Shown: in pieces, positions 1-64,000 of the stretch
How the letters are laid out: each line of letters opens with the position of its first letter
Position numbering within the stretch: position 1 is the first letter of the stretch
From: Marinobacter sp.
GTDB taxonomy: Bacteria; Pseudomonadota; Gammaproteobacteria; Pseudomonadales; Oleiphilaceae
Assembly (NCBI GenBank): GCA_030149475.1
Contig: JASBRL010000082.1
Location: 1-64,000, forward strand
DNA: 64,000 bases
Reading direction: 5' to 3'
Position numbers and translations under genes: made by a program
The notes under the pieces: model-generated
What the model was told of the DNA's origin: nothing
Databases searched by the model: none
What the model saw: the letters and a program-made list of their open reading frames with translations, nothing else

Positions 1-4
1 TGCC

Positions 5-140
5 CGCAGGGGCTCTCCCTGAAAACCGGACTCCGCGTTGAGCCTTCTTGAAAGGCAACCAGCCTTCCTGCGAAGCCTCGCCTTGAGTCCGGCTTTCAGG
101 GAGAGCCAGAATTGCCAATAGACTTAATCAGAGGTTCCCT
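5..140 (+). repeat. Dispersed palindromic intergenic repeat, copy A
   Basis: An imperfect palindrome. A 23-base arm at 11-33 (starts GGCTCTCCCTGAAAACCGG) matches the reverse complement of 85-107 with one mismatch, and a small inner hairpin AAGGC/GCCTT lies at about 51-64. The unit ends in a conserved tail at 108-140 that finishes CTTAATCAGAGGTTCCCT. The same tail and the GCAGGGGCTCTCC head recur in inverted orientation at 48407-48553, and the tail recurs at 9084-9110 and 20960-20977. It is non-coding and looks like a REP- or MITE-type element; no transposase is nearby. Confidence 0.7.
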
Positions 141-340
141 ATTTATACGCACTCATGCCACGGGTATCCAGTGCGCGACCGGATTGTTAACGGTGACGTG
201 AGCTTGAACATTGCCCTGATCACGACCTTTCTCCACTCTTTTCCACCCTTTTCCAACCCGGGTATTGAAACGACCACTCGGGGCCGCACTATAACCAAGT
301 ATGGCAACAGCCTGCTCATTCACAACCGACCGGACTCTTC
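141..340. other. Leader region of the flavin-dependent oxidoreductase gene
   Basis: Non-coding stretch between repeat A and the first gene. A weak sigma70-like pair is visible on the plus strand (TTGAAA at 265-270, TATAAC at 290-295), but the 19-base spacer is longer than ideal. No strong ribosome binding site precedes the ATG at 341. Nothing else is recognisable here. Confidence 0.3.
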
Positions 341-1333
341 ATGGCATTCACCCAGTCTTTCTCACTGCTTGAGCTGGCCTCGGTACGTCAGCACGAATCG
401 ATCACCCAAACCCTGAAACACACCCGGCGTTATGCTCAACAGGCTGACACCCTGGGATTCAAACGGTTCTGGCTGGCCGAGCACCACAATATGGAAGGCA
501 TTGCCAGTTCTGCCACCTCGGTGTTGGTGGGCCATATCGCCGGAGCAACCCGGCGGATTCGCGTCGGTTCAGGTGGCGTCATGCTGCCCAATCACCCACC
601 CCTGGTGATTGCGGAGCAATTCGGCACGCTCGCCTGCCTCTATCCGGACCGGATCGACCTGGGTCTGGGCCGTGCGCCCGGGACCGACCCGATCACCAGT
701 CGGGCGTTGCGACGGGACGGTCTCGGCGCTGAACAGTTTCCGGAGGACGTCGCCCTGCTGGATTCCCTGCTGGCCCCCCTGCAACCCGGCCAGCAACTGA
801 AAGCCGTGCCCGGTGCAGGCACAAGGGTGCCGATCTGGCTGCTCGGGTCGAGCCTGTACAGCGCTCAACTTGCGGCCATGCGGGGGCTGCCCTACGCCTT
901 TGCCGGACATTTTGCACCCCGACTCTACCGCGAGGCCATCCGGGCTTACCGTCAGCATTTCCAGCCGTCGGCAGTGCTGGACAAACCCCACGCCATGCTC
1001 ACATTGCCCGCCGTACCCGCGGCCTCAAATGATGAAGCACGCCATCTGGCAACAACCAGCTATCAGCGCATTCTGGCTCTGTTCCGGGGCCAGCCACTGT
1101 GGCTCAAACCACCGGTTGAACGGATGGATGGTCTCTGGAGCGCTGCCGAGGAAGAGGCCGTACGGGGCTTTCTTGATCTACAGATTCTGGGCGATCAGAA
1201 CAGCATCCGGCAGCAATTAACCTCACGCCTGGCCACAACGGATGTTGACGAGGTGATGTTTACCGTGGATCTGTTCGATCCGGAAAGGCGCCGCCAGGCA
1301 TTGGAGATCCTGGCGGCCGTTCGGGACGACTGA
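341..1333 (+). CDS. LLM-class flavin-dependent oxidoreductase (luciferase-like monooxygenase family)
   Basis: A 330-residue cytosolic protein of the bacterial luciferase-like TIM-barrel family, which uses reduced FMN or F420 to oxidise diverse substrates. Family hallmarks include WLAEHHN near residue 46, the RIRVGSGGVMLPNH strand, and LGLGRAPGTDP near residue 105, the signature seen in the YhbW-like subgroup. Length is typical of the family. The substrate cannot be predicted. It stands alone, convergent with the downstream glutathione S-transferase gene, and its start codon has only a poor Shine-Dalgarno sequence. An upstream overlapping frame (171-416) is a shadow. Confidence 0.85.
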   Translation: MAFTQSFSLLELASVRQHESITQTLKHTRRYAQQADTLGFKRFWLAEHHNMEGIASSATSVLVGHIAGATRRIRVGSGGVMLPNHPPLVIAEQFGTLACLYPDRIDLGLGRAPGTDPITSRALRRDGLGAEQFPEDVALLDSLLAPLQPGQQLKAVPGAGTRVPIWLLGSSLYSAQLAAMRGLPYAFAGHFAPRLYREAIRAYRQHFQPSAVLDKPHAMLTLPAVPAASNDEARHLATTSYQRILALFRGQPLWLKPPVERMDGLWSAAEEEAVRGFLDLQILGDQNSIRQQLTSRLATTDVDEVMFTVDLFDPERRRQALEILAAVRDD

Positions 1334-1361
1334 CGTTCGGGCCAGCAACGGCCCCTACCCA

Positions 1362-1937
1362 CTACTGGGGCTGACGCGGGTCTGTGGCAGCGATCTCTGG
1401 CCTGGACTGATGATGGTCGCGGAACGACAGCAAGCTCTCGACACCATTGAAATCAACCAGCGACCGGAAATCGACCCAGTCCACGAGGGTATACAGGCAA
1501 ATGGCCGGATACTGCCAGTTGGAGAACTCGCCCGCATCCACCATGGCTGCCAGGGTACGCAGGGTGGTCATGATGCGCTCACGCTGGAGGTTATAGAACA
1601 TGGCATCCTGTTCCACATCCAGTCCGGAACGTTTGGACAGCAGCAGAATCACGCTGGAATCACTGGCCGCATCAATCAGCGTCAACTGATTTTCCTGATC
1701 CCAGGTCAACGGCGCATGCCCCAGCTTGTCAGCCAGGTATCGCGCAATGACCCGTGAATCGTAGATCTCCTGATCGCCATCAATCAGCATCGGAATCTTG
1801 AGCGCAGGGTTATTCCGCCTGAGCTCATCCCGCCCGGCACCGTAGATGTCCAGGTTGACAAACTCATACGCGGCGTCTGCCAGCAGTACGCGGGTGCGTC
1901 TTACAAACGGGGACGTAGTGGAACCTATCAGTTTCAT
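1362..1937 (-). CDS. Glutathione S-transferase family protein
   Basis: A 191-residue protein with an N-terminal thioredoxin-fold GST domain (MKLIGSTTSPFVRRTRVLLA) and a C-terminal all-helical domain. The conserved cis-proline region appears as NPALKIPMLIDGD, and the glutathione-binding E/S-D pair as IYDSRVIARYL. It resembles the small YibF/YfcG-like bacterial GSTs, probably a cytosolic glutathione-dependent transferase or peroxidase; the substrate is unknown. The ATG at 1937 is preceded by a good AGGAGAGG ribosome binding site. It is convergent with the preceding oxidoreductase and is likely transcribed alone. Confidence 0.85.
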   Translation of the reverse strand: MKLIGSTTSPFVRRTRVLLADAAYEFVNLDIYGAGRDELRRNNPALKIPMLIDGDQEIYDSRVIARYLADKLGHAPLTWDQENQLTLIDAASDSSVILLLSKRSGLDVEQDAMFYNLQRERIMTTLRTLAAMVDAGEFSNWQYPAICLYTLVDWVDFRSLVDFNGVESLLSFRDHHQSRPEIAATDPRQPQ

Positions 1938-2023
1938 GACCTCTCCTTTTGAGCGGGTGGATAAGCATCAGAATAACAAAAAACGAGGAATCCGGCGGAA
2001 CAGCTGACATTCCAGGCAATAAA

Positions 2024-2045
2024 AAAGGCAGCCTTGGCTGCCTTT
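2024..2045 (-). terminator. Rho-independent terminator of the cold-shock gene
   Basis: A perfect 10-base stem AAAGGCAGCC / GGCTGCCTTT with a minimal loop follows the cspA-like stop codon on the minus strand and runs into T residues (2021-2023 complement). A-tracts on both sides mean it could also work in the opposite direction. Confidence 0.85.
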
Positions 2046-2063
2046 CTTATTGCCGTCTGTTAT

Positions 2064-2270
2064 TTACAGAGCAACAACGTTCTCCGCCTGAGGACCTTTC
2101 TGGCCCTGAGTCACGGTGAACTCGACCTGCTGGCCTTCTGCCAGTGTCTTGAACCCTGAACCGGTGATGGCGCTGTAGTGAACGAAAACGTCCGGGCCGG
2201 ACTCACGAGTGATGAAACCAAAACCTTTAGCTTCGTTGAAGAACTTAACAGTACCGGTAGTAGTAGACAT
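2064..2270 (-). CDS. Cold-shock domain protein, CspA family
   Basis: A 68-residue single cold-shock (OB-fold) domain protein, acting as a nucleic-acid chaperone. RNP-1 is visible as KGFGFITRE and RNP-2 as VFVHYSAI, with [15 protein letters not shown] at the N terminus. The ATG at 2270 is chosen because it gives the family start ([11 protein letters not shown]) and has an AGGAAG ribosome binding site about eight bases upstream; a longer frame to 2291 exists but adds non-family residues. A strong terminator follows at 2024-2045. A long leader, common for cold-inducible csp genes, may lie in 2271-2480. Which paralog it corresponds to cannot be told. Confidence 0.95.
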
Positions 2271-2635
2271 ACTTAAACTTCCTGAAATCAATAATTTTTT
2301 CTGCCGGCGTCCACATGGACAGTCGGCGTTTACGGAAAAACAGAACTCGCGGAATCAAAAACAGGACGATGCACTACGTACTACGCGGGGATACGTCTTA
2401 TTCATGAAATGCTTTGCTGAATCTTTCCTACCCTTCGAACTTTACTCTTTGTTACGCAGAAAGCAACCATAATTTTTCTTCGTAAGTACAGATACTGAGC
2501 ACGGCCCAACCTGTTCCGGGGCCCACGCTGACTGCGCTTCCAGCGATTCTGGCAAAACCTGCTTGACCAGTGCCTCCAACACAATGCGGTGACGTCTGCA
2601 ACGGTATACGAGCCCTGCGTCAGGGCAGCGCCGTC
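2271..2635. other. Intergenic region upstream of the cold-shock gene
   Basis: No convincing gene. The proximal 200 bases are AT-richer and probably contain the cold-shock mRNA leader and promoter on the minus strand, but I could not pick a confident -35/-10 pair. A short hairpin GCCCTG-CGT-CAGGGC sits at 2612-2626, next to the larger fadE hairpin. The overlapping frames here are not protein-like. Confidence 0.4.
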
Positions 2636-2688
2636 CCTGATTCGGCAGGCGCAGGACACGCTGCGTCACTGCGCCTGCCGAAATCAGG
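2636..2688 (-). terminator. Large hairpin at the fadE stop codon
   Basis: A perfect 14-base inverted repeat, TTCGGCAGGCGCAG (2641-2654) and CTGCGCCTGCCGAA (2669-2682), extended by CCTGA/TCAGG across a one-base bulge. It starts at the fadE stop codon on the minus strand. It lacks a clear T-tract, so it could be a Rho-independent-like terminator or an mRNA 3'-end stabilising hairpin. Confidence 0.55.
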
Positions 2689-5134
2689 CCGCGTTGTGGT
2701 TGATCACCGTTTCCTGATTGCGTGCGAAGGCATCAAACGGGAAATCATCGACAGTCAGCATATCCAGCACGCTGGCCTCAAAGGTACGCATGAAATCCGC
2801 CTCCTCCTGGCTGTAGAGCCCCGCCTCCAGGGCCGCTTCAAAGCGCTGTTCCGGATGCAGGGCTTCCATTGGAAGCTCACCTTTGGCATAGGCTTTGTTA
2901 ACCTTGTGGTAGAGGCCTTCCGCCTTGTCATAGTCTTTCAGCAAATCATTGTAGCGCGCCACCGGATTATCCGCCGGACCATCGGTCTGGCTATGCCAGA
3001 TGCTGGCCAGCAGCTTGGTGCGGATCGGCGTGTCCGTGGAAATGGCCTTCGCCAGCGCCCGACTCTGATCGTCGTGCGGTTTATCCCAGCGGCGCCCCAG
3101 GGGCAACGTTATGGCCCGCAACGCGATCGCCACAGCCCGGTTCGGCAGATTCTGCAGAAACTCGTCCAGCGCTGTTTCGGTCCGGTGGATCAGCAGGCGC
3201 AGACTGTATTCCATCAGTTCACGCTCACCCTCGGCCGGCTGGGTTTCATGCCAGTTCTTTAGCACCATCGACGCCAGATAGAGGTTGGACAGCATGTCTC
3301 CCAACCGGGCGGAGATCAGCTCTCGCATTTTGAGCTGAGAGCCAAGGGTCGTCATAGCCGCGTCGGAACACAGCCCGAACGCAGCACTGAACCGCGCGAC
3401 CGTCTGTGCATACCGGCGAGAAGCGCTGTCGAACGGCACGTCAGCGCGCCCCAGCCCGAGGGCCTGAGTGAACGCCCGGGCCGCGTTACCGAATACCAGG
3501 CCGGCATGCCCGAAAAAGGCATCGTCGAACGCATCAATGTCGTCGTTATCCTTCGCTGCCAGCTCTTTGAGTACGTAGGGATGACAGCGAATCGCGCCCT
3601 GCCCGAAGATCATCAGACTACGGGTCATGATGTTGGCGCCTTCAACGGTGATCGAAACCGCCGAGCCGCTGAAGCCGATACCCAGATAATTGCGGGGCCC
3701 CAGGGTGACCGTTTTGCCCCCATGGACGTCCATCGCATCGGTCAGCACACTGCGCTGCATTTCCGTGAGATGGTATTTGAGTATGGCTGACGGCACCGCC
3801 GGTTTCTCTCCTTTATCAACCATATTGGCGGTCTGATTGACCGCGGACTGGGCAATGTAGGTGTGGGCGGCGATCCGCGCCAGCGGTTCCTGAACACCCT
3901 CCATATCCGCGACCGGGGTATTGAACTGGCGACGAATCCGGGTAAAGCCGCCAGCGGTTCCGACCGCGTAGGCGGAGGCCCCTGCGGCGCCCGACGGCAG
4001 GGTGATGCAACGGCCCACGGACAGGCACTCAACCAGCATGCGCCAGCCTTCCCCAGCCATTTCCTGCCCGCCGATGATGTAGTCCAGGGGAATGAACACG
4101 TCTTTGCCCCTGATCGGGCCATTCAGGAAAGGTGTACCGATCGGACAATGCCGGCGGCCTATTTCCATCCCCTTGGTGGCCCTTGGAATCAGGGCACAGG
4201 TAATGCCCAGATCTTTCTTTTCACCGAGCAGGCCGTCCGGATCAAACATGCGGAACGCCAGACCCACGACAGTGGCAATGGGCGCCAGCGTTATCCAGCG
4301 TTTCTCGAAGTTCAGTTTTAGCCCCAGTACCTGCTTGCCTTTGAACTTGCCCTTACAGACCACACCGGTGTCCGGCAACGAGGTCGCATCGGATCCGGCA
4401 CGTGGGCCGGTCAGACCGAAACAGGGAATGTCGCGGCCGTCTGCCAGGCGCGGGAGGTAGTGATTTTTCTGTTCCTCGGTACCGTATTTCAGCAGCAGTT
4501 CGCCCGGACCGAGAGAATTAGGCACCCCGACGCTGACCATCAGGCTCTCATTCGATGACAGCTTCTGCAGCACGGCGGACTGGGCCTTGGCGGAAAACTC
4601 CAGGCCGCCATATTTCTTGGGGATGATCATCCCGAGAAATCGTTCTTTCTTGATGAAGTCCCAGAGCTCCGGCGGCAGGTCGGCTCGCTCGACGGCTACG
4701 TCCCAGGAGTTACACATACCCGCGGCTCTGGCACACTGATTGTCAACAAACGCCTGTTCCTCTTCGGTGAGGCCCGTGTTCCGGTTAATCAGCAGGTTGT
4801 GCCAATCCGGTCGCCCCGTGAACAACTCGCCGTCCCAGCCCACGGTACCCGCGTCCAGGGCCACCTGCTCGGTCTCGGACACTTTAGGTGCCACCCGCTT
4901 GAACAGGTCAAAGGCACGCGGGGTCAACCAGCTGCGGCGCAGTCCGGGAAGACCACAAACGGCGATAATGGCGGCGCCGGCAAGCAACACAAACGCCAGC
5001 CAGCCCGAGCCGAAACCCCAGGACACCACGCCAACAACAGCCATCAGCGTGACCACAGCGCGAGCGCCCGCCTCCCGACGCAGCAAAAGAGTCAGGCCAG
5101 CCAGCGCAACGACTAACAGAAGGAACGTCATCAT
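2684..5134 (-). CDS. fadE: Acyl-CoA dehydrogenase FadE
   Basis: An 816-residue protein, almost the length of E. coli FadE (814). It catalyses the first FAD-dependent dehydrogenation of fatty-acid beta-oxidation. The N terminus has two hydrophobic segments (about residues 1-20 and 35-60), as in FadE, suggesting inner-membrane association. The acyl-CoA dehydrogenase core spans roughly residues 100-560 and contains GLTGPRAGSDATS (FAD/substrate region) and ITVEGANIMTRSLMIFGQG. A FadE-specific C-terminal extension follows. It is transcribed after rapA on the same strand, with a 115-base gap, probably as a separate unit. No convincing FadR or PsrA operator was identified upstream. A large hairpin marks the 3' end. 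Confidence 0.95.
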   Translation of the reverse strand: MMTFLLLVVALAGLTLLLRREAGARAVVTLMAVVGVVSWGFGSGWLAFVLLAGAAIIAVCGLPGLRRSWLTPRAFDLFKRVAPKVSETEQVALDAGTVGWDGELFTGRPDWHNLLINRNTGLTEEEQAFVDNQCARAAGMCNSWDVAVERADLPPELWDFIKKERFLGMIIPKKYGGLEFSAKAQSAVLQKLSSNESLMVSVGVPNSLGPGELLLKYGTEEQKNHYLPRLADGRDIPCFGLTGPRAGSDATSLPDTGVVCKGKFKGKQVLGLKLNFEKRWITLAPIATVVGLAFRMFDPDGLLGEKKDLGITCALIPRATKGMEIGRRHCPIGTPFLNGPIRGKDVFIPLDYIIGGQEMAGEGWRMLVECLSVGRCITLPSGAAGASAYAVGTAGGFTRIRRQFNTPVADMEGVQEPLARIAAHTYIAQSAVNQTANMVDKGEKPAVPSAILKYHLTEMQRSVLTDAMDVHGGKTVTLGPRNYLGIGFSGSAVSITVEGANIMTRSLMIFGQGAIRCHPYVLKELAAKDNDDIDAFDDAFFGHAGLVFGNAARAFTQALGLGRADVPFDSASRRYAQTVARFSAAFGLCSDAAMTTLGSQLKMRELISARLGDMLSNLYLASMVLKNWHETQPAEGERELMEYSLRLLIHRTETALDEFLQNLPNRAVAIALRAITLPLGRRWDKPHDDQSRALAKAISTDTPIRTKLLASIWHSQTDGPADNPVARYNDLLKDYDKAEGLYHKVNKAYAKGELPMEALHPEQRFEAALEAGLYSQEEADFMRTFEASVLDMLTVDDFPFDAFARNQETVINHNAA

Positions 5135-5249
5135 AGGCTTTCTCTGTCATCCATGTTGGAAAATGAAATTGTCAACAAATGTAACCGAATCTACGACCAA
5201 AGTACCTGATTGGATGGCTTGTTGCCACAGAGCAGCTCACGGATCGGCG

Positions 5250-8114
5250 TCAGGCGGTCACCACCACCCGGATACCCTCCAGCGCCATGGAGGCGCGCTC
5301 AACGGCCGCCTCGCCAGCCGCCAGCTGGTTGCGGAAAAAGTCAATTTCCTCGCGACGAATGGCCGGATTGGTCTGACTCAGTGCCTCCAGGCGCCGAATT
5401 TCCGGTTCAAACAGTGTCCGCAACCGCGCCAGCGCAGCCTGCCGCAAAGGTTCCAGATGATGCTCTGCATACCCTTCCGCGTGATCTACCATGGTTTCAA
5501 CGTCGGCCCGAATCTGCGGCACGATGGCCTGGGCGGTGCGCCGCCGGATATTGGAACACAGGTCATTCAGCCGGTCATGGGGCAATGCCTCCGACAGGTT
5601 TCGACCATTCACATCTACCAGCAACCGCAGAGGCGACAGCGGCAGGCACCGGGACAGCTGTAAGGATGACGGTGCCGGACAGTGGACGGAGAACAACGCC
5701 TCCAGCAGCAAGGTCCCGGCGGGCAGACTCTTGACACTCAGGCTGGCCAGCGCCGCTTTACCCAGTTCAGAGCTGATGACCGTTTCCATAACGCCGGTCA
5801 CCATCGGGTGCTCCCAGCTCATGAACGCAAGGTCTTCCCGTTCCAGCGCCTGCTGGCGCTGCCAGGTCACGGTAATGCCGTCGTCCGGCAAACCGGGGAA
5901 ATGCCCCGTCAGCATATGTTCGCCCGGGCGCAGCACATCGGCGTGGTCCGAGTGGTATTCGACATCCACCCCGAAGATATCAAAGGCCTCGGTCATGTAG
6001 GTTTTGACCCCATCATCGGCCTCCTCCTGCTCAATCTGTTCGATCAGCTTCATCGCCTCTTCCTGTCGGCACGAGTTCAGCTCAATCAACGCATCGCGGC
6101 CATTCCGGAGCACGTCACGCAGGCGGGTTGCTTCGATTTCAGTCGCCCGGATCAGCTTCTCAAGGCCGGCCTGATCGCCGTCCAGCGCTGACTGCCACTG
6201 GTGTTCGACCGCTTCCAGCACCGCCACGCCGACCGAGTTACTCTCGGCAAAGGCGTTCAGCCCCTCATGGAACCACTGAAACTGTATCGCCTGCGCGGTG
6301 TCCTTCAGATAGGGCACATGAAGGTCAATGACATCAGCCTGCCCGATGCGGTCCAGCCGACCGATGCGCTGTTCCAGCAAATCCGGGTTGGCCGGCAGGT
6401 CAAACAACACCAGATGGTGGGCGAACTGGAAGTTACGCCCTTCGCTGCCAATTTCCGAGCAGATCAGTGCCTGCGCCCCCTGTCCGCCCTCACCAAAATA
6501 GGCGGCCGCCCGGTCACGCTCGATCAGACTGAGGTGCTCGTGGAACGCCGCGCTGCGAATGCCTGCACGCAGCTGCAGGTGCATTTCCAGCGCCACCGCA
6601 GTTTCCGCGCGCGCGCAAATCACCACAACCTTGGCGGGACGCAGGTCGATCAGCGTCTGCTCGAGCCAGCTGACACGGGGATCATGAGCCAGCCAGTCGT
6701 CGTCATGTTGACCGGCTTCAGGCGTCAGCCCGGCCAGACCAAAGCGCTGTTCCGCGCCAGCATAAAGATCTGGACAGGGCATCGGAGCCGGGTGAATACG
6801 GCGCTCCGGAAAACCCTGAATGGCAGCCCGGGTATTGCGAAACAGCACCCGCCCGGTACCGTGGCGGTCCAGCAACGCATCAACAATACCCTGCACCGGA
6901 TCGGGCCCGGTCAGCAGGGTATCCAGTTCATCCCCTAACCAACGGCGCAGAACATCATATTGCGCAGGGTCCGGACCCCCGGCCCGGACCCTCAGGTCCC
7001 GGACCACGGCATTGACCTCACCATAGGCTGCCTCTTCCCGCCGGAATTCGGCCAGGTCATGAAAGCGGGCCGGATCCAGCAGACGCAGACGGGCAAAATG
7101 ACTGGCCACACCGATCTGCTCGGGAGTCGCCGTCAACAGCAGCAGACCGGGAGTCACACTCGACAGTGACTCAATGGTCCGGTACTCCGGACTGGCAGAT
7201 TCGGGTGACCAGGCCAGGTGATGCGCCTCATCCACCACCAGCAGATCCCAGCCCGCCGCTACCGCGTCATCACAGGCGGTGGGATGACGGGTGAGAAAGT
7301 CGAGGCTGCACAGGACCTGTTGCTCGTCCGCGAACGGGTTGCCATCCTCCCCGGCCAGCGCTTCAGGCACCGGCTCACCCTCTACCGTGAAATCAGCTTC
7401 GGCATCATAACGGGACTGATCAATAATGCTGAACGCCAGATTAAAACGCCGCAACATTTCCACCAGCCACTGATGAATCAGCGACTCCGGCACCACCAGA
7501 AGTACCCGGCAGGCGCGTTGGGTGTGGAGCTGGTAGTGCAGAATCAGGCCTGCCTCAATGGTCTTGCCGAGGCCGACCTCATCGGCCAGCAATACCCGCG
7601 GCGCAAATCGGCGGGCAACTTCATGAGCGATATAGAGCTGATGCGGGAGATGCTGGGTTCGGGCTCCCAGAAGCCCCTGAACCGGCGACTCCCGCAGACG
7701 GTCCATCTCAGTTAATGTCGCCACCCGTAGCCGGAATGCACCATTACGATCAAACTGGCCCGCGAACAGGCGCTGCTGGGGTGCGGTAAAATGTACAAAA
7801 CTGCTCAGCCGCACTTCGGAAATTTTTTTCAGTTCATCACTGCCGTCGTCCGCGTGGTACATGAACACCCCGGCCACGTCCTCCACCGCCCGGACGATAA
7901 GGCGCTCACCGTCAAAAGTCTCAATCTCTTCCCCAGGCTGATAACGGATTCGGGCCAGCGGCGCACTGTCAATCGCGTAGGTACGCTCTTCATCCGCCGC
8001 CGGGAAGCCGAGCGTTACGCGCCTGCCGTCAATGTCGGTGACAATCCCCAGGCCCAGCGCGGTGTCAGTGTGGCTGACCCAGCGCTGGCCTATCATTAAT
8101 TCCGAACTATCCAA
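5250..8114 (-). CDS. rapA: RNA polymerase-associated ATPase RapA
   Basis: A SWI2/SNF2-family ATPase that binds RNA polymerase and promotes recycling of stalled post-termination complexes. The N-terminal GQRWVSHTD segment is followed by tandem Tudor-like domains, then Walker A DEVGLGKT (about residues 178-185), DEAH in VVDEAHHLAWS, LLLTATPEQ, and helicase C motifs SEIGSEGRNFQF and EQRIGRLDRIGQ. Length is about 954 residues against 968 in E. coli. Start choice is uncertain. TTG at 8114 has GGAGG four bases upstream and gives a family-like distance to GQRW. ATG at 8096 has no clear ribosome binding site, and GTG at 8153 is also in frame. Confidence 0.93.
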   Translation of the reverse strand: MDSSELMIGQRWVSHTDTALGLGIVTDIDGRRVTLGFPAADEERTYAIDSAPLARIRYQPGEEIETFDGERLIVRAVEDVAGVFMYHADDGSDELKKISEVRLSSFVHFTAPQQRLFAGQFDRNGAFRLRVATLTEMDRLRESPVQGLLGARTQHLPHQLYIAHEVARRFAPRVLLADEVGLGKTIEAGLILHYQLHTQRACRVLLVVPESLIHQWLVEMLRRFNLAFSIIDQSRYDAEADFTVEGEPVPEALAGEDGNPFADEQQVLCSLDFLTRHPTACDDAVAAGWDLLVVDEAHHLAWSPESASPEYRTIESLSSVTPGLLLLTATPEQIGVASHFARLRLLDPARFHDLAEFRREEAAYGEVNAVVRDLRVRAGGPDPAQYDVLRRWLGDELDTLLTGPDPVQGIVDALLDRHGTGRVLFRNTRAAIQGFPERRIHPAPMPCPDLYAGAEQRFGLAGLTPEAGQHDDDWLAHDPRVSWLEQTLIDLRPAKVVVICARAETAVALEMHLQLRAGIRSAAFHEHLSLIERDRAAAYFGEGGQGAQALICSEIGSEGRNFQFAHHLVLFDLPANPDLLEQRIGRLDRIGQADVIDLHVPYLKDTAQAIQFQWFHEGLNAFAESNSVGVAVLEAVEHQWQSALDGDQAGLEKLIRATEIEATRLRDVLRNGRDALIELNSCRQEEAMKLIEQIEQEEADDGVKTYMTEAFDIFGVDVEYHSDHADVLRPGEHMLTGHFPGLPDDGITVTWQRQQALEREDLAFMSWEHPMVTGVMETVISSELGKAALASLSVKSLPAGTLLLEALFSVHCPAPSSLQLSRCLPLSPLRLLVDVNGRNLSEALPHDRLNDLCSNIRRRTAQAIVPQIRADVETMVDHAEGYAEHHLEPLRQAALARLRTLFEPEIRRLEALSQTNPAIRREEIDFFRNQLAAGEAAVERASMALEGIRVVVTA

Positions 8115-8199
8115 AACACCTCCAGACCGATGTAAACGAAATCCGACCGGCACAGCCGGGACGCCAGGGATTATGCGCCCTGTTCGCCGACTCGCCGCA

Positions 8200-8958
8200 C
8201 TACTGCTCTACCCGGGCAGGGAACCCGCCTTCCCGGACCCAGTAGGCTGTCGCACCGCATACCGCCGCCGGCACGACCAGCAGATTCAATACCGGCACCA
8301 TGGCGGCCAGCGCCACCGGCAGGCCGAATCCGAGCGCCGACATCCGCCGGCGACGCAAGGTCTGCTTGAGCCCGCCGAAGCTGATCCGGTGATTGTCTGC
8401 GGGATAATCCACGTACTGCAGCGCCATCATCCACCCATTGAACGCCAGCCAGAGCAGCGCGGCTACCAGGTTGACCACGGGAATCAGGCCGAGCAGAAAC
8501 AGACCCAGAGCCCGGGGCAGGTAATAGCCAATTTTCTGTACCTCACGCCACAGAGCCCGGGGTACATCAGCAAAAATCTGGAGCCAGCCGCCGCCCGTAT
8601 CGACCGCCTTCCCGGTCAGATACTGCTCGGTTCGCTCGGAAAGATAACCGTAGAACGGTGACCCGATCAGGTTGGCAAGAATGACGAAGCCATAGGCCAG
8701 CATCAACAGGATGACGGCGCCATAGAGGAGCCAGAACAACCAGTGAAGACTCTGCAGCCAGGCCCAGTCGGGTAACAAATCCATGGCGGACTGGATCATC
8801 GTCTGGAACCAGTCCGCCAACCAATAGAACAGCAGCCCGAATAACAGAACGTTGATCACCAGCGGTGTAATGACGAACAGCCGCAACCCGGGCTGTCTTA
8901 TCAAACGGAAGCCCTCTGCGAGATAGCCTAATCCAGAAAAAAATCCACCGGTTGCCAT
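8200..8958 (-). CDS. cysZ: Sulfate transporter CysZ
   Basis: A 252-residue polytopic inner-membrane protein of the CysZ family, which imports sulfate for cysteine synthesis. The N terminus GFFSGLGYLAEGFRLI and the ANLIGSPFYGYLSE segment are diagnostic, with about four long hydrophobic helices and a C-terminal PVLNLLVVPAAVCGATAYW segment. Length matches E. coli CysZ (253). A GGAG ribosome binding site precedes the ATG at 8958. It is not next to cysK as in E. coli; it lies upstream of rapA on the same strand. Its leader overlaps a copy of the dispersed palindromic repeat. Confidence 0.92.
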   Translation of the reverse strand: MATGGFFSGLGYLAEGFRLIRQPGLRLFVITPLVINVLLFGLLFYWLADWFQTMIQSAMDLLPDWAWLQSLHWLFWLLYGAVILLMLAYGFVILANLIGSPFYGYLSERTEQYLTGKAVDTGGGWLQIFADVPRALWREVQKIGYYLPRALGLFLLGLIPVVNLVAALLWLAFNGWMMALQYVDYPADNHRISFGGLKQTLRRRRMSALGFGLPVALAAMVPVLNLLVVPAAVCGATAYWVREGGFPARVEQ

Positions 8959-8970
8959 GGCCTGCGCTCC

Positions 8971-9110
8971 TCCGCGTTGTATAGGAACTTCCGCTCAGGT
9001 CGGTTGACGGTCCTGTGGCGCCGGGCAGCTCCGTCAGGCCTCTTGAAGCTGGCCAGCGGAGCCTCTCCGTAAACGCGGAAGTCGCCAGCAAACTGAATCA
9101 GAGGTTCCCT
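8971..9110 (+). repeat. Dispersed palindromic intergenic repeat, copy C
   Basis: A diverged member of the repeat at 5-140. The tail at 9084-9110 ends CTGAATCAGAGGTTCCCT and matches copy A at about 23 of 27 positions. Outer arms TCCGCGTT (8971-8978) and AACGCGGA (9072-9079) are complementary. It occupies the cysZ leader and may contribute transcript structure. Its boundaries are approximate. Confidence 0.5.
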
Positions 9111-9111
9111 A

Positions 9112-9147
9112 AGTAGTTTGGAACCCGAGAGTAGTTTGGAACCCGAG
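9112..9147. repeat. Two tandem copies of an 18-base unit
   Basis: The unit AGTAGTTTGGAACCCGAG occurs twice in perfect tandem (9112-9129, 9130-9147), directly after repeat copy C and just before the VanZ-like gene. It is non-coding and looks like a recent slippage or insertion-scar duplication. No function is evident. Confidence 0.8.
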
Positions 9148-9163
9148 GGCCGCAGAGCATATC

Positions 9164-9592
9164 ATGTTGCAACGATCACCACAGCCGGACACGATGCTTT
9201 ATATGCCCACGAAACAATCTCCTTTCTCTCTGCTTCGACACCGGGGTTTCTGGCGGGCCTGTCTGGTGTTCTCGGTGATCGCGATCCTGTTCCTCGCAAC
9301 CACCAGTCAGGCGTATCCGATACCGTCTGCGCCCAGCGACAAAGTCAATCACCTGATTGCCTTTCTGGAGCTGACGCTGCTGGTACGCCTGAGCTGGCCT
9401 CAAGTCCCGCTTGGCATGGTGGCCCTGTCGGTGCTGATCTTCGGCATGGCCATCGAACTGATTCAGGCACCATTGCCATACCGGGATTTTTCCCTGTGGG
9501 ACCTGCTCGCCGACGCCGTCGGCATTGCGTTTGGGCTCGCGCCCTGGCCCGGCCTGCGCTGGCTGCAGCTACCTGCCCACTCAGCGGAATAG
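9164..9592 (+). CDS. VanZ-like family membrane protein
   Basis: A small (up to 142 residues) membrane protein with about four predicted transmembrane helices, including WRACLVFSVIAILFLA and MVALSVLIFGMAIELIQ. Family features are the DKVNHLIAFLELTLL segment after the first helix and the IQAPLPYRDFSLWDLLADAVG motif (E-x-x-Q followed by R-x-x-x-x-x-D). Homologs in Gammaproteobacteria are uncharacterised; relatives in Gram-positive bacteria include VanZ (teicoplanin resistance), but that role should not be inferred here. The start is uncertain between ATGs at 9164, 9194 and 9203, as none has a strong ribosome binding site. Confidence 0.75.
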   Translation: MLQRSPQPDTMLYMPTKQSPFSLLRHRGFWRACLVFSVIAILFLATTSQAYPIPSAPSDKVNHLIAFLELTLLVRLSWPQVPLGMVALSVLIFGMAIELIQAPLPYRDFSLWDLLADAVGIAFGLAPWPGLRWLQLPAHSAE

Positions 9593-9661
9593 CGATATCC
9601 GCCCTCGACCGCGTGCGATATATCTCACGCTGACGTAAGCAGTGACTGTTTCGGCGCGTGC

Positions 9662-9683
9662 GTAAGACAAGATTACCGCTTAC
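9662..9683 (+). promoter_or_regulatory. Possible GacA/UvrY-type upstream element of the CsrB-like RNA
   Basis: GTAAG (9662-9666) and CTTAC (9679-9683) form an inverted pair like the TGTAAG-N6-CTTACA box of GacA-controlled sRNA genes, but the spacing is 12 rather than 6. It lies about 125 bases before the inferred transcription start and is followed by an AT-rich block (9684-9723). This is inference by resemblance only. Confidence 0.35.
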
Positions 9684-9786
9684 ATTATATTTTAATTTGC
9701 TGTTTTGTATAGTAATTCTTAAAAACTGCCGACAGCGACAAGAGACGAACCGCGCAGGTGTCACACGCTTGTTAAACGAGTATTGA

Positions 9787-9792
9787 TATAGT
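9787..9792 (+). promoter_or_regulatory. Candidate -10 box of the CsrB-like RNA
   Basis: TATAGT lies directly upstream of the GGA-rich transcript. No good -35 hexamer is seen 17 bases upstream, as expected of an activator-dependent promoter. The inferred start is about 9797-9799. Confidence 0.4.
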
Positions 9793-9796
9793 GGAC

Positions 9797-10026
9797 CTGT
9801 CATGGATGACAGGGAAATGGACGACATACGGGATGAACCTTCACAGGAATTGAAGGGAGGCAGGGACGTTACGGACGCACTGCTTGAGGGATAACCATTC
9901 AGGAACGCTGGCCCGGATGCCGGCACCAGGGAGCTGGTTCTGGAGTCAAACGCGACACGGCAGTCGCAACATGCGCAGGGATGCGACGACCTGTTTCGAC
10001 AAAGGCAACTACGGTTGCCTTTTTTT
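9797..10026 (+). ncRNA. CsrB/RsmZ-like regulatory RNA (CsrA/RsmA-sequestering)
   Basis: An intergenic stretch of about 230 bases containing 14 GGA trinucleotides. Several lie in the loops of hairpins with perfect stems: CCTGTCA-TGGA-TGACAGG (9797-9814), ACCAG-GGAG-CTGGT (about 9925-9938) and CGCA-GGGA-TGCG (about 9974-9985). A CAGGAACG motif is at about 9900. The region ends in a textbook terminator at 10001-10026. This architecture is the signature of RNAs that titrate the translational regulator CsrA/RsmA (CsrB, CsrC, RsmX/Y/Z). A TATAGT -10 box and a GacA-like inverted repeat lie upstream. Overlapping reading frames are not protein-like. Exact ends are inferred. Confidence 0.82.
10001..10026 (+). 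terminator. Rho-independent terminator of the CsrB-like RNA
   Basis: Perfect stem AAAGGCAAC / GTTGCCTTT with a TACG tetraloop, followed by further T residues. It points along the plus strand and ends no protein gene, which is what first marks an RNA gene here. Confidence 0.92.
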
Positions 10027-10185
10027 ATACCGGATACAATACCCCACCCACTCCTTGCCGGCAGTCGGTCGAATGAGATCGCCCGGTAATAGCCGTTTAT
10101 CCGGACCGCAGAGGGCATCCGCCGCCCGCAGGCAATCAATGCCGGCAGGCATAAATCATGCGAATCCGGTATACTGACGGGCTTT

Positions 10186-11328
10186 ATGCACGACCAGATC
10201 CGGATGCCGATGATGAGCACCAGACCCGATACCAGCGACTACCGGTCCCTGTTTCTTCATGATACGCCCTTGATGGATGTGCGTGCGCCGGTTGAGTTTG
10301 CCCGGGGCAGCTTTCCCCACACAGTGAACGCGCCATTAATGAACGACGACGAGCGCCATCGGGTCGGTGTTTGCTACAGGCAGAGTGGACAGAATGAGGC
10401 GATCAGACTCGGGCACCAGTTGGTTCAGGGCGACGTCAAGGCTGCCCGCATGGAGGCCTGGAGGCGTTTTGTCGCCAGGAACCCGAACGGTTACCTGTTT
10501 TGCTTCCGGGGCGGGCTACGCTCGCGACTGACCCAGCAGTGGCTGCACGAGGCGGGCATTGATTACCCCCTGGTCAAGGGCGGCTACAAGGCGCTTCGAC
10601 GCTTCCTGATAAACGAACTGGACACACAGGTGGCCCGCCAGGACTTTGTCGTGGTCAGCGGCCGCACCGGGACTGGCAAAACCCGCCTCCTGCTGGAACT
10701 GTCAAAGCCGATTGACCTCGAAGGCCTGGCCAATCACCGCGGGTCGAGCTTTGGCCGGCAGCTTACGCCGCAACCAACCCAGATTGACTTCGAGAACCGG
10801 TTGGCAATCGCGCTGCTGAAATCCGGGCATGCGGACACCGGACCCGTATTTGTCGAGGACGAAAGCCGGCTGATCGGCCAGTGCTATGTTCCGGACCCGC
10901 TGCGTCAGCGAATGGCCGAAGCGCCGCTGATGATTCTCGAGCGACCGATGCCTGAACGCATCAACATCATTCGTGAGGACTACGTCATCGATATGCTGGC
11001 CGCGTATCGGCAACGGGATGGCGATGAGGCGGGCTGGCATAATTTCTGTGACTATCTGCTCAGTGCTCTGGACCGGATACGCAAACGACTGGGGGGAGAC
11101 GGTCATCGCGAACTCCGTCACAGACTGCATCAGGCGCTGGATCTGCAGTATCGACACAACGACCTCAGTGGCCATGATCACTGGATCGAGGCGCTGCTCA
11201 CAAACTACTACGACCCCATGTATGATTACCAACTGAGCCAGAAAGCCAGCCGTGTCGTAGCTAGAGGCGACCATAAAACGCTGGCCACGTTTGCAAGAGG
11301 ACCTATCGAAGTGGCGGCCAGTACATAA
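10186..11328 (+). CDS. mnmH: tRNA 2-selenouridine synthase (MnmH/SelU)
   Basis: A 380-residue enzyme that exchanges sulfur for selenium in the 2-thiouridine of wobble position 34 of tRNAs for Lys, Glu and Gln, using selenophosphate. An N-terminal rhodanese domain (DVRAPVEFARGSFP; active-site loop CFRGGLRS) is followed by a P-loop domain with Walker A SGRTGTGKT and the LEGLANHRGSSFG motif. The C-terminal YYDPMYDYQL is conserved. The start could also be the ATG at 10210 or 10213, which gives an N terminus closer to E. coli SelU. selD is not in this window. Confidence 0.93.
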   Translation: MHDQIRMPMMSTRPDTSDYRSLFLHDTPLMDVRAPVEFARGSFPHTVNAPLMNDDERHRVGVCYRQSGQNEAIRLGHQLVQGDVKAARMEAWRRFVARNPNGYLFCFRGGLRSRLTQQWLHEAGIDYPLVKGGYKALRRFLINELDTQVARQDFVVVSGRTGTGKTRLLLELSKPIDLEGLANHRGSSFGRQLTPQPTQIDFENRLAIALLKSGHADTGPVFVEDESRLIGQCYVPDPLRQRMAEAPLMILERPMPERINIIREDYVIDMLAAYRQRDGDEAGWHNFCDYLLSALDRIRKRLGGDGHRELRHRLHQALDLQYRHNDLSGHDHWIEALLTNYYDPMYDYQLSQKASRVVARGDHKTLATFARGPIEVAAST

Positions 11329-11497
11329 CTTGCGAGGACACCGGTTGCGTTGTCATCATTACCCGCTGTGAACCCGTGTTAAATGACACAGTGTCCCGTC
11401 TGGTTAATTCATTGAAAAACAGAGTGCTTTCCAATCGGGAAACCGGAATTCATCGGGCCCGGACACGGCATTATCCAACCCCACACAAGGAGTCACC

Positions 11498-12331
11498 ATG
11501 GAGAATTTCTTCGTCGACGGCGGGCAAGCTGCCGAACTGCTCAAGCAGGCCATTGGCATGATCATTACCTATGCTCCCAAGGTGATACTGGCGCTGGTAA
11601 CTCTGGTTATCGGTATGTGGCTGATCAACCGGAGCATCCGCATTCTGGACAGCAAGCTCAGCGCCAAAGACCCGACACTGACCAAATTCCTGTGCGGACT
11701 GATTGGCGCTCTGTTGAAGATTCTGCTGCTTATATCGGTCGCCTCGATGGTTGGTATTGCCACCACATCGTTTGTCGCCATACTGGGTGCCGCCGGCCTG
11801 GCCGTCGGTCTTGCTCTGCAAGGCAGCCTGTCGAACTTTGCCGGCGGCGTGCTGATTCTGATTTTCAAGCCGTTCAAGGTTGGCGATACCATTGAGGCAC
11901 AGGGTTTTCTGGGGGCCGTACTGGAAATCCAGATCCTCTATACCATTATCAATACCTTCGACAACCGCCGCATCGTGATTCCCAATGGCAGTCTTGCCAA
12001 CTCCAGCCTGGTGAATGTCAGCATTTATGCGACCCGTCGCTGCGATATGACCTTCGGCATCCATTACGATGATGATATCGACAAGGCCAAGGCAATCTGC
12101 AAACGACTGGTGGAAGAAGACGAACGCTCGCTGACCGATCCGGCGCCTCGCATTGCTGTCGCCAGCCTGGGCGACAACTCAGTCAACATCATGGTGCGTC
12201 CGTGGGTCGCCACAGACAACCTCTGGCCCTACTACTGGGACATGCAGGAGAAAGTCAAGAAAGCGTTTGACGAGGAAGGCATTACCATTCCGTTTCCCCA
12301 GCGCGATGTGCACATGTACACCGAAAAATGA
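11498..12331 (+). CDS. mscS: Small-conductance mechanosensitive channel MscS
   Basis: A 277-residue inner-membrane channel that opens under membrane tension and releases solutes during hypo-osmotic shock; the family works as a heptamer. Three N-terminal transmembrane helices are visible (about residues 20-42, 62-85 and 90-115). TM3 carries the Gly/Ala-rich pore packing motif GLAVGLALQGSLSNFAGG, followed by the beta domain (FKVGDTIEAQGFLGAVLEIQ) and the C-terminal alpha/beta domain. Length is close to E. coli MscS (286). An AAGGAG ribosome binding site lies upstream. It is monocistronic, with a hairpin (12343-12372) after the stop. Confidence 0.95.
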   Translation: MENFFVDGGQAAELLKQAIGMIITYAPKVILALVTLVIGMWLINRSIRILDSKLSAKDPTLTKFLCGLIGALLKILLLISVASMVGIATTSFVAILGAAGLAVGLALQGSLSNFAGGVLILIFKPFKVGDTIEAQGFLGAVLEIQILYTIINTFDNRRIVIPNGSLANSSLVNVSIYATRRCDMTFGIHYDDDIDKAKAICKRLVEEDERSLTDPAPRIAVASLGDNSVNIMVRPWVATDNLWPYYWDMQEKVKKAFDEEGITIPFPQRDVHMYTEK

Positions 12332-12342
12332 CCCGTCCCCTG

Positions 12343-12372
12343 AGGCAGCCACGCGTATTCGCCTGGCTGCCT
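12343..12372 (+). terminator. Hairpin after mscS
   Basis: An eight-base stem AGGCAGCC / GGCTGCCT with a 14-base loop, starting just after the mscS stop. The T-tract is poor, so it is only a possible terminator. Confidence 0.45.
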
Positions 12373-12466
12373 TGACCAGACACCATCGTCAATAACTCGC
12401 AGTCAGCTTCACAAGCTGTTGCAATTCTGTTTTTCTCAATTCCGCAATCCTCGTCTAAGCTGACCG

Positions 12467-12490
12467 TAAGGAAGTGCTGATCAATTCCTT
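12467..12490. repeat. TAAGGA-GTGCTGA-type short repeat
   Basis: TAAGGAAGTGCTGATCAATT resembles the sequence at 59596-59616 (TAAGGAGGTGCTGAATAATT). Here AAGGAA and TTCCTT form a hairpin around GTGCTGATCA. It resembles termini of IS-like or MITE-like elements, but no transposase is present. Confidence 0.35.
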
Positions 12491-12571
12491 TGACCACTCA
12501 AGCCTTTGAAACATCCGGCGACCGGTCGCGGAGTCGGATGTTGCGGTCATTGCTGGTAGGAGGTGTGCCCG

Positions 12572-13150
12572 ATGCCGGTGCAGCAGTTAACGCAGTTTCT
12601 CGATGCCGCGGGCGTGGATTACATGTGCCTGTCCCACCCACCGGCATTTACCGCCCAGCAACTCGCCCACCACATACAGATTGCCGGTGACCGCGTTGCC
12701 AAGACGGTGATCATCGAACTGGATGGCAAAATGGCCATGCTGGTCATGCCGGCAACCTGGCGGGTGCGATGGGACCGGCTCACCGAAGTGCTGGATACGG
12801 ATTTCGTGCAATTAGCGGATGAACAGGAGTTTGAGGACCGCTTTCCGGATTGCGAAGTCGGCGCCATGCCACCCTTCGGTAACCTGTTTGGCATGTCGGT
12901 CTACTGCTGCGAAGCGCTGACCGGCGAACCGGACATGGCGTTCGCCGCAGGCACTCATACTGGCTCCATTCACATGAAAACCGGGGATTTTCTGCAACTT
13001 GCCCAACCGATTGTCATCCATCAGGGTTTTATCAGGCCCGGTTCCCGCAAGCCGGCCTGGCTGGTCAGGCGAGGCCCCACCACACGATCCGGGCAACCCG
13101 GCCTGAAGCCCGCTTCCTCCTTTGCGTCCACACTCAACCTCTCCCGATGA
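12572..13150 (+). CDS. YbaK/EbsC-type aminoacyl-tRNA deacylase domain protein
   Basis: A 192-residue protein with a YbaK/ProX-type trans-editing domain (about residues 1-155), a family that hydrolyses mischarged tRNAs in trans. Family features include YMCLSHPPAFTAQQLAHH, the KTVIIELDGKMAMLVMPA strand, GAMPPFGNLFGMSVY, and AFAAGTHTGSIHMKTGDFLQL. The ATG at 12572 is chosen because AGGAGG sits eight bases upstream; a GTG at 12563 is also in frame but overlaps the ribosome binding site. The last 35-40 residues (Ser/Pro/Arg-rich) are unlike the domain and may be a non-conserved tail. The specific substrate is unknown. Confidence 0.8.
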   Translation: MPVQQLTQFLDAAGVDYMCLSHPPAFTAQQLAHHIQIAGDRVAKTVIIELDGKMAMLVMPATWRVRWDRLTEVLDTDFVQLADEQEFEDRFPDCEVGAMPPFGNLFGMSVYCCEALTGEPDMAFAAGTHTGSIHMKTGDFLQLAQPIVIHQGFIRPGSRKPAWLVRRGPTTRSGQPGLKPASSFASTLNLSR

Positions 13151-13219
13151 TTTGCCAGCGGTCGCCTATCGCGTAAACTGAGAGATCTCTGACTGGGAGA
13201 CCTCTGACAGGAACCCGAC

Positions 13220-14515
13220 ATGACTCAACCCTTTGATATCGTGGTCGTTGGTGCGGGCATGGTGGGCGCGGCATTAGCGGCCGGACTCGGCCAGTCCGGC
13301 TTTACCGTGGCGCTGGTGGACCAGGCACCGGCGCCGAAGGCCGGTCCCGGTACCAAACCGGACATCCGGGTATCTGCCCTGAGTGCCGGCAGCGAGCGTT
13401 ATCTGCGACACATTGGCGCATGGCCTGCCATGGAAGCCATGAGGCTCACACCCTACCGTCGCCTGTCAGTCTGGGACCAGACGCCCTATCCGCTTTCCGG
13501 CATGCTGCCCCGGCCCGCACACACCACCTTCGATGCCCGGGAACTGGGTCATACGCATCTTGGCCACATCGTCGAAAACCGGGTGACCCAGACCGCGCTC
13601 TGGGAGACGGCGACGACGCTCGAGGGCGTCACTGCGTACGCCGGCCTCGGCGTGGACCAGATTGACAGCGGGGACACGCTTGCGACGGTCAGGCTGAGCA
13701 ACGGTGAGCCCTTGAGCGCGGCGCTGGTCGTGGGTGCCGATGGTGCCCAATCCCGGGTCCGGGCGTTGGCGGGCCTGGGCATCAGCCGGGACCAGTACGC
13801 CCAGCAGGCGCTGGTCGCCAGCGTACGCTATGCAGGCCAACCGGAAGACATCACCTGGCAGGCTTTCTACCCCAGCGGTCCGCGGGCCTTCCTGCCGTTG
13901 CACGCCGCCGACAACGTCAATGAAAGCTGGGCCTCACTGGTGTGGTACGACAGTCCCGAGATCCTGACGGAACTCAAGGCCCTGCCCGACGAGGCATTCA
14001 TCCAGCGGGTGCAGGAGGCGTTTCCTGACGCCTTACCCGCATTGACCCATGTCGCCGGGCGCGCCAGCTTCCCGATTGCCCGACAGCACGCCAATGCCTA
14101 CTTTAACGGCCGGGTGGTCCTGGTCGGCGATGCCGCTCACACCATCAACCCGCTTGCCGGCCAGGGTGTAAACCTCGGCTTCCAGGACGCGCAATGCCTG
14201 CAGGCTGTGCTCCGGGAAACCCGCCGTGCCGGTGTGGACCTCGCCAGTGAACACTGGCTGCGGCAATACCAACAGCGACGCCTGCCAGCCAATCGGCGGA
14301 TGATGCTGGCGATGGATGCGTTCTACTATCTGTTCAGCAACCAGACGCCTCCGCTGCACCTGATTCGCAACGCCGGTCTCGTTCTGGCCCAACGGATACC
14401 GTTTGCCCGTAACCAGGTTGCTCGCTACGCTATGGGCATTGACGATCAGCCGGCATCCGTCGTTCAGCGTCTGCTGGCGTCGCTGCCGAAACCCCCTCCA
14501 CTGAATCTGTTCTGA
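13220..14515 (+). CDS. UbiH/UbiF/UbiI-family FAD-dependent ubiquinone hydroxylase
   Basis: A 431-residue class A flavoprotein monooxygenase. It shows the N-terminal Rossmann motif VVVGAGMVGAALA, the DG motif VGADGAQSRVRALAG (about residue 170), and the GD motif GDAAHTINPLAGQGVNLGFQDA (about residue 305), the UbiH/COQ6 signature. Family members hydroxylate the ubiquinone ring; the QDA variant and overall appearance favour UbiF or UbiI over UbiH, but these cannot be separated by eye. HinT follows ten bases downstream, suggesting a small operon. The enzyme probably acts at the inner membrane face with the Ubi complex. Confidence 0.85.
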   Translation: MTQPFDIVVVGAGMVGAALAAGLGQSGFTVALVDQAPAPKAGPGTKPDIRVSALSAGSERYLRHIGAWPAMEAMRLTPYRRLSVWDQTPYPLSGMLPRPAHTTFDARELGHTHLGHIVENRVTQTALWETATTLEGVTAYAGLGVDQIDSGDTLATVRLSNGEPLSAALVVGADGAQSRVRALAGLGISRDQYAQQALVASVRYAGQPEDITWQAFYPSGPRAFLPLHAADNVNESWASLVWYDSPEILTELKALPDEAFIQRVQEAFPDALPALTHVAGRASFPIARQHANAYFNGRVVLVGDAAHTINPLAGQGVNLGFQDAQCLQAVLRETRRAGVDLASEHWLRQYQQRRLPANRRMMLAMDAFYYLFSNQTPPLHLIRNAGLVLAQRIPFARNQVARYAMGIDDQPASVVQRLLASLPKPPPLNLF

Positions 14516-14524
14516 GGACGAGTT

Positions 14525-14890
14525 ATGTCTGAAACCCTGTTCACCAAGATCATCAACCGGGAAATACCGGCCGACATTGTCTATGAGGACGAGCAGAGTC
14601 TGGCCTTCAAGGACATTAACCCGCAGGCGCCGGTGCATTTGCTGATCATCCCCAAGAAAGAGATCGCCACCATCAATGACCTGGAGGAAGGCGACAGCGA
14701 ACTGGTCGGCCACCTGTTTCTGGTGGCTAAAAAACTGGCCCGGGAGATGGGCTTTGACGACGACGGCTACCGGGTCGTGATGAACTGCAACGAGCAGGCC
14801 GGCCAGACCGTGTTCCACATCCACTTGCACCTGCTGGCCGGCAAGCCCCTGGGCTGGCCGCCCTACACCGACCGCCTCAAGAGCGCCTGA
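14525..14890 (+). CDS. hinT: HIT-family purine nucleoside phosphoramidase HinT
   Basis: A 121-residue histidine-triad hydrolase. The active-site HIT motif is visible as QTVFHIHLHLLAG (H-x-H-x-H-x-x), with HLLIIPKKEI and the C-terminal GWPP typical of bacterial HinT. The family cleaves AMP-phosphoramidates and acyl/aminoacyl-adenylates. It starts ten bases after the hydroxylase stop with a GAGGACGAG ribosome binding site, so co-transcription is likely. It is convergent with the DUF2059-like gene nine bases away. Confidence 0.95.
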   Translation: MSETLFTKIINREIPADIVYEDEQSLAFKDINPQAPVHLLIIPKKEIATINDLEEGDSELVGHLFLVAKKLAREMGFDDDGYRVVMNCNEQAGQTVFHIHLHLLAGKPLGWPPYTDRLKSA

Positions 14891-14899
14891 GGACCTGGA

Positions 14900-15748
14900 T
14901 TACGTCTTGCTGGCAGGGCTCAATAGCTGATTGAGCCCGTTGCTGATGGACTGGATCGGATCGAGAACGGCTTTTTTCAGGGACTCTGTGGCCGCCTTAC
15001 TGAACTGTCGCCCGTCCGGGGATTCCAGAAACTTGATATAGCGCTTTAGCTGATCGTCAGACAGGGATTTGTAGGTGTACAGATAGGCCGCGTAGACCTG
15101 TTGCTCGACCAGGCCGGTGAGCATGTCCCGCTGCATCTCCACCCGGCTGTGAATCTGGTCGAAATCCGCCGGCTTACCCCGCAAGGCAGCGACCGCCGTG
15201 CCCAGCGCGGTCTGTACGGCAATGGTGGTATCCACCGCGTTCTCGGTCGCCCGTGAGGCCTGATCGAAGGCATCGAACAGGCGTTCCCGTTCGGTACCGC
15301 GATACTGCTTGACCAGTGCCGGACCGTCGCTTTCGATCTGCGGCCAGGCCGAGGGTAGCGCCGCCGCTGACTCCAGCCCGGCCACCCGGGCACCGAGGTC
15401 GGAGTGGTAAAAATCACGCACACTGGTCAGGGTTTTGGGCGTGAGCTCCTTGTCCAGGCTGGCAGCCACCCGGGCACGAATACGACGACTGTTAAAAGCC
15501 TGCCCCACCATCAGTTGAATAGCACCGCTGACCATGGGATCAACGCCGCCGGTCTGCTTGATGCCGCGGGTGATGCTCTCGGTGATCATCTGTGGATACT
15601 GTTCAATGACCGTACCCAGCGCCGAACTGCTGATCACGGACTGGGCCAGGTCGCTGGCCTGGACGCGACCGGTCACGGCAACTGTCAGGATCAGCAACAG
15701 CAAGCCGGATGTGGCGAAACGGCGGGAAGCGGGCCAGCGAACACTCAT
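14900..15748 (-). CDS. Secreted DUF2059-like protein
   Basis: A 282-residue protein with an N-terminal signal peptide (hydrophobic stretch about residues 13-28, likely cleavage after VQA-S). The remainder is mostly helical. The C-terminal part (VYAAYLYTYKSLSDDQLKRYIKFLESPDGRQFSKAATESLKKA, quoted in pieces: KSLSDDQLKRYIKFLESPDG) resembles DUF2059, a periplasmic domain of unknown function. Function is unknown. It is downstream of pstB on the same strand, separated by 120 bases containing a GGCCGGCA/TGCCGGCC hairpin, so it is probably independent of the pst operon. Confidence 0.65.
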   Translation of the reverse strand: MSVRWPASRRFATSGLLLLILTVAVTGRVQASDLAQSVISSSALGTVIEQYPQMITESITRGIKQTGGVDPMVSGAIQLMVGQAFNSRRIRARVAASLDKELTPKTLTSVRDFYHSDLGARVAGLESAAALPSAWPQIESDGPALVKQYRGTERERLFDAFDQASRATENAVDTTIAVQTALGTAVAALRGKPADFDQIHSRVEMQRDMLTGLVEQQVYAAYLYTYKSLSDDQLKRYIKFLESPDGRQFSKAATESLKKAVLDPIQSISNGLNQLLSPASKT

Positions 15749-15845
15749 TTTGACACTCCTGAAGAAAACAATGCCTCGTTATGACACGGGGCCGGAACAG
15801 TCACAAGAGCGCAGAGCTTACAGATAGGACAGGTTGATCCACCAG

Positions 15846-15862
15846 GGCCGGCAGTGCCGGCC
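15846..15862 (-). terminator. Short GC-rich hairpin after pstB
   Basis: GGCCGGCA and TGCCGGCC around a single base lie just after the pstB stop on the minus strand. No T-tract follows. It may mark the end of the pst transcript. Confidence 0.35.
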
Positions 15863-15868
15863 ACACAA

Positions 15869-16753
15869 TCAGCCAAAGCGACCGGTGACGTAGTCTTCCG
15901 TTTCTTTGCGATCCGGATTGGTGAAGATCACGTCGGTACGGTCATACTCCATCAGCTCACCCAGGTACATGAAGGCGGTATAGTCAGAGACCCGCGCCGC
16001 CTGTTGCATGTTGTGGGTGACAATGGCAATGGTGAAATCGTCCTTGAGCTCGTAGATCAGCTCCTCGATCCGGGATGTGGAAATGGGGTCCAGTGCTGAC
16101 GTCGGCTCGTCCAGCAACAGTACTTCCGGCTTTACGGCAATCCCGCGGGCGATACACAACCGCTGTTGCTGGCCGCCGGACAGAGCACCACCGGACTGCT
16201 TGAGCTTGTCTTTGACTTCATCCCAGAGGGCCGCACGTTGCAGCGCCCACTGAATACGATCATCCAGGTCCGACTTTCTCAGTTTTTCGTACAGTCGGAC
16301 GCCAAATGCCACATTGTCATAGATCGACATGGGGAAAGGCGTCGGTTTCTGGAACACCATACCGACCCGCGCCCGCAGCATATTCAGATCGACCCCCGGC
16401 CCGAGGATATTACGACCATCCAGAATCAGGTCGCCCTCGGCACGCTGCCCCGGATACAGATCGTACATCCGGTTGAAAACCCGCAATAACGTCGATTTTC
16501 CACAGCCTGACGGGCCAATAAACGCGGTCACCTTGCGGTCTGGAATCTCCATAGAGATATCATGCAGGGCCTTGAATTTACCGTAGTAAAAGCTAAGGTC
16601 CCGCAGGCTGATCTTGGAATTGGTCACGTCGCGAATGTAGTTCCTCTTCTCGAGCAGACCATGGGAACTTTCAGACGCCGACAACGCGGACGGCTCGGAC
16701 CGCCTCAGGTCCTGATCGGTAGACGAGTCTTGGGTCATAGTCGCTGCCTTCAT
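15869..16753 (-). CDS. pstB: Phosphate ABC transporter ATP-binding protein PstB
   Basis: A 294-residue ABC ATPase that powers high-affinity phosphate import. Walker A is GPSGCGKST, the Q-loop lies in [14 protein letters not shown], the signature is SGGQQQR, Walker B is [14 protein letters not shown], and the H-loop is VTHNMQQA. PstB-specific features include the [10 protein letters not shown] and EVKDKL segments. The N terminus carries a roughly 45-residue polar extension before the ABC domain, a little longer than in E. coli (257 residues in total). An ATG at 16738 is an alternative start. It is last in the pstS-C-A-B gene order. Confidence 0.97.
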
Positions 16754-16789
16754 AGTTTCAGTCTCTGGCTCAGCCTGAGGAATTGGTTA

Positions 16790-17635
16790 TCACGGCTTCT
16801 GCTGATTGCCGCTCTTCAGTCCGTAACGGGCAAATATATTCATCACAAGAACGCTGACTGTAATAAGCAGCGCCGCTGCCCACGCCAGATCCTGCCAGTC
16901 TGAATAGGGGCTCAGGGCATACTGGTAAATCACCACCGGCATGTTGGCGATGGGCCGGTTCATATCAGTGGACCAGAAATTGTTATTCAGGGCGGTAAAC
17001 AGTAAGGGAGCAGTCTCCCCCATGATTCTCGCGGTCGCCAGAATCATCCCGGTCATCATGCCGCTGAGTGCCGCTTTATAAACAACATGCACGGTTACTT
17101 TCCAGCGCGGCGCACCCAGAGCAGCGGCAGCTTCACGGATCTGCCGGGGAACCAGTTTGAGCATATCCTCGGTGGTTCTCACGATCACCGGCACCACCAG
17201 AATGGCAAGGGCCACACTGCCGGCCCAGCCAGAAAAATGGTTGACCGGGCTGACCAGCAGGGTATAGACAAACACCCCCACCACGATGGACGGTGCGGAC
17301 AGCAGGATATCGTTGATAAAACGCACCGCGCTGGCAAACCGTGACTTGCCGCCATACTCCGCCAGGTAGGTGCCTGCCATGATGCCAATGGGGGTGCCAA
17401 TCAGTACCGCAATCACCGTCAGCATCAGAGTACCAACGATGGCATTCATCAACCCGCCGGATTCCCCCGGTGGCGGGGTATTCTCGGTAAACACCGCCCA
17501 ATTGATATGTTCAAACCCCTTGGTGAACAGAATGGTCAGAATCCAGCCGAGCATCACCAGGCCAAACAGCGTGACCGCAATGGAGGCAGTCAGGTTGAAC
17601 GCGTTGAGAACCTTACGACGTTGGTATCGGGTCAT
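16790..17635 (-). CDS. pstA: Phosphate ABC transporter permease PstA
   Basis: A 281-residue inner-membrane permease with six predicted helices and the binding-protein-dependent transport signature ([18 protein letters not shown]). [19 protein letters not shown] and [21 protein letters not shown] are typical of PstA. The ATG at 17635 is chosen because a GGAG ribosome binding site sits eight bases upstream and it starts one base after the pstC stop, indicating translational coupling. A longer frame (ATG at 17662 or beyond) overlaps pstC and lacks a good ribosome binding site. Confidence 0.95.
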
Positions 17636-17636
17636 G

Positions 17637-18614
17637 TCAGGCGCTCCGACCTTCTTGTGCATGACCAAGCCTGAGCAGGAACCACTTGGAGATCGCCAGC
17701 ACAACGAACGTAATCATGAACAGGATCAGACCCAGAGCAATCAGTGAGGACATGTGCAGACCGTCTGCCTCGTTGAATTCGTTGGCCAGCGTCGACGCAA
17801 TGGTCGAGCCCGGGTAAAACAGTCCGGCCATCAGTTCCTGGGCGTTACCCACCACAAAGGTGACCGCCATGGTTTCGCCCAGCGCCCGGCCCAGTCCCAG
17901 CATTATGCCGCCAATGACACCCACTTTGGTGTAGGGCAGGATGACCGTCCAGATCACTTCCCAGGTGGTGGAGCCCATGGCATAGGCCGACTCCTTGAGA
18001 TCCTTCGGCACCACATCGAACATGTCTCGCATAACCGAGGCAATGAACGGAATAATCATGATGGCCAGGATAAAACCGGCGGTGAACAGACTCACCCCGA
18101 TCGGCGGGCCCTGGAAAAACTGGCCGATCAGCGGCAGTTCACCCAGTGTATCTGTTAGCAGGGGTTGCAGGTTTTCGGAAAACCAGGGCGCAAAATAAAA
18201 CAGGCCCCACATGCCGTAGATGATCGAGGGAACCGCAGCCAGCAACTCCACCGCAATCCCCACCGGCCTCTTCAGCCACACCGGCGCCATCACGCTGATA
18301 AACAGGGCGATACCAAAACTGACCGGTATACCGATCAAAATCGCGATCAGGGAGGTCACCAGGGTACCCACGATGGGAATCAGCGCACCGTATTGGTCAT
18401 TCACCACGTCCCACTTGGCGCTCACAAAAAAATCCAGACCAAAAGTCTGGAAGGTGGGCCAGGCATCCTTGAACAGCATCACGATGATCGCCGCAAGCAC
18501 TACCAGAACCATGGACGCGAAGAAAAAGGCCACGCCCTTGAAGGCCTTGTCGGCCAGCGCGCCGCTGGCACCGCGCCGTGAATGTTTCGAAGACTGTGTC
18601 TCTGGCACTGCCAT
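17637..18614 (-). CDS. pstC: Phosphate ABC transporter permease PstC
   Basis: A 325-residue inner-membrane permease pairing with PstA. It has an N-terminal cytosolic stretch, then about six helices; [31 protein letters not shown] and the EAA-like loop [21 protein letters not shown] are characteristic. [16 protein letters not shown] follows. It begins 134 bases after the pstS stop. A strong hairpin at 18702-18730 lies in that gap and probably lowers pstCAB expression relative to pstS. Confidence 0.95.
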
Positions 18615-18701
18615 GGGTTCTCCCGCCTGGCATCAAAATCGTTTCATGATGGACATCGGCCCTGGGGCCATTTCCGGGTGGAGCGATTATGCCACAACAA
18701 C

Positions 18702-18730
18702 AAAGGACGGGCGAAGATCGCCCGTCCTTT
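18702..18730 (-). terminator. Intercistronic hairpin between pstS and pstC
   Basis: A perfect 13-base stem, AAAGGACGGGCGA and TCGCCCGTCCTTT, with a three-base loop. On the minus strand it ends in TTTGTTGTTG, a weak T-tract, so it probably acts as an attenuator or mRNA stabiliser that lets the binding protein be made in excess. Confidence 0.7.
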
Positions 18731-18748
18731 GATTCATCAACCCTGATT

Positions 18749-19789
18749 TTACTTGAGGTTGATTTTCTCTTTCCAGGACGACTCGATCAGCTTCGCAACG
18801 CTTGGCGGGATCGGAATGTAGTGCAGTTCCTGGGCCGCCGGCTGGCCATTGGCCATGGACCACTTGAAGAAATCCAGTACGGCTTTGACCTGGGCCGGAT
18901 TCTCGGGGTTCGTATGCACGATGGCAAAGGTAGAGCCAGTGATCGGCCAGCTGTTCTTGCCCGGCTGGTTGGTCAGCACAACACGGAAGCCCGGAGTACC
19001 TTTCCAGTCAGCACCTGCAGCGGCAGCGGCGAAGTTGTCGCTGGTCGGGGCAACCCGGTTACCTTCACGGTTGATCATGTCCATGTAGCCCAGCTTGTTT
19101 TCCAGCGCGTAGGCGTACTCAACATAACCAAGAGAACCTTTGATCCGGCTGGTGTAGGATGCCACACCTTCGTTACCTTTACCGCCCAGGTTGCCCTTGG
19201 ACATCCAGTTAACGGTTTTGCCTTCACCCACTTTCTCTTTCCACTCTTTGCTGGCTTTGGCCAGGTAGTTGGTGAAGATGGCCGTGGTGCCGGAAGAATC
19301 AGAGCGGTGAACGACGGTAATCCGCAGGTCAGGCAGATTGGCGTTCGGGTTCAGTTTGGCAATGGCCGGATCATTCCAGTTGGTGATCTTGCCCATCAGG
19401 ATGGCCGCCAGGGTTTCACCGTCAACGGCCAGTTCACCCGGCTTGACACCCGGAATATTGGCGACTGGCACGATGCCGCCCATGATCAGCGGCCACTGGG
19501 TCAGACCGCTTTTTTTCAGGTCGCCGACAGTCAGGGGCGCATCAGACGCACCGAAATCAACGTTTTTGGCCTTGATCTGCTTGATGCCGGCACCGGAGCC
19601 GACTGACTGGTAGTTCACCTCAATACCGGTCTCTTTCTTGTAGGCACTGGCCCACTTGGAAATGATCGGGTAAGCGAAGGAAGACCCGGCGCCAGTAATA
19701 CGTTCAACGCTTGCGGCATGACCCGCTGCGGACACGGACACTGCAGCAGCCGCGAAGATTCCCGCAATCAGCTTTCTGTCGAATTTCAT
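18749..19789 (-). CDS. pstS: Phosphate-binding protein PstS
   Basis: A 346-residue periplasmic phosphate-binding protein. It has a Sec signal peptide (about residues 1-26, cleavage near GHA-AS), then ITGAGSSFAYPI, FGASDAPLT and RSDSSGTTAIFTNYL, which form the phosphate-binding loops. The ATG at 19789 is chosen for its GGAGAGA ribosome binding site and correct signal peptide; the frame stays open far upstream but that extension is not protein-like. A Pho box is at 19905-19922. phoU lies upstream on the same strand with a 256-base gap. Confidence 0.97.
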   Translation of the reverse strand: MKFDRKLIAGIFAAAAVSVSAAGHAASVERITGAGSSFAYPIISKWASAYKKETGIEVNYQSVGSGAGIKQIKAKNVDFGASDAPLTVGDLKKSGLTQWPLIMGGIVPVANIPGVKPGELAVDGETLAAILMGKITNWNDPAIAKLNPNANLPDLRITVVHRSDSSGTTAIFTNYLAKASKEWKEKVGEGKTVNWMSKGNLGGKGNEGVASYTSRIKGSLGYVEYAYALENKLGYMDMINREGNRVAPTSDNFAAAAAGADWKGTPGFRVVLTNQPGKNSWPITGSTFAIVHTNPENPAQVKAVLDFFKWSMANGQPAAQELHYIPIPPSVAKLIESSWKEKINLK

Positions 19790-19904
19790 GAACTCTCTCC
19801 CAAAGCAGTTGGATTCGTCGCCGCACGCGATCCGGTGCAGCTGATGGCCGTATGCCAATCGGTTACTGACATGTCGTGACCTGCGCGCAGTATCTCTGAC
19901 AAAT

Positions 19905-19922
19905 ATGGCAGTTTTATGACAA
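19905..19922 (-). promoter_or_regulatory. Pho box (PhoB-binding site) for pstS
   Basis: Reading the minus strand, TTGTCATAAAACTGCCAT is two 7-base repeats (TTGTCAT, CTGCCAT) separated by AAAA, matching the PhoB consensus CTGTCAT-N4-CTGTCAT with two mismatches. A further TTGTCAG follows. GATACT about ten bases downstream is a plausible -10 box. It predicts induction by phosphate starvation. Confidence 0.85.
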
Positions 19923-20045
19923 TTATGAAAATTGCATTGCCTCCGGTCAAAAGCGGACTGAATCGCAGGCACAGGAAGGAAAACAACGGGGGAGACGCTC
20001 CTCCGGCAGCGGAATCGGGGACCTGCCGGGGGAAGTGCGGGGCAC

Positions 20046-20768
20046 TCAGGAGCCGATAATTTTCTCGGCCCATTCGGTGGACTTATGGCGCACATCCTCG
20101 CCTTCCACCATGTAGATGACATTCTCGGCAATGTTGCAGGCATGGTCACCCACCCGTTCCAGGGCGCGCAAAATCCACATGACCGACATGCACTTGGAGA
20201 TGTTGCGGGCATCTTCCATCATGAAGGTCAGCAGTGAGCGGGCGGCAGCCTTGTACTCCTCGTCAACCCGTTTGTCCTCCTTCATGATCGCGATCGCCGG
20301 TTCGGGATCGAGGCGGGCAAACGCGTCCAGGGAATCCCTCAGCATTCCGCGAACGTGATTACCTATGTGCTGAACTTCCACATAGCCGCGCGGCGCCTGT
20401 CCTTCTTCGGACAGGGTGATCGCGAGTTTGGCGATTTTCTTGGCCTCATCGCCTACCCGCTCCAGATCGGCCACCATCTTGATTACGGCAATCACCAGAC
20501 GGAGGTCCCGGGCTGCCGGTTGCCGGCGGGCAATGATGTTGGTGGCCTCTTCGTCAATCACCAGCTCAAGCCGGTCCACCTGTTTGTCGCCATCCCGGAC
20601 GTTCTCGCCCAGCAGTCCATCACTGTTGATCAGTGCTGTGATGGCATTTTCCACCTGAGACTCAACTATGCCGCCCATTTTCAGGAACTTTGCCTTCAAC
20701 TCGGCAAGATCCTCATTGAACTTGGCCGAGATGTGATCTCCGTAGCTCATATCCTTTTTATCTGGCAT
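20046..20768 (-). CDS. phoU: Phosphate-specific transport system accessory protein PhoU
   Basis: A 240-residue cytosolic protein with two PhoU three-helix-bundle repeats; each has the E/D-x-x-x-D metal-binding pattern (VADLERVGDEAKKIAK near residues 98-113 and RALERVGDHACNIAENVIY near 200-218). The family represses the Pho regulon through PstSCAB-PhoR under phosphate excess. Unusually, phoU is the first gene here, upstream of pstS, rather than last after pstB as in E. coli and Pseudomonas. Confidence 0.96.
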   Translation of the reverse strand: MPDKKDMSYGDHISAKFNEDLAELKAKFLKMGGIVESQVENAITALINSDGLLGENVRDGDKQVDRLELVIDEEATNIIARRQPAARDLRLVIAVIKMVADLERVGDEAKKIAKLAITLSEEGQAPRGYVEVQHIGNHVRGMLRDSLDAFARLDPEPAIAIMKEDKRVDEEYKAAARSLLTFMMEDARNISKCMSVMWILRALERVGDHACNIAENVIYMVEGEDVRHKSTEWAEKIIGS

Positions 20769-21164
20769 ACAACGTGCTCTCCAATACGTAACAGTGCAGG
20801 TCCTGTTCGCGGCAGAAATCGACCCGGCTACCGGAAGTTCTGAATAACGGCGCCGCCTGAAACACCTATCGGCAACGTGAATCAGGCGGACGTTCGGCGG
20901 GCGCGGATCATGTTATGGACTATGGTAGACAACGGCTGTCATACAGAACCGTGTCTCCCAAGGAACCTCTGATTAATATAGATGAGGCGCAAGCCTCCGT
21001 GCAAACGGCCCGGGCCGCTGACTCTTTGCCCGAGCTATACCAAACGGCCATGACAGTTTGATGGCGACCGGAATAAACAACCGGAAAATACAAATATACT
21101 TGCAGAGCGCTCGCTGGCCATTAATATGCGGGCTACTACAAAAACAGTCGAACAGGCGGGCTCA
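20769..21164. other. Divergent intergenic region between phoU and the thioesterase gene
   Basis: It holds promoters for two divergent genes that I could not place confidently, plus a short copy of the dispersed repeat at 20960-21017. CTGTCAT at 20936-20942 is half of a Pho-box-like motif, but no second half follows. No further genes are seen. Confidence 0.4.
20960..21017 (-). repeat. Dispersed palindromic intergenic repeat, copy D (partial)
   Basis: AAGGAACCTCTGATTAAT is the reverse complement of the repeat tail seen at 126-140 and 9096-9110. It is followed by a GAGGC-GCAA-GCCTC hairpin and the palindrome CGGCCCGGGCCG (21006-21017). Homology beyond the tail is not established. Confidence 0.45.
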
Positions 21165-21569
21165 ATGACCAATTACGACGACGATAAACCGACCCCTCGC
21201 GGCGACCTGACCCTCCAGGTGATTCCGCTGCCGGCAGACACCAATGCCAATGGCGATGTCTATGCAGGCTGGGTCGTCAAACAGATGGACCTGGCCGCCG
21301 CCACCGTGGCCGGCCGCATTTCCCTGGGCCGCAATGCCACCGTAGCCCTGGATCGGATGGAGTTTTTGTCGCCCCTACGCGTAGGCTCCCAGGTAGGCTT
21401 TTACTGCGAGCTTGTCGACATTGGCCGCAGCTCCATGAAAATCAACGTGGAAGTCTGGACGCTTGATCGAAACGCCAACCGCCATCGCAAGGTGACCGAA
21501 GCGCTGTTCGTGTATGTGGCCATCGATGAAAACGGCCGGATCCGGGAGGTACCCGACCAGGCCGGTTAA
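21165..21569 (+). CDS. Hotdog-fold acyl-CoA thioesterase (YciA-like)
   Basis: A protein of about 134 residues with the YciA/BACH-type hotdog motif PADTNANGDVYAGWVVKQMD (substrate/CoA-binding loop and catalytic Asp) and VALDRMEFLSPLRVGSQV. The family hydrolyses acyl-CoA thioesters in the cytosol. The ATG at 21165 gives the family N terminus and has an AGGCGGG-like ribosome binding site; a frame from 21126 adds 13 doubtful residues. It is convergent with uvrD. Confidence 0.9.
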   Translation: MTNYDDDKPTPRGDLTLQVIPLPADTNANGDVYAGWVVKQMDLAAATVAGRISLGRNATVALDRMEFLSPLRVGSQVGFYCELVDIGRSSMKINVEVWTLDRNANRHRKVTEALFVYVAIDENGRIREVPDQAG

Positions 21570-21587
21570 TTGCCGCCTTCTTCGGGC

Positions 21588-23753
21588 TCAGCAGGCCTCC
21601 AGCGGCGCAAAGGCCAGCACCAGCCACTTGGCACCCTCGTCAAAGTTGACCTGAACCCGGGTGTGGTGACCGCTTCCCTCGCTGTTCATCACGATGCCCT
21701 CACCGAATTTCGGATGCCTGACTCGCTGACCCAGGGACAACCCGGCCTGCTCCGCCGCCGCGCCATCGGAGAAGGTTTCGTTGGGCCTCTGCACCATCGC
21801 CGGGCGGGTCACGGTATTGCGCAGGCGGACCTCCTGAATACAGTCTCCCGGAATTTCCCGCACGAACCGGGACAACGCATGAAATTTCTCCTGCCCGTAC
21901 AGGCGGCGGGATTCGGCGTATGTCAGCGTCAGGTGTTTCATCGCCCGGGTGATTCCCACATAGGCCAGGCGCCGCTCTTCTTCCATTCGGCCGGGTTCTT
22001 CCAGCGACATACTGTGGGGAAACAGCCCTTCTTCCACGCCGGCCAGAAACACCATGGGGAACTCCAGCCCCTTGGCTGAGTGCAGGGTCATCAACTGAAC
22101 GCTGTCCTCACCGGCCTCCGCCTGGGCTTCGCCCGCATCCAGAGCCGCCTGGGCGACAAATTCCGCGAGTTGATCCTGGTCGTCGTTCACCTCGAAATCC
22201 GCCGTTGCGTTGACCAGCTCATCCAGGTTTTCCGCCCGTGCCTGGCCCTTCTCGCCTTTTTCATTGGCGTGGTAGTCTCGCAAGCCACTGCGGGTGATCG
22301 CCTCCCGGCTTAACCCATGCAGGGTTGAATTGGGCGCCAGCTCCGCCAGCTGCTCGATGATGTCGATAAATTGCTGCAACCCACCCCGCGCACGGCCCTT
22401 GAGCTGCCCTGCAGCGAGCAAGCGATGAGACGCCTCCCAGAGCGACAGGCTCTCCTTCGTGGCCAGTTCACGAATATCCGCCAGGCTCTTGGCACCAATA
22501 CCCCGCGGGGGAATATTGACCACCCGCTCGAACGCTGCCTCGTCATTGCGATAATGCACCAGCCGGAGATAGGCCAACGCGTTGCGGATTTCCTGGCGGT
22601 CGTAAAATCGCAGTCCGCCATAGACCCGATAGGGAATACCCTGTCGCATCAGCGATTCTTCCAGCACCCGTGACTGGGCGTTGGACCGATAGAGTATGGC
22701 GGCCTCACTGCGCAGATTACCCTCGTCCACCCAACTGCTGATGGTATCGGCAATATAATTGGCCTCGTCCTGCTCATTGAAGGCCGCGTACAAACGAATG
22801 GGGTCACCGTCCGGACCGTCACTCCAGAGCTCTTTCCCCAGGCGACCCTGGTTGTTGGCTATGACCGAGTTGGCGGCCTTGAGAATCAACTGTGTAGAGC
22901 GATAATTCTGCTCCAGGCGCACCAGTCTCGAATCCGGGAAATCGCGCTGATACTGCTGAATATTCTCGATCCTGGCGCCACGCCAGCCATAAATGGACTG
23001 ATCGTCATCGCCCACCACCGTCAGCGGCACCCGGTGACCGGCCAGTACCTGAAGCCAGGCGTACTGAATGGTGTTCGTATCCTGGAACTCATCCACCAGA
23101 ATATGGCGGAAACGCCGTTGATAATGGGTCAGCAGCTCGGGCCGATGTAGCCAGAGCTCATGGGAGCGCAGTAACAGCTCACCGAAGTCCACCAGACCAC
23201 TGTGCTGACAAAGTTGCTCGTACCGGCGATAGATCTTCAGCATGGTGTTGTTGAAGTGATCGCCCGGATTGTCCTGAATGTGGTCGGCGCGCAGGCCCTC
23301 GTCTTTCTGGCTGCTGATGTACCACTGGGCCTGCTTGGGCGGCCAGCGACTTTCGTCGATCTGGAATTCGCGGATGACCCGTTTGACCAGCCGCAACTGG
23401 TCATCACTGTCGAGCACCTGAAAGTTTTCCGGCAGGCCCGCATCCTGCCAGTGGGCACGCAGCAGGCGGTGCGCGATGCCATGAAAGGTGCCAAACCACA
23501 GCCCCCGACTGGGCAGATTGGTCATCTGCTCGATGCGATAACGCATTTCCCGGGCGGCCTTATTGGTAAACGTGACCGCCAGCAGGCTGGTTGCCGGCAA
23601 CTGATCCACCTGCATCAGCCAGGCCATCCGGTGGACCAGCACCCGGGTTTTCCCGCTACCGGCTCCGGCCAGCACCAACAGGTGCTCATTCCGGGCGGTT
23701 ACCGCTTCACGCTGGGCCTCGTTGAGGGGGTCGATGATCGGGGAAACGTCCAT
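21588..23753 (-). CDS. uvrD: DNA helicase II UvrD
   Basis: A 721-residue superfamily 1A 3'-5' helicase for nucleotide excision and mismatch repair (E. coli UvrD is 720). Motif I is AGAGSGKTR, motif Ia AVTFTNKAA, motif II VDEFQDTN, motif III VVGDDDQSIYGWRGA, motif IV LEQNYRST, motif V TLHSAKGLEF, motif VI YVGITRAM. The C-terminal Tudor-like tail (LGQRVRHPKFGEGIV) is the UvrD-specific RNA polymerase-binding region, distinguishing it from Rep. It is monocistronic. Confidence 0.97.
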   Translation of the reverse strand: MDVSPIIDPLNEAQREAVTARNEHLLVLAGAGSGKTRVLVHRMAWLMQVDQLPATSLLAVTFTNKAAREMRYRIEQMTNLPSRGLWFGTFHGIAHRLLRAHWQDAGLPENFQVLDSDDQLRLVKRVIREFQIDESRWPPKQAQWYISSQKDEGLRADHIQDNPGDHFNNTMLKIYRRYEQLCQHSGLVDFGELLLRSHELWLHRPELLTHYQRRFRHILVDEFQDTNTIQYAWLQVLAGHRVPLTVVGDDDQSIYGWRGARIENIQQYQRDFPDSRLVRLEQNYRSTQLILKAANSVIANNQGRLGKELWSDGPDGDPIRLYAAFNEQDEANYIADTISSWVDEGNLRSEAAILYRSNAQSRVLEESLMRQGIPYRVYGGLRFYDRQEIRNALAYLRLVHYRNDEAAFERVVNIPPRGIGAKSLADIRELATKESLSLWEASHRLLAAGQLKGRARGGLQQFIDIIEQLAELAPNSTLHGLSREAITRSGLRDYHANEKGEKGQARAENLDELVNATADFEVNDDQDQLAEFVAQAALDAGEAQAEAGEDSVQLMTLHSAKGLEFPMVFLAGVEEGLFPHSMSLEEPGRMEEERRLAYVGITRAMKHLTLTYAESRRLYGQEKFHALSRFVREIPGDCIQEVRLRNTVTRPAMVQRPNETFSDGAAAEQAGLSLGQRVRHPKFGEGIVMNSEGSGHHTRVQVNFDEGAKWLVLAFAPLEAC

Positions 23754-23879
23754 GGGCGGCCATCACTGTATGCGGGTGAATGAAAAACTGGATTATAACA
23801 GGCCCGGCAAGGTCCGTGCTGCCCCGGCAATCGGCGCCTTTCACAGCGAGTCGTTTCGGGGGACAGTAGCGGCTCTGCG

Positions 23880-23909
23880 CGGGCACGGGATCTGCGGGCA
23901 CGGGATCTG
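23880..23909. repeat. Tandem duplication of a 15-base unit
   Basis: CGGGCACGGGATCTG occurs twice in perfect tandem upstream of the uvrD promoter region. It is a simple duplication with no evident role. Confidence 0.8.
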
Positions 23910-23912
23910 AGT

Positions 23913-24131
23913 GTGCGGGTGATAACTCCCGTATTCATGCCCGCCAGCGGCAAGGTCGAGGTAACCCCGGCGGACCCGCAACGGGGCGATGTACCGTACT
24001 ACCTGTTACCGCTGCCGGAGGAGTACAGGGATCAGGCCCGGGCGCGGAAGGCCATGCAGGTGCAGTTTGCCGGCGGTCGATCCGTTAGCTGCTCGCCAGC
24101 CTCAGATAAGAACCCGAGTGGCCCGGGATAG
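23913..24131 (+). pseudogene. Short unidentified frame, possible gene fragment
   Basis: A 72-codon frame starting GTG. Residues 20-50 have a balanced, charged composition with a PYYLLPLPEEYRD stretch that looks like true protein, but the last 20 residues are low-complexity and no homology is recognised. There is no clear ribosome binding site. It could be a small real gene, or the 3' part of a decayed one. Confidence 0.25.
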
Positions 24132-24162
24132 ACCACTGGCAGAAAGGTGTGGGCCAGACTGG

Positions 24163-24189
24163 CCTGCCGGCGGCCATGCCGCCGGCAGG
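24163..24189 (-). terminator. Strong hairpin after the gabD-like gene
   Basis: A perfect 12-base stem, CCTGCCGGCGGC and GCCGCCGGCAGG, with a three-base loop, lies just after the dehydrogenase stop on the minus strand. The T-tract is missing, so it may end transcription inefficiently or protect the 3' end. Confidence 0.55.
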
Positions 24190-24195
24190 TTTCAA

Positions 24196-25650
24196 TCAGA
24201 AGCCGCGGGGGATGGTCTGGGGCTCGACAAACTCGAACAGACCTTCCAGCCCGCCTTCGCGTCCGATACCCGAGGCTTTCATGCCACCAAACGGCGCTTC
24301 CGGCGTGGGGCCGGTGCCGGTATTCCAGCCTACATGACCAAATCGTAATCCGGCAGCGACCCGCTGGGCCCGCTCGGCGTCGGCTGTAAACACATAGGCG
24401 GCGAGGCCGAATTCGGTATCGTTACCGGCGTCGATGACTTCCTCTTCGCTCTGGAAAGCGGCCATGGGCACAAGCGGCCCAAAGGTTTCCTCGCGCGAGC
24501 AGGCCATGTCCCGGTTGATACCGCTGAGCACCGTGGGCGGGTAGAACAAATCACTGCCGCTGAGCTCATCAGGCTGGCGGCCCGCCACCAGCCTGGCGCC
24601 ACGTTCGAGGGCATCGCTGACGTGACGACGCACCTTGTCGAATCCGGCCTTGTTGATCAGCGGTCCCAGATCAACCCCCTCTTTCATGCCGTCGCCCACG
24701 GTCATGCGATTGACCCGTTCAGCCAGTTTTTCACCAAACCGGTCCATGACGTTTTCGTGCACGAAGACCCGGTTGGCACAAACACAGGTCTGGCCGCCAC
24801 CGCGGAATTTATTCGCGATCAGATTGTCGGCCGCCGCATCCAGGTCCGCATCTTCAAAAACGATGAACGGCGCGTTGCCGCCCAGTTCCAGGGCCAGTTT
24901 CTTGACCTGCTCCGAGGTGTCGACCAGTAGTTTGCGCCCCACTTCGGTGGACCCGGTAAAGCTCAGCATGGGCACGTCCGGATGCTCGCAAAGCACTTTG
25001 CCGATCACACTGGCCTTGCCCATCACCAGATTGACCATGCCAGCGGGCAGATCCACGTGCTGATCCATCAGGCTGAACAGGGCGATCATTGTCAGCGGCG
25101 TTTCACTTGCGGGCTTGATCACCGACGGGCAGCCGGCTGCCAGAGCCGCGGACAGTTTTTTGGCTATCATACCGATGGGGAAGTTCCACGGCGTAATCAG
25201 ACCGGTCACACCCACCGGGCGATAGTGCACAGTCCAGGTACAATCCTTGGGTTTTTCCGCCAGGGTGTGGGCATCCAGAGCCTGAATGTGCTTGGCGCAG
25301 TAATCGAAAAACCCGGCGGCATAATCCACCTCACCCTGGGCTTCCTTGAGCGGTTTGCCGTGTTCCAGGCAGAGAATACGACCGACTTCCTCGCGGTTTT
25401 CCTTGAGCGCATCACGGATGCCCTCAAGCCAGCCCTGGCGGGCCTCGATACTGTAGGGACGGGTCAGGCGCAACGCCCGGGAACCGGCATCAACGGCGTC
25501 ATTCACATCATCGGCCGTCATCGACGCAACGGCCGCAATTTTCTCGCCGGTCGCCGGGTTGTAGACATCAAACGTGTTGCCATCGGCAGCATCCTGCCAG
25601 CGGCCGCCAATGTAGCCATTCATATGGGTAAGCAAGGGTGACTCAATCAT
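24196..25650 (-). CDS. NAD(P)-dependent succinate-semialdehyde dehydrogenase (GabD-like)
   Basis: A 484-residue aldehyde dehydrogenase. The catalytic Glu lies in LELGGNAPFIVFEDADLD, the catalytic Cys in GQTCVCANRVFV, and the Rossmann loop in FTGSTEVGRKL. The GGGQTCVCANR and APFGGMKASGIGREGG segments place it with the succinate/glutarate-semialdehyde dehydrogenases. This step ends GABA and putrescine catabolism, yielding succinate. It is divergent from an acetylpolyamine amidohydrolase gene 144 bases away, consistent with polyamine use. The exact aldehyde substrate is inferred. Confidence 0.88.
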   Translation of the reverse strand: MIESPLLTHMNGYIGGRWQDAADGNTFDVYNPATGEKIAAVASMTADDVNDAVDAGSRALRLTRPYSIEARQGWLEGIRDALKENREEVGRILCLEHGKPLKEAQGEVDYAAGFFDYCAKHIQALDAHTLAEKPKDCTWTVHYRPVGVTGLITPWNFPIGMIAKKLSAALAAGCPSVIKPASETPLTMIALFSLMDQHVDLPAGMVNLVMGKASVIGKVLCEHPDVPMLSFTGSTEVGRKLLVDTSEQVKKLALELGGNAPFIVFEDADLDAAADNLIANKFRGGGQTCVCANRVFVHENVMDRFGEKLAERVNRMTVGDGMKEGVDLGPLINKAGFDKVRRHVSDALERGARLVAGRQPDELSGSDLFYPPTVLSGINRDMACSREETFGPLVPMAAFQSEEEVIDAGNDTEFGLAAYVFTADAERAQRVAAGLRFGHVGWNTGTGPTPEAPFGGMKASGIGREGGLEGLFEFVEPQTIPRGF

Positions 25651-25793
25651 GTCGTCTCCTTATCGTGTTCTACACGTCAGCCTGTCAGAAGAACCATAGT
25701 GGCTGGTCAGGTATCGGCTGTAAAGTACATCGGTTTTGACCCACAGGAGACGAAGCCTATACTCGGGGGATAACACTTGCAGGAGGTCCGATA

Positions 25794-26801
25794 ATGAAAG
25801 CGTTTTTTCACCCCGCACAGGATCAGCATGTCCCCAAAACCTATTTTACCCGTGGCCAGATGCGTCAGCCCCAGGAGGTTCCTGATCGCACCGGCGAAAT
25901 GCTGACCGGCCTGCAGGCGATGGACATTGAAGTGCTCCAGCCTGCCGACCAGGGCGCTGGCGCCATCTGCGCGGTTCACGACCTGGGCTATCTGCGTTTT
26001 CTGGAATCGGCCCATCGCCGCTGGCCGGACGACTGGGGCGACGAAGTGATTTCCAACATCTTCGTACGCTCGCCAAACCCGCTGCGGGGAATTCTCGCCG
26101 AAGCCGCCCGCTACCAGGCTGACGGCAGTTCGCCGATCGGTGCCAGCACCTGGCATGCGGCCTACTGGTCGGCCCAGAGTGCGCTCGGGGCGGCGGATGC
26201 GCTGATCGCCGGGGACCGTACCGCGTACGCGGTTTGCCGGCCACCGGGGCACCATGCCCGCCGGGATGCGGCCGGAGGATTCTGCTATCTGAACAATGCG
26301 GCCATTGCCGCCCGGCACATGCAGTCACGTTTCCCGCGTATTGCCATTCTGGATACCGACATGCATCACGGCCAGGGTATCCAGGAAATTTTCTACCAAT
26401 GCAGCGATGTACTCTATGTGTCCATCCACGGCGATCCGACCAACTTCTACCCGGTGGTGGCCGGCTACGAAGATGAGCGCGGTGAAGGCGAGGGGTATGG
26501 CTACAACATCAACCTGCCGATGCCCCACGGCTCGTCGGAAGAGGATTTCTTCGTCCGTCTCGAGGAAGCGATGACGGCCATCTCACTGTTTCAGCCCGAT
26601 GCTCTGGTAATGCCGTTGGGCTTTGATATCTACAAGGACGATCCCCAGGCCAAGGTATCGGTAACGTCGGCGGGTTTTCACCGCCTGGGGCAGCGTATCA
26701 GCCAGGCCGGACTGCCAACGCTGGTGGTACAGGAGGGCGGCTACGACCTGGAGAGCCTGAGCGAGAACGTGCAGCAGTTTTTCGGGGGCCTGCGCGTCTG
26801 A
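25794..26801 (+). CDS. Histone deacetylase-family protein (acetylpolyamine amidohydrolase-like)
   Basis: A 335-residue class II HDAC-fold zinc hydrolase. The catalytic His pair is in PPGHHARRDAAGGFCYLNN, and the zinc ligands Asp/His are in DTDMHHGQG, with a third Asp in LGFDIYKDDP. The closest characterised relatives are bacterial acetylpolyamine amidohydrolases that release polyamines from N-acetyl forms. A good AGGAGG ribosome binding site precedes the ATG. Its divergent neighbour is a GabD-like dehydrogenase, which supports a polyamine-catabolism role, though other acetyl-lysine or acetylamine substrates are possible. Confidence 0.88.
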   Translation: MKAFFHPAQDQHVPKTYFTRGQMRQPQEVPDRTGEMLTGLQAMDIEVLQPADQGAGAICAVHDLGYLRFLESAHRRWPDDWGDEVISNIFVRSPNPLRGILAEAARYQADGSSPIGASTWHAAYWSAQSALGAADALIAGDRTAYAVCRPPGHHARRDAAGGFCYLNNAAIAARHMQSRFPRIAILDTDMHHGQGIQEIFYQCSDVLYVSIHGDPTNFYPVVAGYEDERGEGEGYGYNINLPMPHGSSEEDFFVRLEEAMTAISLFQPDALVMPLGFDIYKDDPQAKVSVTSAGFHRLGQRISQAGLPTLVVQEGGYDLESLSENVQQFFGGLRV

Positions 26802-26819
26802 GTTTCCGGTCGATGGCGC

Positions 26820-28271
26820 CTATTCCGGAGCGTATACCTTGATATTGTCGTGCCCGCCGGCCCTGAGATGGCCGGCGTGCAACCGGCTTATCGTCCCCCG
26901 GTCGCAATAGAGCAGATATTGACGGCCCTTAGGCAGCGACACCACGGCCTGTCCCAACTCGTAAAATGGAATGCACAGCACCTGGTTACCCGTGAGCTTC
27001 AGCGGCGCGCGCTCTCCATCGACAGGATGCCGCACATCAATGATTACGTCATCCACCGCCGGGGTTCGGACCAGTTCCACCTCCTCCGGTGTGACTGTCG
27101 AGGCCATTAACTCACTGACCGGACATTCACGGCGATCTTCAATGGCCTGTCGCAGCACCGACGGGTTCAGGCCGGTTTCATCTTTTTCAATCCGGTGGCG
27201 GTTGGCGCGGGTAACCGGCCGGTCGGAAATAACACCACAGTACTCCGGCATGGTGCGGGCGAACGGTTCGGTACCGATCGTCCGGGCCAGGTCAATAATA
27301 GACTCCTTGTCCATCGCGATCAGCGGCCGAAGCACCATGACTTCGCTGGCCTGGTCAATCACCGCCAGATTGGCCAGCGTCTGGCTTGACACCTGGGCAA
27401 CCGCATCACCAGTCACCAGACTGTCGGTATTGTTCAGGGCCGCAATCTCGGACGCTGCCCGTAGCATCTGGCGTTTAAGCACCACCCCCCAGTGGCGGTG
27501 ATTGACAGACCGCATAATCTCGGCAACCACGCCATCAAACGGCACCGAGATGAAACGGGCGCTGTGAGAGGCGCCGTAGCGCTGCCAGAGATAATGCACG
27601 ACCTGGCGCACGCCCGTTTCATGCGCCATACCGCCAAGATTGAAAAACAGGTAGTGGCTGCGAACCCCGCGACGCAGCATCTGATAGGCCGCCACCGTTG
27701 AGTCGTAACCTCCCGACACCAGCGTCATCACCGAATCCACGCTGCCCAAGGGATAGCCGCCCAGCCCCGGATAACGACGCTGCACCACACTGACTTGCTC
27801 CCCCGCCACCTCAATTCGCACGATCACCTCGGGGCCATCGAGATTTACCCCGACGGCCCCGGTGTTGGCCAGCAAATCCTGCCCGACCCGCCGGGCCACA
27901 TCGAGTGAGCGAAACTCATGCTCGCCATGGCGCCGGACACGCACCGCAAATGTGCGACCTGACAACTCGACTTTGAACGCCGCCCGCACACGCTCGACAA
28001 GATCAACCAGCGTGGTCAACTGGAACGTGGCTACCCGCTGAATCACTGACAGCCCCGGCGTCCGTTGTAACAGGTCGAGGATCGCAGCCTCCTGCCCGGG
28101 TTCGTCAGGACCGGTGACCGTGACCCGGTCCCAGGTGCCCTCAACCGAGATCGCCGGATTCAGGGACCGCAGCAACTTGCGGATGTTCTGGCGCAACAGT
28201 CGCATATGACGACGACGGACGGGTTTGCTCTTGATGGTCACTTCCGGGGCGGGTCGTAACAGGAATTTCAT
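26820..28271 (-). CDS. thiI: tRNA 4-thiouridine synthase / thiamine sulfurtransferase ThiI
   Basis: A 483-residue enzyme (E. coli 482) forming 4-thiouridine at tRNA position 8 and supplying sulfur for thiazole synthesis. The N-terminal THUMP region (about 60-165) precedes the PP-loop SGGYDSTVAAY (adenylation). Catalytic Cys are in MPEYCGVIS and in the C-terminal rhodanese domain LLYCDRGTIS, so both halves look active. The ATG at 28271 (MKFLLRPAPEVTIKS) matches the family N terminus; the open frame to 28442 is not part of the protein. It is divergent from ppnN. Confidence 0.96.
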   Translation of the reverse strand: MKFLLRPAPEVTIKSKPVRRRHMRLLRQNIRKLLRSLNPAISVEGTWDRVTVTGPDEPGQEAAILDLLQRTPGLSVIQRVATFQLTTLVDLVERVRAAFKVELSGRTFAVRVRRHGEHEFRSLDVARRVGQDLLANTGAVGVNLDGPEVIVRIEVAGEQVSVVQRRYPGLGGYPLGSVDSVMTLVSGGYDSTVAAYQMLRRGVRSHYLFFNLGGMAHETGVRQVVHYLWQRYGASHSARFISVPFDGVVAEIMRSVNHRHWGVVLKRQMLRAASEIAALNNTDSLVTGDAVAQVSSQTLANLAVIDQASEVMVLRPLIAMDKESIIDLARTIGTEPFARTMPEYCGVISDRPVTRANRHRIEKDETGLNPSVLRQAIEDRRECPVSELMASTVTPEEVELVRTPAVDDVIIDVRHPVDGERAPLKLTGNQVLCIPFYELGQAVVSLPKGRQYLLYCDRGTISRLHAGHLRAGGHDNIKVYAPE

Positions 28272-28521
28272 AGGCTCAGACAGTGATTGATGGACGGATT
28301 CGGGTGCGCACCGGCAAACCCGGCACACACAGTGCGACCGGGCGATATCGGTGAACTTCCGCCGTGAACGGTACGCGTCATTGAGGGTCTTCCGACGATG
28401 GCATTGTAACGGCTTCGCAGTTTGCCTCAAAATGCGGCACACTCAGGACCAGGGCCCACCACCACCCGGACAGCGAAGCCCAAGTCGGTCACCGCCAACC
28501 CCTGCAGGAGTTCTGTTGTTA

Positions 28522-29916
28522 ATGAGTCAGGCCACCATCAATGCACTGGTTTCACCCGAGGGCAGCCTCGAAATTCTATCGAACCACGAAGTCAGCCGAC
28601 TGAAGGACCGCAGCGAGGGCGGCCTGTACCGCCTGTTCAGGCAGTGCGCGCTGGCAGTGCTCAATACCGGTGCAGAAACAGATGACTGCAAAGACCTGCT
28701 GGAGATTCATGCCGAATTTGACGTTCGCCTGGTGCCACAGCCCCGCGGCCTCAAGCTGGAACTGATCAATGCGCCCGCCAGCGCTTTCGTGGATGGCCAA
28801 ATGCTACGGGCGATCCGTGAGCACCTGTTTTCAGTGTTACGGGACATTGTCTACTCTCATTCCATCCCGTCTTCGGCGTCGGGATTCAAGCGCGACGAAC
28901 CCGAAGACATCACCAATGTCATTTTCCACATTCTGCGCAATGCCCGGGTGCTGCAGGCCGGGCGTCAGCCGGACATGGTGGTGTGCTGGGGTGGTCATTC
29001 CATCAGTCGCGAGGAATACGTCTACAGCAAGGACGTGGGCCATGAACTGGGACTGCGTGGACTGAGCATCTGCACCGGCTGCGGTCCGGGAGCCATGAAA
29101 GGGCCGATGAAGGGCGCGACCATCGGCCATGCCAAGCAGCGAGTAAAGGACGGCCGTTACATCGGGATCACGGAACCGGGCATTATTGGCGCCGAGGCCC
29201 CCAATCCGATCGTTAACGAACTGGTGATCATGCCGGATATTGAAAAGCGTCTGGAGGCCTTCGTGCGGGCCGGCCATGGCATTATTGTGTTTCCCGGAGG
29301 TGTAGGCACAGCGGAGGAAATTCTCTACCTGCTGGGCATCCTGCTGCACCCGGACAACGCCGATTTGCCATTTCCCGTAGTGTTTACAGGCCGCAAGGAA
29401 AACGCCGCTTACTTCCAGATGATCGACGATTTCATCCGCAATGCCCTGGGCGATGCGGCCACCAAAAAATACGAAATCATCATTGATGATCCGGTCCGTG
29501 TCGCCCAGACCATGAAAAAGGGCATCGCCGATGTGGAGACCTTCCGGCGGGCCATGCAGGACGCTTACTACTTCAACTGGATGCTCAAGGTTGACCCGGT
29601 ATTCCAGTTACCTTTTGAGCCCGACCACGACAACATGCGGGCGCTGGCACTGCACCGTGATCAGCCGGTCCACCTGATTGCAGCGAATCTGCGCAAGGCA
29701 TTCAGCGGTATAGTCGCCGGCAACGTCAAGGAGCAGGGCATCCGCCAGATTCAGGCTAAAGGACCCTTCGAAATTGCCGGCGACCCGGTCCTGCTGAAAC
29801 CTCTGGAAGCGTTGCTCAAAGCCTTCGTGGCGCAGAATCGAATGAAACTGCCCGGCTCTTCAGCCTATCAACCCAGCTACCGGATTGTGGGGAGCCAGGA
29901 ACCCGGGCGGTCGTGA
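28522..29916 (+). CDS. ppnN: Pyrimidine/purine nucleotide 5'-monophosphate nucleosidase PpnN
   Basis: A 464-residue member of the LOG/YgdH family that hydrolyses nucleoside 5'-monophosphates to base and ribose phosphate; the E. coli enzyme (454) is activated by ppGpp. The central LOG domain has CTGCGPGAMKGPMKGA and the catalytic PGGVGTAEE, and MPDIEKRLEAFVR precedes it. An N-terminal regulatory domain and C-terminal GIVAGNVKEQGIR segment match PpnN. The ATG at 28522 is chosen, with AGGAG 11 bases upstream; an in-frame TTG at 28516 has better spacing. Confidence 0.95.
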   Translation: MSQATINALVSPEGSLEILSNHEVSRLKDRSEGGLYRLFRQCALAVLNTGAETDDCKDLLEIHAEFDVRLVPQPRGLKLELINAPASAFVDGQMLRAIREHLFSVLRDIVYSHSIPSSASGFKRDEPEDITNVIFHILRNARVLQAGRQPDMVVCWGGHSISREEYVYSKDVGHELGLRGLSICTGCGPGAMKGPMKGATIGHAKQRVKDGRYIGITEPGIIGAEAPNPIVNELVIMPDIEKRLEAFVRAGHGIIVFPGGVGTAEEILYLLGILLHPDNADLPFPVVFTGRKENAAYFQMIDDFIRNALGDAATKKYEIIIDDPVRVAQTMKKGIADVETFRRAMQDAYYFNWMLKVDPVFQLPFEPDHDNMRALALHRDQPVHLIAANLRKAFSGIVAGNVKEQGIRQIQAKGPFEIAGDPVLLKPLEALLKAFVAQNRMKLPGSSAYQPSYRIVGSQEPGRS

Positions 29917-29997
29917 ATCGCGCGGGCGAGGCGCCCCAGGCAACAACCATGAACGACCGGAAGGACGGGGCACAACCCGGGGCCCCGGCTGGCGGCG

Positions 29998-30330
29998 TTA
30001 CTGGCCGCCACCGGCCGGCAGGCTGGCAAAATAGGCCGCCACATTGGCAATATCCTGATCGCTCAGCGCAGCCGCCTGGCCCTGCATAATCGCCGCCTGA
30101 CCGCCCGAGCGCTGCTTGCTGCGGTAGGCTTTGAGTGCGGACACCAGATAGGCTTCATGCTGGCCCGCCAGATTGGGGTAGGTGGGAATCGGCGAAATGC
30201 CGTTGGCGCCGTGGCAGGCAGCACAGACAGATGTTCCCTTGGCCTTGCCGGCTTCGATGTCGCCGGCGGCGAATGTCGACATCGATGTCAGCAGTACCAG
30301 ACTGGTCATGAACAGGCGTTTCATAGGCAT
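29998..30330 (-). CDS. Periplasmic c-type cytochrome (class I)
   Basis: A 110-residue monoheme cytochrome c. The signal peptide [20 protein letters not shown](AA) is followed by the heme-attachment motif CAACH and a likely axial Met in AAIMQGQ. It resembles small cytochromes c4/c5/c554 of Gammaproteobacteria that shuttle electrons to terminal oxidases. The ATG at 30330 has GAAGGA eight bases upstream; the in-frame extension to 30504 is not protein-like. It is convergent with ppnN. Confidence 0.9.
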
Positions 30331-30490
30331 CGGACAGATCCTTCTCGTGAATGACGGTTCGGGGACCGTGTTGGACAGCACCGATTCATCATAGCCAGCA
30401 TGCTGGCCACCCTGCAAGCGTGGGTCGATGACGAGCGCCCGCTGTCCGGCCTGTAGACAGCCTGTTCGCCACCTCCGGAGTTGCCCGGAA

Positions 30491-31177
30491 TCAGCGGTCG
30501 GCACCGGCCTGGATCAGCAGCATTTCAAGGTCATGGTTACGCCCCCCTCGGGCCAGGTCCAGAGCGGTCAGCCCGCGGGGGTCTTCAAAACGCACATCGG
30601 CACCCGCCTCGAGCAACGATTCCGTCGTCAACAGATCACCACGGTTTACCACCCGCATCAGCAGTGAGCGACCGTCCTGGCTGACATTCACGTTGGCACC
30701 GGCCGCCAGCAATACCTTGACTACCGCCAGGTTACCGGCCATGGCCGCCAGGGTCATCGGCGTTTCCCCGGTCGCACTGCGGGCGTTGACATCGGCCCCC
30801 GCCGACAACAGCAACTCGACCATCCGCCGCTGCCCACTGCCGGCGGCCAGCATCAGTGGCGTCGGCTGACCCGCCGCCGCCAGATCGGGCGCGGCCCCTT
30901 CGCTGAGCAGATACCACGCCACACGAGGCTGAGCGGCAACAACGGCCGCCGCCAGCGGCGTACCCTTCTCGGTGACAACGTTCAATGACTGGCCGTTGCC
31001 TGCCAGGGTCTGTACCCGGTCAAGATCTCCCGCCTCCACGGCGGCAATCAGGGGGGTCCGGGCAACACTGGCCGAAGCCTGCTCCAGATTTGCAGGCGTG
31101 GGCGCCGAACCGCAACCGGTCAGCGTCAGGACAAGGCAGAAGATCAGGGCGCAGGCACCCATTCCATGGGATTTCAT
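30491..31177 (-). CDS. Ankyrin-repeat lipoprotein
   Basis: A 228-residue protein with a lipoprotein signal peptide (lipobox LTGC near residue 22) and about five ankyrin repeats from residue 40, seen as [53 protein letters not shown] and [19 protein letters not shown]. It probably is a periplasmic, membrane-anchored interaction module; its partner is unknown. It lies 160 bases upstream of the cytochrome gene, on the same strand. Confidence 0.85.
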
Positions 31178-31248
31178 GAACGTCGATTCTCACGTGGGAA
31201 CTGTGCCGCCATTTTGCGGGGGGCCGGGCGCGAAATAAATCGAGCCGG

Positions 31249-33426
31249 TCACAAGTCAGGGAAACCCCGGTGTCTGATGTCTGGCGTCTGGTCTCCGTCG
31301 CCGTTGCAGGCCATCACCGCCGAAGCCAGGCGACGCAGTACCCCCTCACCATGACGACGTCCCTCACAGTCACCGGCAGCCTGCACCTGTGGCCAACGCC
31401 AGCCCTGCAGAACCAGGCGACACCAGAGCGGGCAGGCCGGATCGACGGCCAGTTGACTGGCCACCCCCGGCTGCCGGCTCAGGCGCTGCAACGCCAACAG
31501 ACTGAGCTCAAAGCCCCGGTGGCCCTGGCAGAAGGCGGCCAGTTCACGCTTGTCCGCCGCCTCAAGCGGTTCCGCTGGCGGCAGCCAGGCCGTTATCGCC
31601 ACCACCAGTTCCGGGGCGAGGTCCGGCCAGCAGACCGGCAACAGGGTTTGCCAGCTATCAGCAAAGCGCGTGCTGATCTGCTTAACCAGAGCCTTGCCCG
31701 CTGGCGAGGTCGGTGCCATGACCTGGGCCGCGTATTCGCCGCTGCTGGCCTCCCGGGTCAGGCCCAGTCGCAACAACCCGGCTCCGGCGTGGCGCCAGAA
31801 CGCCAGCAAATCGCTGCTGGCACCAAAGCTGGCACCGACGGCGTCAAGCCCCTCATCCCGGGCCCACTGCCGCGCCGCCGTTATCAGCCGCATTGCCACG
31901 CCCTGGCGACGACAGTGCTCGCTCACCGCCACCCGCACCACCCGCAGACTCCGGGCGGAGGCCGCCTCAGCAACACCGCTGTGGTGTGCCAGCGACTGGG
32001 GCAACAGGTGCCCACGCAACCGGCGTCGACCGGCCATGACTTCAGCGGCCAGCGACGGATCGAAGCCGCCCTCAACCGTACTCCAGAGCACGCCGACCAC
32101 TGTGTCTTTGACCCGCGCCACCCAGGTTCGTGCGACCGGGTCATCCAGCCACTGGCGGACATCACCCGGCGTGGTGCGGTAGTGAGCATTCACCAGCAGG
32201 CCAAACGCGGCGGCCAACTCGGCTTCGGTTGCCGCGGACGGCTGCCAGGGAGCAATCGTCAGTGGCTCAACTTCGGCGGGCACAACGGCTTCGGCATCCA
32301 GCAAAAACAAGCGGTTGACCAGGGCTTCCAAGGGGTCCCCGGGTGACCAGCGAATCGGCTCGGCCAACATCAGTTGGCGCCATTGTGGGGTATATCGGTC
32401 CAGCACCTGGCGGAAGCGCAGGGTGAAGCCGCGACCCGCGCCCTCGTAACCGTGAACGGTGGACGCGAACACCACCCGGGGCCAGCCCAGCAGAATCGCC
32501 TGCAACCGGGGCGCAGGAATCGCGGCCGCCTCATCGACCAGCACCAGAGCGGCCTCGGGTTGCTTCTGCACCAGTTGATCAACCGCCTCAAACCGCAGGC
32601 AGCTGCCGTTTCCCAGAGTAAGCTTGTGGTCATCAACGTGGGTAAGGGTTCCCCCTGCCTGCTGACGGGCGTGCCAGAACAGGGTCCGGACGGCTGCCGG
32701 CGTTGGCGCGGTTACCAGGATCTGCTTTGGCGATCCGGGGACAGTCTCCTGCAGGTAGGCCATGGCCGCCATGCCCAGGGCGGCGGACTTGCCCCGCCCC
32801 CGGTCCGCGGTGATCACCAGAGGGCGTCGCCGTCGCCCCCTGGCTACCTGCTCCACAGTACGGATCGCCCGTTGCTGGTCAACCGTGATCCCGGCCTCAA
32901 ACGCGCTACCGAAGGCTCCCGGTTCGCCAACTACGGGCGGTTCGGTGCGCGCCGGAAAGCCCCGGATCACCGAGGCATCCTCCGCCAGACATCGCGCCAT
33001 GCGTTGAGCGAACGGATGAACGGGCGCCGTCTCCAGACCGGTGCGAACGTAGTCCGGGTCTGCAAACCATGGCCAATCCGCAAGGTCCGGCATCAGCCAG
33101 AACCACAAGCCACCGGCCGCGAGTGTCCCGGTGAGAATCGCCAGGGCGTCCGGTGGGTTGCCGTGCCAGCCATCCCACACCAGTATCGAGGACTCGCTTC
33201 CCAGCCAGTGCCGGCTTTCTGGCTGGCTGACGGTGGTCAACGAGGTCGCCGGCCTGTCAGCCGACGGCCCGAACCAGATGCCGCCGTCGGTGTTCAGGCC
33301 CGCCAGACATTGCGCCAGCCAGGCCAGCGACACCTGCCGATCCCCACTGAGCAGGACCAGGCGACGCTCACCCTGCGCGGCCAGCCGCTGCTGAAACGTC
33401 CGCCAGGCGTCCGCGTCGGCGTGCAT
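31249..33426 (-). CDS. tmcA: tRNA(Met) cytidine acetyltransferase TmcA
   Basis: A 725-residue enzyme forming N4-acetylcytidine at the wobble position of elongator tRNA-Met. It has an N-terminal DUF1726-like domain, a helicase-like RecD domain (Walker A TADRGRGKSAALG; Walker B LVDEAAAIPAPRL), then a GNAT acetyltransferase domain (VRVAVSEHCRRQGVAMRLI) and a C-terminal tail. It is somewhat longer than E. coli TmcA (671). The ATG at 33426 lies five bases after the DUF2237 stop, so it is probably translationally coupled; the ribosome binding site is weak. Confidence 0.94.
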   Translation of the reverse strand: MHADADAWRTFQQRLAAQGERRLVLLSGDRQVSLAWLAQCLAGLNTDGGIWFGPSADRPATSLTTVSQPESRHWLGSESSILVWDGWHGNPPDALAILTGTLAAGGLWFWLMPDLADWPWFADPDYVRTGLETAPVHPFAQRMARCLAEDASVIRGFPARTEPPVVGEPGAFGSAFEAGITVDQQRAIRTVEQVARGRRRRPLVITADRGRGKSAALGMAAMAYLQETVPGSPKQILVTAPTPAAVRTLFWHARQQAGGTLTHVDDHKLTLGNGSCLRFEAVDQLVQKQPEAALVLVDEAAAIPAPRLQAILLGWPRVVFASTVHGYEGAGRGFTLRFRQVLDRYTPQWRQLMLAEPIRWSPGDPLEALVNRLFLLDAEAVVPAEVEPLTIAPWQPSAATEAELAAAFGLLVNAHYRTTPGDVRQWLDDPVARTWVARVKDTVVGVLWSTVEGGFDPSLAAEVMAGRRRLRGHLLPQSLAHHSGVAEAASARSLRVVRVAVSEHCRRQGVAMRLITAARQWARDEGLDAVGASFGASSDLLAFWRHAGAGLLRLGLTREASSGEYAAQVMAPTSPAGKALVKQISTRFADSWQTLLPVCWPDLAPELVVAITAWLPPAEPLEAADKRELAAFCQGHRGFELSLLALQRLSRQPGVASQLAVDPACPLWCRLVLQGWRWPQVQAAGDCEGRRHGEGVLRRLASAVMACNGDGDQTPDIRHRGFPDL

Positions 33427-33431
33427 CAACG

Positions 33432-33809
33432 TCAGCTCAGGTCGATGGCGTGGCGCTTGAGATCGTCCAGATCGCAGAGGTCCAGAGCCGCTTTGTGGGT
33501 CGCTCGCAACTTCACCCGGGGCGCGCAACCCGCCTCAAAGGCTTCCTGCCAGCGCCCAGCACACAGACACCACGGATCGCCCTCTTTCAGGCCCGGGAAA
33601 CCGAATGCCGGTACCGGCGTGCTGAGGTCGTTGCCGCGGGCCCGGGAAAACACGAGGAAGTCATTGGTCACCACTGTACAGACTGTGTGCAAGGCAACAT
33701 CGTCGGAACCGGTATTGCAACAGCCATCCCGGTAGAAGCCGGTCTTCGGATCGAACCCGCAGGCTTCCAGAACCTCGCCCAGCACATTAACGGACTCTGC
33801 CATGGCCAT
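33432..33809 (-). CDS. DUF2237 family protein
   Basis: A 125-residue protein matching the DUF2237 pattern: NVLGEVLEACGFDPKTGFYR, then DGCCNTGSDDVALHTVCTVVT, and DPWCLCAGRWQEA with conserved cysteines. The family is widespread and uncharacterised. The ATG at 33809 has GGAG seven bases upstream. Its stop is five bases before tmcA, so the two probably form an operon. Confidence 0.9.
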   Translation of the reverse strand: MAMAESVNVLGEVLEACGFDPKTGFYRDGCCNTGSDDVALHTVCTVVTNDFLVFSRARGNDLSTPVPAFGFPGLKEGDPWCLCAGRWQEAFEAGCAPRVKLRATHKAALDLCDLDDLKRHAIDLS

Positions 33810-33986
33810 GATGAATCTCCTGTGGTTACTGCCCATTGGATCTCGGGGACGCTTATTATGGGTGACGGATGACCGCCGTGCCAATTGGCGATTACAGTGC
33901 ACCCTCAACTTCAGGTCACTCCGGGTCACCGCACCACAAGGGCCGGGACCGGCGATCCCGGGGCGCTGATTCAGGGCCGGAGATGG

Positions 33987-35258
33987 TCAATCGATAAAGC
34001 GCTGGGGGCGGAATGCATCCAGTAACAGGGAAGATTGCTCGCCGTCGATCAATCGCGCAATCAGGTCAGCGCTGCCGGCAGACAATGTCCAGCCGAAGGT
34101 GCCGTGCCCAGTGTTGAGGTACAGATTGTCCCGGGGCCCGCGCCCGATAATCGGCGGCCCATCGGGCGTCATCGGCCGGAACCCGGTCCATGACTCGGCA
34201 TCCGCCATGTCAACCGCCCCCGGGAAACGGGAGGCGACGGCCCGGCGAATGGTGTCCAGCCGCTGCTCAGGAATTCGCCTGTCAAAATCCGCCAACTCCA
34301 CAAAGCCCGTGGCCCGCAGACGGTTGCCCAGCCGTGTGGAAACCACCTTGAAGTTATCGTCGTGTATCGTCGACACCGGCGCCCGGGAGGGGTCTTTTAA
34401 CGGCACGGTCAGTGAGTAGCCCTTGACAGGATATATCGGCAGCTTCAGTCCTAGCGGACGTAACAGTTCCGGTGATGCACAGCCGGCGGCCACCACCATC
34501 GCATCGGCCTCCAGTGTTTCGACGGCGCCGCCATCGGCTCGTATATCGACCCCGTACACCCGACGCTCATCGCTCAACAGGCGCTCAACCCGTGTCTGGT
34601 AATGAAATTTCACCCCTCGGGTTTCGCAGGCATTGGCCAGTGCCCGCGAGAAAAGATGGCAGTCACCGGTGCCATCGGTGCGGTATTGCAACGCACCGTA
34701 CAATGGACCGGCGCCGGTCATGCCCGGCTCGGCCTCGCGCACCTCGGCCGGACTCAGCAACGCATGGTCGATACCCATTTCCGCCAGCACCCGGGCACTC
34801 TCCCGATAGTCCGTCATCGCAGTCGGTGTGCTGGCCAGATGCATCAGTCCGGCCTCATCAGCGTCAAACGCCAGCCCCAACTGCTCATCCAACGCCTGGA
34901 AACGTATCCGGCTATGCTCGCCCAGTCGAAGCATGGCACGGTGATTAAGGCCATAAACACCCGGCGCATAGGCAAAGCGCAACGTCGCCAGCAGGAAGCT
35001 CAAAGCCGACAATGACGGCGGCAGTGCCAGTTTCAGAGGGCCATCTTTCCGCACCAGCCAGGGTAGCGCCTTTTTCACCATCGTCGCGGAGGCCCAGGGA
35101 TACACAACCCCATATGAACGCTGGCCAGCGTTGCCCCGGCTGGTCTCCAGCCCCGCCCCGCTCAGGCGTTCGATCACGGTTACCCGATGACCTCGCTGGT
35201 GCAATTCATAGGCGGTGGTGACACCCACCACACCGGCTCCAATAACCACGATATGCAT
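33987..35258 (-). CDS. dadA: D-amino acid dehydrogenase DadA
   Basis: A 423-residue FAD-dependent dehydrogenase oxidising D-amino acids (chiefly D-alanine) to keto acids, passing electrons to the respiratory chain at the inner membrane. It shows MHIVVIGAGVVGVTTAYELHQ (dinucleotide-binding), SRGNAGQRSYGVVYPWASA, and the C-terminal GFRPMTPDGPPIIGRG and GHGTFGWTLSAGSADLIA motifs of the DAO/DadA family. The ATG at 35258 is preceded by AAGGGG. No alanine racemase (dadX) is adjacent. It is upstream of DUF2237-tmcA but separated by 178 bases. Confidence 0.92.
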   Translation of the reverse strand: MHIVVIGAGVVGVTTAYELHQRGHRVTVIERLSGAGLETSRGNAGQRSYGVVYPWASATMVKKALPWLVRKDGPLKLALPPSLSALSFLLATLRFAYAPGVYGLNHRAMLRLGEHSRIRFQALDEQLGLAFDADEAGLMHLASTPTAMTDYRESARVLAEMGIDHALLSPAEVREAEPGMTGAGPLYGALQYRTDGTGDCHLFSRALANACETRGVKFHYQTRVERLLSDERRVYGVDIRADGGAVETLEADAMVVAAGCASPELLRPLGLKLPIYPVKGYSLTVPLKDPSRAPVSTIHDDNFKVVSTRLGNRLRATGFVELADFDRRIPEQRLDTIRRAVASRFPGAVDMADAESWTGFRPMTPDGPPIIGRGPRDNLYLNTGHGTFGWTLSAGSADLIARLIDGEQSSLLLDAFRPQRFID

Positions 35259-35284
35259 AAAGCCCCTTGCCTGGTCGGCGGTCC

Positions 35285-36415
35285 TTACGTTGATGGCTCG
35301 CGAATACCGATCAGCCGCAACAGCTTGCGGCACTCTTCCGAGCCGGACTGCTCCTGAGCGACCAGCGCGGCCGCCCGCATCATCAGCCTTCCCCTGGGTT
35401 CGGGGCCATGCAACAGGCGATGCGTCGCACCGATCAGGTCCCGCAGGGCCAGCGGCAGAGCCCACTGCGCTTTGAGCGTATTGCCAAAGGAAGCGGCCCA
35501 GTTCTGCAACCCGTCCGTCAACTCCCCATCACTGAGCGAACTGCCCGCGCTCAGGTGTTGTTGGGCGATCCCCAGCACAACCAGTTCTCCGAGGCGGTGC
35601 AATAATCCAGCCGTGTAGGCACGCGCCGGCGACTCGCCGATTTGCCGCGCCAGGCCCCACGCGGTTCGGGCCACTGCCTGGCTGACGGCGGCCAAGTCTT
35701 TGGCCTGCGTCTGCAAACGGGTGTCTGTCAGCGTATGCGTGAGATCCAGAGCCAGGGCAAGTGCCTGATTCAGACTCATGGGCACACCCAGTGTCTGAAT
35801 CGCTTCGCGCAGAAGATAACAAGGCTGTCCGGAACGCCGAAAAGAGCTGCTGTTGGCCACATCCAGCAGCCTCGCCGTGAGTGCCGGCTGATCCTGCCAG
35901 CGGGTCGCCAGATCCGACACCGAGAGGTCCTCCCGTCGCTCGATCAGTGAGAGGCAATCCGACGGGTCGAGAACAAAGGGTAACCTCAGTGGTTGATCCA
36001 CCGCAATGCGCAGGCGCGCATCAAGGCTTTCGACGTTGATCCCCGGGGCCGGGGTACCTGGCAGCGTCTCCTGCAACCTGGCTCTGATCATTTCCACATC
36101 CACGGGCTTGGCAATGAAACCATGGACATGATAATGGGCAGCGGCAAGCACCCGCTGCCTGTCGGCCTGCCCGGAGATCATGAAAATCGGCAGATCCGCT
36201 GCCCGCTCACGAACCTGCCTGACCAGATCCAGACCCTTGCCGTCCGGGAAGCTCCAGCCACAGATCAGCAAATCGAAGACTGTCGATTGCCAGGCGGTCT
36301 GCCCCTCGGCCAATCCGCTCGCGATGGTTACCCCGACGTCAGGGTACAGACCGGTTACCACCGTGTTCAGTAACTCCGCCACCACAATATCGTTTTCGAG
36401 AATTAATACCTTCAT
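35285..36415 (-). CDS. Receiver-like and HDOD domain protein
   Basis: A 376-residue cytosolic protein with an N-terminal response-regulator-like domain (1-120) and a C-terminal HDOD domain (about 140-370; FVLDPSDCLSLIERREDLSV, LLDVANSSSFRRSGQP). The receiver is degenerate: the usual phosphoacceptor Asp is replaced by Gly53 in FDLLICGWSFPDG, and the acidic pair is only E7/N8, although the conserved Lys (IAKPVD) and Ser (MISGQ) remain. It therefore probably does not use ordinary Asp phosphorylation. HDOD proteins act in c-di-GMP- or stress-linked signalling. It starts at ATG 36415. Confidence 0.85.
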   Translation of the reverse strand: MKVLILENDIVVAELLNTVVTGLYPDVGVTIASGLAEGQTAWQSTVFDLLICGWSFPDGKGLDLVRQVRERAADLPIFMISGQADRQRVLAAAHYHVHGFIAKPVDVEMIRARLQETLPGTPAPGINVESLDARLRIAVDQPLRLPFVLDPSDCLSLIERREDLSVSDLATRWQDQPALTARLLDVANSSSFRRSGQPCYLLREAIQTLGVPMSLNQALALALDLTHTLTDTRLQTQAKDLAAVSQAVARTAWGLARQIGESPARAYTAGLLHRLGELVVLGIAQQHLSAGSSLSDGELTDGLQNWAASFGNTLKAQWALPLALRDLIGATHRLLHGPEPRGRLMMRAAALVAQEQSGSEECRKLLRLIGIREPST

Positions 36416-36545
36416 ATCTTGCCCAGTGATGATACCGGCCGTATCGTGATGGGGGTTCCGTATTTTACTATAGTGACCATCGCCAACTCCCGCGACCACA
36501 AACCCTGTGCTTTTTTAAAACACGACGACATCCGGACTGATCCCC

Positions 36546-37358
36546 ATGAGCAAGCAACGCCGCGACATTCCTGTGTATGAGCACCCGATCATCGAGACTC
36601 ACTGTCATCTGGACTATCTCAAGGACAGGCCATTGCAGGATACGCTGGCCGAAGCGCAGCGGGTCAACATTGAACGCATCATTACCATCGCCGTGTCGCC
36701 TGACAACCTGGCAGCCGTGCGCGAACTTGCCGGCAGCGCAGACTGGGTCTACGGCACCCAGGGGGTTCACCCCCATGACGCCGAGAGCTATAGCGACGAA
36801 GCCGAGGCGGAAATCCGTGCCCACGTGGGCAGCGAGAAGATGGTCGCCGTGGGTGAAATCGGTCTGGACTATTTTTACGATAACGCCGATCACTCCGTGC
36901 AGCAGGAGGTATTCCGCCGTCAGTTGCAGATCGCCTGCGATACTGACCGGCCCGTGGTCATACACAGTCGCGAGGCCGACGACGACACCATCGGAATCCT
37001 GCAGGAATTTGAAAGTACACTGAAAAACCGGGGCGTCATTCACAGCTTCACGTCCGGTCCGGGGCTGGCCCGCTATGCGCTGGATCAGGGGTGGTGCCTG
37101 GGCTTCAACGGCATTTCCACCTTCAACAAGGCGGAAAACGTGCGGGATATTATCCGCATGACGCCCATTGAGCAGTTGCTGCTGGAAACCGACTCGCCGT
37201 TCCTGACGCCGGTGCCCTATCGCGGTCGCGAAAACGCGCCGTTCTACATTCCGTTCGTCGCCGAGAAGATTGCTGACGTCAAGGGCCTGCCGGTCGAGGA
37301 CGTGCTCACGGCGACTTACGCCAACAGCCTGCGCACATTTTTCCCGGAATCGGCATGA
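36546..37358 (+). CDS. TatD family metal-dependent hydrolase
   Basis: A 270-residue TIM-barrel metallohydrolase. Metal ligands appear in IETHCHLDYL, GEIGLDYFYD, PVVIHSREADDD and LLLETDSPFLTPVPYRG. TatD-family enzymes are DNases with 3'-5' exonuclease activity or related hydrolases; which of TatD, YcfH or YjjV it resembles most cannot be settled. It is divergent from the receiver-HDOD gene. Confidence 0.9.
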   Translation: MSKQRRDIPVYEHPIIETHCHLDYLKDRPLQDTLAEAQRVNIERIITIAVSPDNLAAVRELAGSADWVYGTQGVHPHDAESYSDEAEAEIRAHVGSEKMVAVGEIGLDYFYDNADHSVQQEVFRRQLQIACDTDRPVVIHSREADDDTIGILQEFESTLKNRGVIHSFTSGPGLARYALDQGWCLGFNGISTFNKAENVRDIIRMTPIEQLLLETDSPFLTPVPYRGRENAPFYIPFVAEKIADVKGLPVEDVLTATYANSLRTFFPESA

Positions 37359-37609
37359 GCATGCCTGCACGCCTGGTAGTCCGCCGGAGCTGCCAGCGCA
37401 CCAGATGCCCGGTACCGATCTCCGGTTGGCACGCTCGACAATCCAGAAAAAACCACTGACAGATCATACCAAACCCGACCCAGATACGTATAGAATGCAT
37501 ACATGAAATAACACCTGAGTGACGCTGTATTTCGACTCGACCAGGATACAGCGACGGAACACATCGGGCGGAGGGCCACCCGTGTCACCCGCAAGTCTGG
37601 CGTCTTACA

Positions 37610-38818
37610 ATGATCAAACGTATCCCCGTCAACGCGCTGAAGATCGGTATGTACATCGCCGACCTGAACAATGAGTGGATTCCCCACAGCAACAATAAGC
37701 GCCAGGGCATTATCCGCAACGATGCCGTCATCGAGAAAATCGGCAAACTTGGCGTTCACTACGTTTACATAGACAGCAACAAAGGGCTGGACAGCAGCGA
37801 GGGCGAGCCGGCCGAGGAGGTCGACCGGCGCCAGGAACAGGCCCTGCAGGTGGCTGGCGAAGACACGCCCATCGCTCATTATCAACGCTCCCTGGAAGAG
37901 GAGATGTCGGCAGCGCGCGGTGTCCATGAAGAGGCTCAGAGCCTGGTCGGCAATCTGATGCAGAACGTCAAACTGGGCCGGGCGATCGATCTGTCACCCG
38001 TCAACGAACTGGCACACCATCTGCGGGGATCGGTTTTTCGCAACCAGAACGCCCTGTCCTGTCTCGGGCGTATACGCGAGAAAGACAATTATCTGCTGGA
38101 ACATTCCGTCAACCTCAGCGTACTGATGTCGATTTTTGGCAAAGCCATGGGTCATCCCCCCGACGTGCTTCATCAGACCGTCCTCGGAGCGCTGCTCCAC
38201 GATATCGGCAAGATCCTCACGCCCGACGACATTCTCAGCAAACCCGGCCGGCTGACGCCGGAAGAATTCGAGATCATGAAAAACCATGCCCGCCATTCCC
38301 GTGACCTGCTGGCCGACATCGAGGGCATTGGCGAACTCACCGTGCTGACGGCGGCGCAGCATCATGAGCGAATGGATGGCACAGGCTATCCGGAAGGTCT
38401 GGCCGGCGACGCCATCTCGATCCACGGTCGCATGGTGGCGATCGCCGATGTGTACGACGCGATTACCAGTAATCGTGTCTATCACCAGGGCGTCACCCCC
38501 ACCCAGGGCCTGAAAAAACTGCTCGAATGGAGCGGGGACCACCTGGACCCCGAGCTGGTACGGCAGTTTATCCGCTGCATCGGCATCTACCCGATCGGCT
38601 CACTGGTGCTGCTCGAAAGCGGCCGCCTTGGTGTCGTTATTGAAGTCAATGAAGCCGACCAGCGCCTGCCGGTGGTGCGGGTGATGTATCACACCCGCTT
38701 CAACATGCCGATTCTGGTGGAAACCATTAACCTGGCACATCCCGGTGCGCAGGACCGCATACAAAAGGCGGTCGACCCGATTGCCTATGGCATTGACGTG
38801 CGGAAGTTTCTTTACTGA
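37610..38818 (+). CDS. HD-GYP domain cyclic-di-GMP phosphodiesterase
   Basis: A 402-residue protein with an N-terminal DUF3391-type domain (1-70; KRIPVNALKIGMYI), a linker, then an HD-GYP domain (about 150-345) with HDIGKI, HHERMDGTGYPEGL (the GYP signature) and ADVYDAITSNR. The metal-binding residues look complete, so it should hydrolyse c-di-GMP. A C-terminal beta-rich tail follows. It stands alone, 250 bases after the tatD-like gene. Confidence 0.92.
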   Translation: MIKRIPVNALKIGMYIADLNNEWIPHSNNKRQGIIRNDAVIEKIGKLGVHYVYIDSNKGLDSSEGEPAEEVDRRQEQALQVAGEDTPIAHYQRSLEEEMSAARGVHEEAQSLVGNLMQNVKLGRAIDLSPVNELAHHLRGSVFRNQNALSCLGRIREKDNYLLEHSVNLSVLMSIFGKAMGHPPDVLHQTVLGALLHDIGKILTPDDILSKPGRLTPEEFEIMKNHARHSRDLLADIEGIGELTVLTAAQHHERMDGTGYPEGLAGDAISIHGRMVAIADVYDAITSNRVYHQGVTPTQGLKKLLEWSGDHLDPELVRQFIRCIGIYPIGSLVLLESGRLGVVIEVNEADQRLPVVRVMYHTRFNMPILVETINLAHPGAQDRIQKAVDPIAYGIDVRKFLY

Positions 38819-38898
38819 CCCAGTGAGCGGTAAACGCTACGGGACTTTACGCTCGTTGGCATGACAACCACATTCCGTCAGACATTGGCCATGACCTG

Positions 38899-39810
38899 TT
38901 ACGGCACCAGCGACAGGAACAGCCCCATCAGGACCGGCGAAATGAACGACAGAATAAACCCCGAGGCAATGGCGACAGGTACACAGGCCAGGCCCCCGCT
39001 GGAACGGATCACAGGCAGCGTGAAGTCCATAGCCGTGGCGCCACCGTAGCCGATCGCAACCGCGGGACGCTGGCGAATGATCAGCGGAATGATGGCCAGG
39101 GCAATAATTTCCCGAAGCGCATCGTTCAGAAAGGCCACCCCGCCCCAGGCTGGCCCCAGCGCCTCCCCGACCACGATACCGGAGAGCGAGTACCAGCCAA
39201 AGCCCGACGCCAATGCCAGCGTCTGTTGCCACGGCACACCCAGCAGCGGCACCAACACCACACCGGCCACCATCGAACTGACTGCCACACTCAGCGCTAC
39301 CCCCACACCCTGGCGATTCATCAGCAGTCGCCGCAGCGACATACCCGCGCTGCGCAGTTGCAGACCTATCAGGAACAGCAACAGCATTAGCGCCCAGGTG
39401 GCCAACTCCTCGGCCATGGGCACTGACGGCAGCAGATAGTGTCCGACCAGCAAACCCGATAACACGGCAGCCAGCGGTTTGGCAGCGGACAGGAACAGAC
39501 GCCGGTAGCCGGGAGGTGGTACCTCATCGTTCGGGTCGCAGGTCATGGGCTGCCACCGGTGCCAGAGCCAGAGTGCCGCCAGGTTAAACAGCAACAGGGC
39601 GATCACCAGACTCGCGACCTGACTGGCCATCGCACCGAGCTGGTTCCACAACCGGTCCATCTGGCCCAGGCCTATCCCCAGCAGCAACAGGATGAGGTAG
39701 ACCAGCCCATTCACAGTGTGATGAACCAGCCCTATCAGGCCCCGATGACGAAGGGCAACGGCAAAACCGAGGAATAAGGGCACCAGAATCAGCAGGGCGT
39801 CAATCAGCAT
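38899..39810 (-). CDS. lysO: Lysine exporter LysO family protein
   Basis: A 303-residue polytopic membrane protein with about eight hydrophobic helices. It matches LysO/YbjE, which exports L-lysine; LLLFLIGLQLRSAG, FGWYSLSGIVVGEALGPAWGG and AIGYGGATAMDFTLPVI are the family motifs. Length is close to E. coli YbjE (299). It is monocistronic and convergent with the HD-GYP gene. No lysine riboswitch was noticed upstream. Confidence 0.88.
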   Translation of the reverse strand: MLIDALLILVPLFLGFAVALRHRGLIGLVHHTVNGLVYLILLLLGIGLGQMDRLWNQLGAMASQVASLVIALLLFNLAALWLWHRWQPMTCDPNDEVPPPGYRRLFLSAAKPLAAVLSGLLVGHYLLPSVPMAEELATWALMLLLFLIGLQLRSAGMSLRRLLMNRQGVGVALSVAVSSMVAGVVLVPLLGVPWQQTLALASGFGWYSLSGIVVGEALGPAWGGVAFLNDALREIIALAIIPLIIRQRPAVAIGYGGATAMDFTLPVIRSSGGLACVPVAIASGFILSFISPVLMGLFLSLVP

Positions 39811-39882
39811 CGCGGTCTCAATAAAAAAGGGCAGGCGGTGAGTCAGTTTCCCGGACTGGAAAACCTCAAACCCGGCTGGCAG

Positions 39883-40254
39883 TCATTCGAGGGGCTCATA
39901 CTGATCAGGATCAAACGGGTAGCGGCCGGTGCTGGTATCCCGGTCACGGCGAATGGACCGGGCCAGACGCTGGGCAACCACCGACCAGACCACATGCGTG
40001 TCCGGACGTGCATCGTAGCTCTCGCCCAGCAGACTGCCGGCGACCGCCCTCAGCGCCGCCTCCGCCTGAGCAGCACTGCGGTACGGCCCCTGACAGCGAT
40101 GGTGTTCCGGCGGATGTTCGTCCGCGCCGCTCATGGCCACCAGTGTCCAGATATCGTCACTGACATTCTTGATGTGGAGCTCGACACGGCGCTCACGACG
40201 CCCCAACACCAGGGCGCGCAGTGGACTTCGACCATGAAAGTAATGCAGTTTCAT
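39883..40254 (-). CDS. Hypothetical protein
   Basis: A 123-residue soluble protein, rich in Arg, His and Asp, with no signal peptide or membrane segment. I do not recognise the family. QAEAALRAVAGSLLGESYDA resembles an amphipathic helix. It follows the DUF2288 gene on the same strand with a 60-base gap, so they may be co-transcribed. It starts at ATG 40254 with a weak ribosome binding site. Confidence 0.6.
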   Translation of the reverse strand: MKLHYFHGRSPLRALVLGRRERRVELHIKNVSDDIWTLVAMSGADEHPPEHHRCQGPYRSAAQAEAALRAVAGSLLGESYDARPDTHVVWSVVAQRLARSIRRDRDTSTGRYPFDPDQYEPLE

Positions 40255-40314
40255 CCAGCCTTCTTCACTTGTAGTTGGCGGCGGCCCCGGAAAGACACGT
40301 GCGCGCCATGCTCT

Positions 40315-40647
40315 TCAATGCACTCTTCTATCCAATACCTCGTGACGATCCTGAACCAGCACCCAGGGCGCCACAACCACCGCCCACAACTCCGTGTTAT
40401 GGTCATACCAGTTCTGGGCCAGCGCCGGAGATACCTCGCCGACAAGGTCGGCCGCCAGCCACTCTTCAAACAGGGCCCTGTTGTCGGCCGTCAGCTCAAC
40501 CGCCACATCAAGCAGATCCAACGATGGTGCCACCTTGACCACGTGCCCCCGGGCAAAATAGGTCTGCAGGTCATGCCAGGCGATCTGCGAGGTTTCCAGG
40601 TTCAGCTTTGCCTTGAGCTCGTCCCGTGATGTCGAGGTGGGTGACAT
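40315..40647 (-). CDS. DUF2288 family protein
   Basis: A 110-residue cytosolic protein of the DUF2288 family: LNLETSQIAWHDLQTYFARG near residue 15, then VVKVAPSLDLLDVAVEL and the terminal LWAVVVAPWVLVQ. Function is unknown. It is followed by an unrecognised gene. A frame on the same strand at 40251-40469 is a shadow. Confidence 0.8.
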   Translation of the reverse strand: MSPTSTSRDELKAKLNLETSQIAWHDLQTYFARGHVVKVAPSLDLLDVAVELTADNRALFEEWLAADLVGEVSPALAQNWYDHNTELWAVVVAPWVLVQDRHEVLDRRVH

Positions 40648-40703
40648 ACTGTCTCTCTATCAGTTTGATCAGATGGTCCGTTCACACCTGTGCCCAAACG
40701 CAA

Positions 40704-40736
40704 ACGCTGACAGCCCGGCTTTCAAGCTGTCAGCGT
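40704..40736 (-). terminator. Terminator-like hairpin after acnA
   Basis: A perfect 11-base stem, ACGCTGACAGC and GCTGTCAGCGT, with an 11-base loop, lies after the acnA stop on the minus strand, followed by TTGCGTTT. It probably ends the acnA transcript. Confidence 0.65.
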
Positions 40737-40789
40737 CTCACGATCGCCCGGCGGCGACAAGCGATGAACCCCGCCGGGCCGGCCTGCGA

Positions 40790-43552
<2,763 letters not shown>

Positions 43553-44028
43553 GTTCGCCTCCTGGCTGCTGATCATGGGTGATCGTGATGGAAACTCAGG
43601 GCGCTGCGAGCGCCACAACTTTGGTCAGGATGTATCAGAAGTCCCCCGATTAAAAGTCGGTACTGCGTCCGTGCAGCACACGCGGTTACCCGCCAGGTTC
43701 ACACCGCGCGAACCTGACTGGCGGGCCCCACATCGGTCCTTCAGCCCGGCTTCTCTGACGCACAACCAATTTACCGAGCGTAATATAATAACTATTGCAC
43801 TGTTTGGGTGGACTTCAACCGTGGCGTCATGAATGTTCAGTATCAGTCCCGTGAATACCGGGTATATTTACGGCTCTGGTGATCGCCGCAGAGCCGGGCA
43901 TCCCGCTGTATAACATCACCCTATCATCATACGCCTGTTCAGACCGTTCGGCTGCCAATACCGGCGGCTCGCCGGCATCGCCATTTTTGCGACAGAACCG
44001 CTGGTCGCACCCCGTCGCATCTGCGATC
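43553..44028. other. Divergent intergenic region between acnA and the zinc-finger/membrane gene
   Basis: AT-richer stretch around 43760-43800. A perfect TATAAT -10 box lies on the plus strand at 43784-43789, but the -35 position is poor (CACAAC). It may drive the downstream membrane-protein gene. The open frame from 43879 in this region precedes the likely ATG at 44029 and is not clearly coding. Confidence 0.4.
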
Positions 44029-45519
44029 ATGGCCGCTCATTTGCTACCAGCGACCCATGACGGACCAGTGAAAAACGACTGTCACTACCATCCTGGCGAC
44101 CCCGCGAAATGGCATTGTGGAGAATGCCAACGCCATTACTGCGTTGCCTGCATGCCCGATGCCGATATGCGTCGACGTCATGGGCCATGCCCCCATTGTG
44201 GCAAGGCAATGCGATACCTGGGCGCGGCCACCGAGGTTGTGCCATTCTGGAACCGCCTGTCGGCGTTCTTCCGCTACCCGTTTCATATGGACCCACTGAT
44301 CGTCATTGCGATCTGCACGCTTGTTCCCGCCTTGCTCGGGCGAAACCTGATCGGTTTGCTGATTACCCTGATGCTGCTACTGGCACTGTTCAAATACACC
44401 TATACCGTCATTCGCCACACAGCCGAGGGCCACATGAAGCCGCCGCCACTGGCGACGGCATTCAGTGGCAGCGGCTTTGCTATCGTGATTCTCCAACTGG
44501 TGGTGTTTGCCCTCATGGGCGGTCTTATTTTCAGTGCCGGCGTGGTCGGCGGGCCGTTTCTGGCCATGCTCGCCATGGCTTTTGTCGTGCTTGCGTTGCC
44601 CGCCAGCATTATGGTGCTGGCAATGGAGCATTCCGTGAGCGCCGCGGTCAATCCCATGAACCTGGCCCTCATGATCTCGCGAATCGGCTGGCCCTATTTT
44701 CTGCTCTATGGCTACATTGTTCTGCTGACCCTGGCATCGGGTGCAGCCCAGGATTTTGCGGTAAATCATTTTGAGCCGGGTCTGGCCCAGGTCATTGCCG
44801 GTTTTCTAAACAGTACCTTTACCCTGGTTCTGTTTCACATGCTGGGCTATCTATTGTTTCAGTATCAGGAAGAACTCGGTTTTGCCAGCGATCTGCAGGA
44901 CTCGCCAGACGGTGACCCGGACGGGCCGCGTGATCGCATCCGTCGGATTGATGCAGATATCGACATCAACCTGAAGGACGGCAACTATGACCGGGTACTG
45001 GTGATCCTTCAGGACAGCCTGCAACGGGAGCCAGCCAACACTCACCGTCTGGGGCAACTTTACCGGTTACTCAGCGCCCGCCACGACACCGTGGAACTGT
45101 ATCGCTACCATCCACGCCTGCTGGGCTGGCTGGCCAGTTGTAACGATGCCGAAGGGCTGGTCGAACTGCTGGCTATTCTGGAGAAGCTCGAACCGGGTTT
45201 TCACCTGGAGGACGCGGAACTGAGCGTGCGCTGTGCCCGCCTGCTCTACCAGCACGGCGAGTACCGCGGGGCACTGCGGCTTCTGCGCGACTGTCACAAG
45301 CGGTTTGCGGACCATGAACAACTGGCCCCGGCCTGTCTGCTGGTCGCCCAGACACTCGCCAACGGCCTCGATCAGTGGGAAAAAGCCACCGCCTATCTGA
45401 ACTTCATCGGCAAACGGTGTCAGGGGCATCCGATTCATGATCAGCTGGATACCTATCTGGCTCAGGCGGCCAGTCGCAAGCCACTCAAGAGCCCCCGGGC
45501 CAGCGTTGACACCCCGTAA
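44029..45519 (+). CDS. Zinc-finger/multi-TM/helical-repeat protein of unknown function
   Basis: About 496 residues. The N terminus has a B-box-like zinc-binding module (CHYHPGDPAKWHCGECQRHY, then CVACMP and CPHCG). About six transmembrane helices follow (roughly residues 80-290), including IVIAICTLVPALLG and GFAIVILQLVVFALMGGLIF. The C-terminal 180 residues are soluble and helical, resembling tetratricopeptide-type repeats (NYDRVLVILQDSLQREPANT, HGEYRGALRLLRDC). The start is uncertain; ATG 44029 is used, and a GTG lies at 44068. I do not recognise a characterised homolog. It is convergent with a rhomboid gene of similar general design. Confidence 0.7.
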   Translation: MAAHLLPATHDGPVKNDCHYHPGDPAKWHCGECQRHYCVACMPDADMRRRHGPCPHCGKAMRYLGAATEVVPFWNRLSAFFRYPFHMDPLIVIAICTLVPALLGRNLIGLLITLMLLLALFKYTYTVIRHTAEGHMKPPPLATAFSGSGFAIVILQLVVFALMGGLIFSAGVVGGPFLAMLAMAFVVLALPASIMVLAMEHSVSAAVNPMNLALMISRIGWPYFLLYGYIVLLTLASGAAQDFAVNHFEPGLAQVIAGFLNSTFTLVLFHMLGYLLFQYQEELGFASDLQDSPDGDPDGPRDRIRRIDADIDINLKDGNYDRVLVILQDSLQREPANTHRLGQLYRLLSARHDTVELYRYHPRLLGWLASCNDAEGLVELLAILEKLEPGFHLEDAELSVRCARLLYQHGEYRGALRLLRDCHKRFADHEQLAPACLLVAQTLANGLDQWEKATAYLNFIGKRCQGHPIHDQLDTYLAQAASRKPLKSPRASVDTP

Positions 45520-45542
45520 CGGGCCCGGCCCGCCAATAACCG

Positions 45543-46991
45543 CTACAGTGATGGCAGTAACTCACGGTAATGGCGGGCTTTGGGGAGCATCTGGCGTTTC
45601 TCGAATTCCTCGGCCAGCAGGCGGCAGGCCTCCGGAATCAGGGTGGTATCGGCGCTCGAACGCAGCCGCTCGAAAGCCTTCTCGGCATTCTTGAGATCAT
45701 CGTGACGCAGGCAGGCAAACAGCACGCGGTTGTGATCCTCCGCAGACAATGGCTCGTTAGCCGCGCCTCTGGAAAGATACTCCTGCCAGACCTCCACCAG
45801 CCGCTCCCACTGATGATTCGACAGTGTCTGCTGCATCAACTCACGGGCGCGATCCCGGTAGGCGGGCTGGTCCGGGCGCAATTTGGCAAGTTGATACAGG
45901 TGTTCCAGCAGGACGGGCCGGTCGGGATACTGCTTCCGCAACGCTTCAAACTGGGGCTGTGCAAGCCTGAACTCCATGCGGGCAATACTTGCCATGGCCT
46001 GGGCATAGGCAGCGGTGAAACGCTCGTCCAGCTCGCCTTCTTCCGGTTCAAAAAAGGTTTCACGAACCTGTAACCAGCTCTTGCCAAGCGCAAGCACCAG
46101 CGCCGCCCCGGCCAGCAGACCGCCGGCATGGGCCATGTACGCCACACCGGGCGCATCACCGGACCAGTAATCGTAGACTTCCTTGGCCACCCAGACCGGC
46201 AGCAGCGCCAGTGCGGGCGCGCGAAAATAATCGAAATAGACGCCCAGAAAATAGAAAAACCGTATCCGGCGAATGCCATAAATGGCCACATACATGCCCA
46301 TCAGCCCTGAAATCGACCCGGATGCGCCCACCAGCGGCACCGGGCTGTTCAGGGAAAATGCCGTAAAGACCAGCCCGGACAGAACGCCACACAGCAGATA
46401 GGCCAGCAGAAACCGCCCGGCACCCAGGGCTTTTTCCACGGTGAACCCGAGCAGAAACAGAAACACCAGATTGCCTATGATGTGGCCCCAGCCCCCGTGC
46501 AGAAACTGGTAAGTAACGAGATTCGACAGATGCAGGCTGGCGGGCGTCAGGCCAAGCTGATTGGCGCTGAGCCGGTCCATGAATTCCTGCTGGATAGGCA
46601 ACCGTTGTTCCTGCCAGGCCTGCTGCTGGCCAGGTGACCAGATCAGCGACCGGTTTGTTTCCATGTAGTGGAAAAAGGCCCGGTCGGACAGCATCTGAAC
46701 GGCCAGCCAGACCCGGGCATTGCTCGCCACGGCTTCATCCACGGCCTGCAGGTCCCGGACCCGTGCCGACTCGCCCTCAAGCTCGATCTGACGCTGCAGA
46801 TAGGTCTCATAGACCGGGGTTTCCAGTTGCAGCAGGTTGGTATCGAGATACCGCTTGACCGCCCCCGCCATCAGCCGGGGATCGTCACTCTGATAAAACA
46901 GAAAAACCAGCAGGCAGGTCAGCATCAAGCCCAGCGTCATCCAGGGCGGGCGTTTCCAGTTAATGGTGTTCTCGGCAGGGATGATCAGCAT
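45543..46991 (-). CDS. Rhomboid family intramembrane serine protease with helical-repeat tail
   Basis: A 482-residue protein. The rhomboid core (about 150-315) has HGGWGHIIGNLVFLFLLG, the catalytic Ser in VGASGSISGLMGMY and the catalytic His in YMAHAGGLLAG. An N-terminal helix (17-33) and a roughly 100-residue soluble segment precede it. A soluble tail of about 160 helical residues (TPR-like; AYAQAMASIARMEFRLAQPQ) follows. It probably cleaves membrane substrates within the inner membrane. Its start is ATG 46991. Confidence 0.9.
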   Translation of the reverse strand: MLIIPAENTINWKRPPWMTLGLMLTCLLVFLFYQSDDPRLMAGAVKRYLDTNLLQLETPVYETYLQRQIELEGESARVRDLQAVDEAVASNARVWLAVQMLSDRAFFHYMETNRSLIWSPGQQQAWQEQRLPIQQEFMDRLSANQLGLTPASLHLSNLVTYQFLHGGWGHIIGNLVFLFLLGFTVEKALGAGRFLLAYLLCGVLSGLVFTAFSLNSPVPLVGASGSISGLMGMYVAIYGIRRIRFFYFLGVYFDYFRAPALALLPVWVAKEVYDYWSGDAPGVAYMAHAGGLLAGAALVLALGKSWLQVRETFFEPEEGELDERFTAAYAQAMASIARMEFRLAQPQFEALRKQYPDRPVLLEHLYQLAKLRPDQPAYRDRARELMQQTLSNHQWERLVEVWQEYLSRGAANEPLSAEDHNRVLFACLRHDDLKNAEKAFERLRSSADTTLIPEACRLLAEEFEKRQMLPKARHYRELLPSL

Positions 46992-47122
46992 TGGTTGTCA
47001 CAATTGCCCACAATTGACCTTTCCGGGTCTGTTTTTTACCACAGCTTTGCCCGCATTTCGCGCTGAAATGAACCCTGAAGCTCGCAACCTGCGAGCTATT
47101 CCACAGAAAAGGAGAATCAGCG

Positions 47123-47908
47123 ATGTCCTACCCATTTTATCCTGGTCGACGCCCGTCGATACCGTCACGGTATCGCCTGCTGGTCGGCGCGGTTCTGCTC
47201 GGCACACTTGCCGGCTGCGCGGGCAACCGGCAGCCGGCAGCCACCGCAAAGGCCTTGCCAGCCCCGACAGACCACCGGGCACTTGCCGAATCCGGCAAAC
47301 AACCCGCCGACGCCAGTGCAGATGCAGATGCAGATGCAGATGCAGATGCAGATGCAGATGCAGATGCCATGATGATCGACCATCCGCCAATTGCGGCGAC
47401 CAGCCCGAATAGCAATAGTCTGCCCCGGCAGCCGGAACAACCGACCAAGGACACTGACATGACCGTACTCGTACTGGACAACCCCGAACTGATGGCCCAG
47501 TCGGCTGCACTGGCCAAGGATTCCCTGCACTCACTCAAGGACACCGGCGATTCAGTCCGTAAACCGCACCAGATGCGTTTTCACTACGGCTTTGACAAGC
47601 ATCGCCTGAGCGATGCCGACCGGGAGATTCTGCGAGCCCATGCCGCCTATATGAAGGCTCATCCTGACGTTACGATACAGATAGACGGGCATGCCGATAA
47701 CCTCGGCAATGAGGAGTACAACAATTTTCTGTCACGATTGCGGGCAAACTCTGCCGCCAAGGTTCTCAAGGCCGAGGGCATTCGTGACAGTCGCATCAGG
47801 ACCCTGGGCTGGGGCAGCCACAAACCGCTGGCCACCCCCGAAGACCATGCCGCCAACCGTCGTCTGGAACTAACGTACCACAGCGAGCAGATGGCACGGG
47901 CGCAGTAA
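47123..47908 (+). CDS. OmpA-family lipoprotein with an (Ala-Asp)n tract
   Basis: A 261-residue protein. Lipoprotein signal: hydrophobic stretch LLVGAVLLGTLAGC with the lipobox Cys near residue 33. A linker carries eight Ala-Asp dipeptides (residues about 66-81), and the C-terminal OmpA/Pal-type peptidoglycan-binding domain (about 145-255) shows MRFHYGFDKHRLSDADREIL and DGHADNLGNEEYN. It is likely anchored in the outer membrane and contacts peptidoglycan. The linker is encoded by a hexanucleotide repeat. The ATG has an AAAGGAG ribosome binding site. It is divergent from the rhomboid gene. Confidence 0.85.
   Translation: MSYPFYPGRRPSIPSRYRLLVGAVLLGTLAGCAGNRQPAATAKALPAPTDHRALAESGKQPADASADADADADADADADADAMMIDHPPIAATSPNSNSLPRQPEQPTKDTDMTVLVLDNPELMAQSAALAKDSLHSLKDTGDSVRKPHQMRFHYGFDKHRLSDADREILRAHAAYMKAHPDVTIQIDGHADNLGNEEYNNFLSRLRANSAAKVLKAEGIRDSRIRTLGWGSHKPLATPEDHAANRRLELTYHSEQMARAQ
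47318..47365 (+). repeat. Eight tandem GCAGAT hexanucleotides within the OmpA-like gene
   Basis: The unit GCAGAT is repeated perfectly eight times, encoding alternating Ala-Asp. Slippage would change linker length by two residues without frameshift, so it could be a length-variable tract. Confidence 0.97.
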
Positions 47909-47978
47909 CCAGGACCGGAGCCGTCAACGCGCGGGCAGGTCTTTTCAACATCGGGCGAACCAGGGATGGCGAAGCCCG

Positions 47979-48380
47979 TCAGCCGTTCACCTGTACGACA
48001 TTCCAGACCACCAGCACAGCCATGGCAAGCATTGCCAGCCAGGTACACACGGTACCGATCAACCGGGCCCGATGCGGTCCTCCCTGCCCCCGGACCATAC
48101 CCCAGGCATGTAACAGACGGCCGACCGTGAACACCATGCCGACCCAGTAGATGACCAGCGACCCGACCCCGTTCATTTCGCCGATGGCCATCAGGATGAG
48201 CGCCAGCGGCGCGTATTCAACCAGGTTACCGTGGGCCCTGACAGCCGCCTGAAAATCAGGATTTTCGGTGGTCCCCAGGCTCTGTCTGAACTTGAGCCTG
48301 AACATCGAGATACGGCAGGCCAGAAACAACATCAGTACCGCCAGCACGCTGGCAAAAATTGCGGTAACCGGAATAATCAT
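47979..48380 (-). CDS. MAPEG family membrane protein
   Basis: A 133-residue protein with four predicted helices, matching the MAPEG family of membrane-associated eicosanoid/glutathione-type proteins. The motif RAHGNLVEYAPLALILM (E/N-x-x-E-Y-x-P) is diagnostic. Bacterial homologs are of unknown function. It is transcribed alone; its leader runs into repeat copy B. Confidence 0.9.
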   Translation of the reverse strand: MIIPVTAIFASVLAVLMLFLACRISMFRLKFRQSLGTTENPDFQAAVRAHGNLVEYAPLALILMAIGEMNGVGSLVIYWVGMVFTVGRLLHAWGMVRGQGGPHRARLIGTVCTWLAMLAMAVLVVWNVVQVNG

Positions 48381-48406
48381 GAATCAACGAACCTCTGACT
48401 GAGTTT

Positions 48407-48553
48407 AGGGAACCTGATTAAGTCTATTGGCGATTCTGCACATGTTGAGAGGCTCAGTGGCAAGGCGCGGTCCGCCGGTAATGGCCAATGCCCTTGCCAG
48501 GAATCGTAACGCGGCCAATGAGCCTCTCGACGCTTGCCTGCAGGGGCTCTCCA
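48407..48553 (-). repeat. Dispersed palindromic intergenic repeat, copy B
   Basis: The inverted counterpart of copy A. Its tail at 48407-48437 begins AGGGAACCTGATTAAGTCTA and matches the reverse complement of 108-140; the head GCAGGGGCTCTCC lies at about 48541-48553. Inner arms GTTGAGAGGCTCA (48444-48456) and TGAGCCTCTCGAC (48519-48531) pair with one mismatch. Sequence between the arms differs from copy A, so only the ends and palindromic plan are conserved. Confidence 0.7.
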
Positions 48554-48606
48554 TCCTGGGTCGTCCGATGTGCGCCGTGGCCGTGATCAGCTCAGATCGG
48601 GCATCT

Positions 48607-48849
48607 TTATGCCTTTTTCAGGGCGCCGACAATTGCCAGCAACAGTACAGCACCGACCGTGGCCGTGACCAACTGGCCCACGGTACCCATGGCTGCCAGC
48701 CCCAGCAGCCGGAAAACCAGACTGCCAAGGAAGGACCCGACAATACCGATACCCACATTGGCCAGCACGCCAAACCCGCGTCCCTTCATGATGAGCCCGG
48801 CCAGCCAACCCGCGATACCGCCAATCAACAGAAACAGAATCAGATTCAT
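48607..48849 (-). CDS. GlsB/YeaQ/YmgE family stress-response membrane protein
   Basis: An 80-residue, very hydrophobic protein with three helices and the glycine-rich pattern GGIAGWLAGLIMKGRGFGVL then NVGIGIVGSFLGS, typical of YeaQ/YmgE (transglycosylase-associated) proteins. The role is unknown and members are often induced by stress. An AAGGAG ribosome binding site precedes the ATG at 48849. Confidence 0.93.
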   Translation of the reverse strand: MNLILFLLIGGIAGWLAGLIMKGRGFGVLANVGIGIVGSFLGSLVFRLLGLAAMGTVGQLVTATVGAVLLLAIVGALKKA

Positions 48850-48993
48850 CGTTTGCGTCTCCTTGCAGTGTCAGATGCGCCCCGGCCGCCGACACGGGCG
48901 ATCAAGGCGTGGTAGTGACCTCCGCAGACTGCCCTGTTTCAGGGCCGAGTTCAATAGTGACCGGGTGTCCATTCAAAGCTACGAAAGGAGCCG

Positions 48994-49692
48994 TCAAAAG
49001 CTGTCGATGGCGGCCTGCATCTGGCGGTGACAGCGATCCATCAGCTCCGGCAGATCGGCGCTGGTCAGACCGTCCGTCGGCACCGGCGGCAGGATGGTAA
49101 CCGCCACCGGCTGGCGGCGTCCGGACAGGCCCTGCGTGAGACTGTGGTAGGGCTCAGCGCAGACCATGGTAATCGGGACGCCGGCGGCGATCGCCGCGTG
49201 GAATGCGCCTTTCTTGAACCGCTGCAGGCCCCGGCCACGGCTGCGCGTGCCCTCCGGAAAGACCCACAGACTCTTATTTTCCCGCCGGACTGCATCGCTG
49301 GTGGCCTGCATGACTGACACCGCCTTGAGCGAGCGGGCACGATTGATCACCACATTACCGCCAAGCCAGAACACCTGGCCAAAAAACGGGATCCAGACCA
49401 GCGAGGCCTTGCCCACCGTCACCGTCCGGGGCGGCAACAAATCGCCCATGATAAACAGGTCATCGTTGTGCTGGTGATTGGCAATCACCACCGTGGGCTG
49501 GTCCATGGGCATGTTCTCAGCACCCATGAGCGGTCGCTCCAGGCCCAGTACAGTGCGTCCCATCAGGGCAAGATACCGGCCCAGCACCCGGTTATTCTCC
49601 GGATTGAACGGCCGTGCAATACAGATTACCAAACCCGCGAGACAGACAACTGGTACCAGTATCCAGGCAACCAGCGCTCGTAAGCTTCCCAT
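48994..49692 (-). CDS. plsC: 1-acyl-sn-glycerol-3-phosphate acyltransferase (PlsC family)
   Basis: A 232-residue membrane acyltransferase making phosphatidic acid from lysophosphatidic acid. The catalytic H-x4-D motif is NHQHNDD and the acceptor-binding motif is FPEGTRSRG. An N-terminal helix (about 7-26) anchors it. It lies directly downstream of the sortase-locus remnants on the same strand, 45 bases after the truncated sortase frame. Whether it is the main cellular PlsC or a paralog is unknown. Confidence 0.88.
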   Translation of the reverse strand: MGSLRALVAWILVPVVCLAGLVICIARPFNPENNRVLGRYLALMGRTVLGLERPLMGAENMPMDQPTVVIANHQHNDDLFIMGDLLPPRTVTVGKASLVWIPFFGQVFWLGGNVVINRARSLKAVSVMQATSDAVRRENKSLWVFPEGTRSRGRGLQRFKKGAFHAAIAAGVPITMVCAEPYHSLTQGLSGRRQPVAVTILPPVPTDGLTSADLPELMDRCHRQMQAAIDSF

Positions 49693-49737
49693 TCACTCAA
49701 TCCCGCCAAACCACTGAAACTGGCGCACAAGTGTACG

Positions 49738-49979
49738 CTAAAATGTGCGTCCGGCAAGGCCTACAGTGGTGTCGGCAAACAGCTTGCGGGCGGCCACCCA
49801 TTCAAGACAGGCGACCGGCCAGGTGTCGGCCAGGGTCGCGTCGTGGTCTGCCGGGCCTGGCTTTCCTCCCAGGCCAGATCGAGCACCTCCTGCGCCACCA
49901 TCGCCTTCAGTGAAATCCAGGCCCCGAGCGTAAAAATCACGCCCGCCAGCATAATCAGAGTCAGCGGCGAACGGTTCAT
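49738..49979 (-). pseudogene. Remnant of a dedicated-system sortase gene
   Basis: The frame begins at ATG 49979 and reads a helix (LTLIMLAGVIFTLGAWISL) then KAMVAQEVLDLAWEES and TRPWP, the N-terminal pattern I associate with the proteobacterial dedicated-system sortases (K-A-x-x-A-Q-x-L-x-x-A-W...PWPWADTWPVA). Immediately after PWP the frame is lost (stop at 49761), but the next frame continues DTWPVACLEWVAARK to a stop at 49738. The barrel with its catalytic His, Cys and Arg is absent. So it is a frameshifted 5' fragment of about 80 codons. Its ATG overlaps the preceding stop (ATGA), as in an operon. Assignment is by eye. Confidence 0.6.
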
Positions 49980-50343
49980 CCGACGACCCTCCGGCGTATC
50001 ATCAGGGCAATGCCGGACGGCAGACCGATCAGGCCGGGCGCCATCAGTAACCGACCCCAGGTCGCGGCCCGGGAGCAGTGCAATCGGCAATCAGCCCGCT
50101 GGCCCTCAGCTGATAGTCCGTAGGCAACAGCGTGGCGGCCACCGGGCTCTCGCCGGCCCTGGCATAAAGCGACTGAATCGCCAGAAATAACAGTATCGCC
50201 AGCCACAGGCTGATCCCCTCCAGAATCGCTTTGTGACGGCCGGGGCTGGCCCGTCGATGGCTGCAGAACGACGTGGGTCGAATGGTTGAAGCCGGGGTTG
50301 AAGCCGGGGTTGAAGCCAGGGTCGGATCAGAAAAAAACGGCAT
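49976..50343 (-). pseudogene. Remnant of the sortase target (sorted surface protein) gene
   Basis: ATG 50343 opens a frame with a signal-anchor helix (SLWLAILLFLAIQ) and LLPTDYQLRASGLIAD, then stops at 50044. In another frame at the same place, a sorting-signal-like C terminus is seen: RAATWGRLLMAPGLIGLPSG then a helix and a basic tail (RRRVVG), ending at 49976 and overlapping the sortase ATG. The third frame reads LLPG there. The simplest reading is a target gene whose N and C ends have been joined by a large internal deletion and then frameshifted. The family link is inferred from context and the C-terminal LP..TW-helix-RRR plan. Confidence 0.5.
50284..50319 (-). repeat. Three tandem 12-base units in the target remnant
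   Basis: GGTTGAAGCCGG occurs twice, followed by GGTTGAAGCCAG, near the 5' end of the target remnant, encoding Ser-Thr-Pro-Ala repeats. Confidence 0.85.
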
Positions 50344-50587
50344 AAACGGGGTTCCTTACTTCGATGCGTCGCTGATAGGCTTCATTCAACGACACCAAAG
50401 CGGCTTTCCCGTGGCGGAATCCGGCCATTCGACGACCAAAAATGATCAATTATGGCAATGGCGCCGGTCGTGCTTGCGAGCCGTGACAGGCATGGTTTAA
50501 TAACGGAATCGCTGAACAAGCCGATGCGTGATGCCCCGGTTCGCCAATCCCGACCAGATCGCGATCACGCCCATAACGGAACGGTCC

Positions 50588-51289
50588 ATGAAACGGCACA
50601 TTGCTCTGATTGAAGACGAACCCGCCATCCGGGAAAACTACCGGGACGCTTTCGAGCGCCGGGGTTACCGGGTCTCCGCCTACGGTGACCGGCAGTCCGC
50701 CTATCAGGCACTGAAAAGTGCGCTGCCCGATCTGGCGATCATTGATGTCGGCCTGGGGGATGATATGGACGGCGGCTTTGACCTGTGCCGGGACCTGCGC
50801 CAGCTATCACCCACGCTGCCAATGATCTTTCTCACCGCCCGCGACAGCGATGCGGATTCGGTACTCGGGCTGCGCCTGGGCGCCGACGACTACGTCACCA
50901 AGGACATGAGCCTGGATCACCTGTTCGCCCGGATTACAGCGCTGCTGCGCCGCGCGGATGCCTGGGCCGAATCCAGCCGGCAACCCGATGAGGTATTGCA
51001 GCGAGGTCGCCTGCAACTGAACGTGGACCGGATGACCGCCGAGTGGGACCGCCAGCCCATCAATCTGACGGTAACCGAATTCTGGATGCTCCACGCGCTG
51101 GTTCAGCACCCCGGTCACGTCAAGAACCGCACGCAGCTAATGGACGCCGCCAGTACCGTGCTGGACGACAATACCGTGACCTCTCACATCAAGCGACTGC
51201 GCCGCAAATTCCAGCAGGTGGACATGGCCTTCGATGGTATTCAAACCGCCTACGGCTTTGGTTACCGCTGGAATGCCCATGAGGCCTGA
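50588..51289 (+). CDS. pdsR: Dedicated sortase-system response regulator (PdsR-like)
   Basis: A 233-residue OmpR-type response regulator. The receiver (1-122) has EDE at 9-11, phosphoacceptor Asp53 in LAIIDVGLGDD, Thr in FLTARDSD and Lys in YVTKDMS. A winged-helix DNA-binding domain follows (about 135-230; HVKNRTQLMDAAS, VTSHIKRLRRKFQ). The receiver sequence and its partner kinase match the regulator family tied to the proteobacterial dedicated sortase system. The ATG at 50588 begins MKRHIALIEDEP. The kinase TTG follows the stop by three bases, so the pair is an operon. Confidence 0.8.
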   Translation: MKRHIALIEDEPAIRENYRDAFERRGYRVSAYGDRQSAYQALKSALPDLAIIDVGLGDDMDGGFDLCRDLRQLSPTLPMIFLTARDSDADSVLGLRLGADDYVTKDMSLDHLFARITALLRRADAWAESSRQPDEVLQRGRLQLNVDRMTAEWDRQPINLTVTEFWMLHALVQHPGHVKNRTQLMDAASTVLDDNTVTSHIKRLRRKFQQVDMAFDGIQTAYGFGYRWNAHEA

Positions 51290-51292
51290 CTT

Positions 51293-53281
51293 TTGACGCT
51301 CAAACGTCAGCTACTGGCAGCCAGCCTGCTGATGCTGGTGATTCCATGGGCCGGATTACGGTTCGTGCTGGAACTGGATCAGGCCCTGCGCACCCAGGCT
51401 ACCCAACAATTACTCAACCAGGCGCAGCGGATGGCGAGTGCCGCGGGCGCACAGCTGCCTCCGCCCGGCGAAGGGCGCGCGCTCTACGCCGAAACGCCCG
51501 CTCAACCGGTCAAACTTGATGGCTATGGCGATGACTGGAGCGGCTACGACGATACCGAAAGCCGGCTTTCACCCGCGCCCGCCCAGCAAAATACCATCCG
51601 TTGGCAACTGGCGGTTGATGATCACCAACTGTATCTGCTACTGCGGGTCACCGCACTGACACCCATTGCGTATTTTGATCCGGGACAGCCCGGGCAAGCC
51701 TACGAGCAGGTGCGGCTGTTCTGGCTGGCGGACGGCCAACGCCGGGAGCGCGATATCCGCACCCCTGCACCCGGCCCGGTGGTGGGCTGGTCCCCGGAGC
51801 GGCTGCCGCAACCGGACCATCAGGTGACCGGCGTCTGGCAGGCAACCGGCAGTGGTTATCAACTGGAAATCGGGATGCCGCGACCGGCGTCCGATCGTTT
51901 CAGCTTTTCTGTCTGGCGTCCCGACCCCGCAACCGGTCGCCCGCGACAGGTCGGCGGCCCCGGCACCCAGCCGTCAATCCCGCGCGTTGTGGCGCGCCTG
52001 CCAGCGCTGGAGGACTCCCTCGCAACGTCGCTGGCACCCGGCCAGACAGTCCGCGTGCTGGACCGCCAGGGCTGGATACTGGCAGACCGAAGCCTGGCGG
52101 CCGAGAATCACCGGCCTGACTTTGACAGCCTTGGCCCCATGCAGATTATCGAGCAGATCAGCCTGAACGGTTTGCGGGCCCTGGTTCGGCACTTCCAGCC
52201 GGCGCCCCAGCCATTACCCGGGTCCGGCTTCCGGGTTGATCCGGACGTCCTGCCCAGACAGGGCATAGTTCGCCATGCAGGGGCCTCGCCCAACCTTATG
52301 GTCAGTATCGGCCTGCCCGCTGGCCAGACGCTGATTCTGGAACAATCCCTGGACCAGCTTTTGACCCTGTCCAGTAATGCCCTGGGCTCGGTCATCACCC
52401 GCAGTACCCTGCTGATCGTCGCGTTGATGCTGGCCCTGCTGGGGTACGCCAGCTGGCTATCGTGGCGAATCACCCGTCTGCAACGTTCGGTCAGGGCCTG
52501 CATTGACGACGACGGTCGAGTGCTCGGCACACTGCCGGCGACCCGGGCCCGCGACGAACTGGGCGAACTGTCCCGCCAGTTCAGTCAGATGACCGACCGG
52601 TTGCAGGGCTACACCCGCTATCTGGAGGGATTCGCCCGGCGCCTGTCCCATGAACTGAAGACACCGGTGGCGGTGGTTCGGTCATCCCTGGAGAACCTGT
52701 CGGAAGACACCGACCCGGAAACCCAGACGGTGTACCTGAAACGCGCTCACCAGGCGACTGATCGGCTTAGCCAGATCCTTCAGGGTATGAGTGAGGCGGC
52801 GCGGCTCGAGCAGAGTTTTGACCAGGCGGAAAAAGAACGGTTCGACCTGGCCCGGGTGGCGGCCGAAGCTGCCGCAGCCTACCAGGCCCTGTCTCCCGAC
52901 CACCGGATTCGTTACGACGGGCCTGCTGAGGGAGTCTCCGTGCTGGGATCACCGGAACTGATGGTGCAGTTACTGGACAAGCTGGTGGATAATGCCCGCG
53001 ATTTTACCCCGTCCGGGCGTGCCATTGTCATTGGCGTGCAATCCCGCATTGACGGCAGCGCCCTAACTGTTTTCAATGAGGGGCCGCCCCTGCCGAGTCA
53101 CCTGACCAGCGAAATATTCAGCCCCTTTGTGTCTCTGCGCAGCGGGACGGATCAGGGCCACCTGGGGCAGGGCCTGTTGATCGTGCGGTTGATCGCAGAC
53201 TTTCACCAGGGCTCGGTCACCGCCCGGAACGCCCCGGACGGGCGAGGGGTTATTTTCCGGATCTGGCTGCCGAATCGCTGA
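51293..53281 (+). CDS. pdsS: Dedicated sortase-system sensor histidine kinase (PdsS-like)
   Basis: A 662-residue inner-membrane kinase. TM1 (about 8-25) is followed by a large periplasmic domain whose first half (PVKLDGYGDDWSGY, WQLAVDDHQLYLLLRV) resembles a CBM9-like sugar-binding fold. TM2 (about 360-385) leads to a HAMP-like linker, the H-box FARRLSHELKTPVAVV (His453), and an ATPase domain with LLDKLVDNARDF and GQGLLIVRLIADFHQG. It starts at TTG 51293 with GAGG nine bases upstream. It appears intact. Its 3' end overlaps the convergent DUF815 gene by 32 bases. Confidence 0.82.
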   Translation: MTLKRQLLAASLLMLVIPWAGLRFVLELDQALRTQATQQLLNQAQRMASAAGAQLPPPGEGRALYAETPAQPVKLDGYGDDWSGYDDTESRLSPAPAQQNTIRWQLAVDDHQLYLLLRVTALTPIAYFDPGQPGQAYEQVRLFWLADGQRRERDIRTPAPGPVVGWSPERLPQPDHQVTGVWQATGSGYQLEIGMPRPASDRFSFSVWRPDPATGRPRQVGGPGTQPSIPRVVARLPALEDSLATSLAPGQTVRVLDRQGWILADRSLAAENHRPDFDSLGPMQIIEQISLNGLRALVRHFQPAPQPLPGSGFRVDPDVLPRQGIVRHAGASPNLMVSIGLPAGQTLILEQSLDQLLTLSSNALGSVITRSTLLIVALMLALLGYASWLSWRITRLQRSVRACIDDDGRVLGTLPATRARDELGELSRQFSQMTDRLQGYTRYLEGFARRLSHELKTPVAVVRSSLENLSEDTDPETQTVYLKRAHQATDRLSQILQGMSEAARLEQSFDQAEKERFDLARVAAEAAAAYQALSPDHRIRYDGPAEGVSVLGSPELMVQLLDKLVDNARDFTPSGRAIVIGVQSRIDGSALTVFNEGPPLPSHLTSEIFSPFVSLRSGTDQGHLGQGLLIVRLIADFHQGSVTARNAPDGRGVIFRIWLPNR

Positions 53282-54053
53282 ACGTCAGGCCGCCGAACTG
53301 ACGGTAAAATTGCTGCGCGGTGCGCCCGTTGCGCACACCGCGCCCCAGGGCAAAGCGGATCGCCTCCTCGTGCAGCCGGTCGCGATTGGCCGTCTCGGGA
53401 AACAGGGCATCAATCGCCTGCAGATACACATCCCGGGAAAATGGATAGAACGACAACTGGAGACCAAACCGGTCAGCCAGGGATACCTGTTCTTCAATCG
53501 CTTCGGCCGGGTGCAACTCGTCACCAACCATAGTGCTTTTGAGGTTATCCGACATGAACTCCGGCATCAGGTGACGCCGGTTGGAGGTGGCGTAAACCCG
53601 CACATTCTCCGGTGGCAACTCAAGTGACCCTTCCAATACACTTTTCAGGGCCTTGTAGGCGGATTCGCCAGCCTCGAAAGACAGATCATCGCAGTAGATA
53701 ACGAACCGGTACGGCTGCTCGCAGATGTCATCAACAATCTCCGGCAGGTCCACCAGGTCGTCTTTGTCCACCTCGATCATGCGCAGGCCCCGTTCAGCGT
53801 ATCGATTCAGCAACGCCTTGATCAGCGAAGACTTACCGGTCCCGCGGGCACCCCACAACAGCGCATTGTTGGCCGGTTGACCCGCCAGAAACCGTTCGGT
53901 GTTGGCGGCAAGGGCCAACTGCTGCCGCTCAATACCCTGCAGTTGATGCCACTGCACCGGATCAAGTCGGCGGATAACCCGCAAACCGTTCCGGTGCCGA
54001 CGCCAGACCGCCGCCGGCGCTTCAACCCAGTCGATTGCCGTATCAGTGATCAT
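53250..54053 (-). CDS. DUF815 family AAA+ ATPase
   Basis: A 267-residue P-loop protein of the DUF815 family: Walker A GARGTGKSSLIKAL (about residue 70), Walker B-like FVIYCDDLSFE, and sensor-like VYATSNRRHLMPEF. The family is uncharacterised, though predicted to be a AAA+ ATPase. ATG 54053 gives the family N terminus; upstream frame to 54770 is not coding. It is convergent with the kinase gene, with an overlap. Confidence 0.88.
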   Translation of the reverse strand: MITDTAIDWVEAPAAVWRRHRNGLRVIRRLDPVQWHQLQGIERQQLALAANTERFLAGQPANNALLWGARGTGKSSLIKALLNRYAERGLRMIEVDKDDLVDLPEIVDDICEQPYRFVIYCDDLSFEAGESAYKALKSVLEGSLELPPENVRVYATSNRRHLMPEFMSDNLKSTMVGDELHPAEAIEEQVSLADRFGLQLSFYPFSRDVYLQAIDALFPETANRDRLHEEAIRFALGRGVRNGRTAQQFYRQFGGLTFSDSAARSGK

Positions 54054-54218
54054 AGCCTGCAAGCCCTCTTTTTGATGGATTAAGGGAACACCTGTCATTC
54101 CGCTATCATCTGCCAGCGCCCGACCCCGCTCTGCAGCGATGACGAAGGTGGCAGACGACGTAATTCTGGTACCATACGACCTTTCATTGACTATCCGGAC
54201 CCTGAGGAGCACGCAGTC

Positions 54219-54662
54219 ATGGCCGTCGCATCCGTTGCCCTTGTCGCTCACGACAACAAAAAACAGGAACTGGTTGACTGGGTTGCGGAAAACAACACCC
54301 GCTTCGCCAACCTGACCCTGTATGCCACAGGCACCACTGGCAAACTGCTGTCTGAGCGGCTCAAGCGGGATGACATAACCCGGCTGCTGAGCGGTCCACT
54401 CGGCGGCGACCAGCAGATCGGCGCGCTGATTGCCGAGGGCCGGGTTGACCTGCTGGTGTTTTTCTGGGACCCGCTGGAGCCGCAGCCTCACGACCCTGAT
54501 ATCAAGGCGCTGCTGAGAATTGCCGCACTCTGGAATATTCCGGTCGCCTGCAACCGGGCAACCGCCGAGTTCATTCTCACCTCTGCCTACATGACCGACG
54601 ACCAGCACCGCCCCAGAAGACCGGATTTTTCGGACTACACCGGTCGCACCGTTACTCGCTGA
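54219..54662 (+). CDS. mgsA: Methylglyoxal synthase MgsA
   Basis: A 147-residue enzyme converting dihydroxyacetone phosphate to methylglyoxal, a bypass of lower glycolysis. The phosphate-binding ATGTTGKLL and catalytic Asp in GPLGGDQQIGA, plus LVFFWDPLEPQPHDPDIKAL, are diagnostic. Length is like E. coli MgsA (152). It is convergent with, and overlaps by 11 bases, the TetR gene. Confidence 0.95.
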   Translation: MAVASVALVAHDNKKQELVDWVAENNTRFANLTLYATGTTGKLLSERLKRDDITRLLSGPLGGDQQIGALIAEGRVDLLVFFWDPLEPQPHDPDIKALLRIAALWNIPVACNRATAEFILTSAYMTDDQHRPRRPDFSDYTGRTVTR

Positions 54663-55272
54663 CCGGTTTCGCCAGCCCATCCCACTGGCAACCGCCGAGA
54701 AAGCAGGCCACTGCGCTGTGCAGATGGGCCTGCAACTCCCGGTCAGATAACTCAATCTGCAACAGTGCACGCCATTGCAGGTCGCCCCTGACCAGGTCTA
54801 TAAAATGCCGGGCAGCGCGATCACAGTCGGCAATCGCCACCTCACCCAGGGCCCGTCGATGGGCCAGAAAAACGGCGACAGCCTGCTGCGCCACGGCCGG
54901 GCCGGAGTCGTGGAAGGATCGGCCAAGCTCCGGATCCCGGTGACTCTCTGACAACACCGCCCGTAATACGGCGAGCTTGTCTTCCTGCAACAGAAAGTGG
55001 AGAAAATCATCGCCCAGCATCAGCAACGCCTGGTCAAGCGGCAGTGCGTCCAGATTGAGCCCGCTCAACTCCATCACAAACGCCTCGCTGACCTGGCGCA
55101 CAGCGGCACGGAACAACGCGGTTTTGCCGCTGAAATGATTATAGAGAGTCGCTTTGGAAACACCGGCCTGGCGCGCGATACTGTCCATCGACGCGCGTTC
55201 GAAACCGGCCTGGCAGAACACCTGGCCGGCAGCCTTTAATATCTGTTCGGTGCGACGCGGATCCAACGACAT
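54652..55272 (-). CDS. TetR/AcrR family transcriptional regulator
   Basis: A 206-residue repressor with an N-terminal helix-turn-helix (about 10-55; GVSKATLYNHFSGKTALF) and a C-terminal ligand-binding domain (AefR-like). It is divergent from the EmrA/EmrB-type pump, with a perfect 24-base palindrome between them, so it probably represses the pump and itself. The ligand is unknown. Confidence 0.92.
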   Translation of the reverse strand: MSLDPRRTEQILKAAGQVFCQAGFERASMDSIARQAGVSKATLYNHFSGKTALFRAAVRQVSEAFVMELSGLNLDALPLDQALLMLGDDFLHFLLQEDKLAVLRAVLSESHRDPELGRSFHDSGPAVAQQAVAVFLAHRRALGEVAIADCDRAARHFIDLVRGDLQWRALLQIELSDRELQAHLHSAVACFLGGCQWDGLAKPVSE

Positions 55273-55306
55273 TTGTAGTCCGTACCCGACTGTGACTAAA
55301 ATGCAG

Positions 55307-55330
55307 AAACTGAACTGATCAGTTCAGTTT
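55307..55330. promoter_or_regulatory. Perfect 24-base palindrome: probable TetR operator
   Basis: AAACTGAACTGA (55307-55318) is followed directly by its exact reverse complement, TCAGTTCAGTTT (55319-55330). It lies midway between the divergent TetR and pump genes, the standard place for a TetR-family operator. Confidence 0.85.
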
Positions 55331-55418
55331 AGTAACAAAACACGGGACAAGTCTACCGGCCTGACCCGGGAATCTCAGAATCAACGCTCGCCCTTTTCGC
55401 GATGGATGGGATCAGCTC

Positions 55419-56549
55419 ATGTCCACCCGCCTTAAACGTCTGTTCGCGGTTTTTCTGCTCGCTGCAATTGCCATCACCGGGATCTGGTGGTGGCATCTTG
55501 GCAAGGAAACCACCGACGATGCCTTTATTGAACGCAACATCATTTATCTCCGGCCCCGTGTCAGTGGTCCGTTGGTGGAGGTGTCGGTGACCGACAATCA
55601 GGCCGTCACTGCAGGCCAGACACTGGCCCGCATTGACCCGGCACCGTTCCGGATCGCTGAGCAGGCTGCGGGCGCCAGGGTCGCTCAGGCCAAGTCGTCC
55701 GTCACCCGGGCCGAAGCCGAAAAACGAGCATTCGAAGCAGACCTGAAGGCCCGAAAAGCGGATGCCCGGGCCAGCATTAACGTCGCCGAGGCCAATGTCA
55801 GCCGGCAACAACGAACCCTCGACACACTGAATGCCAAAATCGCGCAGGCACGCCGCAATGTCCAGCGCTATCAGGCGCTGGCCAAACGGCAGCAGGTATC
55901 CCGACAGACTCTTGATGATGCCCGGACGTCTCTGGATACGTTACAGAGTCAACACGCGGCAACCAAGGCAGCCATTGCCGTTGCGCGCAGGGAGGTCGGT
56001 TCCGCCCGGGCGAAGCAGGCGGTCGTCGACGCCTCGGGCGAGCGAAGCGCCGTGCTGGAGGCCGCTGTTGTCCAGGCCAGAGCCGCGCTGAAACAGGCCA
56101 GGGCGGATCTCGATCAGGCAAAGCTGAATCTCCAGTGGACCCATATCAACGCCCCGGTGGATGGCTGGACCGGTGAAATCCAGGCCAAAACCGGCAGCAA
56201 TGTCGGCCCGGGGTCGACCCTGACGGCCCTGGTGTCCGGTGCTCCCTGGGTCAGGGCGAATTTCAAGGAGACGCAGCTCGGCGACATGCACATCGGTGAC
56301 CGGGTCGATCTGGCCGTGGATGCCTACCCGGGCATTGATCTGAGCGGCCACATCGTCTCATTCCAGCCTGGTACCGGGTCCCGCTTCGCGCTGTTACCGC
56401 CGGAGAATGCGACCGGCAACTATGTGAAGGTGGTCCAGCGACTCCCGGTGCGTATCAGTATAGATTCCGTGCCTGACAGCGTGCAGCTCTGGCCGGGCAT
56501 GTCGGTGGTGCCGACGGTTCATCTCGACAGTGCCAATCAGGACCGGTAG
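55419..56549 (+). CDS. HlyD/EmrA-type membrane-fusion protein
   Basis: A 376-residue periplasmic adaptor: N-terminal helix (LFAVFLLAAIAITGIWWWH), TTDDAFIERN motif, a long alpha-helical coiled-coil region (about 85-210), lipoyl half-motifs (VSGPLVEVSVTDNQAVTAGQ; INAPVDGWTGEI), and a beta-barrel domain. It links inner-membrane MFS pumps to an outer-membrane channel. The EmrB-type pump follows six bases later. It is likely controlled by the divergent TetR regulator. Confidence 0.93.
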   Translation: MSTRLKRLFAVFLLAAIAITGIWWWHLGKETTDDAFIERNIIYLRPRVSGPLVEVSVTDNQAVTAGQTLARIDPAPFRIAEQAAGARVAQAKSSVTRAEAEKRAFEADLKARKADARASINVAEANVSRQQRTLDTLNAKIAQARRNVQRYQALAKRQQVSRQTLDDARTSLDTLQSQHAATKAAIAVARREVGSARAKQAVVDASGERSAVLEAAVVQARAALKQARADLDQAKLNLQWTHINAPVDGWTGEIQAKTGSNVGPGSTLTALVSGAPWVRANFKETQLGDMHIGDRVDLAVDAYPGIDLSGHIVSFQPGTGSRFALLPPENATGNYVKVVQRLPVRISIDSVPDSVQLWPGMSVVPTVHLDSANQDR

Positions 56550-56555
56550 CCCATC

Positions 56556-58106
56556 ATGGCCGAAGCCGTCACCCGCAAGCCTCCCCGGGTAAAACGTCAG
56601 ATAAACCCATGGTTTATCGCGCCGATTGTCGCCCTGGCGGCTTTCATGGAAGTGCTCGACATCTCCATTGCCAATGTCTCCCTGCAGAATATTGCGGGCA
56701 GTCTGGCGGCGGGCCCGGACGAGGCCACCTGGGTGCTTACCTCGTACCTGGTCACCAACGCGATTGCCTTGCCGATAGCCGGCTGGCTGTCGGAATATTT
56801 CGGCCGAACCCGTTTTTTTATTGCCTGTATCGCCGGCTTCAGCCTGGCGTCCCTGGCCTGCGGGCTGGCGCCAAACCTGGCCTCGCTGATTCTGTTCCGG
56901 GCCATACAAGGGCTGGCTGGCGGTGCGTTGCAACCCGTATCGCAGGCGATTCTGGCTGATGCCTTTCCCCCGGCCAAACGGGCCATGGCTTTCGCGGTCT
57001 ACGGCATTGCGGTGGTGGCCGCCCCCGCCATCGGGCCGACACTCGGCGGCTGGATTACCGATCAGTTCAGCTGGCACTGGATTTTCCTGATCAATGTACC
57101 CGTGGGCGTGGTGCTGATCGTGCTTATCCGCGCCTTTGTTCCAGAAGACGAGAAACCGGAACACAGTATCCGTATTGACTACCTGGGTTTCGGCCTGATT
57201 GCTCTGGGGCTGGGCAGCCTGCAATGGCTGTTGGACCGGGGACAACCGCAGGACTGGTTCAGCTCTGTGGAAATCCGCATTCTCGCTGGCGTGGCCACGG
57301 TTGCTCTGCTGACCTACATCGTACGGGCACTGGATCAGGACAAGCCGATCGTCGACCTGCACCTGTACCGCTACCGCAACTATGCCATCTCCAACCTGAT
57401 GATGTTTGTACTGGGCGTGGTGTTGCTCGGGTCCACCGCCCTGCTGCCGCTGTTCATGCAGACGTTACTGGGCTATACCGCGCTGGACGCGGGGCTGGTC
57501 ATTTCCCCCGGCGGCTTCGCGATCATGGCGATGATGCCCATCGTCGGCAAACTGGCCGGCAAGGTGGACTTGCGTAAACTGATCACCTTCGGACTTATTG
57601 TTTCCGGTTCGGCTCTCTGGGCCATGGGGAACTTCACCACCCAGGTGGACATGTACACGCTGGCGCTGTTCCGGGCCTGGCAGACAGTCGGGATTGCCTT
57701 CCTGTTCATCCCGATCACCACCATGGCGTATGTGGGTCTGCCGGAAAGTGCCAACAACCAGGCCTCTTCAATGCTTGCGTTCATGCGTAACCTTGGCGGG
57801 GGCGTGGGCATTTCGATGCTGGTGATCGCGCTTGAGCGCATGGGCGCCCATCACCGGGTACCGATGGTGGCCAACACCAGCCCGGGCGATGCTCAGTGGG
57901 AGCAAAGCCTGAGCCAGTTGCAGCACCTGGTGGGAAGCCACCAACAGGCCCTCGCCATCCTGAACCAGAAGGTCCAGGCTCAGGCCCAGATGCTGGCCTT
58001 CATCGACAGTTTCCATCTCATGGCCATGCTGTTCTTCGTGATGATTCCGCTGGTATGGCTGCTGAAACCGGGCCAGGCCGAAAGTACCACCCCTCCGGCA
58101 CACTGA
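56556..58106 (+). CDS. DHA2-family MFS transporter (EmrB-like)
   Basis: A 516-residue permease with about 14 transmembrane helices and DHA2 features (EVLDISIANVSLQNIAG, GWLSEYFGRTRFF, GPTLGGWITDQFSWHWIFLINVP). It is a proton-driven drug or toxicant exporter, acting with the preceding fusion protein and an unlinked TolC. The substrate is unknown. Confidence 0.94.
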   Translation: MAEAVTRKPPRVKRQINPWFIAPIVALAAFMEVLDISIANVSLQNIAGSLAAGPDEATWVLTSYLVTNAIALPIAGWLSEYFGRTRFFIACIAGFSLASLACGLAPNLASLILFRAIQGLAGGALQPVSQAILADAFPPAKRAMAFAVYGIAVVAAPAIGPTLGGWITDQFSWHWIFLINVPVGVVLIVLIRAFVPEDEKPEHSIRIDYLGFGLIALGLGSLQWLLDRGQPQDWFSSVEIRILAGVATVALLTYIVRALDQDKPIVDLHLYRYRNYAISNLMMFVLGVVLLGSTALLPLFMQTLLGYTALDAGLVISPGGFAIMAMMPIVGKLAGKVDLRKLITFGLIVSGSALWAMGNFTTQVDMYTLALFRAWQTVGIAFLFIPITTMAYVGLPESANNQASSMLAFMRNLGGGVGISMLVIALERMGAHHRVPMVANTSPGDAQWEQSLSQLQHLVGSHQQALAILNQKVQAQAQMLAFIDSFHLMAMLFFVMIPLVWLLKPGQAESTTPPAH

Positions 58107-58214
58107 CCAATCCATACGCCAACAAGCTGTCAGGATGATTCACGCCCCATCTCAGTCACACCCACTGCGCCGGCCAGGTTGACAATCCCAGACTACCTAC
58201 TTGCAAAACTCAAA

Positions 58215-58229
58215 CAATAAGCATTATCA
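58215..58229 (+). promoter_or_regulatory. Fur box upstream of the cupredoxin/FTR1 genes
   Basis: CAATAAGCATTATCA matches the reverse complement of TGATAAT-N-ATTATCA at about 11 of 14 positions. It sits 70-85 bases before the cupredoxin ATG. It predicts iron-dependent repression. Confidence 0.6.
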
Positions 58230-58300
58230 TTCGTATCAATATCCGTGCATGGCCGTTGATGGCCGAAATAACTGATTCATCCAGCCTGGAGTGACCACTA

Positions 58301-58636
58301 ATGGGTAAAGCATTTCGTGCCATCTTTCTCACCACCATAGCCCTGGCCCTGCCGCTCACCGCAGGGGCCAGCGAAGACGACTATGTCCTGTCCCTCAAGG
58401 ACCATACCTTCTCTCCGCAAAATCTGGTTCTGCCGAAGAATCAAAGGGTCAAGCTGATTGTTCACAACCTGGACAAGTCGCCGGCGGAATTTGAAAGCCA
58501 CGACCTGGACGTCGAAAAAATTGTTCCCGGAGGGCAAAGCATTTCGGTGTTTGTCGGACCTCTGGAACCCGGCCGGTACAGCTTTGCCGACGAATACCAT
58601 GAAGACCAGTCCAAGGCCTACTTGACGGTCGAGTAA
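58301..58636 (+). CDS. Periplasmic cupredoxin-domain protein
   Basis: A 111-residue exported protein: signal peptide about 1-22 (ALPLTAGA-S), then a cupredoxin-like beta-barrel (VLSLKDHTFSPQNLVLPKNQ, KLIVHNLDKSPAEFESHDL, PLEPGRYSFADEYHEDQ). It resembles the EfeO-like cupredoxin modules paired with FTR1 permeases in bacterial iron uptake, probably handling iron or copper at the periplasmic side. FTR1 follows. Confidence 0.82.
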   Translation: MGKAFRAIFLTTIALALPLTAGASEDDYVLSLKDHTFSPQNLVLPKNQRVKLIVHNLDKSPAEFESHDLDVEKIVPGGQSISVFVGPLEPGRYSFADEYHEDQSKAYLTVE

Positions 58637-58709
58637 GTAACCGCGGCCGGCGACGCCCTGTTACAGGCGCAGACACCGGCATCCCGCTAACCGACTCAGG
58701 ACAAGCCCT

Positions 58710-59561
58710 ATGTTTTCAACGGCGTTAATCGTATTTCGGGAAGTGCTCGAAGCGGCCATGGTGATCTCTATTGTCACGGCGGCGACCAAAACGGTGCCGA
58801 AGCGCGGCGTCTGGATTATCTCCGGTCTGATCGTCGGGTTGCTTGGTGCCGGCCTGGTAGCCATGTTTGCTGGCGCGATACAGTCCTGGGCCTCAGGCAT
58901 GGGCCAGGAAATATTCAATGCATCGGTCATGTTCGTCGCGGTTGCCATGCTGACGTGGCACAGCGTCTGGATGGGCCGGCATGGCCGCGAACTGTCGCAG
59001 AATCTGATGTCAACCGGTCGTCAGGTGCAGACCGGCAGCAAGTCGCTGCTGGCACTGGCCCTGGTGGTTGGCCTCGCTCTGCTTCGCGAGGGCTCCGAGA
59101 CTGTGCTGTTTCTCTACGGCATTGCCGTCAGTGATTCGGGCTCCCTGCTCCAGATGACCGCCGGCGCGGCGATGGGCATAGCGGGGGGTGTAGCGATGGG
59201 CGCAGCCCTGTACCTGGGCCTGTTGCAGATTTCCATGAAACGGATATTCGGCGTCACCAATGCGCTGATCATCCTGCTGGCGGCCGGCATGGCCAGTCAG
59301 GGTATCGGCTTCCTGGTTGACGCCAACATCGTGCCAGCCTGGGGGTTCCGCATCTGGGATACCTCCTGGCTACTCAGTGATTCCAGTGTATTGGGTCAGA
59401 TTCTGCACGCACTGGTGGGCTATACAGCCAGGCCCGCTGGCATTCAGGTCGCGGTGTATCTGGTTACGCTGATCGGCATCGTGCTGGCCGTACGCTACAT
59501 TGGCACTCCGGCAGCCCGCCAGACACCGACCCGACAGGGAACGGCACCAGACGTTTCATAA
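58710..59561 (+). CDS. FTR1 family iron permease
   Basis: A 283-residue polytopic permease with the two R-E-x-x-E iron-binding motifs: REVLE (residues 10-14) and REGSE (126-130). About seven helices. It imports iron across the inner membrane. It forms a two-gene unit with the preceding cupredoxin; no efeB- or ferredoxin-type partners are adjacent. Confidence 0.93.
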   Translation: MFSTALIVFREVLEAAMVISIVTAATKTVPKRGVWIISGLIVGLLGAGLVAMFAGAIQSWASGMGQEIFNASVMFVAVAMLTWHSVWMGRHGRELSQNLMSTGRQVQTGSKSLLALALVVGLALLREGSETVLFLYGIAVSDSGSLLQMTAGAAMGIAGGVAMGAALYLGLLQISMKRIFGVTNALIILLAAGMASQGIGFLVDANIVPAWGFRIWDTSWLLSDSSVLGQILHALVGYTARPAGIQVAVYLVTLIGIVLAVRYIGTPAARQTPTRQGTAPDVS

Positions 59562-59594
59562 CCATCAAAACCGCGCAAGCGTGGCGATATGTGA

Positions 59595-59629
59595 TTAAGG
59601 AGGTGCTGAATAATTCGGCGCTTCCTTAA
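59595..59629. repeat. TAAGGA-GTGCTGA-type hairpin
   Basis: TTAAGGAGGTGC and GCGCTTCCTTAA pair with two mismatches around an 11-base loop. Its left half resembles 12467-12486 (TAAGGAAGTGCTGATCAATT). It could be a terminator of FTR1 or an element end. Confidence 0.45.
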
Positions 59630-59659
59630 CACAGATGTCATTAAATACCGTTAATAATC

Positions 59660-59691
59660 CCTGTCAGGCGTAACCCAATCATCCTGACAGG
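59660..59691 (+). promoter_or_regulatory. Inverted repeat over the ribosome binding site of the first phosphatase
   Basis: CCTGTCAGG (59660-59668) and CCTGACAGG (59683-59691) form a perfect nine-base stem with a 14-base loop. The right arm includes the start of the CAGGAG ribosome binding site of the ATG at 59700. It could be an operator or an mRNA hairpin hiding the ribosome binding site. Confidence 0.6.
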
Positions 59692-59706
59692 AGCAAGTTA
59701 TGAAAA

Positions 59707-59722
59707 ATCGAATAATCGAATA
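59707..59722 (+). repeat. 8-base tandem duplication that breaks the signal-peptide frame
   Basis: ATCGAATA is present twice in tandem. Removing one copy joins the ATG at 59700 in frame with the phosphatase, giving MKNRITGVLLASAASLASA, a normal signal peptide. With both copies the ATG frame stops at TAA 59721-59723. Confidence 0.95.
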
Positions 59723-59728
59723 ACAGGT

Positions 59729-61231
59729 GTGCTGCTGGCCTCAGCAGCGAGCCTCGCCAGTGCTGTGACCAACGCGGCACTGCCAACCTATCAAAGCAAC
59801 AGCACATGGTACACCGACGCTCAGACCGTGTTGCAGCAACGCCTCGCCGGAGACCGCACCGAGCGTCAGGCAAAGAACGTCATACTGTTTATCGGAGACG
59901 GCATGGGCGTCTCCACGCTGACGGCGGCCCGGATTCGTGAGGGACAACTCGCGGGCAAAACCGGTGAAGAGAATTTCCTGAGCTTTGAGACCTTCCCCTA
60001 CAGCGGCCTGTCAAAAACCTACAACACGAACCAGCAGACGCCAGACTCGGCCGGCACGGTAACCGCAATGATGAGCGGCGTAAAGACCAAAGCCGGTGTC
60101 ATCAATATCAGCGAAAACGTTCTGCGGGGCGACTGTGCCGCCAGCCGTGGCCAGGAACTGACCACCGCACTCGAACGTGCGGAGGCCAGTGGGCGCGCAA
60201 CCGGCGTGGTAACCACCGCCCGCCTGACTCACGCCACCCCTGCCGGTGCCTACGCCAAAGTGGCCGAGCGAAACTGGGAGTACGCCGCCCCGGACGGCTG
60301 CAAGGACATCGCCGATCAACTTGTGTCCTTTGATATCGGCGATGGCATCGACGTGGCGTTCGGAGGTGGTCGTCGCAATTTTTTACCCGACAGTGTCACC
60401 GACCTCGAAGGCCAGACCGGCAAACGCAAGGACGGCCGGGATCTGACCGCGGAGTGGAAGAGCCGACATCCCGAAGGAGTGTATGTGAACGACCTCGCCG
60501 GATTCGATGCCATTCCGGCCAATACCCCTCAGGTGCTGGGGCTATTCAACAGTTCTCACATGCGGTATGAGGCCGACCGGGTGAACGACATCGCCGGTGA
60601 GCCCTCGCTCGCGCAAATGACCACCCGGGCCATTGATGTGCTCAAACAGAACGACAAGGGCTTCTTCCTGATGGTTGAAGCCGGTCGAATTGATCACGCA
60701 CATCATGCCGGCAACGCCTACAATGCGCTGGGAGACACCATTGAATTGTCCAATGCGGTGAAGGCGGCCCTCAGCCAGGTCGATCTGAAAGACACACTTA
60801 TCCTGGTCACCGCCGACCACAGCCATGTCTTTACCATCGCCGGCTATCCGACCCGCGGAAATCCCGTACTGGGCACGGTAACCACCAATGACAGCAGCGG
60901 CCTGGCCAACACCCAGCCGGCTCTGGCAGCGGACAGCCTGCCCTACACCACCCTCGGCTACACCAATGGTCGGGGCTTTGCGGACCTCGGCAGCACGACA
61001 GATGCCGATGCCCGCTACTCAATGCCGACGGATACAGGCCGCAAAGACCTCACCAACACGGATACCACCCAGCCCGGTTTTCATCAGGAGGCACTGGTTC
61101 CTCTGGGCGCAGAAACCCATGCCGGTGAAGACGTCACGGTTCACGCCACAGGCGTCGATGCCTTTCTTGTTCAGGGTGACATGGAACAGAACCAGCTTTA
61201 CCACATCATGACCCGGGCAATGGGCCTTTAG
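59729..61231 (+). CDS. Alkaline phosphatase (PhoA-like), N terminus frameshifted
   Basis: A 500-residue alkaline phosphatase, a phosphomonoesterase that releases phosphate in the periplasm. The metal site is visible as NVILFIGDGMGVS, the catalytic Ser in TPDSAGTVTAMM, and GRIDHAHHAGNAYNAL and VTADHSHVFT. An 8-base tandem duplication puts the natural ATG (59700, good AGGAG ribosome binding site) out of frame. The remaining in-frame start is GTG 59729, six bases after that ATG's stop, giving a signal peptide lacking its charged N-region. Translation could occur by reinitiation. It may be a phase-variable or recently damaged gene. Confidence 0.88.
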   Translation: MLLASAASLASAVTNAALPTYQSNSTWYTDAQTVLQQRLAGDRTERQAKNVILFIGDGMGVSTLTAARIREGQLAGKTGEENFLSFETFPYSGLSKTYNTNQQTPDSAGTVTAMMSGVKTKAGVINISENVLRGDCAASRGQELTTALERAEASGRATGVVTTARLTHATPAGAYAKVAERNWEYAAPDGCKDIADQLVSFDIGDGIDVAFGGGRRNFLPDSVTDLEGQTGKRKDGRDLTAEWKSRHPEGVYVNDLAGFDAIPANTPQVLGLFNSSHMRYEADRVNDIAGEPSLAQMTTRAIDVLKQNDKGFFLMVEAGRIDHAHHAGNAYNALGDTIELSNAVKAALSQVDLKDTLILVTADHSHVFTIAGYPTRGNPVLGTVTTNDSSGLANTQPALAADSLPYTTLGYTNGRGFADLGSTTDADARYSMPTDTGRKDLTNTDTTQPGFHQEALVPLGAETHAGEDVTVHATGVDAFLVQGDMEQNQLYHIMTRAMGL

Positions 61232-61269
61232 GGCTCTCCGTACAACGAATACACACGAGGACTGATGAA

Positions 61270-62829
61270 ATGAAACAGATCGCAAGACTGACTCTGATTG
61301 CGGCAACCGCGGCAACTCTGACCGCCTGCGGAAACGACCGGCAAGCGACGACTGACAGCCTCCACGTGCCGGATGTCCAGGCAAAAAGCACCTGGTACGT
61401 CAATGCCGAGCAACAGGTCAACGCCGCAGCCACACGAACGGTGAACCACAAAGCCGGCGCCGCAAAGAACGTCATACTGTTTGTCGGCGACGGCATGGGT
61501 GTCTCGACGATTACCGCTGCGCGGATAATGGAAGGCCAGATGCGGGGCCAGCCGGGTGAGGAGAACCAGTTGAGCTTCGAAAAAATGCCGTTCACGGGGC
61601 TGGTAAAAACCTACAACACCAATCAGCAGACGCCCGATTCGGCGGGCACGATGACCGCGCTGATGACCGGCGTCAAATCCAAGGCCGGTGTACTGAGCGT
61701 TTCCGAGAATGTGCTTCGCGGAGACTGCGCATCCAGCCAGGGAAAGGAACTGACAACACTGGCTGAGCTTGCTGAAACCCAGGGCCGGTCAACCGGTATC
61801 GTCAGTACCGCCCGAATTACCCATGCCACTCCGGGTGCGGTCTACGCGAAGACGCCGGAACGTAACTGGGAGTACAGCGCGCCGACCGGCTGCAAGGATA
61901 TTGCCGCTCAGTTGGTTGAGTTCGCCGCGGGTGATGGTCTGGACGTGGTCATGGGCGGCGGGCGTCGCAATTTCCTGCCAACGACAGTGACCGATATCGA
62001 AGGTAAAAGCGGCAAGCGCACGGACAGCCGGAACCTGGTCAGTGAATGGCAAAGCAAGTACCCCCAGGGAACTTACGTGCAAACCAAGGCGGAGTTCGAT
62101 GCCGTCCCGGCCAGCGCGTCCAGATTACTGGGGCTGTTCAACAGCTCACACATGCGCTATGAAGCGGACCGCAAAAACGATTTTGCAGGCGAGCCATCGT
62201 TGACGGACATGACCAGCAAGGCGATCGACGTGTTGTCGAACAACAAAAGCGGGTATTTCCTGATGGTGGAAGCAGGGCGCATTGATCATGCCCATCACGC
62301 CGGTAATGCCTACAATGCGCTGTCGGATACCGTGGAATTGTCACGGGCAGTGAAAGCGGCTCTCGACAAGACGGACCCGGCGGAAACACTGATCCTGGTC
62401 ACCGCTGACCACAGTCATGTGTTCACGATCGCCGGCTACCCTACCCGGGGCAACCCCATTCTGGGCAAAGTTATCGGCAACGACAGCAGCGGCCAGACAG
62501 AAGCCCAGCCGGCACTGGCCAAGGATAGCCTGCCCTACACCACCCTGGGCTATACCAATGGCCGGGGCTTTGCCGATTATGGCACGACCACGGACGCGGA
62601 TGTCCGGTACGCCAACCCGGTGGACGCCGGGCGCAAGGATCTGACAGCGATCGATACCACCCAGCCGGGCTTCCATCAGGAGTCGCTGATTCCGTTGTCG
62701 GCGGAGACCCACGCAGGTGAGGACGTCGCGGTATTTGCGAGAGGGCCCGGCGCCGATCTGGTCACCGGTACACTTGAGCAGAATGTCCTGTTCCACGTAA
62801 TGGCGTATAGCGGCGGCTTGCTGCCCTGA
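61270..62829 (+). CDS. Alkaline phosphatase (PhoA-like), lipoprotein form
   Basis: A 519-residue paralog of the preceding gene, highly similar throughout (FVGDGMGVSTITAARI; TPDSAGTMTALMTGVKSKAG; GRIDHAHHAGNAYNAL; TADHSHVFTIAGYPTRGNP). Its N terminus is a lipoprotein signal (LTLIAATAATLTAC, Cys about 18), unlike the plain signal peptide of its neighbour, so it is probably membrane-anchored. It starts 38 bases after the first gene with a GAGGA ribosome binding site, and probably shares its transcript. Confidence 0.93.
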   Translation: MKQIARLTLIAATAATLTACGNDRQATTDSLHVPDVQAKSTWYVNAEQQVNAAATRTVNHKAGAAKNVILFVGDGMGVSTITAARIMEGQMRGQPGEENQLSFEKMPFTGLVKTYNTNQQTPDSAGTMTALMTGVKSKAGVLSVSENVLRGDCASSQGKELTTLAELAETQGRSTGIVSTARITHATPGAVYAKTPERNWEYSAPTGCKDIAAQLVEFAAGDGLDVVMGGGRRNFLPTTVTDIEGKSGKRTDSRNLVSEWQSKYPQGTYVQTKAEFDAVPASASRLLGLFNSSHMRYEADRKNDFAGEPSLTDMTSKAIDVLSNNKSGYFLMVEAGRIDHAHHAGNAYNALSDTVELSRAVKAALDKTDPAETLILVTADHSHVFTIAGYPTRGNPILGKVIGNDSSGQTEAQPALAKDSLPYTTLGYTNGRGFADYGTTTDADVRYANPVDAGRKDLTAIDTTQPGFHQESLIPLSAETHAGEDVAVFARGPGADLVTGTLEQNVLFHVMAYSGGLLP

Positions 62830-62904
62830 CCCCACGCCCGGCTGGCCTTCTCCCTCCCGGGAGGAAGCCGCTGTTCAACCATCGTAATCTGGAGGTGAGC
62901 CCGT

Positions 62905-63645
62905 ATGAATCGTTTTGTGTTACTTGCCGGCTGGTTGACCAGCCTGGCTGTGCTCTGGTCACAGCCGACGTTGGCGGCTGATCGCTGCGAGGCAGGCCCG
63001 GACCAGGCTGTGAGGGTGGTATACCAGACACCGGATAATCCCGGCGAACGCCTGATTTTCTGGCGCTATCGCGGTAACATCGCCTGGGAGAGGCCGGCGG
63101 CGGGAATCGTAGAGCTCTGGCAACCGATGCCCAACGGTCGCCTTGCCCTGACCCGGCTTTTTTTGCAACAGCAACGCGGCATTGCCTACGAACCCGTTGA
63201 TCTGGACATGCTGGGCAAAAAACCTGACTGGCAGACAATCTCGGCACTGGCTACGCCAGAGAGCCTGGGGCTGAGTCGGGATACAGGCAGGAAGGTGACG
63301 TCCGTCGCCGGTGATCACTGCTGGACAGAACAGGGGTATGCTGATTCCGCAGAGGCCACCAGGCTCTACTGGAGCCCCGAGCTGGCGCTGGCAACCCGGC
63401 TAGAGATAAAAGCCCGTCACATACACTGGCAGGCGCAACAGGTTGATACCCGTCAGGCGTCGGTTCAGTCCCGTTTCGAGCAATGGCGGAGCTACGATCT
63501 GGTGGACTATGCCGATATTGGCGACATGGAGGCCGATCCTTTCGTCAGCCAACTGATCAACATGGGGTTCGTCGAACACAGTGAGCACAGCGCCTACTAC
63601 GCCAACGGCGTTCCCGTCAAAACATCCGCCCGTCATCGTCACTGA
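62905..63645 (+). CDS. Secreted protein of unknown function
   Basis: A 246-residue exported protein: signal peptide about 1-24 (LAGWLTSLAVLWSQPTLAA-D). The mature part has a mixed alpha/beta look, with FWRYRGNIAWERP, QWRSYDLVDYADIGDMEADP and few cysteines (C28 and one near 142, possibly a disulfide). No family recognised. It has an excellent GGAGGTGA ribosome binding site, and follows the phosphatase pair by 75 bases, so it may be part of the same unit. Confidence 0.8.
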   Translation: MNRFVLLAGWLTSLAVLWSQPTLAADRCEAGPDQAVRVVYQTPDNPGERLIFWRYRGNIAWERPAAGIVELWQPMPNGRLALTRLFLQQQRGIAYEPVDLDMLGKKPDWQTISALATPESLGLSRDTGRKVTSVAGDHCWTEQGYADSAEATRLYWSPELALATRLEIKARHIHWQAQQVDTRQASVQSRFEQWRSYDLVDYADIGDMEADPFVSQLINMGFVEHSEHSAYYANGVPVKTSARHRH

Positions 63646-63722
63646 TCAGCACCGGGTCGGGTGGACAGAATTTTCAGGCTCCGTGACACCAGGGATGGCC
63701 GGAGCGCACACCTGTTGACGAC

Positions 63723-64000
63723 TCAGACGCCCGTTTTAGTCGCGACGTAAACGCTGTTGGTCGATTCCCGGTTCTGCAACGGGTTGTAAAAGGCCACCAC
63801 ATGACAGGTGATGTCCTCGAACACCTGTGACAGTAACGTCATAAAAGCCTCATCGCAGGGCTCGTTAGACCACATGGCGAAAACGCCCCCCGGCCGGAGT
63901 TGCCTTGCCATCAAAACCAGACTCTCGAACCGGTAGAAACTGGCGTTAGTGTCATTCAACAAAGCCCGGGGCGAATGATCAATATCCAGCAGAATGGCAT
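63723..64000 (-). CDS. Spermidine synthase-like methyltransferase-fold protein (3' end only)
   Basis: The frame enters from the right edge of the window and ends at 63723, giving about 92 residues of the C terminus. ILLDIDHSPRALLND, then LVLMARQLRPGGVFAMWSNE and NSVYVATKTGV, match the C-terminal half of the spermine/spermidine synthase-type Rossmann fold. The true start is outside the window; a TTG at 63962 is not a real start. Biological substrate cannot be determined. Confidence 0.75.
   Translation of the reverse strand, partial: AILLDIDHSPRALLNDTNASFYRFESLVLMARQLRPGGVFAMWSNEPCDEAFMTLLSQVFEDITCHVVAFYNPLQNRESTNSVYVATKTGV

Follow-up and report, generated by a model that had tools for sequence, protein, structure and literature searches.

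The question raised by the 64,000-nucleotide stretch of Marinobacter DNA analysed here (the window) is whether a short, GGA-rich segment between a gene for a VanZ-like protein and mnmH encodes an RNA that sequesters the regulator CsrA, and whether this can be decided by comparison with other genomes. Bacteria of the genus Marinobacter are common in the sea; in Pseudomonas, the GGA-rich small RNAs RsmY and RsmZ are controlled by GacA. An earlier note on the window had read the segment as a CsrA/RsmA-sequestering RNA, and this reading is supported by the conserved GGA sites, the covarying stems, the terminator, the promoter and the upstream palindrome, together with the csrA, gacA and kinase genes of the host. 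Judged from sequence, the segment very probably encodes a free small RNA, some 228 nt long, which would titrate CsrA under the control of GacA.

The locus and its partners

The locus lies on contig C119 of a host genome of 3.36 Mb in 177 contigs, 84% complete, and its features are collected in Table 1. The gene order confirms the site given in the earlier note: a CysZ/EI24 gene on the minus strand is followed by the VanZ-like gene (9164-9592), the RNA, whose start is predicted at about 9799, and mnmH (10186-11328). The nearest mnmH loci in named genomes belong to an Oleiphilaceae MAG and to many Marinobacter species, at 65-70% identity, and three loci of the genus are duplicates of loci from the named species M. 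lutaoensis, M. changyiensis and M. iranensis. The region had also been called gene-free, which agrees with what is found there, as the two open frames that cross the site (97 aa on the plus strand and 291 aa on the minus strand) have no Pfam match up to an E value of 0.1, and the alignment of the RNA homologues contains indels that are not multiples of three.

Table 1. Features of the probable sponge RNA locus in the window, and the second RNA of the same genome (last line).
Feature	Position	Strand	Basis or remark
GacA/UvrY-type palindrome CGTGCGATATATCTCACG, 18 bp	9612..9629	+	alignment of 40 promoters
Putative accessory half-site GTAAG	9635..9639	+	5 bp past the palindrome; by eye
Extended -10 promoter TTGATATAGT	9783..9792	+	no -35 at the usual spacing
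Probable CsrA-sponge RNA (CsrB/RsmZ-like)	9797..10026	+	GGA count, 40 homologues, covariation, model R1
Predicted 5′ hairpin with TGGA loop	9797..9812	+	predicted fold; GGA at 9804 retained in 39/40
Intrinsic terminator	10001..10026	+	9-pair stem 10001-10022, then T
Second GGA-rich RNA, candidate	C92:66908-67079 (= L269:1509-1680)	minus	model R2, 47 bits

CsrA, GacA and a BarA/GacS-type kinase are all encoded in the host genome. There is one CsrA match, of 66 aa, near-identical to PDB 1y00 over 58 residues; one GacA ortholog, with 65% identity to the probe sequence, which exceeds the NCBIfam cut-off for UvrY/SirA/GacA (301.8 against 280) and is followed, by eye, by uvrC; and one kinase frame of 992 aa, with one sCache_4 match and a receiver match.

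Conservation of the RNA in the genus

In a DNA search of 58 genomes the RNA stretch was matched in 25, that of the window among them, and all 25 are of the same genus. From this search and from named genomes 43 loci were gathered, and the removal of three duplicates (L042, L044, L048) gave an alignment of 40 rows (A1). Left out of it were L046, from M. xestospongiae, where mnmH is present with no GGA-rich stretch beside it, L027, which is part of the place of L025, and L028-L031, short blast matches to the terminator end only. The 40 distinct homologues come from Marinobacter and its near relatives. They are 208-270 nt long in the aligned stretch and carry 13-17 GGA each, in every case more than in their own dinucleotide shuffles (p < 0.05; 500 shuffles each). 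Eleven of the 14 GGA sites of the window are retained in at least 37 of the 40, the remaining three being poorly retained (18/40, 6/40 and 2/40), whereas the non-GGA triplets (n = 163) are retained on average at 30%. In some loci (L012, L013, L018, L019, L023, L038 and L039) an extra GGA-bearing block lies before the terminator.

A covariance model built from the alignment (R1) finds the window copy at 9794-10028 with 189 bits, this copy being one row of the model's own input. It matches 97 of 100 genomes of the genus, 94 of them at full length (at least 130 bits), while in G025, G083 and G117 the match is partial or weak (35-41 bits) and falls at places (L236-L238) which are not GGA-rich. A full-length match was not found in five genomes that are 99-100% complete (G004, G025, G083, G102, G117), where the sponge linked to mnmH may possibly have been lost or have strongly diverged. 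When the search was extended to the order (194 genomes), strong matches were confined to seven members of the genus and to G283, another genome of the family; R1 matches of 20-31 bits in 28 of the 194 were not counted. As regards mnmH flanks outside the genus that are GGA-rich, one (L053) was rejected as coding sequence and the others were judged by their GGA maximum alone. A search of plasmid records returned nothing.

Secondary structure and terminator

The consensus that RNAalifold derives from A1 has 48 pairs, with 97.2% of the cells paired and 17 pairs altered on both sides, neither value being reached in 500 shuffles; since the structure tested comes from the same alignment, these figures carry a bias in its favour. 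The cells altered on both sides number 48, against 14.1 in shuffles, the covariation score of A1 was reached by no shuffle, and when the partners are slid by 1 to 3 columns the pairing drops to 34-46%. The RNA stretch of the window folds with a predicted energy of -82.5 kcal/mol (z -3.87), and none of 200 shuffles was as low. In all 40 sequences the bases of GGA are predicted to be more unpaired than the other G and A (means of 0.62 and 0.45).

The earlier note had placed GGA in the loops of hairpins, and two of those it listed are present in the window, the one with the TGGA loop (9797-9812) and the one with the GGAG loop (about 9925-9938). The first three pairs of the former form in 35 of the 40 homologues, some of which have AGGA or GGGA in the loop instead; RNAalifold favours a different register for this first helix, in which three pairs form in 36 of the 40, so that the two registers are about equally well supported. 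In the GGAG hairpin, the loop GGA at 9930 is retained in 40/40; a stem of at least four pairs around it forms in 18/40 (for example CCAG/CTGG or CCAC/GTGG), and the RNAalifold consensus omits this hairpin.

The terminator, described earlier as a textbook one, is clean and conserved, with 6 of the 10 pairs of its helix (helix 10) altered on both sides. This bears directly on the possibility that the RNA is not free, and forms instead a cis-acting 5′ leader of mnmH. What speaks for such a leader is that mnmH lies on the same strand, 158 nt beyond the aligned end of the RNA in the window, and at 19-158 nt in 10 of the 40 loci, the window among them. However, besides the conserved terminator, the gap in the other 30 aligned loci is of 729-836 nt, and in the three inspected it is occupied by an open frame that runs the opposite way, while it is the vanZ side that stays constant (vanZ lies upstream in 39/40); we therefore regard the leader of mnmH as highly improbable. 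The convergent frame, which by eye has a methyltransferase-like motif in those three loci, is absent from the window (10026-10186) and from nine other loci.

Promoter and GacA box

The TATAGT that the earlier note had proposed as a -10 box without a -35 is real: it occupies 9787-9792, and of the 40 homologous promoters 33 have exactly this box and 39 have TTG in front of it, the conserved form being an extended -10 of the type TTGnTATAGT. The GacA-like site suggested with it, formed by GTAAG (9662) and CTTAC (9679), fared differently, since the pair exists but is not conserved in the aligned promoters, and it was rejected in favour of the conserved palindrome at 9612-9629.

The centre of this palindrome lies at about -178 from the predicted RNA start, and its conserved form is similar to TGTGAGATATnTCnnACA. 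Scored against TGTAAGN6CTTACA, 38 of the 40 promoters have their best match between -177 and -181 and one has it at -187, and the best box score is at least 9 in 37/40, compared with about 10% of shuffled promoters. The window's own palindrome is weak, with 7 of the 12 consensus letters; its best match to the consensus is elsewhere and the site was placed by the alignment. A half-site resembling GTnnGA is seen by eye at the place matching the accessory half-site in nearly all 40 promoters.

Between box and promoter (9632-9760 in the window) IHF-like sites are also enriched: in 25 of the 40 at least 12 of the 13 positions agree, as against 11% of mononucleotide shuffles. These sites are suggestive only. 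In E. coli csrB, an excerpt of PMC4682653 places a putative IHF site between the UvrY box and the promoter.

At the level of sequence, the comparison of homologues establishes that the RNA is conserved, as are its stems, GGA sites and terminator and the promoter and box in front of it. A rival reading is a structured RNA that serves another protein or pairs with mRNAs, the GGA having a role unrelated to CsrA, and it is true that blocks devoid of GGA are conserved as well, for example a CACCCC stretch and the segment CCTGTTCCGA before the terminator. Nevertheless, the GGA triplets are retained far better than the others, and the box upstream belongs to the known GacA/UvrY type, so that such a role for the RNA appears very unlikely.

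The GGA content of the window

The count of 14 GGA given by the earlier note for about 230 bases is exact for 9797-10026, and the density on which that note had let its reading depend is higher than in shuffled sequence: 14 GGA were attained by none of 5000 mononucleotide shuffles and by 46 of 5000 that preserve dinucleotides. The latter figure makes the significance of the single sequence moderate (about 0.009). When both strands of the 64 kb window are scanned, at least 12 GGA per 230 nt occur only at the RNA site, the 230-nt maxima being 15 on the plus strand and 10 on the minus strand. That the stretch arose by chance in intergenic DNA rich in purines, as those 46 shuffles might suggest, has a negligible probability in view of the conservation, the covariation and the occurrence throughout the genus.

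Relation to known RNA families

Neither the window nor 20 homologous loci gave a match to any Rfam family at its gathering score. The earlier note had pointed to the models of CsrB, RsmY and RsmZ as a means of recognising the RNA, and this expectation failed, with no match at cut-off. The CsrB model (RF00018) found nothing in the window, the 20 loci and 41 genomes of the genus, its E. coli control being matched; the RsmY model (RF00195), whose cut-off is 57 bits, scored 12.5 in the window and passed the cut-off in none of the 41 genomes; and the model PrrB_RsmZ (RF00166) gave nothing over the cut-off in the window, the 20 loci and the 41 genomes. The genome searches with these three models used stricter filters, which lose weak matches, and those for RsmY and RsmZ are without a positive control because no control genome passed the cut-off. 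Weak RsmY matches elsewhere in the genus were rejected; in the eight loci inspected (L112-L119, of 26 places listed) they are by eye terminators at the ends of genes. Since the models fail at their cut-offs, the RNA is not a sequence member of these Rfam families; it would be CsrB/RsmZ-like in its working, without a matching family.

With RsmY and RsmZ it would share control by GacA and richness in GGA, whereas their Rfam models stay below the cut-off on the Marinobacter RNA. Compared with E. coli CsrB, the model of the latter has 356 positions and R1 has 235, and the genes neighbouring E. coli csrB differ from those of the Marinobacter RNA. The likeness to CsrB lies in the many GGA in loops, the palindrome some 180 nt upstream and the half-site 5 bp beyond; in the excerpted text of PMC4682653, the UvrY palindrome of E. 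coli csrB (TGTGAGAGATCTCTTACA) is centred at -183/-182, and the accessory TGTAGGAGA lies 5 bp downstream of this IR. An excerpt of PMC11882849 counts 22 GGA in CsrB and 14 in CsrC.

Other marine Gammaproteobacteria offer similar cases, which belong to other genera and are likened here by their description. CsrB and CsrC of Marinomonas mediterranea are described, in an excerpt of PMC8523701, as two sRNAs with a GacA box, ANGGA motifs and a terminator, whose levels drop in mutants of the two-component system, and CsrB-like RNAs are known at genus level in Alteromonas (Aln1a-c; excerpt of PMC5864184) and Pseudoalteromonas (Pf1-3; excerpt of PMC11882849). In the open-licence part of PubMed Central, a description of either of the Marinobacter RNAs presented here was not found among the matches listed. 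Such RNAs were reportedly predicted in several genomes by Kulkarni in 2006, and given this, those of Marinobacter may have been predicted earlier; PMC5568370, a predictor paper, makes no mention of Marinobacter in its main text.

A second GGA-rich RNA upstream of comEA

The same palindromic box, as the pattern TGTRNGANANNTCNYACA on the forward strand of 41 genomes of the genus, led to a second RNA. The pattern occurs three times in one genome, twice in 23, once in 12 and not at all in five, and there is no site in the window's own genome; a reversed pattern used as a control in three genomes gave 0 sites on the forward and 1 on the reverse strand. Most of the sites are the promoter of the first RNA or precede another GGA-rich stretch. 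At least four (L201, L208, L213, L234) lie beside neither RNA, and are possibly further targets of GacA or the product of chance.

Of these four, L201, L208 and L213 were set aside because they are not GGA-rich. A total of 27 box loci, together with L236-L238, were filtered at a minimum of 8 GGA in 150 nt; 26 were kept, L234 being lost, and form the alignment A2, with 8-17 GGA each, counts which are not independent evidence because the loci were chosen partly on them. The spacing of the box and the search with the corresponding model (R2) are independent evidence for the second RNA. The centre of the box lies 65 nt ahead of a conserved 5′ block in 26/26, and R2 matches 98 of the 100 genomes of the genus, the window's own included, a few of them weakly (27-56 bits); in the five genomes of 99-100% completeness that R1 did not match at full length it reaches 119-129 bits throughout. 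Across the order it matches 8 of 194 genomes, namely seven of the genus and G283. Two R2 matches within a single genome are seen in G011 (contig C1) and G100 (contigs C1 and C6). In the window's genome the second RNA counts 13 GGA over 204 nt, and a site resembling the box lies 64 nt ahead of its predicted start. No Rfam match was found for the second RNA in 13 loci. Some of its loci have added GGA-bearing blocks (L191, L209, L235) and in others blocks are missing (L200, L226, L229), and among the loci of both RNAs the gain and loss of GGA units is modular.

Downstream of the second RNA, on the same strand, the window's genome has a ComEA-type helix-hairpin-helix gene, which is above the cut-off of the ComEA helix-hairpin-helix domain model and below that of the full-length comEA NCBIfam model; such a gene follows at 65-226 nt, likewise on the same strand, in 25 of the 26 aligned loci. 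A run of five T precedes comEA in only 5 of the 26, the other 21 being without it, and terminator scans of two of the loci found none on the right strand. Because it mostly lacks a terminator, the second RNA may be a leader of the comEA mRNA; it may also be a free RNA whose end is set by Rho or by processing. A parallel for a leader origin is found in Alcanivorax dieselolei, where two CsrA-related RNAs, CsrR1 and CsrR2, are described and CsrR1 comes from the 5′ leader of the hfq mRNA (excerpt of PMC9788540). The host gene differs, and the same excerpt reports CsrR1 in two species only, as opposed to the 98 of 100 genomes in the case of the RNA linked to comEA.

Proposed mechanism and significance

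By analogy with known Csr/Rsm systems, we infer the transcription of the first RNA, its activation by GacA, its binding of CsrA and its effect on targets. Signalling of the GacS/BarA type would lead to the phosphorylation of GacA, which, bound to the palindrome at 9612-9629, would activate transcription from the extended -10 promoter at 9787, and the polymerase, having made the RNA, would halt at the terminator. The 14 GGA sites, situated mostly in loops and linkers, would bind several CsrA dimers, and the mRNAs repressed by CsrA would thereby be freed.

A more speculative proposal, which we put forward only tentatively, is that the strong GacA boxes of Marinobacter mainly serve two CsrA sponges, one a free RNA and the other the 5′ leader of comEA. 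A competence (DNA-uptake) mRNA would thus carry a sponge throughout the genus, and a single transcript driven by GacA would both titrate CsrA and encode or control ComEA.

Marinobacter has CsrA, GacA and a kinase of the BarA/GacS type, yet the three Rfam models of the Csr type had yielded no partner RNA over their cut-offs in 41 genomes. With two conserved RNAs and their matching promoter boxes, the Gac/Csr circuit becomes testable in this genus, and the alignments A1 and A2 are possible seeds of two new RNA families. The RNA linked to comEA poses, in addition, the question of whether, throughout a genus, a CsrA sponge could form part of the leader of an mRNA.
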